DNA from: Chlorella sorokiniana
Lineage: Eukaryota; Chlorophyta; Trebouxiophyceae; Chlorellales; Chlorellaceae
NCBI GenBank assembly: GCA_025917655.1
Contig: CP084610.1
Span: forward strand, 682,001-746,000
Length of the DNA: 64,000 nt
Direction: 5' to 3'
Below, in pieces: positions 1-64,000 of the stretch; positions within the stretch are counted from its first letter, which is position 1; each line of letters starts with the position of its first letter. Under the pieces are notes generated by a model. That model was not told where the DNA came from and ran no database searches. It was given only the letters and a program-made list of their open reading frames with translations. Both the position numbers and the translations under genes were made by a program.

Positions 1-886
1 GTGCCGCACAGCCCCGCCATGATGGACTGGCCTGCGGTGGGATGGGTGGTGCGAGTGTGTGCATGTTCCTTAGGGGGCAAGCTGGGGGTGTTGGCGCAGG
101 TGGGGGCGAGGTGGGGTGGGAGTGTTTTTTTTTATCGGGATGTGTGGCGGCGGCGCAGCAGGGGGTGCACTGATGAAGGCCAAGCATGCACGCTGCGTCA
201 GACAAACGCGGGGCTGTCTGGGCGCATGCTCCCGGTCCCGAGCGGCAGCCACCCGCCCAGCCGCGCACCAGTTACATTGAAGATGGATTGGGCCAGCACC
301 GCCGCCGACAGCTGCAGCCCACCCAGCCGCCCCACAAAGGACACCCCAACGGCGTTCACCACGTAGCCCAGCAGGTTCGTGAGCTGGGGTGTGTGGGGGT
401 TGTGGGGTTGAATGGCGGGATTGAGAGCCATGGCGGCAGCGGAGTGAGGGCTGTGGCGGCAGCGGAGTGAGGCAATGGGCAGCTGGCAGGTGGGTAGGAG
501 TTGTCCTGCATGTGCGTCAGATTGTGATGAGTGCAGCAGCTCACCGCGATGGGCACTGCGAGCTGCAGCAGGCGGGCGACCTCGCCGCGCCAGGCGCCCG
601 TGGTCGACGGCGCCGCCTCCGCCGCCTTGACGCTCTGCGCCTCCTCCGCCTCATTCACGTAGCAATGGGCGAACGACACCGTGCCTGACAGTGCTGCAGC
701 AATTAGGGGAGCCTCAGAAGCCTCCTCCCAGGCCTCCTGCCAGGCGACTTTGGAGTCTGTGGCGGCGAGCCGGCCGGTGTCGTCCAACGCGGCGGCGCGC
801 TGCGGCGCCGCCCCATCATCCTGTGCTGCGAAGGGAGAAGGCCGCGACCCGGCCGTAGCGTCGCGCGCATTACCCATGTCGGTCAT
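1..886 (-). CDS. MATE-family efflux transporter, 5' part (runs off left edge)
   Basis: Membrane antiporter that would export organic cations or metabolites. The ATG is at 886. Exon 1 (886-545) encodes about 100 hydrophilic residues and then the start of the first membrane helix (GEVARLLQLAVPIA). The donor is GTGAGC at 544, and exon 2 resumes at 383 in phase with LTNLLGYVVNAVGVSFVG, then GRLGGLQLSAAVLAQSIFNVTG, ending at 269. The G-L-Q-L-S-A followed by FNVTG pattern is typical of the first two helices of eukaryotic MATE proteins. No further exon was placed with confidence between 268 and 1, so the remaining helices lie beyond the edge. The family call is firm; the substrate is unknown. Confidence 0.8.
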
Positions 887-1101
887 TGGCGCCGCTCAAC
901 ACCTAGCGTTCGAGTCCAAAGGGATTGCGTGACCAAGCTGTTTTTGTGCTCTTGCGCTTGTGTTATCCATTGACAAGACAGATGAAGCGAGAGAACGACG
1001 GAACCCAGCAGAACGCCGGGTAACCTGTGTCCGATGGAGCAGGTGAGCTGTGCACTGTTGAGGCGGGACGCCTCCAACACTTGACGTGTGTTGCCACTTC
1101 A

Positions 1102-1900
1102 TTACTTAACTGCACATACAAATGCAGTCACCACATTTCGGCCAGCACATAAATCAACTGAAGCCTCAGAAGTGGATGATGCAACGTGACAGCAGACGCT
1201 GAGCCTGCCGCTGAGGCGAGCTGCACCCGTGCCCATGGCATGCCGGGCAGCACCTGCGCCACCCTCGCCGCCGTCTTTCTGCTCAGGAGCTGGAAGTTTT
1301 TGCAGCTGCAGCCTCCTCATCGTGTGGAGCAGCTCACTTCGTCGCTTCGGTACCAGCGTGCGGGGCACTTGCCGGCCCCCCAGGCCTGCCAGCATCCTGC
1401 CGGCTGCCAGCACGGCCAGGTCTGGACCAGCTGCCAGCACTGCTCCCAGATATCCAGCCACGCTCATAACACCGAGCATGCAAGTCGCCGTCACCGTCCA
1501 AGGAAACCGCCAGGCGGCGCAGGCCGGGGGTGTGGGGGCCCAGCGCATCACCACTACCTCAAACCCCTGGCTGCCGGCCCGGTGGTGTTTCTTACCCAGC
1601 ACCGTCAGGCCTAGGCTCTCCCAGGTACGCCGCCGCGCACAGGGCTTCCGGCTGGCGGCCTCAATGTGGGAGCGCAGCGCGAGGTGGCGCAGCGGCGCGA
1701 GCCAGGGCCCAGCGGCAGCGGAGCCGCTCTCTCGCGCTCCGGCCCCAGCACGCTCAGCATGCGCAGTCCCTTGCGGCGGCAGGCAGCGGCGGCTCCACGT
1801 TGCCGCTGCTCATCGCCAGGCAAGTCCAGCCTGTCAGGAGATCCAGCGCTGCAATGGCTGCCTGCAGCTGCTCGGCGGCCAGCCGTTTGCTCCCTCCTCC
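1102..1900 (-). CDS. Unassigned candidate gene fragment
   Basis: A minus-strand frame stays open from about 1750 to a stop at 1102. Upstream in another frame is a short amphipathic stretch (EQLQAAIAALDLLTG, about 1880-1835). The main frame contains LRHLALRSHIEAASRKPC, then after a possible donor (GGTAAG, about 1596) a hydrophobic Ala/Leu-rich piece (GYLGAVLAAGPDLAVLAAG) and a basic C-terminal piece. I do not recognise a family. Codon composition is compatible with coding sequence, but the opposite strand is equally open, so this may be only a GC-driven open frame. From about 1900 to 2614 I see no convincing gene. Confidence 0.2.
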
Positions 1901-2614
1901 CTGCCCGCCTCCTTCTCATCCTCACCCCCTCTTCCCTAAGCATTGGATCCAGCTCCGGAGCTCCAATGGGGCGGTGCACCTGAGCATGAGGTTCCTCCGG
2001 AGGGCCTGCCAGATGTACTATCACGGCTACCTTGACCCATGTACATTGTCGCAGACATCCACACACAGCTCTCACCAGCAGCCCACAGTTGTCAATGGCA
2101 GGGTTTGTGCCGAGTGACTCATTGGCAGTACTGCCGCCGTCGTGGGGGTGTGTGTGGGGGCAAGACACCACACGTGCTCCGCAACTGGCAATCTGTGTGT
2201 CATGACTCAGCACGAGGGAAACTTTGAGTTTGCGGGCCGCCTGAGCGTGACCCCCACCTGCCGTGGCAAAAAGATCCACCTTCCCAGAAAAGAGGAGTTG
2301 CTACCCACGGCCCGGCCAGGTCCAGGTTATCGCAGGCACACTGACGCTTTATGTCAACTGTTACTAGACAGGCGGTGCGTTCTGCGGGCGGTGGATGCTC
2401 GGGGTGGCCCTGGCCAAGTTTTTGAGTGCTCTTCGTGAAAATTAGTGGTGCGTGCCCTTCATTGCCTGTTCGCGTGCAAAGTTTCAGCAGGCGGTGGGAA
2501 GCCCGTCTGCTGGGGCCTCCTGTTGCCCTGACCTCGCCGCCGCCGTGGCAGGGAACCGCTGACCTCACATGAGAACCTTGTGCTGCCCCGTGCTCCTTGC
2601 AGGCCAAAATTAGC

Positions 2615-5600
2615 ATGAGCAGGATTCTTTTTGCATATTCTGTGCTGACAGCCTGCATGGCAGGTGAGCAGGCGTTCCCATTGACGGGTGTCGCGATGCC
2701 GCCGTGCTGGCAGTCTGCATGGCGCCGCCCCTATGTGCCTCTTCCCAGGCAGCACGTCTTGAAATTCAACAAGCTTTTCTTTTTCATTCTAATGTTGGTT
2801 TGCATGCAAACAGTGGCGACGGCACAGACAGACCTCGGATTTCGATGGATTCGCCTGGTTGGGCGCCAGGGCTGCGATTTCAGCGGTGAGGCGTGTGGGG
2901 CTGCCTGGTGCAGGCCCTGCAGCACGCCTCGCCGATTCCCGCCCTTCCCGAGCTAAAAGCTCGGAAGGTACTTTTGCCATGCAGGCTGGCTGGGAAGCAC
3001 ACGTTGTGAGGAGTGAGTCGCGGGCTGCAGTTGGGCTACAGCTGTGCAACCAACCATTCCGGCTGTGGACTGCCCGCCTGTGCCTCGAGTTGAACCCAAC
3101 AACCTTGGTCTGAGGTTTCCCGACTTCCCTCCCTTGCAGGGCCGGCAGCACCGATGAGCTGGTGCTCTGGGCCACCGCGGGTGGAGTGAGATCGACGTGG
3201 CTGACGGTCGCGCCGCAAGCGGCCACCGTGCCCAGCCCGTTCTCTCCTACTGGCGTGCCGCTCACTTTCCAGGTGCCGAGGGCATCGGGAGGCCTGTGTG
3301 CAGCTTGCGCATGCATGCATGCTGCTGCCGGCACGCAGGAGCGCTCCGCTAGCGGGCATGGACAGCAATGCGCCTGCAGGCCCGCCGGGCTGGTTGTCAC
3401 ATTGGGCATTGCCTGCTGCTTGCTGCTCCCCCGCAGCTGTTGAGCCGTGCGGGCGCGTGCCCAAGCCGCAGCTTCCTCAGCGCCTCCTCCGTGTGCGCCA
3501 ACGCCAGCCTCAGCATGGGCCCAGCCCAGGGGTCTCGCTGGCTGCTGCAGCGCAGCACCACGACACCGGGCGCTTTCCTCATCCGCTCGAAGTAAGGGGT
3601 TGGTGGTGCAGCACGGCAGGCGATGCAGTGCTGCCTTATCAGCACAGACTGTGCTCGCATGCCGACAGGCCACGGCAGGCAGGCGAGGCGCTGACTCGCT
3701 CCCGCCGCAGCCACATGCTCCGCCCTGGCTGCCTGCAGGGCCGCGCCGGCTGCCCCGCCCGCTTCCTCGGCGCCGTCGTTCCTCGAGGCCCCGCCCCCGC
3801 CTGCGGCGACCCAGGCACGAACGCTGCCCGCCTGCCTGCACCACGCTGCCTGCAGCCCGCCGCTCCATCAGCCTGCCCTCTGCCGTGCATTGAGCACAGC
3901 GGCCGTCCCTGCTGCAGGCCTGCGTTTGTACCCCAACAATGGCAACCCGTCAGTGCTGCTGTCCTGGACAGTGGACTACCCCCAGCCGCCACCTCCCAAG
4001 CCCCGCCCGCCGCCGCCAAAGCCTAAGCCCCGCCCGCCGCCGCCAAAGCCCAAGCCCCGCCCGCCACTGCCACCTCCTAAGCCCCGACCGCCGTCGCCAG
4101 AGCCCAAGCCCCGCCCTCCACCGCCCAAGCCCCGCCCTCCGCCACCCAAGCCCAAGCCCTCTCCCCCGCCACCCAAGCCCAAGCCCCGCCCTCCGCCGCC
4201 CAAGCCCAAGCCCCGCCCTCCGCCACCGTCGCCCAAGCCCCGCCCTCCGCCGCCCAAGCCCAAGCCCTCCCGCCGCCGCCAAAGCCCAAGCGATCCCCTC
4301 CGCCACCCAAGCCCAAGCCCTCCCCTCCACCGCCCAAGCCCAAGCCCCGCCCTCCGCCGCCCAAGCCCAAGCCCTCCCCGCCGCCGCCCAAGCCCCGCCC
4401 TCCGCCCCCTCACCGCCGCCCCCTCACCCCCGCCACCCTCACCCCCGCCCCCGCCTTCCCCGCCCCCTCGGTGAGAGGAAGGTCTTCTGCATTGTCAGGG
4501 AGGGCAGTTATGGTGGGTTGCGGTGTGCATGAATTTGCGATGGGAAGGTTTCCTGTGCGGCAAGGCCGTGGTTGCCTTGCGCGCGCCTGCATTTTTGCGA
4601 CAACACGTGCCTCCACTCTGCTTGTGCCCACGGCATGCAGGCCTCTTGGGGGCGGCTGGGGTTTCCAGAGCTGACCTGCCCAACTGGCACGGGCTACCTG
4701 TCGACGTACCGCCCCGCCATTCACATATCCCCTATCGTGCCTGAAGCCCCGTACATCGCGTGTGGCAAGGTCCCCTCGGAGCTGGGGTTGCCTACTTTGT
4801 TTCCTCCGAAAACACTTGGCAGAAGTTGGACCAGTCGCAGCCCGCAGTGCCTGCGTACATGCCATCCCTTCGACTTGGGAGCTTCACCATAAATCCATCC
4901 CAGTATTTTAGGGGCTTCATCGCCTATTCGGACGCCTCCTTCCTGCCCGAGATCCAGCCCTTCGACCTCGGTGTTACGGCCAATTTCTACGACCCAACCT
5001 ACCGTGGCTCCAGCCCGATTGCGCCTATGGGTGCGCCAGCGACGGAGGTCGTGGACATGGAGGTGGCCGGCGGGTTCAACGCCGCTGTTGTTGCAGCGCT
5101 GGCCACTGGAGGCTCTAGCCCCGGCCTGCTGGTGCTCAGCATTCCGCCGTTCTACGACCGCACCTGGGTTCCGTACGGATTCGGCTCGCCCCCGTGCTGC
5201 AAAGGAGCATTGTGAGCGTGACCAGCGTGGACCTGCAGACCGTGCTGTCCAAGGATCAGGTGTGGGTGGCGGCCACCGTGGTGCAGTCGGACGGCGCCCA
5301 GTCCATCGTGGTGCTGACGTGGCGACAGCGCGACCCGACGTCGGCTGCCGGCTGGGAGCAGACCTTCTTCTTTGAGACGACCCCGGTCGGCTCCTCCCAG
5401 TTGGCCACCGTCAGCCTCGCCCTGAAGCCCGACGACGGGAGGGACGACTCGGAGTGGACCCCCACGTTGCATTCTGCAACGACGTGTCCCAGGGGCGGGG
5501 CCCAGGCCCTCAAAGCGCCATCACCGTGTTCTCGGTGGACCCCGCCACCCTCCAGCTGGGCTCGATCCTCGCCAACGACATCTCACAGGGTGAGTCCTGC

Positions 5601-6099
5601 CTGCGCGGCGGCCGAGCGCCACGTGCCACGTCCTGGCGGCGGGCCCCCGACAGCTGCGATGTGCCGCCCGGTGCATCGCGCTGCGTGGACCACCACGTGG
5701 TTTCATGCATGGAAGCGCTGCCTCCCGCGCCGCTGCCGCAGGGGACGTCGCCGTCACCGGCGCTTGTGCTCCAAGGCTGTTGTGGGCTGCCAGGTCCACG
5801 CTGCTCATGGGATACGTGCAGCCCTACCTCAGCGGCAACACCCTTGGCGTGTCAAAATACGCGGGGCCCAGCGCTGATGGCGGCAGCTGGCGTCCCTTCC
5901 CGCAGCCGACCACCGCAATCTCCGAGGTTTTTCACGAGAGCCGATCCTGTCCAGGCCCGCCATGGCCCTCACTCCGGGGTATGATTGGCTCCACGTGGCG
6001 CTTTTGTATTCTGTGGGCAATTTCACCAGCGAGATGTTGGTGTTGCAGTACACCTGTGATGGGCCAGAGGCAGTAAGGCCGGGAAATGTGTGCTGGTGA
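2615..6099 (+). CDS. Secreted proline-rich (hydroxyproline-rich-like) glycoprotein
   Basis: Probable cell-wall or extracellular-matrix protein. Exon 1 (2615-2663) encodes a signal peptide (MSRILFAYSVLTACMA) and joins in phase to 2814 (VATAQTDLGFRWIRLVG). Later exons encode a region ending FLIRSK before a GTAAGG donor (about 3595), an Ala/Pro-rich segment, and LYPNNGNPSVLLSWTVDYPQ running into PPPPKPRPPPPKPK repeats (3984-4470). A globular C-terminal part follows (4640-6099), with YFVSSENTWQKLD, LPEIQPFDLGVTANFYDP, TVLSKDQVWVAATVVQ and a final YDWLHVALLYSVGNFTSEML, ending at TGA 6097-6099. The frame breaks at several short C runs (for example 5189-5193 and 5459-5463), where one more C restores it, and the join near 3140 is unresolved. 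The chimeric plan resembles volvocine and chlorellacean wall glycoproteins; the globular domain is not identified. Confidence 0.55.
3984..4470 (+). repeat. Proline-lysine coding minisatellite
   Basis: Tandem degenerate units of roughly 15-27 bases encode PPPPKPKPRP-type repeats inside the secreted glycoprotein. Near 4270 the frame slips, where one C is missing relative to the repeat unit, so the downstream part reads as Ser/Arg-rich until the frame is restored. Slippage-prone sequence like this is a likely source of length variation or assembly error. Confidence 0.8.
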
Positions 6100-6203
6100 T
6101 GTGGTTGGGCACGCTGGCATGTCGTATGGTGCTTGGTATCGCTTTTATGTTGCCTGCCTGCTGAACAACAATCAATCGACATGTCCTGCCATTAGGGCGT
6201 CGC

Positions 6204-6208
6204 TGTAA
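6204..6208 (+). terminator. TGTAA polyadenylation motif
   Basis: TGTAA lies 105 bases after the stop of the proline-rich glycoprotein gene. It is the usual green-algal poly(A) signal and supports 6099 as that gene's end. I see no gene between here and 6746. Confidence 0.4.
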
Positions 6209-6746
6209 AGTCCGATGTGTTGACAGGTTGCTGGAAGGTGGTTACCACGCCAGCCGTTCATGTGATCATGGCCCCACGTCCGCTCGGCAAGCTTCAGTAG
6301 CGCTGCCATTTGCATGCAGGCAAGTGACATCAAGGATGGTGAAAAGATGCCCACGCACTAGGGAATCTGTCCTCGCAATCAACGCCTTGCATACCTGCAG
6401 TCACGCATGGTTGCCCCTAACAGTGCTTGGCCAAACCCTGCGTCCGACCTTCCCGCCCTGCGCATGGCCTTGCTGCTGACAGAACCATATGCGCATTGTT
6501 ATGGCCCTGAACCTTGCGTGGGGGCACAGCTGATGCACTAGTACAGGTATCGCTCCAACCTGGTGGTGCAGTGAAATGGCGAGGGCCATCAGTCCTGTTC
6601 TTGTTCTGCCCCGAAACTGCTAAAATACCAGTTTGTTTATGCACTGGACACTTTTGCAAGGAATGGTTTGCTGGCAACGGTCGTTGCCACCCTCAACAAC
6701 AGAGTTCGGCTTGCCTCCCAAGTGTCAAGCAGAACTGCCCGCCGCA

Positions 6747-9176
6747 TCAAAGGTCCGGCATGTCAGTCACCGCATCGCCCGCCTGCTCCTGCTGATGTGC
6801 CTGTCCCGGCATGCCAACTGCGGCTGAAGTCCCTCCTGGCTCACCGGCAGGTGACTCCTCGGCGGGCCCAGGTCTCCCTGGCAGAGTGGGACCACTCGCT
6901 GCTCCTGCTGCTGCTGCTGCTCCTGCTGCTGCTGCACTGCTGGTGTCCGCTCCGTTCTGTGCGGGTGCAGCCGTGGCCGCCCCTGTGGCTGCCGCGCCCG
7001 CTGCCGGCGGCGGCGAGGCCGCTCCAGCCGCGCCCTCCTTGGCGCTGGCGCTGGCTGCAGCCGCCATGGCCCTGCGCACCGCCGCCATGTGCTTCTGGTG
7101 CTCGGCGCTGTGGGAGGGGCGCCTGTACGGCTTCACCTCGCTCTTTGAAAACCCGGGCACCATGACTCCCCTGCAGGAAGGCGGCACGGCGGCAGCGCGG
7201 TCAAGCATCGACGGCTTGCGCGCAGGTAGGTGATCGCAGTGAAGCGCCCGCTCAGAGAACGCTCTCGTCGTCGCTGCGTGCCCTGCCCCTTCCACCCTTG
7301 ACCCGCACACACCGTAGCCCCCACCGACCTCACATAAACACACACACACACACACAGCCCACCAGGTTCGCTCCAGGTGCAGCAGCAGGTCAGAGGGCTC
7401 CACCTCCTTTGCACCGCGCCGCCGCGCCAGCGACACCGCAAACGACACTGAGGAGAAAAGGCGGGGGGGGGGGGGGGGGCATGGCGCATTGCAGGGGAGC
7501 AGAGGGGAAGCAGGGTGCGCCGGCGAGACCCGAGGAAAGGCCGATGCATGGTGCCGCAAAGAGGTGGGCTGCTGCAGCACCCCGGGGGGTGAGCGCAGCT
7601 CACGCAACAGACCCGTGCTGGGCAGGCCCGCGCCTCACCCGCCCCCGATGAAATCCTCGGCCACAGCCCGCAGCGCCTCCTCGGCGTCTTCGCTGGCCTT
7701 GGCGGCGGGGATGCTCATGCCCTGCCCCACCTGCTTCACCAGAGCCTGCCGACAGGCCAGGGAGGCAACCGAACCAGGCGTCAACGGTGGCGGAAGGCTG
7801 GGAACGGTTGGTCATGTCGAACAGGCCCACATGACGCGCAAGCAGGGAGCCGACAGGCCCTGCGAAGCACTGAACGCCGCCCGTTGGCAGCCGCCGCTGC
7901 GCACCTGCAGTCGCTGCTTGGGCACGAAGGAGCGCTCGTCCTCGCTGGTGGGGCGCACGATGGGCGGGAACTGCACCTTGCGGTTGATGGCCGCCTGCAG
8001 CTTGGCCTGGGCAGCGGCCGCATACTGCGCCGCCGTCACTCCGGGCGGCATCATGCCGGGAATCGCCATGCCCGGGTGCAGCGGCGGCCGGCCGCCCGCC
8101 GCCGCTGCCAACGCCGCCATCTGTTGCTGCGTGTACTGCGCAACGGCGCCCGGGCGGGGCGCAGGGGCAGGCTCCGTCTTGGGCCGCTTGGCGGCGGGCG
8201 CCGCGCCGGCTGAGCCAGCGGATCGAGCGCTGCTTGCTGTGGACGCCGCCGCTTGCCGCGCGCTGTCTGCAGCGCACAGGACGCAGGCGGGGAGCGCCCA
8301 GGCGAGCGTGTGGGCAACGAGGGCGGCCCGTCTACAGTCAGTGCAATGCAGCATGGCCCCCTGTTGCCAGCGCTGCCAGCCGCGCTCTCCACAGCCACTC
8401 ACTCCACTTGAGCCACTCCTGGTAAATGAGGGCGTGGCCGGGGGACTGGGAACCGATGTGTTCCTTGATGACTGCAGGCGGGGGGCAGCAGGCGGCCAGC
8501 GGTGAGCGCCGTGCAGCGGGTGCCAGGAGAGCGGCGGCCAGCCCGCAGGCGGAGCAGTCGGCGGGATTCAGGCACCCTCAAACCGCGGCGCTCACAATCT
8601 GCCTTGGCAGCTGCAAAGTCCGCAGGCACCGGCCAGCTCTGAAGGTAGACCTGCCCGCCTGCTCCACGCACGGGGATGCTCAAGATCTGCAGCGAGGGCT
8701 GGAAATGGGTCGATGGTGGGCACATGTCGATTGCACACCCTTTAAAACGGCGGAAGACTGCAGCATGCCGGGGTAGACTGCCGATCACTCACCGTTGCGC
8801 CGCCCTGTGGCACGCCGGGACTGGGCACGCGCCCGCTGTTGGCTGCTTGGAACATCATTTGCTGCTGCATCATGGCATACTGCATCTGCATGCTGACCTG
8901 CGCTCCCGCCGCCGGCCGCACACCGGCTGCGGCCTGCTGCGCCATCAACTGCTGCTGCTGCTGCTGCTGCTGCTGGGGTGTCATGCCAGCCAGCTGCTGT
9001 GCAGGTCTGCCCGGGGGCCTTCCTGGCTTCCCTGCAAGAGGCAGTCCGACACAGCGGCGAGCTTAGCCTGGCGGCAGAGCAGCGGGCCAGTGGCCAGCTG
9101 CGGAGGGCGTGACAGGCTTGTGCATCAGCTTCGAAGTGCTGCAACCTGCTATAAATCGCTCACCTGCATTTGCCAT
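6747..9176 (-). CDS. TAF12: TFIID/SAGA subunit TAF12
   Basis: Histone-fold subunit of TFIID and SAGA that pairs with TAF4-type partners in the nucleus. Exon 1 is 9176-9164 (ATG GCA AAT GCA G) and joins in phase at 9031 to a Gln-rich region (MTPQQQQQQQQQLMAQQ). Further exons encode VYLQSWPVPADFAAAKAD, EHIGSQSPGHALIYQEWLKW, a basic KRPKTEP segment and FVPKQRLQ. The histone fold follows: LVKQVGQGMSIPAAKASEDA, EEALRAVAEDFIG, then SFAVSLARRRGAKEVEPSD and LLLHLERTW. The final exon begins VPGFSKSEVKPYRRPSHSAE, the conserved post-fold TAF12 motif, and ends in an Ala/Gln-rich tail at 6747. The order histone fold, LHLERxW, PGF is diagnostic. The tail encoded at 6890-7060 is low complexity. Confidence 0.88.
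7463..7479. repeat. G17 homopolymer
   Basis: An uninterrupted run of 17 G lies in an intron of TAF12 (C-tract on the coding strand), close to a CA/TG repeat at about 7336-7357. Its length is likely to be unreliable. Confidence 0.9.
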
Positions 9177-9535
9177 TGGGCCCACAAGCCCTCCTCACGA
9201 AACTCGCCAGCCGGCCACCACCGCTGATAAACCGTGTATGCCTCCAAATACACAAACTTTCGCTTGGAAAGTTGGTTCAAATACTAGACGTTGCCAAAGA
9301 CGCGCGATGCGGCGTTCAGATGTTGGGTGCGCAGAAAGGGCGCATTGCAAAGGCTTCGCAGGCGCTGGAGAACCAATCAGTATATGATCACACTACATAC
9401 CTAGCAAAACGGCCAAAAGAAGGAGGCGGGGCCTCGCTGGAAAACACATGGCGCCAATTCATGGACCCCACGTCCTCCCCACCGTGTTATGCCCCTTGAC
9501 TGCTGCATCACTGTCGGCGGGGCGCCCGGAATATC
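9177..9535. promoter_or_regulatory. Divergent promoter region TAF12/VPS35
   Basis: These 359 bases separate the start codons of two divergently transcribed genes and contain no coding signal I can support. The sequence is visibly less GC-rich than the flanking exons, as expected of a shared bidirectional promoter. No specific box was assigned. Confidence 0.45.
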
Positions 9536-12500
9536 ATGGTGAGCTGGAAGCCGCCCGATCGCCACCTCCTGCAGGCACGCGACAGAGCCCCTCGCCCTTG
9601 CTGTTCTCTGCTGCAGGGAGACTCAAGCTACCTGCCGGAGGAACAGAAGGCGTGGCTGAAGGACGCCAGCAACGCCGTCAAGCGCCACGGCTTTTACCTG
9701 TGCAAAGCCATTGTGAGGGCGGCGACAGCGGCAGCTTGTGGAGTTGGGGGAGTGGCCACTGCTGCTGTCGTTTTAGGCTGCTTGCATCAAAGTGGACTTA
9801 TTCGATGGCAAAGGTTGCACATTGGTAGTCCAGAGAACAGGCTGGGCAAGGCGTAACGGTTGCTGCACTCTTTCCTGCTGCCCTGAGGTGCCAAACTGGG
9901 GTGTTGCATACGCTGCGCAGGACGATGACAACATGAAGGAGGCGCTGCGGTACTCGGCAGCGCTGCTGGGGGAGCTGCGCACGAGCTTGTTGAGGTGGGC
10001 AAGCTGGCGCTCGGGAGGCAAGCGCTGTGACGTTGCCACTGCGGCCGCGTGGCATGCGCTCAAGCGAGCCACGATTTGTTCACACGCTTCCCTTTGCCCA
10101 CCTGCATTTCCATGCAGCCCACAGAAGTACTATGAGCTGTACATGCAAGCCTGCGACGAGTTGCGCAACCTGGAGGCAAGCAGCGGCGGTTGCTGGGCCT
10201 GCAGTCTGCGCAGCTGCATGCGGCCTTTCTGGGCCGGGTGCAGCCTTCCAACAGTTTTTGCTGTTCATTGTGCCGCCGCTGCTGCAGCTCTTCTTCCGGG
10301 ACGAGACGGGCAAGGGGCGCAGCCAGGGCGAGCTGTACGACCTGGTGCAGCACGCCGGCAACATCGTACCGCGCCTGTACCTGCTGTGCACGGGTGCGGA
10401 GGGCGGCCGGCGCTCTCCAGCGCCGGTGGTTGGCCTGCCGCACGGGGCTGGCGCGGTGGCCGCTGCCTGCGCCCGCAATAGGCAGCTTGTGGGGCGGAGG
10501 GTGCCCAGCTGCGACGGCTCTCCCCGCCTGGATTACGCACCGCCGCGTGTGTTGACTTGCCCTCTCCCGTCCCCCTGCAGCTGGTGCTTGCTACATCCGC
10601 GGCGGCGAGGCCCCCGCCAAGCTCATCCTGCGCGACGTGGTGGAGATGTGCAAGGGGGTGCAGCACCCCACGCGCGGCCTCTTCCTGCGAGCCTACCTGG
10701 TACAGGCACGGCCCCGCCCCGCCCCGCCCGCGCCCGCTCTCTGTGGTCGCAGCCGTGCGCAGCCATCGTGGCCCGTGTGTGATACCCAGGAGTGATGCTC
10801 AGCCCCGGTGTTGCCCGCTGGCGTCGCCGCCCCGCCCCTGCAGGTGATGCGTGGCCTGCTGCCAGACACGGGCTCGCAGCACGAGGGCGAAGGTGCGGCG
10901 CTGGTGCCAGGCCTGTGTGCTTGGGCTGCGCACGCTGCCGAGCAGGATATCATGCAGCGTCGCGAGGCTGTTGCGATACGCCACACAAGCACGTGTGATG
11001 TCTTCGTGGGACTGTTGGTACAGGCTTCGCTGCAGTTTTGTGATGTTCCTGGTGTTGCGCAGAGGGTGGCAACGTGATTGACGCCATCGAGTTCCTGCTG
11101 GTCAACTTCACCGAAATGAACCGGCTGTGGGTGCGCATGCAGCACCAGGTGAGGCGCAGGCTGAGGGGGCGGAGTGGCAAGCAAGCAGCATGGGGTGGAA
11201 AGAACCCGAACAGTCGGCTTGGTTGTTTGCCTGCATTGTGTGCTCAGCCGTGCACCGGCAAGTCGTGCCGCAGGGGGCTGTCTGGCTTGGTTGCTTCCCT
11301 GCATTGTTTACTCAGCCGCGCACCAGCACACCACCCTACAGGGCTCGCAGCGCGACCGCGAGAAGCGGGAGCGGGAGCGGCAGCAGCTGGCGGACCTGGT
11401 GGGCAAGAACCTGACCTACCTCAGCCAGCTGGACGGGCTCACCTTCCCGCTGTACCGCGACGTGGTACTGCCCAGGTGCGGCGCTGCGCAACGCAACACG
11501 GCTGCGGCAGGCGCGCAGCGGCGGCTACTAGGCGTTGCACGGCGTCTGCCCATGCCCTGTGGGTTGTTCCTGCACACGCCGGCGTCCTGCTTTTCCAGCC
11601 TGTTTGCCCGCATGCGTCGTCGGCATGCAGGGTGCTGGAGCAGGTGGTGAGCTGTCGGGACGACATCGCGCAGCAGTACCTCATGCAGTGCATCATCATG
11701 GGGTTCCCAGGTGTGGGGGGAGGAGGGCTAGCGCAGACACCTTGGCGCTTGCAAACACTGTTTATCTTGCCCAGGGGCAGGCCACACACGGCACAAAGGT
11801 TTCCAACCTTGGCAAACAAGCATGTTCTGTGTTTGGGCCCCCTCCTCTGCCGCAGACGAGTTCCATCTGGGCACGCTGCAATCGCTGCTGGGCACGCTGC
11901 CGCAGCTGCAGCCGGGGGTGCGGGTGCATGTCGTGCTGTCGCTGCTCATGGACCGCCTGGCCAAGTGAGAGCGCGAGGGGGGGGTCGCGAGCTTAGATTT
12001 CATTCCTGTGGGGCTTGCAAGGTTACTTGCGATCCCGCAGCAGCGGTACACTCAAAGGCCTGGGGGCCCCAAGCGAGACGCCTGCCGCGCTTGCCCCTTA
12101 TGGCCCCACCCCCACCCACTCCCCGCAACACACACACCTCCACGCCTGCTCCTTGCAGCTATGCCGCCGCCAACCCTGGTGTGGTGGCAGAGATGGACCG
12201 CGTGGATGCGTTTGGGCAGATGAGTGTGGTGGCGCTGCGGGTGGTGGAGCAGCACCCTGGCATGCCTGCCGCTGACGTGGCGGCCATGTATTCGGCGCTG
12301 CTGGGCTTTGCCGGCACAGGTGCGTGGTGGCCTGCCTGGGGGCCGTGCCAGGGGGAACAGATGGTTGGCTGGGCCGGGCCCTCCATGCGCAGGGCGGTGG
12401 CATGCCCCTCGCCGCTTGGGCTGCCCAGGGCTGCGAATGAAGACTCGCTCACTTGAGCTGAACGTGAACATTGGCTGTCCGTGTTGTCACAACCCCAAAA

Positions 12501-12644
12501 CACCCACGTACACACATGTCGCCCCACCACTCCCTGCCCCCACCTCCACCCCGCCGCCGCAGTGTACCCCGACCGCCTGGACTTTGTGGATCGCGTGCTT
12601 GAGACGTGCTACAACGTGAGCTTGAGAGAGAGAGAGAGAGAGAG

Positions 12645-12675
<31 letters not shown>

Positions 12676-15434
12676 TGGGGGAGGGAGAAGGGCGGGGGGG
12701 AGAGGATCTGTCTTGGGCAGCCGGAGCCACCTGTGCTGAGCAGGAAGTTCATCTTCTGAGCCCGCACGGGCCTCTGCCGCCGCTGCCGCCCTGTGCTGCG
12801 TGCAGGCCCTGCAGCGGCGCGGCCCCATCAGCGAGGGCAAGGCTGAGCGCCAGGTGGTGGCCCTGCTGTTCACCCCGCTGGACAAGTACGACGCGGTGAC
12901 GGGTGAGCCCCTCACCCGGGAGGTCTGCTGAGTGGTGTTTGTGTATGTGTGTGGGTGTGAGTTTGAGTGTGGGTGTTAAGGGGGGAGGTAGAGGGGCGTG
13001 GGGCCTTTTCCTACTCCGGGGGAGAGCGGTTGATGATGACCGCTCGGTGCCAGAGCTCTCTGCCGCGTGTGGAGTCGTGCGCTGCGCTCTGGTTCTGTCG
13101 GCGGCTCGGCTGCCCAGCTACCTAACACAGCCGCCGCCTCCACCCCCCACCCCCACTTCTCCCAGTGCTGGGGCTGGCCCACTACCCGAGCGTGATGGAG
13201 CTGCTGCAGCCGCGGGTGAAGCGTGAGGTGGCGGCCAAGATTGTGGGGGCGCTGCTGGCGGGGGGGGCACGCGGGTGGGCAGCCTGGAGCAGGTGGAGAT
13301 GCTGTTCAGGTGGGGGAGGGGAGGGGGCACGTGGCTGGGCGGCGGCAGGGGGAAGGATGGCGTGAGTGGGGTGCAGCGGGTGAGCCTGTTGAAGCAGCCA
13401 GTGCGCAGGAGCTGGCAGGCGGGTCACCGAAGCCTGCCCAAGAAGAAACAGGCGGTGACAGGCAAAGCTCTGCACGCAAAAGCTGTGCACCCAAACCTGG
13501 CCCCGCAGCCCATTTTGTTGCACGTGGCAGAGGTCTCCCGGGCTGAGGCTTACGCTGTGCCATCTGACCGTTCCTGCAGCTTCATCGCGCCGCTGGTGCG
13601 GGACATGGAGGGGCTGGCGGAAGAGCTGGATGAGGAGGTGGGCGGGCACAGCTGAGCTGGCGGCTGCGCTGGTGGCTGAGTGGCGGCAGAGGGGCCGCCG
13701 CTGCACCACATCCGTCTTTTCAGCCGGCTGGACTCCAGTCCCCTCCTGCATACAGCCTGCCTGCCCACCCTTGCTGGCGCTGCAGGACGTGGCGGAGGAC
13801 GCCCAGCTGCTGGCGCGGCTGGTGCACAGCTTGCAGGCGGAGGGCGGCGACACCGACACGCAGCACGGCATGCTGGCGGCGGCGCAGGTAGTTGGCTAGC
13901 GCTGCGCCAGCCCATGGGTGCCTGCCTGGCGCAGTACGACGCAGCCCAGTGGGCTGTTTCTGGGCGGCATCCCGGCCTGGCCTGGCGTTGCCTGTTGCTG
14001 ATCTTGCGCTGCTGCTGGCCCCTGCGCCACCCTGGCTTGCAGGAGCACTTTTTGTCGGGCGGCCCGGCGCGCATGCGGCACACGCTGCCCCCGCTGGCCT
14101 TCAGCGCGCTGGCGGCGGTGCGGCGTGTGGCGGCGGCGGAGCGGGAGGGGGCAACCCCGTGTGGGCTGTACCGCCTGGTACCAGTTCCTGCACCGCACCG
14201 CCAGCGAGCTGGCAGCCGTGCCTGCCGCGGAGCTGGCCCTGCAGCTCTTCCTCACCTGCGCCCACAGCGCCTCAGGTGGGCTCTCTTCCCCTCGCGGTTC
14301 CGCCCACAGCCGCCGCTGCACCCTCCTCCTGCCTGCCGGGAAGAGCTTGTAGGGCCGCCTGTCACCTGCAGATGGGCGGTGGCCCCGCGTTGGTGGGATG
14401 CATGGTCAAGGATGCATGGTCAAAAGTCTGAGGAACAGGGTTGCAGAGTTGCAGAGGGAGGCGCCAGCCGCTGAGCCGCGCGGGTGTGCCCGTGCCGCAG
14501 AGGAGGCGGGGCGGAGGTGACGGCCTACGAGTTCTTCGAGCAGGCCTTCACGCTGTACGAGGAATCCATCCCCGACAGCCGCCAGGAGGTCCGCGCGCTG
14601 CAGTCCATCATGGGCACCCTGAACAGGTGGGTGGTACGAGGGGGGCGCGCTGGGAGCACCCTTAAGGAGGCTGCTTGGGGGCAGCACGGGTGCTTGCGTT
14701 GCGTGCCTGCTGCGAGCTTGAGCCTGATGCACTGCGGTCTGCACCAGCTGATGCGGGCCCTGTGCTGCAGGTGCTACGTCTTCGGGGCGGAGGAGCGCGC
14801 AGCTCTGGTGCACAAGGCCTCCTCCTACTGCGCCAAGCTGCTGCGCCGCACCGACCAGTGCCAGGCGGTGCTGGCGGCCAGCCACCTGTACTGGCAGCCG
14901 GAGGCCGAGGGGAAGCAGGCGGTACAGGACGAGCAGGGCGTGCTGTCCTGCCTCAAGCGCGCCCTCAAGGTCGCCAACGCGGCGCAGCAGCAGCTGGCGG
15001 TGGCCGGGCGGCCGTCGCCGGCGCGGGGCGGCGAGCCGGGTGGCGGCCCCGCGGCGGCCTCCTCCCTGTTTGTGGAGATTCTCAACCACTACCTGCTCTT
15101 CTTCGACCGTGGCTGCCAGCTCATCACGCCCCCGGTGCTGCAGGTGTGCCTGTGGGTGGGTGGGAGGGGGAGGATGTTTGCCTCCGACGTCGCAGCAGCA
15201 GAGCTATCGCTGACCCCGGCCCGGTGCGATCCGCTCACCCCGGCCTGGTGCTGGCTGCGTTGCTGCTCCCTGCCGCAGAGCCTGCTGGAGCTGGTGGCTA
15301 ATGAGATGGCCACCGACGCTGCACGAGACAGCGAGGCGGTGCAGGCCTTCTACGAAAGGACGCTGGACCACATCCGGCAAAAGAAGGCAGCGGGTGGCGA
15401 CGCGGCGGCAAAGTACGATGCGCTGCAAGTATAG
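9536..15434 (+). CDS. VPS35: Retromer subunit VPS35
   Basis: Large alpha-solenoid scaffold of the retromer, which recycles cargo from endosomes. The probable start is the ATG at 9536, directly followed by a GTGAGC donor and continued by [20 protein letters not shown]. Successive exons match VPS35 collinearly: [96 protein letters not shown] and [105 protein letters not shown] and a final [10 protein letters not shown], ending at TAG 15432-15434. More than 20 short exons are present. Near 13260 a run of eight G sits where the frame needs six or nine. The family call is certain; the exact exon edges are not all checked. Confidence 0.93.
12624..12675. repeat. Compound (GA)n(TG)n microsatellite
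   Basis: About 25 bases of GA repeat are followed directly by about 27 bases of TG repeat in a VPS35 intron. Confidence 0.95.
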
Positions 15435-15475
15435 GGCACACTTTGCACAGCCTTCAGCCAAAATGCTGCTTGAAA

Positions 15476-15480
15476 TGTAA
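15476..15480 (+). terminator. TGTAA polyadenylation motif of VPS35
   Basis: TGTAA lies 42 bases after the VPS35 stop in a locally A/T-rich context, matching the green-algal poly(A) signal. Confidence 0.5.
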
Positions 15481-15644
15481 TTTTTGACTCGATGGAGACG
15501 CATGCAGGGACGGCGCTGGCAAGCGCGCCGGGCGCCGGCCCGTAGCGTCGTTGCACCGCCCGTACTGCTCTACTGCATAGCCGAGCACATTGCATGGCAC
15601 GTCGCATTTCACGCGAAATTTTGAGCCGCTGAAATCCCCAAGGC

Positions 15645-16828
15645 TTGCTAGCTGGCCACTTCTTGCAGGTTCAACATCCGACACAGACGTGCGCGCAAGT
15701 AGGCCCCTTGCTCCTGGCCGGACAGCCTTCAAACCTCTGTTCACGAAATCCTTGCAACCAGCGACATGGCGCATCGCACACTCATGGCGGCGCCGCCGCC
15801 GTTCACCGCCGCCAGCCATGTTTTTTCGTACACAAGTGCTTGCACAGCCTGCCCGCGCAATCAGTACAGCGGCTTTCAATAGCGCGATGGGGAGCAGCAG
15901 CCGCGAGCAGGCCACGGCGGCAAGGCAGCCTGGTGTGCCGAGCAGCAGCAGCCATTGTGGATGTGGAGGTGGCACGCAAACTGCTGGACGGTCCCTGCAC
16001 TGTGATTGACGTTCGGTGAGGGAGAACTGGCCGACCAGGCGCAGTGCTGCCAACCAACAGCCCAAAGCTGACAGTCCCTGCCCGCGCTCACGCTACCCAG
16101 GCCGGCCCACGAATATGACGACGGCCACATCACCAAGCCGCCCCGCAAGTCAGCCAGCGTGCCGTTTGGCGCCGGGCAGGATGCCGCCGCCTTTGTGGGC
16201 CAGGTGGCGCGCATGTTCCCCAACCAAGCAGCCAAGATCATTGTGGTGAGACTGTGTCTGGTAAAGTTGGACTTTGGCTGGGTAGTGGCGCCGGCTTTAG
16301 CTTGCCGACCCAGCAGCTGCCCAATCCCTGCAGATGTGCGGCGACGGCGGCCCGGCCTCTGCAGAGGCGGCTGCCCTGCTGCAAGGCGCCGGCTACACAA
16401 ACGCCATGCAGCTGGCCGGCGGCTATGCCGCCTACACTCAGGTAGGCTGAATGAAATACAGAAGGGGGCATATCGGGGCCCAAGGCTCTTCCATGTTGCT
16501 GCCCAGCGCTTTGGCCGGCGCTCCCTGCTGCAGGTGTGGTCCCCAAGTGGCAAGCGACGGCCGCCCTCAGGCCGCTGGGTCAGCACGGGCAAGGAGGCGC
16601 TGAAGGTGGGCGGGGTGCAGGGCTCAAGGGAGCGCCGCATGCGGGCTTGTGTGCGAGGCCTGCACAGGCACTGCAGCCAGCGCGGCTCACATGCGCTTCC
16701 ACTCCTCCCCCGTGCTGCAGAGCGGCCTCAACATCCCCGGCGTGGCTGACAGCTACGATGAGGGGGGCAACCTGCAGCAGGCGCGTTATGCCGAGGGGCT
16801 GCCGCCAGGGCAGTCGCTGCTGGAGTGA
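15645..16828 (+). CDS. Rhodanese-like sulfurtransferase domain protein, probably organellar
   Basis: Single rhodanese domain protein. The frame opens at about 15645 with a long Ser/Arg/Ala-rich N-terminus typical of a transit peptide and reaches VDVEVARKLLDGPCTVIDVR. This splices in phase (CG + G) to PAHEYDDGHITKPPRKSASV. The next exons encode FVGQVARMFPNQAAKIIV and MCGDGGPASAEAAALLQGAG with YTNAMQLAGGYAAYTQ. The Cys in CGDGGPAS occupies the active-site loop position. The last exons give VWSPSGKRRPPSGRW and GLNIPGVADSYDEGG, with the stop at 16826-16828. The DVR...E.D.GHI motif (CH2A-like) and the catalytic Cys are both present. It resembles plant thylakoid or chloroplast STR proteins. The start codon is uncertain because the leader is not constrained. 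Confidence 0.75.
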
Positions 16829-16975
16829 GCTCGCAGGCGCAACGCAGCAAGGGGCTCTCGCACAGCGCTCTGTGTGAGGGCACCCAGGGACCCCCTCCCC
16901 GCTGGTGTTCATCTGGGGTGATGTCGCCATTCGGCCTTATGCAGCAGGCGCTGGATCCTTGTAGCCGGGACGTCT

Positions 16976-16980
16976 TGTAA
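16976..16980 (+). terminator. TGTAA polyadenylation motif of the rhodanese gene
   Basis: TGTAA lies 148 bases after the stop. I see no gene between here and 17429. Confidence 0.4.
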
Positions 16981-17429
16981 CCAGTGCATTTCGCCTACAT
17001 TCAAGGCTCAGAGGGCTCTGGTGTCGGTGTGCTCGGCGCCCGCAATAGCGTTGCACCCATGATGGCCATGATCCAGGCACTGCTGCTGGAGCACTACACA
17101 GATGGCTGCAGAGCGCTGCCGCCTGTCGTGCATCATGCCTCATCCAGTCATCCCTGGATGTCATCCTTGTTCTCAATATCTTCTTCGCATTCCACCGTAA
17201 CTGTAAGTCATTCAAAGATGGTCGTCTCGGTGAGTGAAGAGTGCATTCCCGTGTTTTGTGATCTGTGGTGATCTAAGGCCAGGACCGCATGATTGCGGCG
17301 GGTTTCGTCAGTTTAGATGCCGGCTGGCTGGGAAGGGTGGACTGCTTGTTGGAAGCAGGATGGATGGTGGATGACGGTAACCTCAGCACAAACCGTAGCG
17401 GGCTGGCGTAGCGCACCCCCTCAGCCATC

Positions 17430-18532
17430 ATGCTGTCGCTCAGGATGCTGCGCAGAGCCGATCGCGTGTTGTGGTTGGCTGGCCGGTGGGCCGCGACGGC
17501 TCAAGGCGGCTGGCGACGCGCCGCTCCTGACCCCACCGTTTCCTCGGGCCACTCCGAACCGCAGGTTGGCGACACCCTGCCCGACGTGCAGCTGGACCAG
17601 CTGGTGGGTGGTGAAATCAAGAAGGTGTCTATCAAAGAGCTGTTTGCGGGCAAGAAGGGCGTTCTTTTCGGCGTGCCGGGCGCCTTCACCCCTGGCTGCA
17701 GCAAGGTGAGCCTGTGCTTGCCCCTCTCATTTTCGATGAGGATCCACACACAGCCTTTCGCAATAGACCAGCAGTGGGCCTGCATGCACTATCCAACTGG
17801 CCGCCTGGAGTGTTGTGTTTGGCAGGATGCTGACTGCCCCACTGCGCAACCGCTCGCAGACCCACCTGCCCGGCTACGTCGCAGACAGGCAGAAGCTGGC
17901 GGATGCCGGCGCCGAGGTGGTGGTGTGCGTGAGGTGAGGGGCCCTTTGGTGCGTGCGCTGCCTCGGCAACCAGGCACCTGTTCACCGCGCGGACTTCCGC
18001 CCCTGCCCCTTCCCCAACACTCTATGCAGTGTGAACGACCCATTCGTGATGGCGGCCTGGGCTGACGCCCATGGAGCCGAGGGGAAGGTCATCCTGCTTG
18101 CTGACACGCACGTAAGCCGCCCGTGCAGCACACGCTTGTGGCAGATGAGGCGCCCCACTGTGTCTGGCACCCAAGCTGCTCTTCTCATGCATGCCCACGC
18201 AAGGAGTGTGCATTCTTTGCTGACGTGGCTGCAGGCTGAGCTGACCAAGGCGCTCGGCATTGATGCGGAGGGGCTGGGGCAGGTGCTGGGCGGCACGCGC
18301 ATGCGCCGGTGAGTTGCCGCCCGCTGCTGCCTCTTCTGCTATTCTACCGCTTGTTGCCACAACCACCGTGCGTGGGCTCATCTCTGCTGTTACATCCTGC
18401 TGCCCATTCGATCCCCCCCCTCAGTTTTTCGGCCGTGGTGGAGGATTCCGTGTTCAAGGCCGTCAACCTCGAGGGGGGGGCGGGCTGACCTGCTCCCTGT
18501 CCAACCAGATCCTGGCGCAGCTGAAGCAGTGA
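17430..18532 (+). CDS. Type II (Prx5-like) peroxiredoxin
   Basis: Thiol peroxidase that reduces H2O2 and alkyl hydroperoxides. Exon 1 starts at 17430 with an Arg-rich, acid-free leader (MLSLRMLRRADRVLWLAGRW), suggesting import into mitochondria or plastid. VGDTLPDVQLDQLVGG and GVLFGVPGAFTPGCSK follow, with the peroxidatic Cys at residue 90 in the PGAFTPxCSK motif. Exon 2 (from 17860) begins THLPGYVADRQKLADAGAEV, and the next begins in phase with VNDPFVMAAWADAHGAEG. The C-terminal exons encode LTKALGIDAEGLGQVLGGTR and FSAVVEDSVFKAVNLEGG, then AGLTCSLSNQILAQLKQ, which contains the resolving Cys. Length and motif order match plant PrxIIF/Prx5 proteins. Confidence 0.9.
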
Positions 18533-19213
18533 GTGGTGAGCAGGCCCAAGGGGGAGGGGCTGGGCGAGAGGCACTGGACCCACAATGCGCTGGACGGGAC
18601 CCACAGCACCTGTTGTTGACAAGTGCAGGTTTTGGTGGCAGGACCAGCATGAGCGGCAGCAGCAGCAGGCGGAGCCAATGTTTGACACCATGCGGAGACA
18701 CTGGGGCTTTTGACCCCCTCTTGGCAGCCCACACCCAGGGCAATGCCCTGTGCTGCTCAATTTTGTTTCCCACTGCCTCAAGCCACCCTCCTGCGTTTTT
18801 AGTACGTGTCTAGCATGCATCCACTCTTCAAATTGCTTGGGCCACCAGATGTACAGCTGCTCTCAGGAGGATTGGCCACGATGAGCATCAGGACACATGG
18901 AACGTGAGGCTACAGAACCCTGTGGAGCCTGTGAAGGAGCATCATCTGGGCATCAACCGTGTTCGCTGACTTCCTGCTATGTCAGACCACAGTTTGTACC
19001 CGTACGGCCCCAGGGGGTTGCCTCAAAGCCGCCACCTCCGGCTCCAGCTGTGACCGCATCTCCCAACCCATTCACTGCTGCTGGGGCCCAAACATGCCCG
19101 CAACCTCAAGAGTCGTTGCCATTTGCCTTACACACGCCTATTGCATCAAGAGACTAGCGTCACAAGCCGCACTGCTGCCCGTCGGTCTTGGGGGCTGGTA
19201 GCGAGGCTGCCCC
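18533..19213. other. Intergenic region, convergent 3' ends
   Basis: This region lies between the peroxiredoxin stop and the NOB1 stop, which face each other. No coding, RNA or repeat signal was recognised. Confidence 0.4.
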
Positions 19214-21718
19214 TCACTTGCGCCGCCTGTTGGTGGCGATGTGCTTGCGCTCGTTGGGGTTGTGCTTCCAGCCCGCAAGCAGCGCTGCCGCGCCCTTGCT
19301 ACCGTGGTGCATGCCCGCAGCCTGCGCTGGGTGCACAGCTCGAGCCACGGTGAGGCTTGCCATGTCCGGGGCCACTCGGAAACGACGATTGCACTGCATA
19401 CCAGCCTGCCCAGCCTGTTGCTTCAGACTCACCAACGTGCACCTGGGTTGCTGCAGGAAAAATGCAAGCACCGCCCATCCTGCGCATCCCGACCCACGCC
19501 CGCCACCCATGCCCTCTTACTGAAGAAAAATAACATAAGGCCACACCAAACCCACCTGGTGCCACGTTTCGTCGCTGTACTCGGGCGCAAACGGGTCCAG
19601 CACCTCCTTGGCCTTGCGGGAGCGCAGGCGGTGCGCCTTGGCCAGCAGCTGGTCCTCGCGCAGGATGAGGTCGTTGTGGCGCCCGCCCTGCGGTGGCCGG
19701 GGGTGTCAGGAGGGCAAGCCGTGATGACGGGGATCGTACACAGGTGCACAGGCCGGTCCGAGGAAAGGAGAGAGTATCACCCTCAGCCCGCCAGTGCCAT
19801 GCGCACCCCCCAGCTCAAAAGAAAAGAAACAACGAAGCAAGCAAGCCAGAGCTGCTTTCCAATCCGGGAAGGCCCTCAACCCTTGTCCCCCGCAGCGCTT
19901 TTCACCTTGGGTTTGGGCAGCGAGAAGCGGGTGCCGCGCAGGATGTGCTTGCGCCGCACGCCATACTGCTCCGCGCCGTCGGGCCCCACCACCAGCTGCA
20001 CCTTGTCCAGGGAGGCGTTGCCGCAGCGGGGGCAGAACAGGCGCCCCATCTCCTTGGTGACCAGGAAGCAGGCGGTGCAGCGCAGCACCCAGCGCGACAG
20101 GCGGGTGATGCGGCGGCCGTCGGGCGTCACCAGGCGCAGGCCCATCTGTCCGGCCCGGGAGGGGGGGAGGGGGCATTGAACTTGTTTGGCAGAGCACAGA
20201 TGGAGGCTGCATCGGAAGCTGAGGCAGCGGCAAAACTACAGGAAAGGCAGATGAAGCCGAGCGGAGAGTGCAGGGCACCAGCTCAGCGCCGTGCCAGAAG
20301 CGCTTCCCTAGGCATGCAGCCGCCGCCCTGCGCACCTGCATGATCACGTTCTGCATCGCAAAGTCTGCGGTGACTATGCACACGCTGCTCTCAAACCGCG
20401 CCTGCTGCTGCTCCTCTGCTGCCGCTGCGGGGCCCTGGCCGCCAGCTGGCGCCGCCGTTGCCGCCGTCGCGTCGTCGTCGCTGGCCAGAGAGCATGCGTC
20501 GTCGCCCTCGCCCTCCTCGCCCTCCTCGCCCTCCTCGCCCTCGCTTTGCTGCTCTGCTGCTGCAGCCGCTGCCGCCGCCTGCCGCGCCTCCCACGCGGCC
20601 TTGCGCGCCGCCTTGCGCCGCTGCCGCCGCTGCGAGTTGCCCGACTTGGCTGCGGTCTCCCACTCGCCATCCTCCTCGTCGCTCTCCTCCTCCTCCTCAC
20701 CGCTGCCCTCATCAGACCCCGCCTGGCTGCCTGCCAGCGCTGCAGCCGCTGCCCGCGCATCCTCCAGGCTCAGCTGCTGCACTTGGGACGCGATGCGGCT
20801 GGCGCCTGCGTCGACATCCTCCGCCGCCTCTCCACGCTGCAGCGCCGCCTCCGCCGCTGCCAGCTCCTCTTCGTTCAGGCGGTCGATCTCCGCCCAGTCG
20901 CCGCCCTCCACGCCCCAGCCCGGCAGCTGCAGGCAGGAGGCAGGCGAGGAGTCGGGGGTGAGAGGTCCCCAGCAGGCGGCGTCCACGACAGGCCAACCAT
21001 CCATGCTAGCCACGTCAAGCCAGCGATGGCGGCTGCACTGTCCAGCCCTGCGCTGCCTCTGCAGCGAGCACCCACCTTCTTGGCGTCGTGCACCTTCTTC
21101 TTCTGCACCCGCGGCAGCTCCGGCAGCTCCCGCAGGTGCCCGCTGCCGTGCGCCGCCGCCTCCAGCCCGTGCGTCAGCGCGATGAGCCGCACGTCGGCGG
21201 AGGACAGCGCATGGATGTCGCCCGTGGCGCGCGCAAACTTGACCACTGCAGGACAGGGCAGGCGATGGGGCAGGCCAGTGAGCAGCTACGGGAAGCGCCT
21301 CTTGTGGCCGGTCCTTCTGTGCCCTGCGGCTGGCACTCGTTCGCTGGATAGGGGCACCTTGCTGTCCTGCTTCGGTGCGGGCGCCCCCAACGCATGCCCA
21401 ACATCCACAAGCACGCAATTCATAGGCCAACGTGCACTGCTGCAGGCACTTGCCTGCCTTGATGGACTCCTCCGAGGGTTCCTGTGTCTCGATCGCAAAC
21501 GGCAGCGCCGCCAGCGCCGCCCGCGACTGCTTGTCCCGCACCTCCCGCAGCACCTCTGGCGTCGTGACGCACTTGTCAACCAGGGCCAGGTTGAGCAGTC
21601 CGTGCTGGGTGATGAGGGCATTGGCGTCCAGCACCGCAACCCGAGTGCTGGCTGCGCAGGTGTCTGCGGCTGGTTCGGCCTTGACCGGCTCAGCCTTGGC
21701 TACAGCCGCCCAGTTCAT
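19214..21718 (-). CDS. NOB1: 20S pre-rRNA endonuclease NOB1
   Basis: PIN-domain nuclease that cleaves at site D to mature the 18S rRNA 3' end in pre-40S particles. The ATG is at 21718. The N-terminus encodes VAVLDANALITQHGLLNLAL (first PIN Asp) and CVTTPEVLREVRDKQSR. Exon 1 ends at 21454 at a GC donor (GCAAGT) and joins in phase to VKFARATGDIHALSSADVRL, carrying the second acidic cluster. A long acidic, Ala-rich insert follows. After SSVCIVTADFAMQNVIMQ come the zinc ribbon (RCTACFLVTKEMGRLFCPRC, GNASLDKV) and EQYGVRRKHILRGTRFSLPK. The last exons encode ILREDQLLAKAHRLRSRKAK, DPFAPEYSDETWH and a basic tail ending NPNERKHIATNRRRK. All hallmark NOB1 elements are present in order. Confidence 0.93.
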
Positions 21719-22118
21719 GCTTTGCTATATGCTCAACTCACGCAAGTCTTAGTTGTTGGGGAAGACATGCATGTGGCTGAGCAAGTGGCGGCGGCCTGAT
21801 GGTGCTGGCTCGGTTCCAATTGATGCAAACTACGGACTGGTGATTACGGGTTGCCTGCATACACGACCCTCCCTCGACATTTCTGCGCGCGCGGTGAAAT
21901 GCTCAAGCACAGCATGGACCTGTACAGCATGCTGATCGCCCGCTGAAGTCGCATTCAAGACACTGCACCGCACCACCAATTCCGTGCTTAGCGATCGAGA
22001 ACCCTCGTGTGTGGCACGGACTTACACCGCACCCCGCGCGGACATTGCCAGTTCTAGTCCACCAATCGCAATCTACGATTGATATATACGCTTGTATTCC
22101 GCTCTAACCCCTTGCGAC
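21719..22118. promoter_or_regulatory. Divergent promoter region NOB1/carotenoid oxygenase A
   Basis: These 400 bases lie between two head-to-head start codons, with noticeably lower GC content than the coding flanks. No defined element was assigned. Confidence 0.4.
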
Positions 22119-25100
22119 ATGACTTCGGGTGGTGCCAGAATCCAGCAGCCGCTCTCTCGCCCTGTCCCGGCCTGGGGAGCGGCTCCTGCCGCCCCACATC
22201 GCTGCGCAATGCCTTCTGCTGGCAGCAGCAGCGGACCCCAGCTGGAGCTCCGCACCTCGCGCTGCCGCCCTGTCGCAGCTGCGGCCGCCGGCTCGGCGAT
22301 CGCAAGCCCTGCAGCCCCTGCAGACGTGGGCACGCATTTTGACAAGTCAGACTGGGACAGCTTCTTGAAGGGCTACAAGTCGCAGTACATGGAGCGGTCG
22401 TACTGGGTTGAGGACAGCATGGTGGAGGGCGCCATTCCCGCAGAGCTGGAGGGCACGCTGCTGCGCAACGGCCCCGGCCTGTTCGAGGTGGGCGGCCAGA
22501 AGATCCCGCAGCCCTTCGACGGCGACGGCATGCTGGCGGTGTTCGCCTTCAAGGGCGGCAGGGCCTTCTTCGCCAACCGCTACGTGCGCACCAAAGGTGA
22601 CTGGGGCGACGCCTGCACAAGCCGCTGGGCTCTTGACAGGCAGGGACTCGTGTCTGATGATGGAGATGGTTTGATGTGGTGGTTCTGGCTGGCAGCTGCC
22701 TGCCCGTCCCTGTGCCCGATGCGCAGCTTTCCCACCTTTCCTGCTGCAGGGTTTGTGGAGGAGCAGCGGGCGCAGCGGCTGCTGTACCGCGGCGCCTTTT
22801 CGGTCGGCAACCCCGCGGGGGCTGGTTCTACAACCCCTTTGACCTGACCGTGAAGGGCGTGGCCAACACCGGCGTGCTGCACTGGGCGGGCAAGCTGCTG
22901 GCGCTGTACGAGGTGCGGCCTTTTTGGGGGCGCGGGAGGGGCACCGCCAGCCTGGGCAGCTGCTGATGCTGCTGCGCAAGCCTGTTCCGGCTCAGGGCAG
23001 CGCAAGCATACAACGGTCCAGAACCAGTCACCAATACAGAAACGCACATGTGCGCACTCGCCTGTGTGCCCTGCAGCGCGACCTGCCCTACCAGCTGTCC
23101 ACCCCCGAGCTGCGCACTCTGGGCCAGACGGTCAGCGTGCCCAGCGACGCACCCTTCTTCGGCGCCCACTACCGCATCGAGCAGGTGGGACCCGCCGCCC
23201 CGCCACGACCAGCCGCCCTCCCTGCCGGGCCCTGCATGCCAACAGCTTGGCAGGACGGCGCAGCGCGCTGTTGGAAACTAGAGTAGCGCCCACAGGCCAC
23301 CTGTTGCCAAGATGCCGCAGGACGCCGCTGGCGGCCGCCGCCTCGTGGCCTTCAACGCGGAGGAGCGCGGCCAAGACAGCCGCATCAACGTCTTTGAATA
23401 CGACGACAGCCTCAACCTGCGGCACCGGTGCGGCGACGCCTGCCAGGAGGCAGCCAAGGGGGCACTGCACCACCCTGCCGTTCGGTGCTGCTGGCAGGCT
23501 GGGCGCCTGCTGCGCCGCTGGAACGGCTCCCTGCTGAGCGGATGCCCGCGCCCCGTCACTGCGCGCAGGACCGAGTTTGAGCTGCCCGGCGCCGCCTTTG
23601 GCTTCTTCCACGACTTTGTGCTCACCCCCAACTACTACGTGTTCTTGGAGAGCCCCAGTGAGTGCCAGCGCTGCACGTTGGGCTGCCACGACTGCTGTTG
23701 AACACCCGCCCGTGATCCTCTGCCAGCGGCAGGCCAGCATGCATGGCGACCTGGCGCATCGCGCTGCGGTGCCTTGCTGCCGCGGCGCCCGCCCGTCACC
23801 CTCGCCTGTCCACCACATTGCCCTATCTGCCACAGTGAGCTTGGACCTGTGGAAGGTGGCCACCAAGTACATGTTTGGGCGGGCATGCATCGCCGAGTGC
23901 ATCGTGTGGGACGCGGGCAAGAAGACGCGGGTGCACCTGGTGCCCCGCCCCGGCAGCGCGGCGGCTCAGAGCGTCAGCGGTGCGCGACGCCGGGCAGGGG
24001 CGCTGCCGCTTGGCCTTTGCTGCGCTGCACAATCTGCCAGGCAGTCCTGGCCGCCAGCGGCAGGTCGCTGAGCTGGCTGCAGCGCCTGCGTTATGTGCCC
24101 CCCTCTTGCTCTCCCCCTCTGTAGACCCGACCCTGCTACGCCGCACCTTTGACGCGCCGCCCTTTTTCTCCTTCCACCACGCCAACGCGTACGAGGCGGG
24201 CGGCAACCTCGTGATCGACACGGTGGGCGGGGCGGGGCGGGTCCGCAGTGATGTGTGCCGCTAGGCGTGAGTGGCCCTTCCTGCCGGCCTACAGCCGAAT
24301 CCGCCAGCCAGCCAGCCAGCCAGTCCATCTCCCAGCCCTCATGGCTCCCTCATGTCCCTCGCCTCTTTGTGCCCCCCCCACCCCCACACGCACAGGTGGC
24401 CAACCACGACGGCGTGGACCTGGGCGCATCCTTTGACAGCGGCCCCGGGTACTACGACGACAACGTGGGGCGCGGCACCCTCACCCGCCTCGTGCTGGAC
24501 CTGGGCTCGGGAGCTGCGCACCTGCACCGCCTCATGCACCGCGCCTGCGAGTTCCCCTCGGTCGCACCTGCAGGCAAGGCTGAGCGGTGTGTGTGTGTGT
24601 GCATGTGTGTGTGTGTGTGTGTGCATGTGTGTGTGTGTGCGTGTGTGTTGGTGGGAGTGGCTTCACCGGCAATGGGGAAGGCGACCGGGATCCAGAAGCA
24701 GGGCAAGCCTTGCCGGTGGCCACGCCCCTGCCATGAGAGTTCAATGAAGGGTTATCACACCTCCCAAACCTGCCACCCCGCTGTTCCGCAGTGACGGGTC
24801 AGCCCCACTCGCATGTGTACTTGGCTGCCAGCCGCTTTGACCGCGCCGACGTCTGGGGAGCGCCGCAGGCGGTGTGCAAGGTGTCGGTGCCGCCGGAGGC
24901 GGGCGTGTCGCGCCATGCGGCGGCGAGGCGGCGGTGCAGGACGTGTACTATCCAGGACGCAGGCAGTACGCGCAGGAGCCCATCTTCGTACCGCGCAGGC
25001 AGCCCAAGGTGAGCGTCGCCGCAGGCTGGTCATCCAAGCGCGTCCCCGCTGCGCCGATGCTGTGGCCTGGTGGGATGGGTCCCGCTCACGCCGGCCTCGC

Positions 25101-25484
25101 CTGTGCCCTTCCCACCTCGCATGCAGGCGGAGGACGATGGCTGGGTGCTGGCGCTGGTGTTTGACGCGGAGGCGGAGCGCACCAAACTGGTCATTCTGGA
25201 CGCACAGCAGCTGGCGGGTGAGCTGGCAGCAAAGGGCAGCATGGGCGCGCCACCCAGTGGCTGCTTCTGCGCCCGGCTGGGCCCCTGCTGCTGCCAGGCA
25301 AGTGACCGTGGCGTGCTCTTGTTCTGGCACTGCAGCGGGGCCGGTGGCGACCATCACGCTGCCCCACATGCTGCCCCTGGGCCTGCACGGCAGCTGGACG
25401 GGCTCCTACCTGGGCCCCGAGCCGGGACGGGCCTGGGAGCCGACCGCGTACGACATCCGCAACGGCGTGCAGATGGAGCCCTGA
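22119..25484 (+). CDS. Carotenoid cleavage oxygenase (RPE65/ACO family), copy A
   Basis: Non-haem iron oxygenase that splits carotenoids or apocarotenoids, a potential retinal-forming enzyme. There are eleven exons: 22119-22596, 22750-22912, 23077-23184, 23321-23427, 23569-23657, 23836-23979, 24125-24222, 24396-24573, 24792-25008, 25127-25217 and 25336-25484. The leader is Ala/Ser/Arg-rich, plastid-transit-like. Core motifs are EGTLLRNGPGLFEVGG and PQPFDGDGML. The four predicted Fe-binding His lie in FFGAHYRIEQ, FGFFHDFVLTP, FSFHHANAYE and LPLGLHGSWTG. Intron 8 has a GC donor (GCAAGG at 24574). The exon sum is two bases short of 608 codons. One base is missing in the G run 22817-22821 (SVGNP then GGWFYNPFDL) and one near 24920. 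About 607 residues are expected. The substrate cannot be read from sequence. Confidence 0.88.
24587..24649. repeat. Imperfect (TG)n microsatellite
   Basis: A TG/GCATG repeat lies in intron 8 of oxygenase copy A. The matching intron of copy B retains only a short remnant (about 36350-36365), so this intron has diverged between the copies. Confidence 0.9.
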
Positions 25485-26112
25485 CCTCAGCTGGCAGCTG
25501 GGGTGCCGCTGCACACACAGAAATGAATCCTGCGCTGGCTTCAGCCGCCCCTGCACACTTGCCCAAATCTTCTTGGCATCTCTTTCCTGCAAGTCAGTTT
25601 CACATTCACACATTCACAATCAATAAGTGTGGTTTCTTTTTGGCCAAATTTACGTTCATCCTTCATCAACCTCCCCAGACCGCCAGAGCGCTGCCGTCGT
25701 ACGCACGAAGCCCATGGACTCTGCAGGCAACCCTTGCAACCTTCACAAACACTTGTTGCAGCAAGTTGGTCGCCATGTGCCCCGCCACCACCGCTTGAAT
25801 GTACCACAGCACGAGGGTTTAGGTGAGCCCGACAGATTAGGTGAGTGCGTTGCAGCGAACGACTCAAAAACGCAGGATGCGTAGGGTTAGGGCGACTCGT
25901 CCGTTTTGTCACAACCCGCTGCATCGGTTGCCGCACGTTCGGCACGGCACGGCACGGCAGCACTTGGTCGGCTTGACTCGGTCCTTGCACGACCATCTCC
26001 AGTTCTGTCTCTTCAGGAGCTTAAATCCTCTGCCCCGTTAGCGCTTCCGCACTGTGTTCCTCGGTCAGCATCCGTTCCAGCCGATAGCAGGGCGAACCAC
26101 CCAGCCGCCATC
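25485..26112. promoter_or_regulatory. Intergenic region upstream of heliorhodopsin
   Basis: These 628 bases hold the 3' UTR of oxygenase A and the presumed promoter of the heliorhodopsin gene. A short CGGCACGGCACGGCACGG-type direct repeat lies at about 25940-25962. No gene was recognised. Confidence 0.4.
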
Positions 26113-27975
26113 ATGGCTCCCCTGACGTTCACCCGCCTGCGCCGTTGGAACTTGGGCGCAGGCCTACTGCAGCTTGTGACGGGCGTGGTCGTCCTGGGCA
26201 TCACGCCCTATGGCGACCAGAGCAAGCTGCCCTGGTACACCTTCTTCATTGCTAGCTGGTCCCGGGATGACGACCCAGACGGCTTTTACAGGTGGGGTTG
26301 TTGCAGCTGGGGTAGCGGCCGTCGTGTCTACGGCCTTCAGTGCCGGCATCAGTGCAGGTCACCTGCATCCCCACTTCCCGTCCATGTCCTGGGCACCCAA
26401 GCCAACACGCCTAACCTGCCGTTTGATGTCCACGATGCAGGCCTAGCCCCAAGCAAGTGGCCAATTTTCCAATAGGCGTCTGGAGCGGCGTCTTCCTGCT
26501 GCTGTCTGCGGCGGATCACCTTGTGGTGGCTCTTCCACGTGTCAACGCCATCTACAATCGCTGTCTGTGCCAGAATCGCAACCCCTTCCGATGGGCAGAG
26601 TATTCCGGTGGGTGGAGTGGGGCGTTAAGGAGAGTTGGGGCTGCGTAGGAGGGATGTCAGGCCTACCCCTGGGTCTGGCCGATTCACATCGCGGCGTGAA
26701 GTAGCTGCCCCCGCTGGCAGCGACAAACGCACTGCTTGTACTTCTCAAGCCTGCCCAGCCTCGCATCCATGGGCCTCCTTCCCTATATCCTCATGCCTGC
26801 AGTGAGTGCTAGCCTGATGAGCGTGATGATTGCCCAACTGTGCGGCGTGACCGATATCCACCTGCTCTTCACGCTGGCCGCCCTCATGGGCTCCACCATG
26901 CTCTTCGGCCACCTCATGGAAACCGCCAACGGCACCCGCATCCCCACCTTTGCCTATGGGGAAGACCACGCGTCCCCGCCTGTCCCGGTCCCAGCCAAGC
27001 ACCCTGTCGCTGCGCCGCTGCCTGGCGCATTTATCACTGACGACGCCGGCAGCAGCTCCCATGGTAGCGAAGCCACGCTAACTCGCATTGACTGGACCCC
27101 GTTTGTGATGGGCTGCTGGCCCTTTTTGGCTGTGGAGCTGGTGACTGCCTGCTTCTTTTTCCAGGCAGTTTCCAACGACGACCCGCCCGACTTTGTTTGG
27201 TGAGTGGCAGCGCAAGTTGTGAGAGCACTATCAGGCCATCGGGTGTGCCAAATGTCTCAGTTCTGTCAAGGGGGAATACTTTCGTGATGGCCCCTTGAGG
27301 TTGTCGTAAAGCGTTGCTTGAATATGCTGCTTGTTGGCAGCCTCTGTTCCGTTTGCCAGGTGGCCTGCCCATGACCCCACCGCCCCCTTTCCCCTGTGCC
27401 CTCCCCGCACTTTCAGGAGCCTCTTCTTCATCCTCTCACTGCTCTACATCCTGTTTGCTGTGAACCAGATTCTGCAGTTCCGTCAGGTGGGAGGCTTGGA
27501 TAGCAGCAAGGGGTTTGTTGGTCAGCTGGGGCTCGGGGGGGCGGGGCGGGGCAGGCTCAGATGAGGGAGAGGCTTTGAGTATGAGGGGGTGGAACGCGGC
27601 AGCTGATGAGCCCCTTTGTGTGGCCGTGTTTCCATAAGAAACGACAACACCCGGGATTTGGAACCCTGCACTGTCCAGCAGATGTGCTGTGTTCCGTCCT
27701 CATGCAGGTGCGTGGCTGGCGAGGCTTTGCCCAGGCTGAGTGGTGGTACATCGTCCTGTCCCTCACTAGCAAGCAATTGCTAGCGTGGATCACTTACGGT
27801 GTGTACAATGCAAGGTTGGGGCTTGGGGTGTGGGTTTTCTGGCTGCCTTGGACCACTTCAATGACGAGGGGCCTGACCCCTGTGCCGAGGCCTGGTGCAA
27901 CACACTCTGTTACAGCCTTCACATGTCGCCTAGCCTCCGTGTGTCCCCTCCTGCAGGCGGCAGCAGGCGCTTTGA
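26113..27975 (+). CDS. Heliorhodopsin (retinal-binding seven-helix photoreceptor)
   Basis: Six exons (26113-26291, 26441-26607, 26803-27199, 27417-27486, 27708-27814, 27957-27975) total 939 bases and read without a break as 312 residues. TM1 begins with the heliorhodopsin signature LRRWNLGAGLLQLVTGVVVL. TM2 is WSGVFLLLSAADHLVVALPR, and TM3 follows FRWAEYSVSASLMSVMIAQL, with E113 at the Schiff-base counterion position. Then come HLLFTLAALMGSTMLFGHLM, a roughly 65-residue Pro/Ala-rich loop, FVMGCWPFLAVELVTACFFF, SLFFILSLLYILFAVNQILQ, and TM7 AEWWYIVLSLTSKQLLAWIT with the retinal-binding Lys at K293. The protein ends just after TM7 (NARRQQAL). Type 1 rhodopsin motifs are absent. Heliorhodopsins have an inverted topology and a long photocycle; their cellular role is unsettled. 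Family placement is by motif recognition, not a database search. Confidence 0.87.
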
Positions 27976-28064
27976 GGATGAAGGCATTTAATGGCCCAAC
28001 TGCCGTGCCCATCCAACAGGCAGAGGCCTCAGAGCACCTGCAGTACATTGTTTGGAAGTGCCGC

Positions 28065-28080
28065 TTCACCGGAACGCTGC
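28065..28080. repeat. Target-site duplication, left copy
   Basis: TTCACCGGAACGCTGC occurs here and exactly again at 28755-28770, bracketing the LINE fragment. Confidence 0.8.
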
Positions 28081-28754
28081 TAAGTGTGTGTTAGTCTGCC
28101 TATGGTCAATCACTGAACCGTCGCAGACTGTTGTGCATGAGGTGAGAGTGAAGGGTGAGGGTGAGGCAAGGGAACAGAAGCAAGGGGGCAGGGAGTATCG
28201 AGCGAAAGCATGAGGTGGACCCCGGGACCGGCAGCCAAGCAAGAGATGGAGCAAAGAGACAGGAGGAGGGGAGGGGAGGGGAGGGCGGGCACAGGTCAGA
28301 GTTAGGGGTTATCAGAACGATGCAAGGCACGGCAGAAGCTGGAAAGCTGGACAGGATCGGGAAGGTGAAGAAGGAGTATAGGGAGGCGGTATGTGCAGGG
28401 GTGAACAGCTGTGGGTATTGAGCACGCAAGTCAGCATTGTGAGGGCAGTGAAAGACCGCGTGGGCTGCGTCCTGGACATGTTCCTCGCCCGCCGCTGCAC
28501 AGTGCGGGCACACCCGCTGCGCCCGCTGCTGCTGCTGCCATCGCCCCGTCTCCTCCGCCAGCCAGTGGGCGCCCGTTCGTAGCTGCCCCAGCGCCCTCCA
28601 GCGCCCGCGGTGCTCGAGGGTGCGCAGATACCGCGGCATGTCCCGAGCCCCATCGGCGCCAGTCGCCGCCACATACTGGACGGCTCGGGTGCCCTGCGCA
28701 GCAGCCAGCTGCGCCCGCACCGAGGCCGCCCCAGCTTCCACCAGGCCAGGCACA
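28081..28754 (-). mobile_element. 5'-truncated LINE (non-LTR retrotransposon) 3' fragment
   Basis: This 674-base insertion lies between perfect 16-bp direct repeats. On the minus strand it encodes the C-terminal end of a LINE-type ORF2: ALGQLRTGAHWLAEETGRW followed by a Cys/His cluster (RVCPHCAAAGEEHVQDAAH, then VFHCPHNADLR), the layout seen after the reverse transcriptase domain of many non-LTR elements. The reverse transcriptase and endonuclease are absent, as expected for 5' truncation during target-primed reverse transcription. The element's 3' end faces the heliorhodopsin gene and there is no long poly(A) tail. It inserted 105 bases after the heliorhodopsin stop, probably in its 3' UTR or just beyond. 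The perfect duplication suggests a fairly young insertion. Confidence 0.75.
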
Positions 28755-28770
28755 TTCACCGGAACGCTGC
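28755..28770. repeat. Target-site duplication, right copy
   Basis: This is an identical 16-base partner of 28065-28080. Removing the element and one copy would restore a continuous A/T-richer intergenic sequence. Confidence 0.8.
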
Positions 28771-28840
28771 AACTGGACACATACCTTGAGCACCTTCCCG
28801 TTGCATTTTGTCACGTGCAACAACCGTTTACGCGGCATAA

Positions 28841-28972
28841 GAGCTGGGAGGGATGGGCGAGCTGGGAGAGGGGGCGCGAGGGGAGCGCTTGGAGAGCTGG
28901 GAGGGGTGGGAGAGCTGGGAGGCGGGGGGACGGGCGGGGGAGGTGCGGAGAGCTGGGAGGGGTGCAAGATGG
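28841..28972. repeat. GAGCTGGGAGGGG minisatellite
   Basis: Imperfect tandem units of about 12-20 bases built on GAGCTGGGAG lie in the region between the LINE fragment and the bZIP gene. No coding signal was found from 28973 to 29467. Confidence 0.75.
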
Positions 28973-29467
28973 GAGGCTTCCTCTTAAGAATTTCTCAATT
29001 GTCGGATTCAATCAATTTTCTTGCACTCGAAAGCATTGCGGCAGTCTTATTCCAGTCATGAGGTCGTGACCTCCCCCATTGGCTGCAAGTTGGTCAATGT
29101 GCGGCGCATGTACCTGCAGCAACCACAGTGGAATAATCAGCCATCATCATGTTATATAATTTGTGCCTTTCTCATTTCAACTGTATGCTAGCTTGCAAAT
29201 AAGATGGCGAAATGTGTCCTTCATCAGGAGGATGCGAGACATGTGCTGGAGAACGGGCTAGTGACGGTGACGTGATCCGGTGCCAGGCCAGCTATGCTTC
29301 TGAAGCTGAGGCCACTTAGCTCGCCTTTTAGCGCTAACGACAACAGCAATCGCCGGCAGCCCGCCCACAGCAGTCCTCTCAACCCAAGGTGGCCCCTCTC
29401 TCCCTGCAACCCTCTACTTTGTTCTGCGCATCGTTAGCACGCCTTCAAACTCTTTGAAAATCCTTTC

Positions 29468-32400
29468 ATGTCTCTGGATGACATCCCGCCGCTGAATAGC
29501 GCGGACCTTGAGGTGCTGCTCGATTCTGCGCCCTTAGACGATGGCCTGCTGCCCTTGGAGCTCCTCGACCCGCATCCTGCGCCCTGGCTGGAGCCTATCT
29601 CTGCAGGCAAGCTGCGGTGGGGATTGGGCCTGCGGTCTCCTGCAGGTGTTGGCCCACGCCTTCATCGGGCGCACAGCTTGAGTGCACCCTGCATTTGCCT
29701 GCAGGTAGCGACTTCCCTCTGCCCGGGGCATCTTTGACCGACTTTGATGGGACAAGCGCCCCAGCGTGTGAGTTGCACGCCTGTATTGCGTTGGTATAGT
29801 ATTAATCTTTAACTGGGGCCCATTTTGCCGCCTGTCCTGACAGCGTCCTGACTTCAAGTGCTGTCTTGCCCCGCTTGACCGCTGCTCTCCCTCTCCCTGC
29901 ATGTGCAGTTTCATCAGACACGTTTTGGGATGCCTTCTTGGCTTCAGAGCTTGTGCCAGCGCCTGGCGTGGCAACAGACTCCCGATCCTGCTCCCAATCA
30001 TCACCATGTCCACCAGCGGAGGAGCCTGCGGCGCCCAAGACAGCACCAGCGGCAGCGTTGCCGGCGGCGGCGCCAACAGCAGCGGCCGCGCACCTGCAGG
30101 TGGGGACGCGCGGCGCAAGGGCCACAAGGGCAGAGGTGGCGGCGGCAGGAAGCAATTGAGCGAGGAGCAGAAGGAGCGCATCCGGGCCAAGAATCGGAGG
30201 TGGGTGGACAACCCGCGCTTGTTGTGTCGGCGTTGCCTGCCAAAGCTGTCCGTTGCGTGTGGAAGGCCGTCACTGGTCGTCCATCCGCGTTGTACGCTGG
30301 ATGCGGATCCGCAGGGCCCAGAACCGGTACCGAGAGAAGCAGAAGGTCAAGATGGCGGCGGTGGAGAACGAGTACGTGGACACCGCCGCCGAGCTGGACC
30401 GCGCACGCCTGGAGAACCTGCGCCTGCGTGAGCAGCAAACCACGATGCAGCAGGTGCTGTCGGTGCGCGGTCGGCCATGGCCATCCTTCAGACCGGCAAG
30501 GTGAGCCGAGCGTGGTGGGCTGCTGGTATCATTCTGGGTGTTGTGGCAACAGACGGGTGTTGTGGCAACGTGGGCAGGAAGGGAAGAGGGGAGGGGAGGG
30601 GGGCGCGGCCGAGGGTGCAGGGGCCCAGGGGGACGCGCGCACTAGGGCGGTGAAACTCGGATGCTGCCACATGTTTGAAGCCAGCTGCCAGCTGGGGAAC
30701 ATCACGACTAGCCAGCTAGCAGCGCTGCCCAACCGCAGCCTCGCTCTTGCCTCTTGTGCAGGTGGCCGATGATGCGGAGGTGCCAGGCTTGCCCTGCGGC
30801 TGCCTCTCCCATGACAAGTGCAGCTGCCCCAAGGCAGTCACCCCTGCGGGCAAGGTGGCCAAGGTGCTCCACAGACTTGGGCCCCACGCGCTGCTGCCGC
30901 CCAGCAGTGCGCAGCGGCCTGGCGAGCAGGCGGCCTGCCCGCTCACAGGTCTCTCACTCAGCCAGATCGGGAGTTGAAGGAGACGCCGCCGGATGTGCTG
31001 CAGCAGAGCTGGAAGGGCATCGTGCAGCGGCTCGAGTGAGTCCTGCCCCACAGTTTGGCCCCCTCCCCGCGCGCCTGCACGCCTGACGCCTGCTCTGCTT
31101 TTGAGTTTCTAACCTTTGCAGCCCCACGTCCGCGCATGCGCATGCACTCTTCCCAACGAGCACATTGCAGACACTCGCTCTCCCTCTCTGTCACATCCTC
31201 GATCCGCAGGGTCATCCTGCAGCAGCTGAGTGCGGCGCAGGGCGGTGCAGATCCCAACCTGTCGCACCGCGTGGAGCAGCTGGAGGCGGCGTTGCACGAC
31301 ACGCTGCTGGAGGGGGTGAGGCTCTCTGTCGCGATGCTACTTGGCTGCGGCGCTGCCGTCCCAGATGGGAGCCTGGCGGCACGCACCTCCCTCCTCTCCT
31401 GACCAGATGGCCCCCAAGGCTGGCATCTCCCCGCCCTTGTGCCTCGCTCCCACCTGGCATGCCTCCTGCCCAACTGCAGCAATTCTTTTTCTTCGAGCAT
31501 GCAGTGCACAAGCCGGCCAACGTACAGAAACTGTGAGCGTGGCTGCCTGCCCGGCTGCCGCTTCGGTGCTCCTTGTCCTCATGGCTGGCATGCACCGCCT
31601 GCCACCCCCACACGCCCCCTCCCCCACCATCCCGGCAGATTTGCGGCTGTGCTGGACGACGGCCTCTCCCAGATCAGCATTGAGGACGTACGGCACTGGA
31701 AGCAGGTGGCGGTAAGTGCCCCCTCTCTGCTCCATGCTGCCACCCGCTTTAATATCCTCTTCTGAGGTCTGCCGCATGGCTTGGCTCACGCCGGGCGCCC
31801 ATGTCCCCCAAACCCTGCCACCCTCTCCATGCAGAGCGCGCTGCAGCTGACGTCAGAGCAGGTGGGGCAGCTGGCGGCGGCCCGCTCCCGCTTCCTGGCC
31901 TCCATCGACGAGGTGTGCGCCGAGCGGCGTGCGCTGCTGGACCGCCTGGCAACGATACAGGTGCCCTCTACGCTCAAGGTGCTGCAGCACGTCACCGTGT
32001 CTTGGCTGGAGGTAGGTGGTGGAGGGCATATTGGGGGGGGGTAGGTGGGAGAGTCGCGTGCCTCGGTGTTGTGTGACCTGTCCACAACATTCTGCAGTCC
32101 CTTGCACGGCGAGGGAGGATCATTGGATTCCCGTCGTGCGGCAGCTCACAAGCGTGGCTAAAATCTTTGCACCGCCTCCCAACCCGCCTTCCCGCTTGCC
32201 CAGCTGCACGAGGCGACGGCAGGCCTATCGGCCAACATGTCGCACGAGCACTGCGCCTGCATGGCCTTTGTGCGCGATGCCTTTGCCTACGTGCTCACCC
32301 CGCAGCAGGCACGCTTGCGTTGTTGCACCTGCTTTGCTCTGCGCTGTGGGTGGGGGCGCAGCAGAGTGGGGCGGGGGCCGGAATGCTTTGAAGGTGCTGA

Positions 32401-32659
32401 TAGAGTGTGCTGTGCTCCTCTCGCTCTTGTGGGGCCTTGCTTCTGGAACTGCCGTTGACCTCCCCCCACCTCCAAACCCCAACCCCCACCCGGCTCCTTG
32501 CGCCCTCTCCACCCACAATCCCTCCCCTGTGCGTGGCTGGCGCAGAAGGCGGTGGCGGCAGTTCGCTCCTTCCCCTTCTTCCCGACATGTACATCGTTTC
32601 AACACTGGCGCTGCAGGCAGCTGGTGCGCTGCCTAGTGCCAGCCCGCAGCCGTTGCTGA
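29468..32659 (+). CDS. bZIP transcription factor, green-algal type
   Basis: Nuclear DNA-binding regulator. Exon 1 (29468-29606) starts MSLDDIPPLNSADLEVLLDS, an acidic activation-like segment, and uses a GC donor (GCAAGC) to join GSDFPLPGASLTDFDGTSAP. The basic region is split by an intron: EEQKERIRAKNRR joins in phase to AQNRYREKQKVKMAAVENEY, followed by a zipper-like DTAAELDRARLENLRLREQQ. Downstream exons carry the C-terminal helical domain common in algal bZIPs: PPDVLQQSWKGIVQRLE, LSHRVEQLEAALHDTLLEG, FAAVLDDGLSQISIEDVRHW, LQLTSEQVGQLAAARSRFLA, HCACMAFVRDAFAYVLTPQQ and KAVAAVRSFPFFP. A second GC donor follows at 32309. Between the N-terminal exons and the basic region the reading frame is not fully resolved. 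The C-terminus is uncertain: the straightforward frame stops at 32657-32659. Confidence 0.75.
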
Positions 32660-33861
32660 AGTTGCCCTGCCCTGACTGCTGGCGCCGCATCAGAGCCAGC
32701 GGCGAGTCTGCTGCCGCAGCTGCATTGTTCGCGCCCAAGAGATGCCTCTTGGATTGGCAGCCAGTCGTTGTTTGTCCCCCTGTCTGCTGCCCATCCCCTT
32801 CCTTCGCGGCCGCGCCTGCCACCGCAGGCCACCCGGCGTCGTGTTCTGGCCAGTAGCGATCGCGCTCAGCAAGCTTTATTTGGCTTGGAAGAGGCTTCAC
32901 CTCACCTTTGCTGGCGTGCGCCACCACTCTGCCTATGCGTGTTTACTATGCAAAGGGCTACGTTGAGCTTTTGAATGGCGCTCCTCTCGTCCCTGCTTTG
33001 TGCCCTGCGCAGCACGTCACTTGTACACTGCCCGCGCAAAAGTGCAGCTCCCCTTCATCGATGATTTGTCCTGAGACCCCGCCCTGCCCGGTCAGCTCAC
33101 TGGGTGTTGTGTTTATGCAGCCCCGCCCTTCCTGGGCTCTCGCTCCCTTGTGCCCGCACAAACTGTCCTTTTCCAGTTAATTGCACCCTGCCCACTTGCG
33201 CGGCTGATTTGTGCCTTACGGGCCTCTCCATGACAGCCCTGACAACCTGCCGCATTTCATTTCACTACGCTTTTGATTTTCCTGGGTAGCTGTGCAACAC
33301 GCGCCTCTTTGGCGCAGAACATGTGCGGCCACACCGTCATGAAGCTGTTGCATTTCACACATAGAACTATCCTTGCACCTCCACCTCTGCCGTCGTTCAG
33401 CATGAAGTTTGCGCTTGCTCTCGGATAGCGTCAATGCAAAGCACACGAGGAAGCTGCTGTGCTCAACGTGGAGCAGTCTTCGAGTAGGCTCGTGAGGCCA
33501 TGAGTGTGCCTGTTTGGGACGCTTCATTCACTGAGGGCGATACATGAGCTGGACACTGGCGATCAGAGGCAGCTATACGCGAGTGGGCCATATGCATAGA
33601 ACTCTTCCGCGCGCGCGATGCGCGACGGACTTCAGGCATTCAATACGAGAGCCAAATGCCCGCTACCTCTTCTAATTGCCAGTGCATCACGACATCCATG
33701 GAACGCTCAAGGAACACGTACCGCCCAGTTTAGGTGATCGACCTCTTGTGGCTTTGACGCTCACTTAAACCTCGGCACAGTCAACTACATCGCATTCTCG
33801 GCCCACCAGTCGCTATCATTACTTGCCTGCAACTTGTGACTTCCTTTAGTTCTCCTCACGA
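32660..33861. other. Intergenic region upstream of oxygenase B
   Basis: This region of about 1.2 kb is less GC-rich, especially 33200-33850. It should hold the bZIP 3' UTR and the promoter of oxygenase B. Short GCGCGCGC tracts lie near 33610. No gene was recognised. Confidence 0.4.
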
Positions 33862-36800
33862 CATGGCACCGACTGTTGCTTTACGCCAGAAGTTTTTCTG
33901 CCGACGTGTATCCGCCTCAAAAGCGACCCCGGAAGCGGCACTCCGCTATCAGGCACCAGTTGTCGGCGGCAGCAGCACATCCGGCCCCCAACTGGAGCAG
34001 CGCACCCCCTAGCGGCTGCCACGTCGCCATCGCTGCCGCATCAAGCATTACCACCCCTGCAGACGCAGATGCTGGTCCGGGCACGCATTTTGACAAGTCA
34101 GACTGGGACAGCTTCTTGAAGGGCTACAAGTCGCAATACATGGAGCGGTCGTATTGGATTGAGGACAGCATGGTGGAGGGCGCCATTCCCGCAGAGCTGG
34201 AGGGCACGCTGCTGCGCAACGGCCCCGGCCTGTTCGAGGTGGGCGGCCAGAAGATCCCGCAGCCCTTTGACGGCGACGGCATGCTGGCGATGTTTGCCTT
34301 CAAGGGCGGCAGGGCCTTCTTCGCCAACCGCTACGTACGCACCAAAGGTGAGTGGGGCAACGCAAAGCGCTGTGCGCTGAGTTAGCTGCCAGGCTCTTGA
34401 TTGGCAGAGACTTGTGTCTGGATGATGATGATGATAATTCGGTGTGGTGGTTCTGGCTGGCAGCTGCCTGCCCGTCCCTGTGCCCGATGCACAGCCCCCA
34501 ACCCCCACCTTCCGTCCTGCAGGGTTCGTGGAGGAGCAGCGGGCGCAAAGCTGCTGTACCGCGGCGCCTTCTCTGTGGGCAACCCCACAGGGGGTGGTTC
34601 TCCAACCCCTTCGACCTCAGCGTGAAGGGCGTGGCCAACACCGGCGTGCTGCACTGGGCGGGCAAGCTGCTTGCGCTGTACGAGGTACGACCTTTTGGGG
34701 GAGGGGGCACCGCCAGCCTGAGCAGCTGCTGATGCTGCTGCGCAAGCTTGTTCCGGCTCAGGGCAGCGCAGGCTTACAACGGTCCCAGCCCTCGAACCAG
34801 AACCAGTCACCAATGCAACAACACACATGTGCGCACTCGCCTTTGTGCCTTGCAGCGCGACCTTCCCTGCCAGCTGTCCACCCCCGAGCTGCGCACTCTG
34901 GGCCAGACGGTCAGCGTGCCCAGCGACGCACCCTTCTTCGGCGCCCACTACCGCATCGAGCAGGTGAGAACTAGCACGCCAGCTGCCCTCCTTGCTGGGA
35001 CTGCATTGGCAGGACGGCAGGACGACGCAGCCCGCTGTTGGGAACAAGAGGCGCCCACAGGCCACCTCTTGCCGCAGGACGCCGTCGGCAGCCGCCGCCT
35101 CGTGGCCTTCAACGCGAAGGAGCGCGGCCAAGACAACCGCATCAACGTCTTTGAATACGACGACAGCCTCAAGCTGCTGCTCAGGTGCGGCGACCACTGC
35201 CGGGAGGTAGCCAGGGAGGCACTGCACCAACCTGGCGTGCGGTGCTGCGCAGCATGCTGGCTGCGCCGCTGGAAATGCTCCCTGCTGAGCGGATGCCCGC
35301 GCCCCACCACCGCATGCAGGACCGAGTTTGAGCTGCCCGGCGCCGCCTTTGGCTTCTTCCACGACTTTGTGCTCACCCCCAACTACTACGTGTTCCTGGA
35401 GAGCCCCAGTGAGTGCCAGCGCTGCACGCTGGGCTGCCACGGCTGCTGTTGAAAAGCCGCCCATGATCCTCTGCCAGCGGCAGGCCAGCATTTATGGCGA
35501 CCTGGCGCATTGCGCTGCCGCGCCCTGCTACCGTGGCGCCCCGCCCCTTCACCCCAGCCTGCCCACCTCTTTGCCCCATCTGCCACAGTGAGCCTGGACC
35601 TGTGGAAGGTGGCCACCAAGTACATGTTTGGGCGGGCATGCATCGCCGAGTGCATCGTGTGGGACGCGGGCAAGAAGACGCGGGTGCACCTGGTGCCCCG
35701 CCCGGGCAGCGCGGCGGCTCAGAGCGTCAGCGGTGCGCGACGCCGGGCAGCGCTGCCGCCGCTCGTTCCCTGCTGCACTTAACAGCCTGCCGAGCAGTCC
35801 TGGCCGCCAACGGCATGTCGCTGATCTGGTTGCAGCGTCATGCGTGCCCCTCCCTTGCTCCCCGCCCCCCGCAGACCCAACCCTGCTACGCCGCACCTTT
35901 GAGGCGCCGCCCTTCTTCTCTTTCCACCACGCCAACGCGTACGAGGCGGGCGGCAAGCTCGTGATCGACACGGTGGGCGGGGCGGGAGGGGCCCGCAGCG
36001 ATGTGTGCCGCTAGGCGTGAGTGGCCCTTCCTGCCGGCCTACAGCCGAATCCGCCAGCCAGCCAGCCAGCCAGTCCATCTCCCAGCCCTCATGGCTCCCT
36101 CATGTCCCTCGCCTCTTTGTGCCCCCCCCCCCCCACACACACGCACAGGTGGCCAACCACGACGGCGTGGACCTGGGCGCATCCTTTGACAGCGGCCCCG
36201 GGTACTACTACGACGACGTGGGGCGCGGCACCCTCACCCGCCTCGTGCTGGACCTGGGCTCGGGAGCTGCGCACCTGCACCGCCTCATGCACCGCGCCTG
36301 CGAGTTCCCCTCGGTCGCACCCGCTGGCAAGGCTGAGCCATGCGAATGCATGTGTGTGTGTGGGTGTGGCTTGATGAGAGTGGCTTCATCGGCAGCAATG
36401 GGAGAGGGGCATGGAGTCCGGAAGCAGTGCATGCCTGTCCAGTGGCGCCCCCTGCTGTGAGAGTTGAACGACGGGTGTGGCCTGCCTTTCTCACGCCTTG
36501 TAAACCTGCCATCCCGCTGTTCCGCAGTGACGGGTCAGCCCCACTCGCATGTGTACTTGGCTGGCAGCCGCTTTGACCGCGCCGACGTCTGGGGAGCGCC
36601 GCAGGCGGTGTGCAGGTGTCGGTGCCGCCGGAGGCGGGCGTGTCGGCACCGTGCGTGCGGCGAGGCGGCACTGCAGGACGTGTACTACCCGGGACGCAGG
36701 CAGTACGCGCAGGAGCCCATCTTCGTACCGCGCAGGCAGCCCAAGGTGAGCGTCGCCGCAGGCTGGTCATCCAAGCGCGTCCCCGCTGCGCCGATGCTGT

Positions 36801-37229
36801 GGCCTGGTGGGATGGGTCCCGCTCACGCCGGCCTCGCCTGTGCCCTTCCCACCTCACATGCAGGCGGAGGACGATGGCTGGGTGCTGGCGCTGGTGTTTG
36901 ACGCGGAGGCGGAGCGCACCAAACTGGTCATTCTGGACGCACAGCGGCTGTCAGGTGGGTTGGCAGGAAGGGCAGCAAGAGCATGGCACCTGGCCAGCTG
37001 GCGGCTGCTTCTGCGCCTGGCTGCCCCCCCCACTCCTGCCGGCCAACTTACCGCGGCGTGCCCTTGTTCTGGCGCTGCAGCGGGGCCTGTGGCGACCATC
37101 ACGCTGCCCCACATGCTGCCCCTGGGCCTGCACGGCAGCTGGACGGGCTCCTACCTGGGCCCCGAGCCGGGACAGGCCTGGGAGCCAACCGCGTACGACA
37201 TCCGCAACGGCGTGCAGATGGAGCCCTGA
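33862..37229 (+). CDS. Carotenoid cleavage oxygenase (RPE65/ACO family), copy B
   Basis: Paralogue of the oxygenase at 22119-25484 with the same exon-intron plan and the same four His motifs (FFGAHYRIEQ, FGFFHDFVLTP, FSFHHANAYE, LPLGLHGSWTG). Exon 1 probably starts at 33862 (MAPTVALRQKFFCRRVSASK), again a plastid-transit-like leader. This frame leaves the conserved frame at a C5 run near 34006-34010 before GTHFDKSDWDSFLKGYKSQY. A second break, in the G run 34590-34594, is at the same site as in copy A. In exon 9 a base missing near 36616 is compensated about 45 bases later. The intron 8 GC donor (36327) is conserved. Coding identity is very high and some introns are nearly identical. The product may be functional if the breaks are sequencing errors. 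Confidence 0.83.
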
Positions 37230-37756
37230 CCTCAGCTGGCAGCTGGAGTGCCGCTGCACACACGGGAATGAATCCTGCGCTGGCTTCGGCCGCCCCTAGT
37301 ACAATTGCCCAAATCTGCTTGGCATTTCCTTCCTGCAAGTCCTTTTCGCAATCAAATAAATGATTTTGGTTTCTTTTGTTTCATGTCATGAATCAACCAC
37401 ATTCATTACGCAGTGCTGCCAGCCAGCTCTGGCGCAAGCGCCTTCACGCTGCCAGCCCTGCGGCAGCGGGGTGGGCTCCTGCCCGTGCCTGAGGTCTCGG
37501 ATGGGGGCGGCACATGGTTTCCTGCTACATTCTTTCCTTTCAATTTGTATTTTATTCTTGCGTGGCAGTTTCTCGCCATCGGTGCACCCTCTGACCCCTG
37601 CTTTGCGGGCGCCCAACCCTGCAACCATAGCGCATTAGATTCAATATTTGAGCTTTAATTTGGCTGTGTAGGCGGCGCCACGAGCCCCTGCACCCTCGGC
37701 CCGTCCGCTTAACTGCCGCTATCTCCAGCACGCTGGCTTGCCTGGGCCGCTGCACC
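37230..37756. other. Intergenic region
   Basis: This holds the 3' UTR of oxygenase B (AATAAATGA-like A/T-rich stretch at about 37355) and the upstream region of the coiled-coil gene. I see no gene here. Confidence 0.35.
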
Positions 37757-40117
37757 ATGGGTGCACGGGGCTCGTCCTCTGACTCTGAGCCTGGCTTGGA
37801 CATGGTGGCGCTTGCGAAGAAGAAGATGTCCATGTCTCAGCCGCTTATCAAGTCCCCTGGCCCCGACACAGCGGGCCCAAACCCGCCTGGCAGCCCTCGC
37901 CTCTCCGCCGCGGTGGGAGCCCAGGCCGCACCTGACGCACACGGCAGCAGCAACGATGCGATGGACTTGTTTGCCCTTACAAGGCATTCAAAGACGACGG
38001 CAAGGTCAGAGGAAGCCGTATTTCCTGAGAAGACCGTCCTGAAGAGCCCTGCCAAGCCTGCATTCAAGCCCGCAGCCAAGCCAGCGTCGGTCACGTCAGT
38101 CATGAGCCAGCCAGCCTGCACTCCAAACAAACCGAAGCTCATTGCTGCCCGCTTACCTGTACCTGCTAACACCGTACCTACGCTGATGGAACTGGCAGCA
38201 GAAGACTTGTCCCAGCTGCTGCCAGAGGGCAGCTGCCCGCCATGCAATGCCGCCCACGCGACCAGCGCTGAGGCTTCGTGTCCATTGCCGCTTGCCAACA
38301 GCCAGCTGGCGTTCGAGGCACCGCAGCAGCCAGCATCTGACTGTGCAGCTGTCATGCCCTCTGCAGCAGACGTTTCATCCCCTTCCAGGGTGCAGCCCAG
38401 TGCCGCACGCTTGCCTGCCCCTGTGCAATCTCACACCATGGACCAGCTGGGCGAGATGGTGTCCAGCATTGTTGGCGAGATGACGCGCACCGTGAGGTAT
38501 GCAAGAGAAGAAACGAGCCCAATGCTACAACCATGGCAGCCTGCAACAGACCGCAGCTCCTTGCTGTCCCCTAATGAATCCCCCCATGCTGGCCCCTCAG
38601 GCTGGACATCAGCGGCTGGCAGGCCCGCTGGGACCAGCAGGCCGCCTGCACTGCAGACCTGCTGGCCAAGCTAGATCGCCTGCACGCCAGCAACGCCAGC
38701 CAGGCCTGCCAGACGCGGGGGCAGCTGCAGGTGCGGTGGGATGGCTTGCAAGGGGGACGGCATGCTGCGCATGCAAGAGCATCCGTCCCTAGCGCGACTG
38801 TCGCCCTGGCCGCCTTACAGGGGCTGCAGGCTGAGCTTACGCTGCATCGCACGAGGCTGGAGGGCATGGAGCAGCGGCAGCAGGCCCAGCAGGCACAGCA
38901 GGTTGAGGCAGCAAAGGCACCTGTCCCCCAGCAGCGGCACACCAGCCACCTGCTGCCCCTTCACAATGCACGCCTGACACCGTGCACAGCATTGAGGGCA
39001 TTCTGTCCAGGCTGGAGCAGCTGGAGGACCGTGTGGAGCGGCAGGTGCAGCTCATGCAGGGCAGCACTGAGGGCGGCGGGCAGAGCGCCCGCTCCGACAG
39101 CGTCCCTGTCAGCCCGTTCAAGCCCCAGCCGCGAGACAGGCAGGCAGCTGGCACCGTGCTACCCAACGAGCCTGCGCACCTGGGACATGCAGCCGCAGCC
39201 CAGGATGAGGACATGCATGCTCATATGAGGCTTGCTCGAGCAGCGGTTTTGGCCGCAGCCGCGGCAGATGGCAGCTACGGCTTCCTACAAGGCCCACGCA
39301 TGAAAGCAGACGCAGCACGCCTTGTCGGCGCCGCCTCACGGTGCACCGGGGTGGAAGATCAGGTGGAGGCCACCCTTGCCATCATCCGCCAGATCCAGGG
39401 CCAGAGTGAGCTCAGGGCAGCACCGCCTGCAAACCTCCACGAGGTGCTCCTTTGGTTGCTTACTCCAGGGTGCCATTGCGTGTGCCTCCCCCCCTTCCTT
39501 CTCATTCTTCCTGCATCCCCCTTTCCTCACTGTGCCTTCCCACAGTATCTGCCCTCCAGAGGGGCGTGTTAAAGGCTGAGATCGAGATGGATGCTCGGCG
39601 CCGGGATTCACGAGCCGCCTCCGACCGCTTGCACCGCCTGGAGCTGCATGAACAGCATGTGGCAGCTGCTGAGGCAGCAGGCCTGGCCAGCACCCGCTCC
39701 CTGGAGCAGCGCGTGCGGGGCATGGAGGTCAAGCTCGCCGCTGCCACGCAGATGCTTGGTGCAGGGGACAAGGCGGCACGGGAGACACAGGCAGGCGTGG
39801 CTGCGCTGACCTGGCGGCTCGACCAGGTGGGAACCTGGCAGGGTCGGGCGTGAGCCGCCTGCTTGCACACGCCAGCCAGAGAGGCATTGACCATGGCACC
39901 TCCTGTGCGCCTGGCACAGACATCGGATGCGACCATTGGCACGGTGAAAGCGCTGGAGGCGCGCCAGGAGCGGCTGCAGAGCGAGCTCAGCTCCGCTGCG
40001 GCGGCTGCCACGCTTGCAGATGCAAAGGCTGCCAGCCTTGCTGCTGAAGTGGCCAGGCTGCAGCGCAGGATTCACAGCACACCCAGCAAGGCGAAGCCTG
40101 CATGGGCCCTGTATTGA
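37757..40117 (+). CDS. Coiled-coil protein of unknown function
   Basis: Exon 1 (37757 to about 38494) is one long open frame starting MGARGSSSDSEPGLDMVALA and ending MVSSIVGEMTRTVR. It is Ser/Pro/Ala-rich and probably disordered. Later exons are rich in heptad-like sequence: WDQQAACTADLLAKLDRLHA, GLQAELTLHRTRLEGMEQRQ, IEGILSRLEQLEDRVERQVQ, VLKAEIEMDARRRDSRAASD, LEQRVRGMEVKLAAATQMLG and VKALEARQERLQSELSSAAA. The C-terminus is IHSTPSKAKPAWALY with the stop at 40115-40117. No catalytic or membrane motif is visible. The plan, a disordered N-terminus followed by a long interrupted coiled coil, suggests a structural or scaffold role such as centrosomal or cytoskeletal, but I do not recognise the family. 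Confidence 0.65.
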
Positions 40118-40458
40118 CGTCCCCCCCCCCGCCTGCCCCACCTTCGTTATCGTTAGGCATTGCATGGGGATCTCGGGAATGATAAATGTTGATCTGAACT
40201 GCTGTCACACAGACCCATTGGAGGGCTTCTATGTTCTGCGACAGCTGCCTGCCGAGTGCCGCCAGAGTCTGGTATCGACCACTCTTCTTTTGCCGCCCTA
40301 GCCTGTTTGTTCTCGGCCGATCACCATCCAGTATTCATCGCAATCTCTTCCGAGCGCTCAACGGCGGGCATTCGCGCCGGGTAGACGGTAGTGCCGGTGG
40401 CGGCGGGGCATGGCCATGAGCCGCGCCTAGGCTTGCCTCCCTCCTTGTTCATTGCACG

Positions 40459-43144
40459 ATGGGCGCGGAACAGAGCGTGCCCCAGCCCCCGGAGGGCGCG
40501 GGGCAGGAGGGCGGGCAACAGGAGGCCGTGCTCCCCTCCGCCCTGGTCGTGTGGGCCCCTCGGGGGTTGGCAAGGGCACCCTCATCAGCCGCTTGATGGA
40601 TGCAGACAAGCGCTTCGGCTTCTCTTGCTCTCACACCACACGCAAGCCCCGCGAAGGAGAAGTGGTGAGATGCTCCCACCAGGCCCACCAGCCGGCTCCT
40701 TAGGTTGCACACATGGTCTTCAGGGCAGCAGAGTGGGCCATAGCGTCCCGCACTGGCTGTGTGTGGTTAGAGGCATGCGGCGGCTAGTCGCTGCCTGAGC
40801 CCGCGCGTGCTACCTCTCCCCACCACGCTACCTCTCCTGCCCATGCCATGCAGAACGGCGTGCACTACCACTTCACCACCCACGAGGCCATGGAGGCCGA
40901 CATTGCCGCCGGCAAGTTCCTGGAGCATGCGCACGTGCACAAGAACATCTATGGCACCTCGGTCCAGGCGGTGCAGGACGTGGCGGCGGGGCCGCTGCTG
41001 CGTGCTGGACATCGACGTGCAGGGGGCGCGCCAGGTGGGCTGTCAACGAGGCAGCTGGGCAGCAGCGACAGCCGGGCCGCGAGCAGCTGCTCTGCGCGCC
41101 GCAACCGCTGCTGCGTTGTTTGGGGCGTGTGCGCGGCGAGGCGGCCGAGCCGCCCCGCGCCTGCCGCGCCTGTGCAGGTGCGCAAGGCTGGCCTGCGCGC
41201 CATCTTCGTGTTCATCGCCCCGCCCAGCCTGGAGGAGCTGGAGCACCGGCTGCGGGGCCGCGCCACGGGTGCGCAGCGGCCTCGTGCCTCCCCTTGCCCT
41301 GCTCTGCTGCCCGGCGGCTGCCACCCCGTGCACCGCGCCAGCGCAGCCTCAGGCGTGCAAACGCCCGCCCTGAGCCTCCACCGCATTCCGCCCCTTGCGT
41401 CTCGCAGACAGCGAGGAACAGATCACCACGCGGCTGCGCAACGCCCAGGAGGAGCTGGAGAGCGTGAAGGAGGCGGGGCTGTACGACTATGTTGTGGTCA
41501 ACAGGAGCCTGGACGACGCGTATGCACAGCTGGCGGCCATAGCGCAGCGCGCCCTTGCAGGCGAGATCGGCGGCCCAGAAGGCAGCCCCAGCGCCGCCGC
41601 GGCAGCAGCCGCCGCAGCGGCGGCAGCAGCGGCCGGGCCGCACGGCGGCAGCAGCAGCGGCAGCGGCGGCGGCAGCGGCGGCGCGGCACTTGGCAGCCCC
41701 TCGAAAGCGCCGCTCAGTTCTGACGCCACCTTCAAGGGCTGGCTGGCGGAGGGCCAGCCCGGCATGCCGCCAACCGAGCCGCTGCCAGCGCCGCTGCCAG
41801 CGCCTATGGCCGCTGCTGCGGCAGGCCTGGAGCGGCAGCGAGGGCGCGTGGCGCTCGTCACTGGCGCCGGCTCGGGCGTGGGATGGGAGCTGGCGGCTTC
41901 GCTGGCGCTGGCGGGGCTGCGGGTGGTGGCGGTCAGCCGGCGCAAGGCGCAGGTGCCCCGCCTGCTCAGCACGCTGCGGCGCTGACCCGCCCCTGCTCCA
42001 CTCTTGCTGCCCTGCCTCCCGTATTGTGTAACACCAGCACACTGCCCACCTCGGCCTGATGAGCGTGCTCGCGTCCCTGTTCAAGTCAAGCTCTCCTCTC
42101 ACCCCCACCCGCCCCCACCCCCGCCCCTGTGCCTCAGCTGGAGAAGCTGCAGGCAGCGGTGTTGGATGCAGGCGTGGAGGGCGCTGAGTTCCTGCCAGTG
42201 GTGGCCGACCTGTCGCGGGAGGCGGAGGTGGCGGCGCTGCCCCGCATCATCGACAAGCGGTGGCCGGGGGCGGGTGTGGATGTGCTGGTCAACAACGCAG
42301 GTGGGCGGGGCTGGAGGGAGCGCAGCGCTGGGCGTGGGGGGAGGGTGCGTGCATGAGAGCTGTCAAGCCTTGATGGGCGGGTTGAGGGGGCTGTTTCTGC
42401 GCCCCTCACTGCGAGGCCTTCCAGTCTGCTGAGAATCCTTCGTCTCTCGTGCCCCGTGTCACCGTTGCTTGTGCTCCTTATCCCTCTGCAGCGGTGTCCC
42501 GCCCGACACCTCCCTCATGGACGGTTCCACCGCCGCCTGGGTGGACACGGTGTCTACAAACGTGCTGGGCACCGCCCTGGTCACGCGCGAGGCGGTGGCC
42601 AGCATGGAGGCGCGGGGGCGGTGGGGACACGTGGTGTCGGTCTGCTGCGCCGAGGAGGGCAGCGGCATGCACGCCGCCACCAAGCAGGCAGTGTGCGCCA
42701 TGGCGCAAGAGCTCAGGTGCGGTCGGGCGCAGCTGGCCCGCGGGGTGGGCAGAGGTGGGCAGCCGGCGGAGAGCATGCTTGCCAGAGGCAGAGCTGCGAA
42801 GCGCTGGGGCTGCCCCTGACGGCAACGCCCCCTGCTTGGTCTGCGCAGGCTGGAGGCCGAAGCGCGGGCGTGCCGCTGCGGGTCAGCACCATAACGCCGA
42901 CCGCGCTAAATACCTACTTTTTCGTGCCCGAGCTGGTCGCAACAAGACGCGGCCCAGCGACAGCGCAGCCTCGGCCGACGGCGGCAGCGCAGCAGCAGCA
43001 GAGGGTGAGGGCGCAGACAGCCCGGGCCAGCCTCACGGGGCGGTGCTCCACGCCCGCGACGTGGTGCAGGCGGTTTTCTGGTGCCTCTCCGCACCAGAGA
43101 ACGTTGATGTGAGCGACATTCGCTTGAAGTCTGTTCCTGCTTGA
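40459..43144 (+). CDS. Guanylate kinase fused to a short-chain dehydrogenase/reductase
   Basis: The N-terminal half is a GMP kinase: P-loop [31 protein letters not shown], then [20 protein letters not shown] with [47 protein letters not shown] and [20 protein letters not shown]. The same uninterrupted frame (41395-41985) continues through an Ala/Gly-rich linker into an SDR Rossmann start, [20 protein letters not shown]. The SDR part continues with [49 protein letters not shown] and [20 protein letters not shown], and ends at 43144. In the catalytic YxxxK position it has HAATK, so the Tyr is replaced. The kinase frame breaks near 40550 and near 40995 by single bases. Likely roles: nucleotide salvage by the kinase half; the SDR half is uncertain. 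Confidence 0.78.
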
Positions 43145-43225
43145 GCATCTTGGCGCAACGGGCGCTCTCCAGGCCAACAACTGTGCCTTGTACAATAGGT
43201 TACTCCATTTCATTTCATCAAATGC

Positions 43226-43230
43226 TGTAA
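43226..43230 (+). terminator. TGTAA polyadenylation motif of the kinase-SDR gene
   Basis: TGTAA lies 81 bases after the stop in an A/T-rich stretch. Confidence 0.5.
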
Positions 43231-44014
43231 ATTGACCCCCTATCAAATGCCAACAGTGCGTTATGCATGTCTGACACAAAGCTGGAGACGCAGACAAGAG
43301 AAGAGCATCAGTCTGCCCAGGCGCAGGCGCATGAGTGGATACCCCTCAAGTCCCCGCTGCGGCCCAGATACGGCGCGCACACTAGCCCGAAAGGCTCTGT
43401 TTGCATCAATGCGGGGCAGCCGTGCCCTGCTGCGACTGCTAAAGGGCCGCATTCGGGAGCGGGTCTGTCTCATGCTGAGAATGCTGCGCGCCAGAAGAAT
43501 GACCGCGTTTTCCGCAAGAGCCGGCGCCTCGCATCCCCATAACCAGTACTTCCATCTCTTACATACCCAACGGACGGTGGACCTGCTGGCGCAGAGGCGA
43601 GTTCTTGTGCGCATCGCACCACTAGGGTTGACGTCGCACCTTGTTGGGGGACCAGGGTTCTCAGGTGCGAAGTGCAATGATGCAGTCCGCAAACCAATTG
43701 CAGTATCAGCGTGCCAGCGACTCGGGCATCGTATGAGACCCTTCCGGCCCACTGCCTGCTGCCGCACGCTTTCGCTGCTTGAAAAGCTCTCACCGAACGG
43801 CAAATGTGTCGCCGGCTGTGTTGTGAAGCCATCGGGCGCGCATTGGTGGTGCCCCGGTTTGGCTGCCAGGCTCTGCCTGCCGACCATTCTGTACCAGGCG
43901 CACAAAGCATGTCCCGTGGCCTTGCCCCCAGCATTGATGTGAGATCATGCATTGTTACGTAACAATGCCCATTTTCGTGCAGGGTCCGCAACTGAAGGGG
44001 CTGCGGCGATCATC
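43231..44014. other. Intergenic region with a long non-conserved open frame
   Basis: Lower GC content than its surroundings. An open minus-strand frame spans 43261-43905 but has no recognisable motif and an atypical composition (Arg, Ser, Trp). A palindrome TTGTTACGTAACAA lies at about 43951-43964, just before the hydrolase start. No gene is called. Confidence 0.35.
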
Positions 44015-46576
44015 ATGAAGCGGGCCTTTGTGCTGGCGCTGGCACTGGCGCTCGGCCTGGCGGCTGGCGCCGCCGCCGACTACTCTGGCACCGACCGCGG
44101 CCTGGAGCCCCGGGTGCTGGAGGCTTTCGACCGCGTGCACTACTACCAGATGCCTGACGACCCCGTGGGCACTGTGGTGAGTGCTGCTGGTGGCAGCGGG
44201 AGCCTCGGCGGGAGCGGACAGGCGCTTGGGCCGCGTCGCAGTGCCTGCCAGCTCGGAGGAAGGCGTGCTCATGCTGCCCGCCCTGCCCGCCGCCCCGCCT
44301 GCAGGCTTTCTTCCATGGCTGTGCCCGCAGCGCCCGCAACTTCTTCCCCTACGATGAGCAGATGTGCCCCAACTGCATCGGTGAGCGCTTGCGCTCTGTA
44401 AGCGTCCAGCAGCCCGTCCCATGGAAAGCTGCGGGATGCATGCGCACTGCGTGCCCGGACTCCCCACCCCGCCCCACCCACCACCCATCACCCGCCGCGC
44501 ATGCAGGCTTCCCGGAGCATGTGTCCCACAGCAAGCAGGCCCTGGCGCGGGGTACGCCGTGCTGGCGCTGGAGCCAAACGACGACAGGGTGCTGTGCTGG
44601 AGCTCCAGCGACCGCGGCCGCTACGTAAACGACCAGTCGGATGTGAGCAGGGGGTGGGGCGATATCAGACTGGCACTTCCCGCTAGGGAGGGAGGGAAGT
44701 GGACAGCATTGACTGGGCAAAGCAGGAGGAGGAGGGGAGGGGAGGGGTGCACCGATCTCTACGCCGGGCTGGCTGCAGCCGAGAACGCGCACGCTCGGCC
44801 CGCCGTCGCTCTACCGCCGCTGCTGCCGCCCTGCAGGTGATTGCCACGGTGTCCAAGTTCCTGAAGGACCACGGCCTGACGGACAAGCCGCTCTACCTGT
44901 GGGGTGCCTCCAGCGGCGGCACGCTCGCCCTCAAGCTGCCTGCAGCCCTCATGGTCCGCCAGAGGGAGGCCAAGGAGGGCGAGTACGTCCCGAAAGTGTC
45001 GGGCATAATTTCAGGTGGGTCAAACGGGGGGCGGGCGTGCATGGGCGCAAGCTTCAAGGTCTGCTGAAGGCGCGGTCGGACGCCCCCACATGTCGGCCTG
45101 GCCTGGGCATGGGAGGAGGGGTCGGCAGACATCAGGGCGTCACTCCTAACATACACACACACACGTCCCCCCTCTGCCTGCGCGTAGAGGTGGCTTCCCC
45201 TACCGGCTTTGCCCACGACTACCGAGGCAACCTGGCAGTGGTAGACTACCCGCCCACGGTATTCATCCGTATGGAGGTGCGCTGGCGGTTGGGCTGCTGC
45301 CCGCCGACTCCTTATGCCTGCCAGGTGGCTGGGCTGGGCCACGGAGTGCCCCTTAAAACAATCCCCTTTTCACTTGACCCGCTGCCTGATGACCCCTGTT
45401 TCCTTTCCGTACCTGCAGCGTGATGGCAGCGAGCAGGATGCCAAGGACAACGTGGCTTTCCTGCAGGGCAGCGGCATCCCCGCCGCCGTGTGGACGGTGA
45501 TCAAACGCTGCACGCTGCGCCTGTCGTGCTGACCTGCATGCTGACAGCCACTTACATCGCATGCGCTTGGCCCTCGACTGCCAGGGGAAGATTGAAGACG
45601 GCTGACTGGCCTGCCCCTCTTCCACTCCGCCGCAGTCGCCCGTGCGCCGCATCGGCCCCACCTACCTCTCCGACCGCTCCTCGGGCATCACGCCCTACCA
45701 GTCTGGGCTGATTGTGGCGGGGCTGCGTCAGATTGGGCTGCTCAGCGCCGACGGCTTCCTGCTGGCTGACCCCACGACTTTGATGTGAGGCGGCTGCTGG
45801 GGGTGGGGGGGGGGGACGCAAGCCAGCAGGGGCAGCAACGGCGGCGGCGCCAGTGCTAAGGGGGAACAGGGGTGCTGGGCAGGTCGGCAACCGTCATGCG
45901 GAGGGTGGTCTGTGGCTGCTCCGGAAGCGGTAAGAGGCCTCTGTTTACCAAATCGCACTGTTTACTGGCTGCCCCGCAGAACCCCCGCTCCCCGGCGCCT
46001 TTGGCTGGACCCAGCGCCTGCAGCAGCGCCTGCCCTGGCTGTCCCCCACCAGCAAGACGGTGTCCCTGGTGCTGCGCTTCAGCCCCATCCAGCAGGCCCT
46101 CAACGTGGCCTATGCCCGCCACGACGCCGTGTCTGGTGAGCGTCTCAGGCCGGAGTTGGAAGGGCGCTCGGCTGCAGGGGGCGGCTGAGAGCGGCGCCAG
46201 CGTTGCTGCAAGAGGGGGCAGAAAGCGCAACGATGTGTCTGCGCTTGTTTCACACACTGTCCTTCTGGCTGCCCTGCAGACTATTTCACGGCCTGCCTCA
46301 GATGGCTCGAGTCGGGGGCAAGAACAAGTTTGAGGAGGTGGTCGCCAAGTACGCCGTGCCAGGCGGCAAACTCTCGGCGCTCACCCCCGACCGAGTCGTG
46401 CCTGATACCCCCAGCCTTCCCCGCCTGATAAAGAGGAGAAGCCTGACGATGGGCAGCCGCAGGAGGAGCCTCAGAAGGACAAGACCACTGACCGTGACAA
46501 CGAGGAAGTGGAGGCGACAGCAGACGTGCCCAAGAGCCAGGCACAGAAGACGAGCTGGTCCATCTCATGGCGCTAG
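44015..46576 (+). CDS. Secreted alpha/beta hydrolase, plant/algal uncharacterised type
   Basis: The protein starts with a clear signal peptide (MKRAFVLALALALGLAAGAA, cleavage near AAADYSG). Exons encode RVLEAFDRVHYYQMPDDPVG, an oxyanion-type FFHGCARSARNFFPYDEQMC, YAVLALEPNDDRVLCWSSSD, and a nucleophile elbow LYLWGASSGGTLALKLP (GxSxG). Then come GIISEVASPTGFAHDYRGN, YPPTVFIRME, IGPTYLSDRSSGITPYQSGL and YFTACLRWLESG. The C-terminal tail is acidic and Lys-rich (DKEEKPDDGQPQEEPQKDK), ending SWSISWR at TAG 46574-46576. The frame breaks at three G/C runs, each one base short (44549-44552, 46314-46318, 46408-46412). If taken literally the last exon stops at 46428. The fold is a lipase/esterase type; the substrate is unknown. 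The HGC and GASSGG motifs resemble an uncharacterised plant hydrolase family. Confidence 0.75.
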
Positions 46577-47536
46577 CTGCCTCCTCGCACCCTTAACCCT
46601 TTGTCTTTGGCAACCATTTTGCCGGAGACCTCTGCCTGCCAACCACCGTCCTCCCATATGATGAGCGCCTCATGCCGGGCTACACATACGCCCAGTCCCC
46701 CTTTGATTTTTATTCTTCATCTGTCCCCCGATCCCTTCCCGATTTGTCCCTCATTCCTGCCAGAGCATGTTGCCTTGTTCGTTCACCTGATATCTGACCG
46801 ACTGCGGCAACTATTCTGCGCCACCTGCCAGCACAAACGACCCCAATGACGCTGGTAGCTCTTGCCTAATTGACAGCTTCTGCCAGCACTGTACAGATGC
46901 AACAACACAGGAATGTAACACCATTCTTGCACGAGCAGCTGAACAAGCCTTTCTGTGCACTACAGCAATCAACACGTGTTGCTGTACCCGATGCAGCCGG
47001 ACGCCGGCAACTGCGGCCTTGCACAAGTGGGGGCGCCTTGCCTGCTGTTGCTGCTGGTGCCCCTTTGGATGCCTGTCATGCGTGGGCCGCCTGCTAGCTG
47101 CAGCTGCTCGCTCTTAAGAAACCCTTCTCCTTTCACACAGAAGGTCGAGTGCCTCATGTGGAAACCGCTCTACCTTGGCGCCATGGCCAGCCATCCTGCA
47201 GTGCAGCAGACAGCCGGCATTGGGCAGCACAGGTGCATTAGCGTGCGCAGGCAAAGACGTGCTGTCGGTGGCTACATCCCTTCAAGAGCAGTGGAGCATG
47301 CCGATTTCCTCTTGAGTTGGTTCCTGTGGCTGCTGGGTGCATGGTCAGGACAACAAATGCCAGCAGCTCTGTGAGGGGCACCTGCTTGCTGTCTCTCCCG
47401 AGCTGGGCTGGGCCGGGCGCATCGTTCAAGTCGCCACCCTGGAACACAGGCGAAGAGGCATGCATGCATCCATTGCTACCTCCCATCACCCCACAGAGGC
47501 AACAAACAATGTGGATGCAGGTTGCATGGCATCGTC
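46577..47536. other. Intergenic region, convergent 3' ends
   Basis: This lies between the hydrolase stop and the stop of the minus-strand coiled-coil gene. A TGTAA motif at 46914-46918 could end the hydrolase transcript. No further gene was recognised. Confidence 0.35.
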
Positions 47537-49274
47537 TCAACTCACAGGCGCTTGCTGAGCCGCGCGCTTTGCCTCCAAGCTGTCAGCCGCCTTTTCGCTG
47601 GCCCGCTGCATCAGCGACTTTGCGCCCTGCAAATCATCGGGGCCTGCGTTCACCACGCCATGCCTTTGCACGAGCTACATCAACGCTCATCATCGCCGCA
47701 CCTGCGCAACAGACTCTGCCTCCGCCTCCAGCTTGTCTGCTCGGGCATGCAGCAGCTCGGCATCTCGGCGGGCCTGTGAGCGGCATGCCGCGGAAGCAGG
47801 GCGCCACCTAAGCAGCCGTCACCAGCAGAAAGAGGTGGCTGGGCGCCCTTGGCATCCTGTGGCAGAGGGGACCTCACCTGGATCAGTGCAGATCGCGTTG
47901 TCTCAACGTGCTGCATGGCATGCTCAGCCTCCACAATGTGCAGCTCCACCTAAATGCCGTGGGTGCGAGTTGCAGAGCAGCAGAGTCAGGACAGCGTATA
48001 ATGACGCTGGCTGTGTCACACAATGAAAGGGGCCCCGACCTGCGGCCCGTGTTAGCAGAAACCCAGCTGGCAGGCGACCAATCCCTCTTGCAGTGACACA
48101 ATGACACCGTGGCTCACGTGCCGGTGAGAAACAGAACGGCACTGCACTTCATCCCCTGCACCAGGCCCCTGCGGCCAGCCCCGGCCCCTTCACCTGGACT
48201 GCCTTCAGATCGGCCCTCTTGCTCAGCTGCTGCGCCTGCAGGCACAAGAAGCGCGCGTGCAGCAGGCGACAGACTGTTTGGCGCGGCTGGAGCGGCATGC
48301 AGGGCTCGTCCTACCTCGTCTTTCAGATGCTGCAGGCGCTGCTCCACCTCCCGCACCTCCCGCCACTTCTCCTGAGCCTCCTGCAGGGGCAAACGGCGGC
48401 GTAAGCTGCGCACAGCTGCTGAACCGACGTGGAGAGGAGCAACGATGCGAAAAGCATGCGAGGATGTGGTCGCTGCTGCTTCCACTCGCCCTGTCCAGTT
48501 CCTGCGCCGCCCGCAGCTCGGATGTCACCAAAGCCTCCAGCTCATCCGCACGCCGGTTCAACTGCAGGTGCGGTGGGCGATCCCGCAGCGATCCAGATTG
48601 GGGCAAAAGGACGAGGCTGGTGCCCAAAGAATCAGCGTGTAGAGGCCTCAGCATGCAGCCTCCATTGAATTCCATTGTTTTGAGCGCTGCTGCGGGCAGC
48701 GACCCTGACGAGTCCCCACCTGCCGCTCCTCCTCCTCCAGCTCCCGTGCCTTGCGGTCCTTCTCCAGACCCAACGCTGCAGGGGCAAGCCGACAGCGTTC
48801 GTGGTCAGCATGCATGCCTCACTCTCCAAAGCAAGGGGGAGGTGAGCGTTGGCAAGGCAGGCCCCCACCCGCCAGATGCTCCGCCTCGTGCATGCAGTAG
48901 TAGGCCTGGGCCTCGGCCCGCTTGGCCTCCTCCTCCAGGCTGGCAGCTTGCCGCACCAACCGGTCAGCGCTCTGCAGCAGCCCGTGCCGACTGCGGGGCA
49001 GCGGGCTGCGCGGGGAGTCGGCTGCTGTGCCCCCTCCTTCCAACTGGTTGCGCAGCTTGGCGGGAGGGGAAGGCAGGGCACCCGCGCGCTCCGAGCCCCT
49101 AGCCGCCCCCTGCATGATTCCACCCGCTCGCTCGGCCGGCGGTTCCTCGCGCGCCGTGTCTTCGATTCTCTTCCTTGATTGCCCGGATTGTGCCGGCGGT
49201 GGCCTTGTGTGTAATGAGTAGGCAGCAGGCCGGGTGCTGTCGGCACCAAGCTGGCTCTGGTTAACCTCCGTCAT
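47537..49274 (-). CDS. Coiled-coil protein of unknown function
   Basis: The ATG at 49274 opens MTEVNQSQLGADSTRPAAYS, followed by a disordered Ser/Arg/Pro segment and then coiled coil: SADRLVRQAASLEEEAKRAE with AQAYYCMHEAEHLAG. Successive short exons encode LGLEKDRKARELEEEERQ, LNRRADELEALVTSELRAAQ, EAQEKWREVREVEQRLQHLK, ELHIVEAEHAMQHVETTRSA, ARRDAELLHARADKLEAEAE and KSLMQRASEKAADSLEAKRA, with the stop at 47537-47539. It is Glu/Ala/Lys-rich helical throughout, with no catalytic or membrane signature. The family is unidentified. Exon edges are inferred from GT and AG positions and from the continuity of the heptad pattern. Confidence 0.6.
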
Positions 49275-49827
49275 CGGCGCTGCTGTCTCCAGGTTAACGC
49301 TGCGCGGGCTCTCTGGGAGCAGCAGTGCCCTGCGCTTTTTCAACGATGCCGCTCAGCGAGAGCAGGCAGGGTTTTCTGTCCTGTGCGCCGCCGAATTCAG
49401 CCAGAACCCCAGGCGGTTTGCGGCGCTTCGGTCAGCTCACCACGCCTGCTGCGGAGGCCTCGTTGGCCTGTGACCAGCTCACACCCGCGTCTGGGCCGTG
49501 CAGCCTGGTGGCAGTCACCTCGTGGGGCCTGCTTGCATGGGTGGCCACCCACCCAGTCACTGTCCACCGTCGCCTTGGAGTGCATACACAGACGCGTGCC
49601 CATAAACGACACAGGGCTGAAATGGCAAAAGACTTGCCTATGAGGCTTGGGCTCTGTACGTTGCTGGGAGGCACGGCAGGTGTTCAAGTCTTGCCCGGCT
49701 GCCTTGGACGCCTGCTGGCTGTGTTGCATCTGCTCTCCTGACCCACGACAGCGCCTCAAAACAAGACCCGGCGACCTACAACTGCCATCTTTTTGGACTC
49801 GGGCTTTACATGGCGCCAGCGTGCGGT
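49275..49827. other. Intergenic region
   Basis: This lies between the coiled-coil gene start and the RBBP5-like stop, both minus strand. Nothing was recognised beyond open frames without motifs. Confidence 0.3.
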
Positions 49828-52430
49828 TCATTGCGCTGCTGGAGTTCCACCTGCCTTGGCCGCAGGGGACAGCTCTGATGCATTGGACGGACGGCCCGCT
49901 TTGGGCAGGTGCTTGAGCTGAAGGGGCAGGTGCAGTAGCGGCAGCTGGCTGTCGGGAGAAGCGTGCAGCAGCTCTGCCAGAGCGTGCCGCCGCTCCTCTG
50001 GCGTGCCAATGTCCACGGGCTCCCTCTCATCATCACCCCCCTGCAAAATTTTGCAGGTGCCCGAGGCACGACCCCTTAGAAACAAAGAAACAATCCAGCT
50101 CGAACGCGGCCGCTGCAACGTGAAGCGTTTGCCACGTTCCCGGCGCCATCCGCCGCTCACCAGCTTCCTGCTGCTCGTCCTGCGGCCGCGGGTTCATGTC
50201 GAATTCGTCCTCAGGCTCCACATACTCCCTGCGTGGATGGTGCCAGCAGATGGGCGGGTTGTCCTGCGGTTAAATCATGCAGCAGGAGGTACGGCTGCAT
50301 CACTGCAAGGCGCCGGCGCTCACTGGTTGGCCTCCAGCTCGGTGAAGTCGGGGGCAAAGGCGCTCCAGTTCTCTGTGAAGGCCTGAGCTTGGGGAGGGGG
50401 TTGGGTGGGGGGGGAGGGGGATGAGGAGGGGGCGGGTAGGGGGGGCCTCTCGGTGGGGGTGGGGGTAGGGGAGGAAGGAGTTGTGGGTAGGGGCAAATGC
50501 AGCAGCGCGGTAGTGCTAGCAGATCCGCGCTGTAGCAAGCGTGGGCAGCCTCTCAGCAGGCCGCCACCCACAGCCCCTGCCCCGCACCTTGGCCCAGATG
50601 TAGATGCGGCCGCCGCCCACGGTCAGCAGCTGCAGGGGCGTGCAGGTGGGGTGCCAGCACAGCGCCTCCACTCCATCCCTGATACGCAGGCAGGCAGATG
50701 GGGGCAGGGTTGAAAAGCAAACCAGAGACATGAGTGCGCTTTGTCAGCGGCAGCGTCGCTACCTTCCTGGCTGCCACTGCCGCGCCCAACACAACGCCGT
50801 GGCCCCCCCCTCAGCCAGCCACCCACCGCGTGCCCAGCTCCAGCACCTCCTGCGACCGCCCCTCCTGCTCCACCTCCCACAGCTGAGCCTCGTGGCGGTC
50901 GCCCGCCAGCGCGGTGGCCAGGTACTCGCCGCCTGGCACGGCAGGGGCGCAAGGGAGGAGTGCGGCGGCAGGCGATGAGCGGGCAGGTGTGCAGCACAAG
51001 TCGCAAAGTCGTGCCAAGCTCGATAAGCGGCGATGTGGGCGGCCTGCAGCCAGCGCGCTCACAGGGAGAGAAGGCGGCGCACTTCCACTGGCGGCGGTTG
51101 GAGTCGGCGGCGATCTCGTGGTGCAGCGTGGCCCAGGCGGCCCCGTCCTCGTGCAGCACCGAGCCACAGCCTCCCCGCCGCCGCCCCGCCTCGCCGCCTG
51201 CTGCAGCTGCAGCCTGGTCCAGCGTGCGGGCATCCCACGCCTCGGGCGGCTGCGCGTCCTGCTGCTGCGCCTGCGCGCCTGCTGGGCCGTTGCCAGGGTC
51301 CAGGCCGCCCGAGCTGCGATCTGCGGCGGCGCGTGCCAGGCGCTGCTGAGCGCGCAGCGGCTGGCGGTGGCCGGGCGGTGCAGCAGGAAGATGCGGGCGC
51401 GGTGGTCGGCGGCCAGGACCAGCAGGCGGCGCCCGCTGCCGTTCAGCTGCAGCGCGGTGACCTGGCAGCTGCCGCCCAGCTGCACACATGCGTGCGACCA
51501 TGCGGGGGCGGGCAGTACCGAGATCTAAAAAGCCACGCAGGGGCGTCGTCAAGTTGGCTGTGTAGCGACAAGCGGTCGCTGAGCCCCACATCACTGCGCG
51601 GTATCCCCGTGCGCGGCACATCGTAGCGCAGCGCAGCGCACCTTGATCACGTCCAGCAGGGCCAGGTCTGAGCGGCGCAGGACCATGACGGTGCCACGCG
51701 TGCCGGCGTACAGCAAGGCGCCGTCGAGGGAGGGCACCGCCACCTGGCCGCTGGCCTCCGCCTCTGGCGCGCCCAGCGGCCGGCCGTCGGGGCCTGCGTG
51801 GGGGCCAGCCCGGGCGGGGTTTGTGGGCAGAGATGGGCAGGATGGGCCCGTGCTTGTTTGGAGTGAGACTTCCAGGCAGGTGCAGGCGCAACGCTTGCAG
51901 GCGGCCAGCCTGTCGGCGCACCCAGGCACATCATGGGCAGGTGGGCCCTGCTGCCGCCGCTCAGCCGCAGCAGCTGCGCTGGCCCTGCCGCCATGCTGAC
52001 CAGCACCTCGTCCTCCCCCTGCCCTCGGCCACCCGGCGGCTCCCCATCGTGTCGCCCCCTGCCCAGGCCAGGTGGCTGATCGCTGCGGCGCCCCAGGCAG
52101 CAGCGCCTGGCGAAGGCAGCAGCTGGCAACGTCCCAGGCCGCGAGGCTGCCGTCGCTGGCCCCGACAGCAGCGTGCGGCCATCGCTGGTCCACAGCAGGG
52201 CGGTGACGCTGCTGGTTGGGGGTGACCCTGGGCCAGGCTGGCTGCCAGGCCGCGCGTTTGGTAGTCGTACAGCCCCACCATGCCATCCGTACAGCCTGCT
52301 GCCAGCACCGTGCCCCAGCGGTTGAAGGCCAGGCAGCAGGCCGGCACATCCTCCAAAACTCCTCTACCCGCTCAGGCAGCCCCAGCAGATCCTCCAAAGC
52401 TGCGATTGGGCAGCAAAGGTGACATGGTTG
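49828..52430 (-). CDS. RBBP5/SWD1-like WD40 subunit of COMPASS histone H3K4 methyltransferase
   Basis: WD40 scaffold of the Set1/COMPASS complex. The N-terminal exon contains LEDLLGLPERVEE and then, after a one-base frame break near 52360, the conserved LEDVPACCLAFNRWGTVLAA with GCTDGMVGLYDYQTRGLAAS. Blades continue with VGASDGSLAAWDVASC, VAVPSLDGALLYAGTRGTVM and VLRRSDLALLDVIK, then VTALQLNGSGRRLLVLAADH and GGEYLATALAGDRHEAQLWE. The diagnostic C-terminal motif ENWSAFAPDFTELEANQ is present (about 50320-50375), followed by YVEPEDEFDMNPRPQDE and a tail EREPVDIGTPEERRHALAEL with LPLLHLPLQLKHLPKAGR, equivalent to the RBBP5 C-terminal segment. The stop is at 49828. The start codon was not fixed; candidates lie between 52430 and 52559. 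Confidence 0.83.
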
Positions 52431-53004
52431 CGCAGACAACATCACGCGGGCGTTGCTTGGGGGCGCCCACAGAACAGCGGCTTGGGGGTATTGGCGGCAG
52501 GGCAGGACGAGTGCACGGGCATCGGCAGAAAGGTGCAGCGCACCCATCACTACATTCAATTCACTGACTCTGTATCTGAGGGCAGAACACCCCAGGGAAG
52601 CTTAGAGGCCAGGAACGGTGATCAGAATGGGCAACCACAATGTCGTTTAACCACGATCCCAATCTCCTGGATGTTAAAAGCAGCTTGACAATCTTGTTAT
52701 GGGCTGCCAGGCAGTCCTGCACTTCGGAATTAGAGTGGAGTACACAACCAGTACCGCCGACTGGGGGACCCCTTTCAGGGGCCGTTGCACAAGGACGGTA
52801 CCCTTGCAGTATCTTTGATTTACCATCGCCCGCGCGCTTTGGTTCCAGCCTGCTGCTCCGTCCTAGCTGCTACTCTTTGCTTGCCCGCTGCTCTGCGGGC
52901 TTCTTGGACCACCGCGACAAGTGTTTGGAGATCAGATCGGCGGTGGTGCGTGCGGCGTGATCCTGTAGAGCAACTCGCAGGGCGCAAGCTTTGGGTGCAG
53001 CGCC

Positions 53005-53470
53005 ATGGCGTCAGGTTTCGGCATCCACGGCGGCCCTGGGCGGTGAGTGATTCATGTGAAGTGTGCTGATGGGCAGGAGGCTCCCCTTGTCGAGGGCACT
53101 CCTTGCCAGGGCTTGTGCCGCCGGTTTGGCAAGGGCGCAAGCCGCCGCCCTTATGTCTCTGTCGATTGTACAGGTGCTACCCGATATGGATGGACTTCTC
53201 GGAGTGCATGTCGAAAACAGACGATCCAAAGAAGTGTGCTGACTACCGGGATGATTACCTGGAATGCCTGCACCACCGGAAAGAGGTGCGCTGGAGCTTT
53301 GCGACACAGCCGGTGGTGATGGATGCGGCGCCTGGCAGCAGACCGCTTGTGACTCGTCTTGACGTCTTTTGATTGCCATGCAGTTCACCAAGCTCAACCA
53401 GTACTTCCGAGAAGACAAGCGGCAGCGGGAGGGCGGCGAGCCAAAGGGGCACGGCGGCGGTGGCCATTGA
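53005..53470 (+). CDS. NDUFS5: Mitochondrial complex I subunit NDUFS5 (15 kDa, twin CX9C)
   Basis: Small intermembrane-space subunit of respiratory complex I. Three exons (53005-53042, 53174-53285, 53384-53470) join in phase to give 78 residues: [13 protein letters not shown], then [20 protein letters not shown] with [17 protein letters not shown], then [20 protein letters not shown] and a Gly/His tail. The two CX9C motifs ([11 protein letters not shown] and [11 protein letters not shown]) are exact, as needed for Mia40-dependent import and disulfide formation. Length and the MASG start match plant NDUFS5. There is no frame problem. Confidence 0.92.
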
Positions 53471-53698
53471 CACCAGGCACACGCAGCTTGCCACCCTCCG
53501 CCACAGTCAGCACTGTTTCCCCTGCTGATGATCTCCTGCAACACGCCGAGGCGTACTGAACAGCATACTAGTAGCGTTACAGCAGCAAGAGACAAAAAGA
53601 GTACAAGAGGTGTGCAGGTCCCCGTCGTGGTGCCAATGCCAGCTTGAATGGCAAAGAGATGAACAAAAGGGGGCACAGCCTGCCAGCATGGGCTTAGC

Positions 53699-54405
53699 TC
53701 AAAATGCGTCATAGCTGCCGCTATTTTCACCCTCTGATCGGGACGTGAAGAGCACCAGCGCGCTGCCCAGAATGAATGCCACCTGCACCGCAGCACAGCA
53801 GATGGGAGTGAACGGGGCGCAGAGGTGAGATCAGCTTAAACTTTTCAGGACCAGCGGCAAGAAATGACCACCTGCAGGATGGGGGCAACATCGCCGCCCT
53901 TGTGCAGCATGACCAGGACGCTGCCGCCTATGGCACCCAGCGATATGGCATACGCCATCAGCAGCCAGAAACGTGAGCGGCAGAACGTGCCCTCGTCGTA
54001 AGGATCGTAACTCAGCAGCTCGTCGCTGCAGCAAGATCAGCACATGATCGGTGCACGGAAAAGGACGCAGAGCAAGCAGAGAGAAGGCATCCGCGCGCCT
54101 CACCGTCGGACCGAGTTGATCATGATGACCGCCAACGTGGCGACGAGGCCTGGCAAGTACTGTGAAAAGGGAATGTGCGCGCTGCTGGTGGCCACCGCAT
54201 CCACCCAGCACCACCATCCAGCCCCAAACAGGGCGCCGGCAAAGCTGGGGCCCCAGCGCCGTCCATGTTCACGCCACTGCGGTGGGAAACATTGTGTTGA
54301 CATCACAGCTTGAAAGCTGATGGCAGTGACTGATGTAGTCCTCCTGCTCACCCAGTCCACAACAACCGGCGACACTATCATTTCCAGCGGCGATGGGTTC
54401 TGCAT
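53699..54405 (-). CDS. TMEM50 (UPF0220) family membrane protein
   Basis: Four-helix membrane protein of the TMEM50A/B family, found in ER/Golgi in other eukaryotes, function unclear. Exon 1 is 54405-54352 (MQNPSPLEMIVSPVVVDW) and exon 2 is 54276-54104 (WREHGRRWGPSFAGALFGAG, WWCWVDAVATSSAHIPFSQY, LPGLVATLAVIMINSVR). Exon 3 from 54025 encodes RDELLSYDPYDEGTFCRSRF with WLLMAYAISLGAIGGSVLVM. The last exon encodes VAFILGSALVLFTSRSEGEN, ending SYDAF at 53699. The GxxWWxWxDA motif and the LPG...N.VR motif identify the family. It starts head to head with the CUEDC2-like gene. Confidence 0.85.
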
Positions 54406-54766
54406 CTTGGGAACAAGCTTGTGCAAGCAAGCTACGAAGGCGGGGGCGGACGGCTGTAGCTGTAGGCTGCGAGCTTCACTGGTTTGGCTGGACAGGGAGC
54501 TCAAAGCAAGCCTTCCCTGTCCTTTCAACAAGCCGCTGTGCTCTGTGAAGCGAGCGACAAACTAGGGTGGGCGTGGGAGAGAAAGGGCACCAGGGCTTGA
54601 CCGCCAGGTGACTTATAGTTGATGACCACCTCAATTGACTGTTGGTTGTGAACATGGCTCCCAGCAAACGCTTTTCCTGGAATTGTGCTGTGCGTGCGAT
54701 GCTCCTCAATGAAGTTAAACGCTTGCTGCTCTTTCAACTGCACTGTCAAAGTGATCTCAGACACCC
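54406..54766. promoter_or_regulatory. Divergent promoter region TMEM50-like/CUEDC2-like
   Basis: 361 bases lie between two head-to-head start codons, A/T-richer than the flanks. No specific element was assigned. Confidence 0.4.
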
Positions 54767-55854
54767 ATGTCGTCGGAAGACACTGTGGAGTCGCTTTTGT
54801 TCAACTTTTTTGCTTCACAGCAAACGGAAGTAGACAGTGATGTTGTTGCGTATCTTGCGGCAGGCTTGACGGAGAATGATGAAGTTGACTCGGAGGAGAT
54901 GGGGTGAGGCGCAGCCGTCGGCATAGTGACGAGAAGCTGTTTCCGACAGCCCGCCGCGTCCTACAACCTGCTTTTGACACCATGTTGTGGTCACACCCTT
55001 TGATCGCAGCGACATGCTGGCAGGCTTCAGTCAGAATTTTAGCACTCTGCCTCAATCAGCACAGCAAAGTGTGGTTGCTGACCTTGTGCAGCGGGTGCAA
55101 CAGGTGCGCCGCCAACAGCAGCAGCACTCGACCGAGTCCCCAACTGCAGCAACATGGAGTGCAGCGTTGCAGCTCAGCAGCCTGTCGTTAATTGACAGTA
55201 GCAGCGCTGACGCATCCCATACGGAGGAGGAGGCACAGCAGCAGGAGGCGCAGCAGCAGGAGGCGCAGCAACACCAGCAGCCTGGCCGGCAGCAGGAGCT
55301 GGAAGCGCTGCGAGACCTGTGTGCACTGGGCGGTGTGAGCGACGCCTTCCTCATGCATGTGTTGCTGGTGAAAGGCAACGGCAGACTGCAGGTGAGGCAC
55401 GCAGCCGTCCTGCTGCATGCCGCCTGCGCAAGCACGTCGGCTGAGCTCTCATGATGCACTCTGTTCTCGCCCTGAGGCACAGGAAGCTGCTGCCTGGCTG
55501 CTGGAGGTCCCTGACCTGGCAGCAGAGCAGCGCGCCTGGCAACAAGCCCAGCAGCGGGAGCAGGAGCAGCGCCGACGCGACGCACTAGAGCAGGAGCAGG
55601 TCAAGAAGCGCATTGCGCAGCGGTTTGGCTTGGAGGCCGTGCCTGATGGCGGCAGTGGCAAGCGGCAAACAATCAAAGCGTGGGGCGAGGGCTGCAGCAG
55701 CAAGGGCAGGGCCCAGCAGCGCTACAGGGATGGCGCCATCGTATCGACGCGCGGCGAGAAGTACGTTGTTGAGAAGGCTGAGGAATGGAACGGCGGCAGC
55801 AAGGGCAAGGTGTACACCAAAGGAAAGCGGGGAGTTGGTGTAATTGCTGGATGA
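54767..55854 (+). CDS. CUEDC2-like CUE-domain protein
   Basis: Three exons (54767-54903, 55010-55391, 55483-55854) sum to 891 bases, an unbroken 296-residue frame. The N-terminus is MSSEDTVESLLFNFFASQQT with EVDSDVVAYLAAGLTENDEV and DMLAGFSQNFSTLPQ, a helical region like the CUEDC2 N-terminus. A Gln-rich linker follows, then a CUE/UBA-like helical bundle LRDLCALGGVSDAFLMHVLL with EAAAWLLEVPDL. A charged coiled coil (QREQEQRRRDALEQEQVKKR) and the conserved C-terminus RYRDGAIVSTRGEKYVVEKA complete it; animal CUEDC2 has a comparable RYxDxxVVSTKGERF motif. Ubiquitin binding is expected from the family but is not shown by sequence alone. Confidence 0.75.
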
Positions 55855-56390
55855 CTGTGATTCAGACATGTGGGGCAGACAGGCGGGGGAGAGCCAGGAT
55901 GGGCGGCACGTGTTGGCAGTCGGGAGAGGGAAGTTGTTCAGGCGCCTGTGTCGAGGCGGTCCCTGACCTTCTGCATGGGGGCAGAGCAGGCCGCAGCAGG
56001 GTATCGGCTCTGGGCTTCTTGGGCTCTCGTATACATCTTGTTTTCCTCGAACCATTCATCTTCAATTTTGAGCAAGAGTTGCCAATCAAGCTTTATATGA
56101 TGGGAGGATGCACAGAGGCGGGGGCGGCTCAGCGCGCACAGCAGCACGCCCTTCTCACCCTTACTGTGCGCCTGTCGACTCGCGTTCTAGACTTCTTTCC
56201 AGTAGAGACAGTGCGAAGCAGACCCGCTGCTTCTCAACCTGCTGCTTTTCAACCCGCTGCTTTTCCACGCTGCTGTTCAAGCTTGCGGGGTTAGGCCTCC
56301 AAGGCACTCCTTGCTCACGTCTTAGGATTAGCGTGTGTTACAACCTGCCATTCCGCCTTGGGGGCGCAGTGGTGGGGGTGGCGCCCGTTG
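55855..56390. other. Intergenic region upstream of LIG4
   Basis: This should hold the 3' UTR of the CUEDC2-like gene and the LIG4 promoter. A short run of direct repeats (CTGCTTTTCAACC/CTGCTTTTCCACG) lies at 56226-56275. No gene was recognised. Confidence 0.35.
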
Positions 56391-59300
56391 ATGGCGCCGC
56401 TTGACGCGCATCGAAAGACTCCACCGCAAACTGGTGGAGTTTCATTCTACGCCGTCACAGTATTCATGCAAAACGTGTCTCGGGTGATTTTTTTGGGGGG
56501 GAGGGGATGCATGTGTCTGCAATGAATGTGGATTGCGTTTCGGCACTGGCATGCTGCAAGACGTCTGCCTTCTGACATACGGGGGATGCATGTGCCCGCA
56601 ATGATTGTGGAATGCGTTGCGGCACTGGCATGAGCATGCCAGTGCACTGCAAGACGTCTGCCTGCAGACATGCGGGGCCGGTCGTAAGGCAGATGTCTTG
56701 CGGTTGTGCACCCTGTAGATCCATGGCAAGGGAGCCACCAAGCGCAAGGAGGATGCTGTGAATTGCTTGATCGACAAGGCTCGTGAGGGGGATGCCTGGG
56801 GCATCCTGCGCCTGTTCTGGCCCGAGGTGAGCAAATCTGAAAAAGTTTCCAGTGCAAGCTGCGTGTTGACACTGTGACGCCCTCTCATGTGCAGCTGGAC
56901 AAGGAGCGCGGACCGTACATGCTGAAGCAACGCAAATTAGGGCTTGCGCTTTTGCGCTGTTTTTCGGCGAATGAGCGCTCACCCACCGGCCAGGCTGTGC
57001 TGAACTACCTGAAGCCTGCCAGCGGCAAAGCCGCCGGGAACTTTGCATTGCTGGTCACGGAGGTGAGCACCGCTCCCAGCCGCCCCTGGCAAGTGCTGGC
57101 TCCTTGCTTCCTTGTGCCATGCGCTGCCATGCCTGCCCCGCCCCTGGTGCAGCGCCTGTTCAAGGACATGTGCAGCCTGCAAGACGGGGCCGACCCACGC
57201 GTGCGGGAGCTCAAGGTTGGCGACGTGAACGCAAAGCTGGATGAGCTGGCGGGAGCAGCAGGCAAGGCGGGAGTGCAGGGTTGCAGACTTTGCCGGCCGC
57301 ATTGGCGTTGGTACCCTCCTTGTTCGCTGTGCATCAGCCTTCGTAAACTGTCGCCGGCTCTGCAGGTGACCTGGCGGCAGCCAGTGTGGTGCTCCGCTGG
57401 CTGCTGTCGCGCTGCACTCCCTCCATGGCTTTCTACCTGGTGCAGATCATCCTGCGGGAGCTGCACATCAGCCTTGGGTGAGGCCCACCCCGCTGAGCGG
57501 CTCATGGGCTGCTGGGCTTGTGCTGACGGGATCGCCTTGACACAGTGCCCATGTGCCCCACAAGCACCCGCTCACCCGTGCCTGCTGCCCTGTGCCTGCA
57601 GGGTCGAGTATGTGCTGCGCCTGTGGCACCCCGACGCCCTGGACTGCTACAACAGCTGCAGCGACCTGCGCAGGGTGCTGACAGAGCTGGCAGAGCCGGG
57701 GGCTGAAGCTGTGGTGGTGCGCAGATGGCTGCTGCATCGCTGGTGCTACCGGCTGACATGTTGCTACCGGTCTGGGGTACTGATATGACTCAATTCTTGC
57801 ATCCATTGTCAGTTTTGAGTCCTGCCCCCGGATGTTGGCTGCAGGGCATCCGCCTCGGGTTCGCGGCCATGCCGCAGCTGGCCCTGGCCATGCACAGCCT
57901 CGATGCAGTGGTGAGCGCCATGCAAGCGCGGTTTAAGCTGGCCGAGCAGGGCGCGCAGGCGGGGCGCCGCCTGCAGTTCCTGGTGGAACCCAAGCTGGAT
58001 GGTGCGTGGCGTTACTCTGTTTGTGCGTGTTTGGGCGTGGTGGTGTGTGTGTGATGGAGGGGCGGGCAAAACTGCAGTCGTGATGCTGCCTCTGCCGCGA
58101 CGAAGAACGCCTGAGCGTCACTCAGTGCTGAGCAACTCCATGCAGTTGCCCCTCTGCACAGGGGAGCGTCAGCAGATTCACAAGCTTGATGGAGGGGGAC
58201 AAACCTGTTACTGGTCTAGAAGGCAAGCCTGCCTCCTCTGCGGTTCACATGCTGGGTTGCACGGCCAGCATCCTCTTTCCTCCTCCGAGGTGCAGGGGCA
58301 ACAACCACGCTCAGCAGCCTGATGTGAAGGCTGGCAGCGGCGGCTACCATGTATTCGACGAGGTCATCAGGGCACAGGTGGGGCCTTCTCTCGTCTGCAG
58401 GCCTGACGGCCATGATTTAAAGGGGATTGAGCATTTTGCATGAGAGCGCACAACAGGCTGCAGAAACTCTAGCCTTCTACCCTTTTATCGCGGGCAGGTC
58501 AAGCCAGCCACTTGTATTTTGGATGGAGAGCTTATTGCGTTCAACACCAAACGGTGAGGCAGCAAGTGCGCTTGGTTGCTGGCTGCAATGTCAGCTGTCT
58601 AGTTGCACAAGCTTGGTGGGTTCTTCAGCCCGCACAAACTTGGTGCAGGTGCAAATTTGAGGTATTCGGCTCCCTGCGCACCCTGTCCGCTGCGGCAGAC
58701 AGTCCCGCCAGCATCCTCTCCCAAGAAGTGTCCTGCCAGGATTTTGAGAGCAACATCAACACCGCAGATCCGGAGTGGACCCCTCCACAGCTGCAGGTGC
58801 GCGTACTCGTGCTTTGCCCGCTGAGCAGCACAAGCAGGAGCATGCCTTCCTGACCAGCCCCTTTTTGTCCCTTGACCCTCCCTCTTCACGTAGCACCTTG
58901 AGCTGGTCTACGTCGCTTGGGACATCCTTTTCATGGACGGCGTCTCCACGGCCAGCCTGCCGCTGCTGGAGAGGCGCGAGCTGCTGAGGCAGGCCATCGC
59001 CCGGCTCCCCCTGAGGGCCACCCGGTGGGGGCCAGCCGCACCGTGCGCGGCCGGATCGTGCCCCTTCTGCCTGACGTCCCGCTGCTGGGCTGCATGGGCT
59101 GCATGGCTGCGCCCAAGCTATGCTCCACCGCGCAAGAGGTCGGCGACATCCTGGCTGCTGCCAGTGCACGGGTGAGCGGCGGGCTGATCATGCGCCCAGC
59201 TGCTGTGCGCCTTGAGCTGCTGCAATACCACGGCGAGTCTTGTGCTGGCGCAGGCGGAGGAGGGCATAGTCATCAAGTGTGTGGACAGCCAGTGGCAGCC

Positions 59301-62300
59301 AGGGGACAGATCTGGCAGCTGGCTCAAAATCAAGCCAGACTACCTCAAACGGGTGAGCCGGCGTCGTTGTCACTATCCCTTCTCCATGTATTTATGGGCG
59401 GATGCTTTGCCCATGGGGTGCTTCACCTTGCAGCCTCTTTCGACCCACACGCAGTGCGAAGTGGACTGCCTAATCATTGGGGCCTGGTGGGGCGAGAACG
59501 GGTGCCGCGGCATGCTGTCCGAATACTTGGTGGCGCTGGCGCAGCGGCCTCGGGCCGGCAGCCAGCACCCATCCAGCTGGGCGAGCTTTGCAAAAGTGAG
59601 CGAGGCGCCTGCAAGTCGATCTCCTGGCTGGTGGTTCCTCAACTGCCCAACTTCCGTGTCTGCAGGTGGGGATTGGGTTCTCGGACCACATCAGGACCTT
59701 CATCCACGACAGCCTCGTGGGCAACTGCACTGAAACCCGACCGACCTGCTACAAGTGAGTGCTATCACCAGCCAGGGCTGCAAGAACCGCAACGGTCTGG
59801 GCCTTCTTCCTCCTTAATTAATCTAGAGCTGTCCCATAGGCTGGCTGCTCTGAAAGGCCGTCTGCCAAACCGGCATGCAGGGTTGTGCGCCACCCAGTGT
59901 CCAAGCCGCACCTGTGGGTTCGCGACCCGCTCAAGTCGCTGGTGCTGGAGGTGCATGCCGACCTGCGCCTCATTGCCAGCTGTGCGTACGCCACAAAGTA
60001 CAGCTTGCGCTTCCCGAGATTCGAGCGCCTCAGGTCTGGCCACTTACTGCGGTGCAGCACTGCCTCGCTCTGTCGGTTACGACAGGCACTTAACGATGCA
60101 GGCCTGCCATGCTGGGCTGCAGGCACGACAAGGATGCGCTGACGGTCACCAGCGAGGATGAGCTGGAGGGCATTGTGCGCCAGAAGCAGGTGTGCTTGTG
60201 TTGGCGTCCGCCCTGCCGTCTTGCCACCCTTGCCTACCGCCTTGGTTTGGTTGCACCTGGGCCAACCCGGTCGCCGGCCCCGGGCTGCAGGGCTACCTCT
60301 TCCGTGAGGACATGAAGCACCTGGGTGAGGGTGTGGCTGGCGGGTGTAAAACTGGGGTACTGCAAGGCGTTTGCCTGCAACGAGGCTGGGAGGTATCGCT
60401 GTCTTGAACACACAAGTTGCGTGCTACCCCTTCCACTCTGCAGTCAGCCCCTCTAAGCTGCCGAAAACCGCACGGCTGCAGCAACCGCCAGCCCGCAAGC
60501 CGCGCACCCTGCCCGCAGCCCTTGCCCTGATGGATGTCAGCCAGGTTGGCATTTCCATCAAAGGTATTTTGTGCATGGTTTAGTCTTTCGAGACCAAGAT
60601 GCTTCTGGTGCTTGCAGATTCAGCAGGAGAGCAGTGAGCTGGCGGGGTGTTGCATCTGCGTCCTCAACTTTGCTGGCTATGAGCTGAACGATATCGAGGT
60701 GCGCCCTGCACCCTGCCAGCCGCTGACAGATCTGGTTCTGATGCTGAGCAGTTTCTGATTGTCATGCCATGCAGAGTCTGATCAAGCTGATGGGCGGCTC
60801 CCGCTTTGCGCGCTTTGTTTCTGACATGGTGGGCCGCGAAGGCGGCATCACCCACGTCCTGCGGGTGAGCCGCCAGAACAGAGCCAGTCGGTTGACTGAT
60901 TTTTGAGTCAGCGCCTCTCTAACTCCTTCACTGACGCTGCTTATGCAGGCAAGCCGGAGGGCCGAGCCTTTGCTGTTGCGCAGGCGGCTGACTGTGATGT
61001 CCTGAGCGTGGGGTGGGTGGAGCGGTGTTTTGCAGAGCGTGCACGGGTGCTGCCCGGCCAGCGGAGTACCTCCATATTAGCAGCGAAATACAGCAGGTGG
61101 GATCCAATGCTTTTTATGTGCTTGTGTCGGGAGGTTGATGCAGCTGTCGATGACCTCCATCGGCTGCTGCTGCACCCTGCTGTGGTATCTGCAGCGTCGC
61201 CTTGACTGGGACCGGTATGGCAACCCCTTCTTCGAACCTGTTTCTGATCATGATGTGGCGGCCTTGCTGGGCCGCATGTCGGCGCATGACTGCCTGCTGG
61301 AGCCTGCGTTCGAGGGCTGTACTGCCGAAGGGTTCAGCAGCGGCGTGCTGGGTGGGGCATCACTCTTCCATGGCTGCCGCTTTCACCTCCTTGACTGGCC
61401 AGTTCGGCAGCCACAGCTCCCGACATCGCAGCCCAGCACCAGGCTTGCAGGTTTGTTCTGCCCATGCGGTGTGGATCCGCAGCGTCACCCCAATTGCTTT
61501 ACGAGTTGCTGCCATGTCATTTTGCAGGGGTCAGGCAGGTGCAGGCTGCGGCAGCAGTCGGCCATGACGCACTGGACAGGCTGGGCCGCGGCAGGCTTGC
61601 CTTCCTGGCTGTGCAGCAGGGGGCAGCCTGGCCCGGGAGCTGGATGACGGCACCACCCACCTGTTGGTGGCCCCTCAGTCGGGGTCAGCGCCCCAGCGCC
61701 AGCTCACCCCTGAGGAGCTGCTGACGGCGGTGGAGCAGCGTGGCGGGGGCGCTGCAGCCGTGCGGCGCTTGCGCTGCCTGCTGGAGGCCGGCGGGCTGGC
61801 GCTGCTGTCTTCCAGGTAATGTGCATGCAGCGATCTGGCAGGGGCGCTGGGGGTACCTCTGGTGTATTCCCCCTGCAATGTACGCAAGCGGCCAACGCTG
61901 TTGCTGCCCGGGGTCTGTTTCCCGCCAGGTGGCTGGAGGCTTCCTGCGATGCGGCCCAGGGCGAGCTGGGCAGCCTGGCCTGCTTGCCAGAAACCGACTT
62001 CCAGGCGCTCGGCACAACTGCGGAGGACCTGGCGGCCTGGCCGTGGCGGCAGTTCATCTCACAGCCAGCATGCAGCACAGGGGAAGCAGAGGAGGCCGCA
62101 GCCAAAGATGCATCGCCACCGCCCTGCCTGCCTGACGGTTCAAGCCAGCCCCCGCGGCCAATGCCCAGCCAGGCGGCGGCAGCACCAGGGCTCTGGGCTC
62201 CTGGCAGACGCGGACGGGCGGCCGCTGATGCAGACGCTGGGAGAGGCCAGCCGCCAGCTGGCCCCACATCCTCCCCGCCGACGCCGCCGAACAACCCTGC

Positions 62301-62944
62301 CGCGGCAGCACCATCGGCTCAGCAGCGCGGCCGGGCAGGCAAGGGCAGGCAGACGCAGCAGGCAGCAGCAGGCAGGCTTCCATCTGCCGTGGACAGCCGC
62401 GCTGCTCCTGCTGTTCAACGCAATCAACGCGGGCGCAAGCGCAGCAGGGCTGACCCGGCAGCATCTGCCCGCGTGCCTGCTGAGGACGCCATCCCCAGCA
62501 GGCCCCTGGCTGCGGGCAGCAGCGCAGGCGGGCTGGGCAGCCAGGTGGGTGGGCCCAGCATGTTTGACGCGCTGTTTGGCGACCTGCTGGCCCAGCTGGC
62601 AGGGCCGGCAGGGTCGCAGCAAGAGCAGGCAGCCACCGTGATGCCCACTGGCAGCACCCCCATGCTGCACTGCCACCAGCACACTGCCGGGTCAGCCAGC
62701 GGCCGCAGCGACAGCTACCGCAGCAGGGGCGGCGACCGTGCCCGGGGCCGGTGGGGCAGCTGCCACTCGCAACAGCGAACCCAGCCTGCTGCTGCCGTCC
62801 TTGCCGCCGAGCCAGCCCTCCCTCGAGGCGGCCCCTGCGGCGGTCCGCCTCGGCGGCCTGCGCCGGCCGCTGTCGCTGAAGGAGCGTGTGCGGCTGGCGA
62901 CTGCGGGCTCAGTCAGCCAGGACTGCTCGCAGGACTGGCTGTAG
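56391..62944 (+). CDS. LIG4: DNA ligase IV
   Basis: ATP-dependent ligase of non-homologous end joining. Exon 1 (56391-56483) ends FYAVTVFMQNVSR and joins in phase at 56719 to IHGKGATKRKEDAVNCLIDK. The DNA-binding domain includes LDKERGPYMLKQRKLGLALL and VQIILRELHISLG. The nucleotidyltransferase motifs are present: motif I VEPKLDGERQQIHK, created across an intron, CILDGELIAFNTK, HLELVYVAWDILFMDG, EEGIVIK and SWLKIKPDYLKR. The OB-fold part includes VDCLIIGAWWGENGCRGMLS and SLRFPRFERLR. BRCT 1 has IQQESSELAGCCICVLNFAG; the linker contains DWDRYGNPFFEPVSDHDVAA as in LIG4 (XRCC4-binding region); BRCT 2 includes SLFHGCRFHLL. A long Ala/Gln/Ser-rich tail follows. The frame near the end is ambiguous; the more protein-like frame ends CSQDWL at 62944. 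Confidence 0.92.
56503..56675. repeat. Two-copy tandem duplication in LIG4 intron 1
   Basis: A unit of about 79 bases (56503-56581) is followed by a diverged second copy (56582-56675). Both contain GGGATGCATGTG near the start and CTGCAAGACGTCTGCCT near the end. Copy 2 has an extra piece forming the short inverted repeat GGCATGAGCATGCC. Confidence 0.8.
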
Positions 62945-63131
62945 GCGCCGTGCGCGCCCTGCCATGCTTGCCCCAGTGTGTGTGCCCTGACACAAGCCAT
63001 TGCCTGCTGTGTGGCTGGCCAGTGAGGTTGTTAGATCACAAGGGGTCTGATCACGTGCTGCTGAAAGGCGGAGTTCGTTTTGCACGGAGGCGCAGAGAGA
63101 GTTTGCAGGCCCCTAGATCACAAGGGCCGCG

Positions 63132-64000
63132 TCACCCCGTGCTCTGCGCCGCGCCGTGGTAGCGCTGCGCCGCCTGCAGCATGTCGGCCAGCAGGCAGCG
63201 CAGGTCTGCGTCGGCGGCGATGTCCTCCAGGCTGACGTGCAGGCGGTAGCGCCAGTAGTGCTGCGGGTTGGTGGGGTCGTTGATCTGCTGCCGCTCCGGG
63301 GGCAGTCGGGCAGGCGCGGCGACAGCGGCAGCAGGTCCTGCAGCGGGAACACCGCCAGCAGGCTGGGGCTGTCCATGTGCTGCTGCAGGATGTGCTCCAG
63401 CACCGCGGGGTGCACGCAGCCGGAGCCTCGCCTTCGCCGTTGAGCATCTGGAGGAGCAACGAGAGGGCGGGGGGGGGGTGGAGTGGCAAGACTCAGGGGG
63501 CAAGGAAATACTGGCAGTGTGAGGCTGCCCGATATTGCTGCAGCCTGGGTGGAGGCCAGCAGGAAGGGCGTGCACGTGCAGGAGGATGGGGCCCGCGGCA
63601 CCGCGCATGGCAGCCGCCTCGTGCGCCCCCGCCGCGCACCTCCTCGTAGAACGCTTGCCGCCGCTGCTTGTCCTGCTCCCACCAGCCGCGTGTGGTGGAG
63701 GTGTCGTGGGAGGAGGGGGAGGCCACCGTCATGTAGGGGTAGGCCAGGGGGTCGCCAAAGCGCGCGCCCTCCCCGCAGGCATGCGCTGTATGCGCAGGCC
63801 TGCCAAGGGGAGAAGAAAAAAAGGGGTGTGTCGTGGGGATGGTCAGTCGCGCATGGCTTGGGCCTGGCATGCAGAGCGGAGCAGCTACACAACAAGACCT
63901 GAGGGTGCTTGTCTCGTCTTCCTTTACCCGCAGCCCCCTGGTGCCCTGCCTGCCTGCCCCGATGCAGCCCACACTCCCACCCCTCTGTGCCCACCCACCT
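63132..64000 (-). CDS. DPE2-type 4-alpha-glucanotransferase (GH77), 3' part
   Basis: Cytosolic disproportionating enzyme acting on maltose and glucans; only the C-terminal exons are in the window and the gene continues past the right edge. The exon at about 63800-63640 encodes FGDPLAYPYMTVASPSSHDT with STTRGWWEQDKQRRQAFYEE, the GH77 region with the conserved S-x-HD. The last exon encodes VHPAVLEHILQQHMDSPSLL, AVFPLQDLLPLSPRLPDCP, then PERQQINDPTNPQHYWRYRL with HVSLEDIAADADLRCLLADM, stopping at 63132-63134. Its frame breaks at the C run 63298-63302 (G run on plus), where six C rather than five restore it. The HYWRYR motif close to the C-terminus is typical of DPE2. Confidence 0.85.

What the first reader, a model, noticed from the sequence alone, without database searches (positions are those of the whole stretch)
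22119..37229. Heliorhodopsin gene flanked by two carotenoid oxygenases on one strand: a possible retinal-photoreceptor gene cluster
Within 15 kb and all on the plus strand lie carotenoid oxygenase A, heliorhodopsin, a bZIP factor and oxygenase B. Sequence shows four predicted iron-ligand His in each oxygenase and the retinal-binding Lys (K293) in the heliorhodopsin. The RPE65/ACO family includes enzymes that produce retinal from (apo)carotenoids, and heliorhodopsins bind retinal. Physical linkage of chromophore maker and chromophore user is known for prokaryotic rhodopsins (for example rhodopsin with blh). I do not know of it being described for a heliorhodopsin in a green plant lineage. That the oxygenases supply this opsin is inference.
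Basis: partly seen in the sequence, partly recalled or inferred. Interest (0 to 1): 0.9.

Follow-up and report, generated by a model that had tools for sequence, protein, structure and literature searches.

The report
Duplicate heliorhodopsin beside retinal-type oxygenases
In a green alga, an extra copy of a light-sensing heliorhodopsin gene sits between two near-identical genes of the enzyme family that can make its light-absorbing cofactor, retinal; the arrangement is real, but it looks young and the few relatives that could be checked do not clearly share it.

Summary
The arrangement is real. On the plus strand lie oxygenase A (22119-25484), a six-exon heliorhodopsin (HeR) with an open frame (26113-27991, 312 aa, PF18761 220 bits, retinal Lys293), a weakly supported bZIP-like gene and oxygenase B (33863-37229). 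The oxygenases are apocarotenoid-15,15'-oxygenase (ACO) type: A scores 324 bits to Synechocystis ACO against 134 for the next solved family, and both keep the four iron-ligand His. So a chromophore-maker type and its user are neighbours. The cluster reading is only partly supported. A and B are one duplicated gene (86.9% over 3.5 kb, introns included), so the linkage is one event. The HeR is itself a duplicate: its sister on contig C12 has no detected oxygenase within 18 kb, and C12 looks like the ancestral site, since the Chlorella vulgaris orthologue of its neighbour is locus tag ACK3TF_001285, next to HeR ACK3TF_001284. In Micractinium conductrix the two genes are on different contigs; in Ulva they share a scaffold prefix. 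Of 81 prokaryotic and viral HeR loci, none shows an oxygenase. A and B carry frameshifts as assembled; other genes of this assembly do too. Opsin-oxygenase linkage is known (Fusarium carO-carX). Best reading: a lineage-specific juxtaposition; co-regulation possible, unproven.

The parts
22119..25484 (+). Oxygenase A: 11-exon ACO-type carotenoid oxygenase; frame breaks in exons 2 and 9 as assembled
   Evidence: printed boundaries of exons 5, 8 and 10 are one base off and were adjusted by eye
26113..27991 (+). Heliorhodopsin, exons 26113-26291, 26441-26607, 26803-27199, 27417-27486, 27708-27798, 27957-27991; 312 aa, K293
29468..32310 (+). bZIP-like gene (start read by eye, end approximate); basic-zipper stretch about 30148-30450
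   Evidence: sequence; Pfam bZIP_2 only E=0.014, under cut-off
33863..37229 (+). Oxygenase B: copy of A; frame breaks in exons 1, 2 and 9 as assembled
22221..25640 (+). Duplicated block, copy 1
   Evidence: 86.9% over 3496 aligned columns
33968..37377 (+). Duplicated block, copy 2
25817..25847 (+). HeR promoter element (two TTAGGTGA), conserved with the C12 HeR promoter
33728..33737 (+). GTTTAGGTGA, 10-mer shared with the HeR promoter, 133 bp upstream of oxygenase B; chance not excluded

Best explanation
The locus is a young, lineage-specific juxtaposition. An extra heliorhodopsin gene, a duplicate (introns kept) of the HeR on contig C12, lies about 0.63 kb downstream of an ACO-type carotenoid oxygenase; a second copy of that oxygenase starts 5.9 kb beyond the HeR. 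The oxygenases most likely cleave apocarotenals at the 15,15' bond to give retinal. HeR would bind that retinal at K293 and act as a light sensor or transporter; the cell's other retinal proteins (C12 HeR, rhodopsin-histidine kinase) would draw on the same pool. Shown here: gene identities, ACO-type sequence, metal and retinal ligands, gene order, both duplications, the C. vulgaris counterpart of the C12 locus. Inferred: retinal production, chromophore supply, any benefit of adjacency, and that the oxygenase genes are intact.
For: HeR by profile and ligand. ACO as nearest solved family, 324 against 134 bits, and A/B inside a green-algal ACO clade. C9 and C12 HeR are sisters (94/92), C9 branch 0.20 against 0.054; dS 0.473, dN/dS 0.12. 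C12 neighbour's C. vulgaris orthologue ACK3TF_001285 is next in tag number to HeR ACK3TF_001284, on a contig of the same length. No oxygenase in the 40 kb read around the C12 HeR. M. conductrix HeR and ACO on contigs of different length. 0 of 81 HeR loci with an oxygenase.
Against: Adjacency by chance is rare (0.09-0.34%, post hoc). In Ulva HeR and an ACO-like protein share the prefix UM007, which hints at older linkage. Purifying selection on the C9 HeR means it is not a dead copy. Gene order in related algae could not be examined directly. Oxygenase frames are broken as assembled.
Confidence: 0.6

Rival explanations
1. A functional photoreceptor cluster: HeR and the two ACOs (perhaps with the bZIP-like factor) are co-regulated, and adjacency was selected so that retinal supply matches opsin synthesis, as for Fusarium carO and carX.
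For: Right enzyme type next to right opsin. TTAGGTGA occurs 4 times in 169 kb of own sequence, all upstream of HeR C9 (two), HeR C12 and oxygenase B, on their strand; 0 of 100 shuffles of the window reach its 3 matches. Ulva genes share a scaffold prefix.
Against: Motif chosen after the fact; oxygenase A lacks it; the longer GTTTAGGTGA (9 genome hits) is rarer than its reversed control (26), so it is not enriched. Linkage not seen in C. vulgaris or M. conductrix. Two other opsin genes are not near an oxygenase. No expression data.
Confidence: 0.25
2. A and B are decayed genes, and the neighbourhood has no function.
For: Frame breaks in exons 2 and 9 of A and in exons 1, 2 and 9 of B; an exon-2 break is shared by both.
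Against: Other conserved genes read from this assembly are also frameshifted: C12 HeR exon 3 and its amine-oxidase neighbour at two places. Splice sites and ligand residues are intact; dN/dS 0.27 between A and B, though gene conversion could lower both rates.
Confidence: 0.1
3. The oxygenases are intact but make another apocarotenoid, and HeR gets retinal elsewhere, for example from the second ACO-type gene on C1; adjacency is coincidence.
For: A second ACO-type gene at C1:2200717 groups with cyanobacterial ACOs (95/99) and has the ACO structure as best match, 250 bits. ACO-type genes are named in algae for which no HeR is named in the listed hits (Coccomyxa, Trebouxia), and C. vulgaris and C. 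sorokiniana have HeR without a named ACO hit.
Against: A is closer to solved ACO than to any other solved family; no product was tested.
Confidence: 0.2

Closest known systems
Fusarium fujikuroi car cluster (carRA, carB, carX, carO)
   Same: A eukaryotic opsin gene in a cluster with a retinal-forming carotenoid oxygenase gene (PMC5796164, PMC5133782; passages).
   Different: Fungal opsin is type 1 and the oxygenase is CarX, acting on beta-carotene; that cluster is co-regulated, includes carotenoid synthesis genes and recurs in 8 of 11 fungi of one figure. Here: heliorhodopsin plus ACO, no synthesis genes seen, no regulation shown, no recurrence shown.
Bacterial rhodopsin-blh gene pairs
   Same: Retinal-making enzyme often in the genomic neighbourhood of the opsin gene (PMC7701988, passage).
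   Different: Blh is a different enzyme family; PF15461 gave no match in this genome (but no control genome rang).
Bacterial Znf-heliorhodopsins flanked by carotenoid biosynthesis genes
   Same: Heliorhodopsin near carotenoid-related genes (PMC8612252, passage).
   Different: Those neighbours are lycopene cyclase, phytoene desaturase and the like, in bacteria, not a carotenoid cleavage oxygenase.
Synechocystis apocarotenoid-15,15'-oxygenase (ACO)
   Same: Similarity over nearly the whole structure, with the four His and the three second-shell Glu positions aligned (roles recalled).
   Different: The algal proteins have an extra N-terminal region, possibly a transit peptide (inference); activity untested.

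Membership tests
Heliorhodopsin | Match to PF18761 above the curated cut-off | tested here: met
   220.4 bits against 26.7
Heliorhodopsin | Retinal-binding Lys in TM7 (SxxxK) | tested here: met
   K293 aligned; sequence reads SLTSK; SxxxK as HeR motif from PMC9601134 (passage)
Heliorhodopsin | TM3 Glu in RWxEYS | tested here: met
   E113; counterion role recalled
Heliorhodopsin | Inverted membrane topology | not testable with these tools
   needs experiment
Apocarotenoid-15,15'-oxygenase (ACO) | Nearest to ACO among solved RPE65-family members | tested here: met
   324.5 bits against 133.9 for the next molecule; CCD7/CCD8 not represented by name
Apocarotenoid-15,15'-oxygenase (ACO) | Four iron-ligand His | tested here: met
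   A: H245, H300, H382, H573; same motifs in B
Apocarotenoid-15,15'-oxygenase (ACO) | Uninterrupted coding frame | tested here: inconclusive
   frame breaks as assembled, assembly error likely but not proven
Apocarotenoid-15,15'-oxygenase (ACO) | Cleaves apocarotenals to retinal | not testable with these tools
   needs enzyme assay
Opsin/retinal-synthesis gene cluster | Opsin and retinal-forming enzyme type adjacent | tested here: met
   628 bases between A and HeR
Opsin/retinal-synthesis gene cluster | Linkage conserved in related genomes | tested here: not met
   C. vulgaris and M. conductrix indirectly, by locus tag and contig length; Ulva ambiguous; gene order itself not readable here
Opsin/retinal-synthesis gene cluster | Co-regulation of opsin and oxygenase | tested here: inconclusive
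   a shared promoter 10-mer for HeR and B, none of 9 or more bases between HeR C9 and A; no expression data
   bZIP_2 16 bits against 22.3, no family; pieces only, spliced by eye

The most novel reading that the evidence does not exclude
In this lineage a second heliorhodopsin was recruited beside an ACO gene, and the oxygenase then duplicated, building a co-regulated retinal maker-user module: the first chromophore-supply cluster for a heliorhodopsin, and a green-algal parallel to the fungal carX-carO pair.
Probability: 0.25. Interest if true: 0.65.

Novelty: new variant of a known kind. Interest (0 to 1): 0.45.

Why it matters
Heliorhodopsin function is still largely unknown, and how green algae make retinal has little genetic support: a 2016 review says that algal database sequences showed only CCD7 and CCD8 homologues, no ACO homologues (PMC5133782, passage). 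ACO-type proteins are in fact found in many trebouxiophytes, and here one lies beside a heliorhodopsin. That gives a concrete enzyme-opsin pair to assay, with a built-in comparison: the unlinked C12 HeR in the same genome.

Tried and rejected
Rejected: conserved cluster across the relatives checked (C. vulgaris, M. conductrix); Ulva left open. Rejected: two independent oxygenases flanking the HeR (one duplication). Rejected: NCED, CCD1, RPE65/BCO or lignostilbene identity of A; CCD7/CCD8 were not compared directly, and the tree holds no such references. Rejected: that HeRs are generally near carotenoid oxygenases. An ACO profile found no oxygenase in them; the same profile finds the own-genome oxygenases. 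Four Blh queries found none. PF15461 occurs in 19 of the 50 HeR genomes searched, of 80; in the two records titled complete genome with a Blh it lies about 38 and 41 kb from the HeR (from positions).

Led nowhere: the bipartite promoter element GGTGAG..TTAGGTGA has 18 genome hits against 2 for the reversed control. Two are the HeR promoters; of the other 16, I read 10, and all 10 share a longer repeat-like sequence, some with reading like mobile-element proteins. A stricter two-part pattern hit only the C9 HeR promoter. The 10-mer GTTTAGGTGA has 9 hits against 26 for its reversed control. The algal-photoreceptor review PMC12558739 gave no heliorhodopsin passage in the main text. PF15461 in the own genome gave no match, but no control rang. 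Structure prediction was not attempted: oxygenase frames are broken, and the HeR sequence evidence was enough.

Not found in print: the searches (heliorhodopsin with carotenoid, Chlorella, green algae, carotenoid oxygenase, carotenoid cleavage) listed no title on a HeR-oxygenase linkage in an alga; I saw titles and abstract starts, and passages only where cited; one search listed 20 of 25. The library lacks most subscription journals and all preprints.
Full report
What is there. Its closest named relatives are Chlorella and Micractinium: HeR 72% identical to C. vulgaris, oxygenase 71% to Micractinium. The HeR gene model (26113-27991, six exons, five GT-AG introns) has an open frame of 312 aa. 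It matches PF18761 at 3e-65; at E<=1 its PDB matches are 6 distinct sequences, all heliorhodopsins, best 3.1e-24. K293 and E113 fall on the retinal Lys and the TM3 Glu of those structures (the role of the Glu is recalled).

The oxygenases. A and B each read as 11 exons with corresponding GT/GC-AG boundaries (three printed boundaries are one base off and were adjusted by eye). Read through its frame breaks with X, A scores 379 bits to PF03055. Its nearest solved relative is Synechocystis apocarotenoid-15,15'-oxygenase at 324 bits, against 134 for the next molecule and 69 for NCED. Iron ligands H245, H300, H382, H573 and three second-shell Glu (E214, E448, E515) align (roles recalled). In a tree of 29 rows (4 own; 25 of the 120 listed homologues), A and B are sisters (100/100) next to M. 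conductrix (92/91), within a clade with Micractinium sp., Picochlorum and Ulva (99/98). A second own ACO-type gene on C1, only 49% filled, groups with cyanobacterial ACOs (95/99). The tree holds no CCD7, CCD8, NCED or BCO references. Further PF03055 matches lie on C1, C2, C3 and C11; the best solved match of those from C3 and of one C1 gene is another carotenoid cleavage dioxygenase (6vcf), not ACO.

A and B are one gene duplicated: 86.9% identity over 3,496 columns, 22221-25640 against 33968-37377, introns and 3' flank included, some intron stretches identical. Over 509 codons dS is 0.078, dN 0.021 and dN/dS 0.27; 487 of 509 residues agree (codons near frame breaks were left out). The HeR-oxygenase linkage is therefore one event, not two.

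Frame breaks. A is shifted in exons 2 and 9, B in exons 1, 2 and 9. Breaks of the same kind appear in exon 3 of the C12 HeR and at two places in the conserved amine-oxidase gene beside it. With intact splice sites and ligands and dN/dS below 1, I take assembly error as more likely than decay. The exon-2 break shared by A and B lies in a G run; it could be a repeated error or an old shared lesion. This is not settled.

The HeR is a derived copy. A second HeR lies at C12:330810-332797. C9 and C12 are sisters (94/92), 84% identical, with C. vulgaris next (81/86); the C9 branch is 0.20 against 0.054 (14 rows, 12 of them from the 120 listed of 132 homologues; the bootstrap had not settled). dS between them is 0.473 and dN/dS 0.12 over 266 codons, so the C9 copy is under purifying selection. 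Blastn between the window and the 40 kb held around the C12 HeR aligns only the HeR gene (26096-28027). The ACO profile finds nothing in that stretch, which reaches 19.8 kb upstream and 18.2 kb downstream. The gene upstream of the C12 HeR has its C. vulgaris orthologue at ACK3TF_001285 (82% identity over 93%), on a contig of 1,719,491 bp, the same length as that of the C. vulgaris HeR ACK3TF_001284. So C12 is most likely the ancestral HeR locus, and the C9 copy beside the oxygenases is secondary.

Is the linkage conserved? M. conductrix HeR is on a contig of 556,760 bp, its ACO on one of 2,430,495 bp. C. vulgaris and C. sorokiniana have HeRs, but no Chlorella is named among the 120 listed (of 248) ACO homologues (unnamed rows could hide one, and only 8000 candidates were scored). 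Coccomyxa, Trebouxia and others have ACO-type proteins but are not named among the 120 listed (of 132) HeR homologues. Against this, Ulva's HeR (UM007_0021) and an ACO-like protein (UM007_0074) share a scaffold prefix, by their numbers about 53 genes apart; the Ulva ACO is a long branch. Gene order in other algal genomes could not be read here. Of 81 prokaryotic and viral HeR loci, none has an oxygenase by profile, or Blh by four queries, in the DNA held.

Mechanism. The retinal proteins found in this genome are two HeRs and a rhodopsin-histidine kinase on C7 (PF01036 90 bits plus HisKA). No oxygenase was found in the 10 kb read around the latter. A homologue of A forms retinal from apocarotenoids in vitro in Synechocystis (PMC5133782, passage). 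The simplest model is that A/B, and perhaps the C1 gene, supply all three; nothing shows that A/B are dedicated to the C9 HeR. A promoter element is shared by both HeRs, and its core TTAGGTGA also lies 133 bp upstream of oxygenase B: 4 occurrences in 169 kb, all upstream of these genes. The motif was chosen after the fact, A lacks it, and the longer 10-mer is not enriched in the genome (9 against 26 in the reversed control). It is a lead only.

Chance and novelty. Random placement of three opsin genes and six oxygenase loci gives adjacency within 1 kb in 0.09-0.34% of cases, a rough post-hoc figure. Opsin-oxygenase linkage is known: carO-carX in Fusarium, clustered in 8 of 11 fungi of one figure (PMC5796164); blh near bacterial rhodopsins (PMC7701988); carotenoid-synthesis genes beside Znf-HeRs (PMC8612252); and giant viruses that encode rhodopsins and carotenoid oxygenases (PMC7162819). 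All four were read as passages. A HeR beside an ACO in an alga was not seen in the searches listed under Tried and rejected. I rate it a new variant of a known kind, interest 0.45: sound and testable, but apparently young and unproven as a functional unit.

Noticed in passing
P0009 and P0179 (Ulva UM007_0021 and UM007_0074): Ulva heliorhodopsin and an ACO-like protein carry the same scaffold prefix, about 53 gene numbers apart; possibly a trace of older linkage, possibly chance.
   Followed up: no
L018 (G000:C7:2518001-2528000): A rhodopsin-histidine kinase gene, the only PF01036 match listed in this genome; no oxygenase in the 10 kb read.
   Followed up: partly
L017:2308-3588 (-) and window 28106-28810 (-): A reverse-transcriptase-like stretch lies just downstream of the C12 HeR (RVT_1 E=5e-6, under cut-off); a minus-strand open frame at the matching place beside the C9 HeR looks similar in kind by eye but has no Pfam match. 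Mobile elements may have helped the HeR duplication.
   Followed up: partly
G000 contigs C2, C3, C4, C7, C12 (L112-L117): A dispersed repeat carries GGTGAGCCC..GGATTAGGTGAG, resembling the HeR promoter element; whether the promoter element came from it is unknown.
   Followed up: partly
literature, PMC12390592 (passages): 23 of 25 betachloroviruses encode a heliorhodopsin-like protein with Asn in place of the retinal Lys; their relation to the algal HeRs was not tested here.
   Followed up: no
window 19709-21724 (-): A minus-strand gene with a PIN_6 domain, NOB1-like by recall, lies head to head with oxygenase A and may share its promoter region.
   Followed up: no
window, L016, L017: Small indels break the frames of several conserved genes in this assembly; gene models from it should be checked against reads.
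   Followed up: partly
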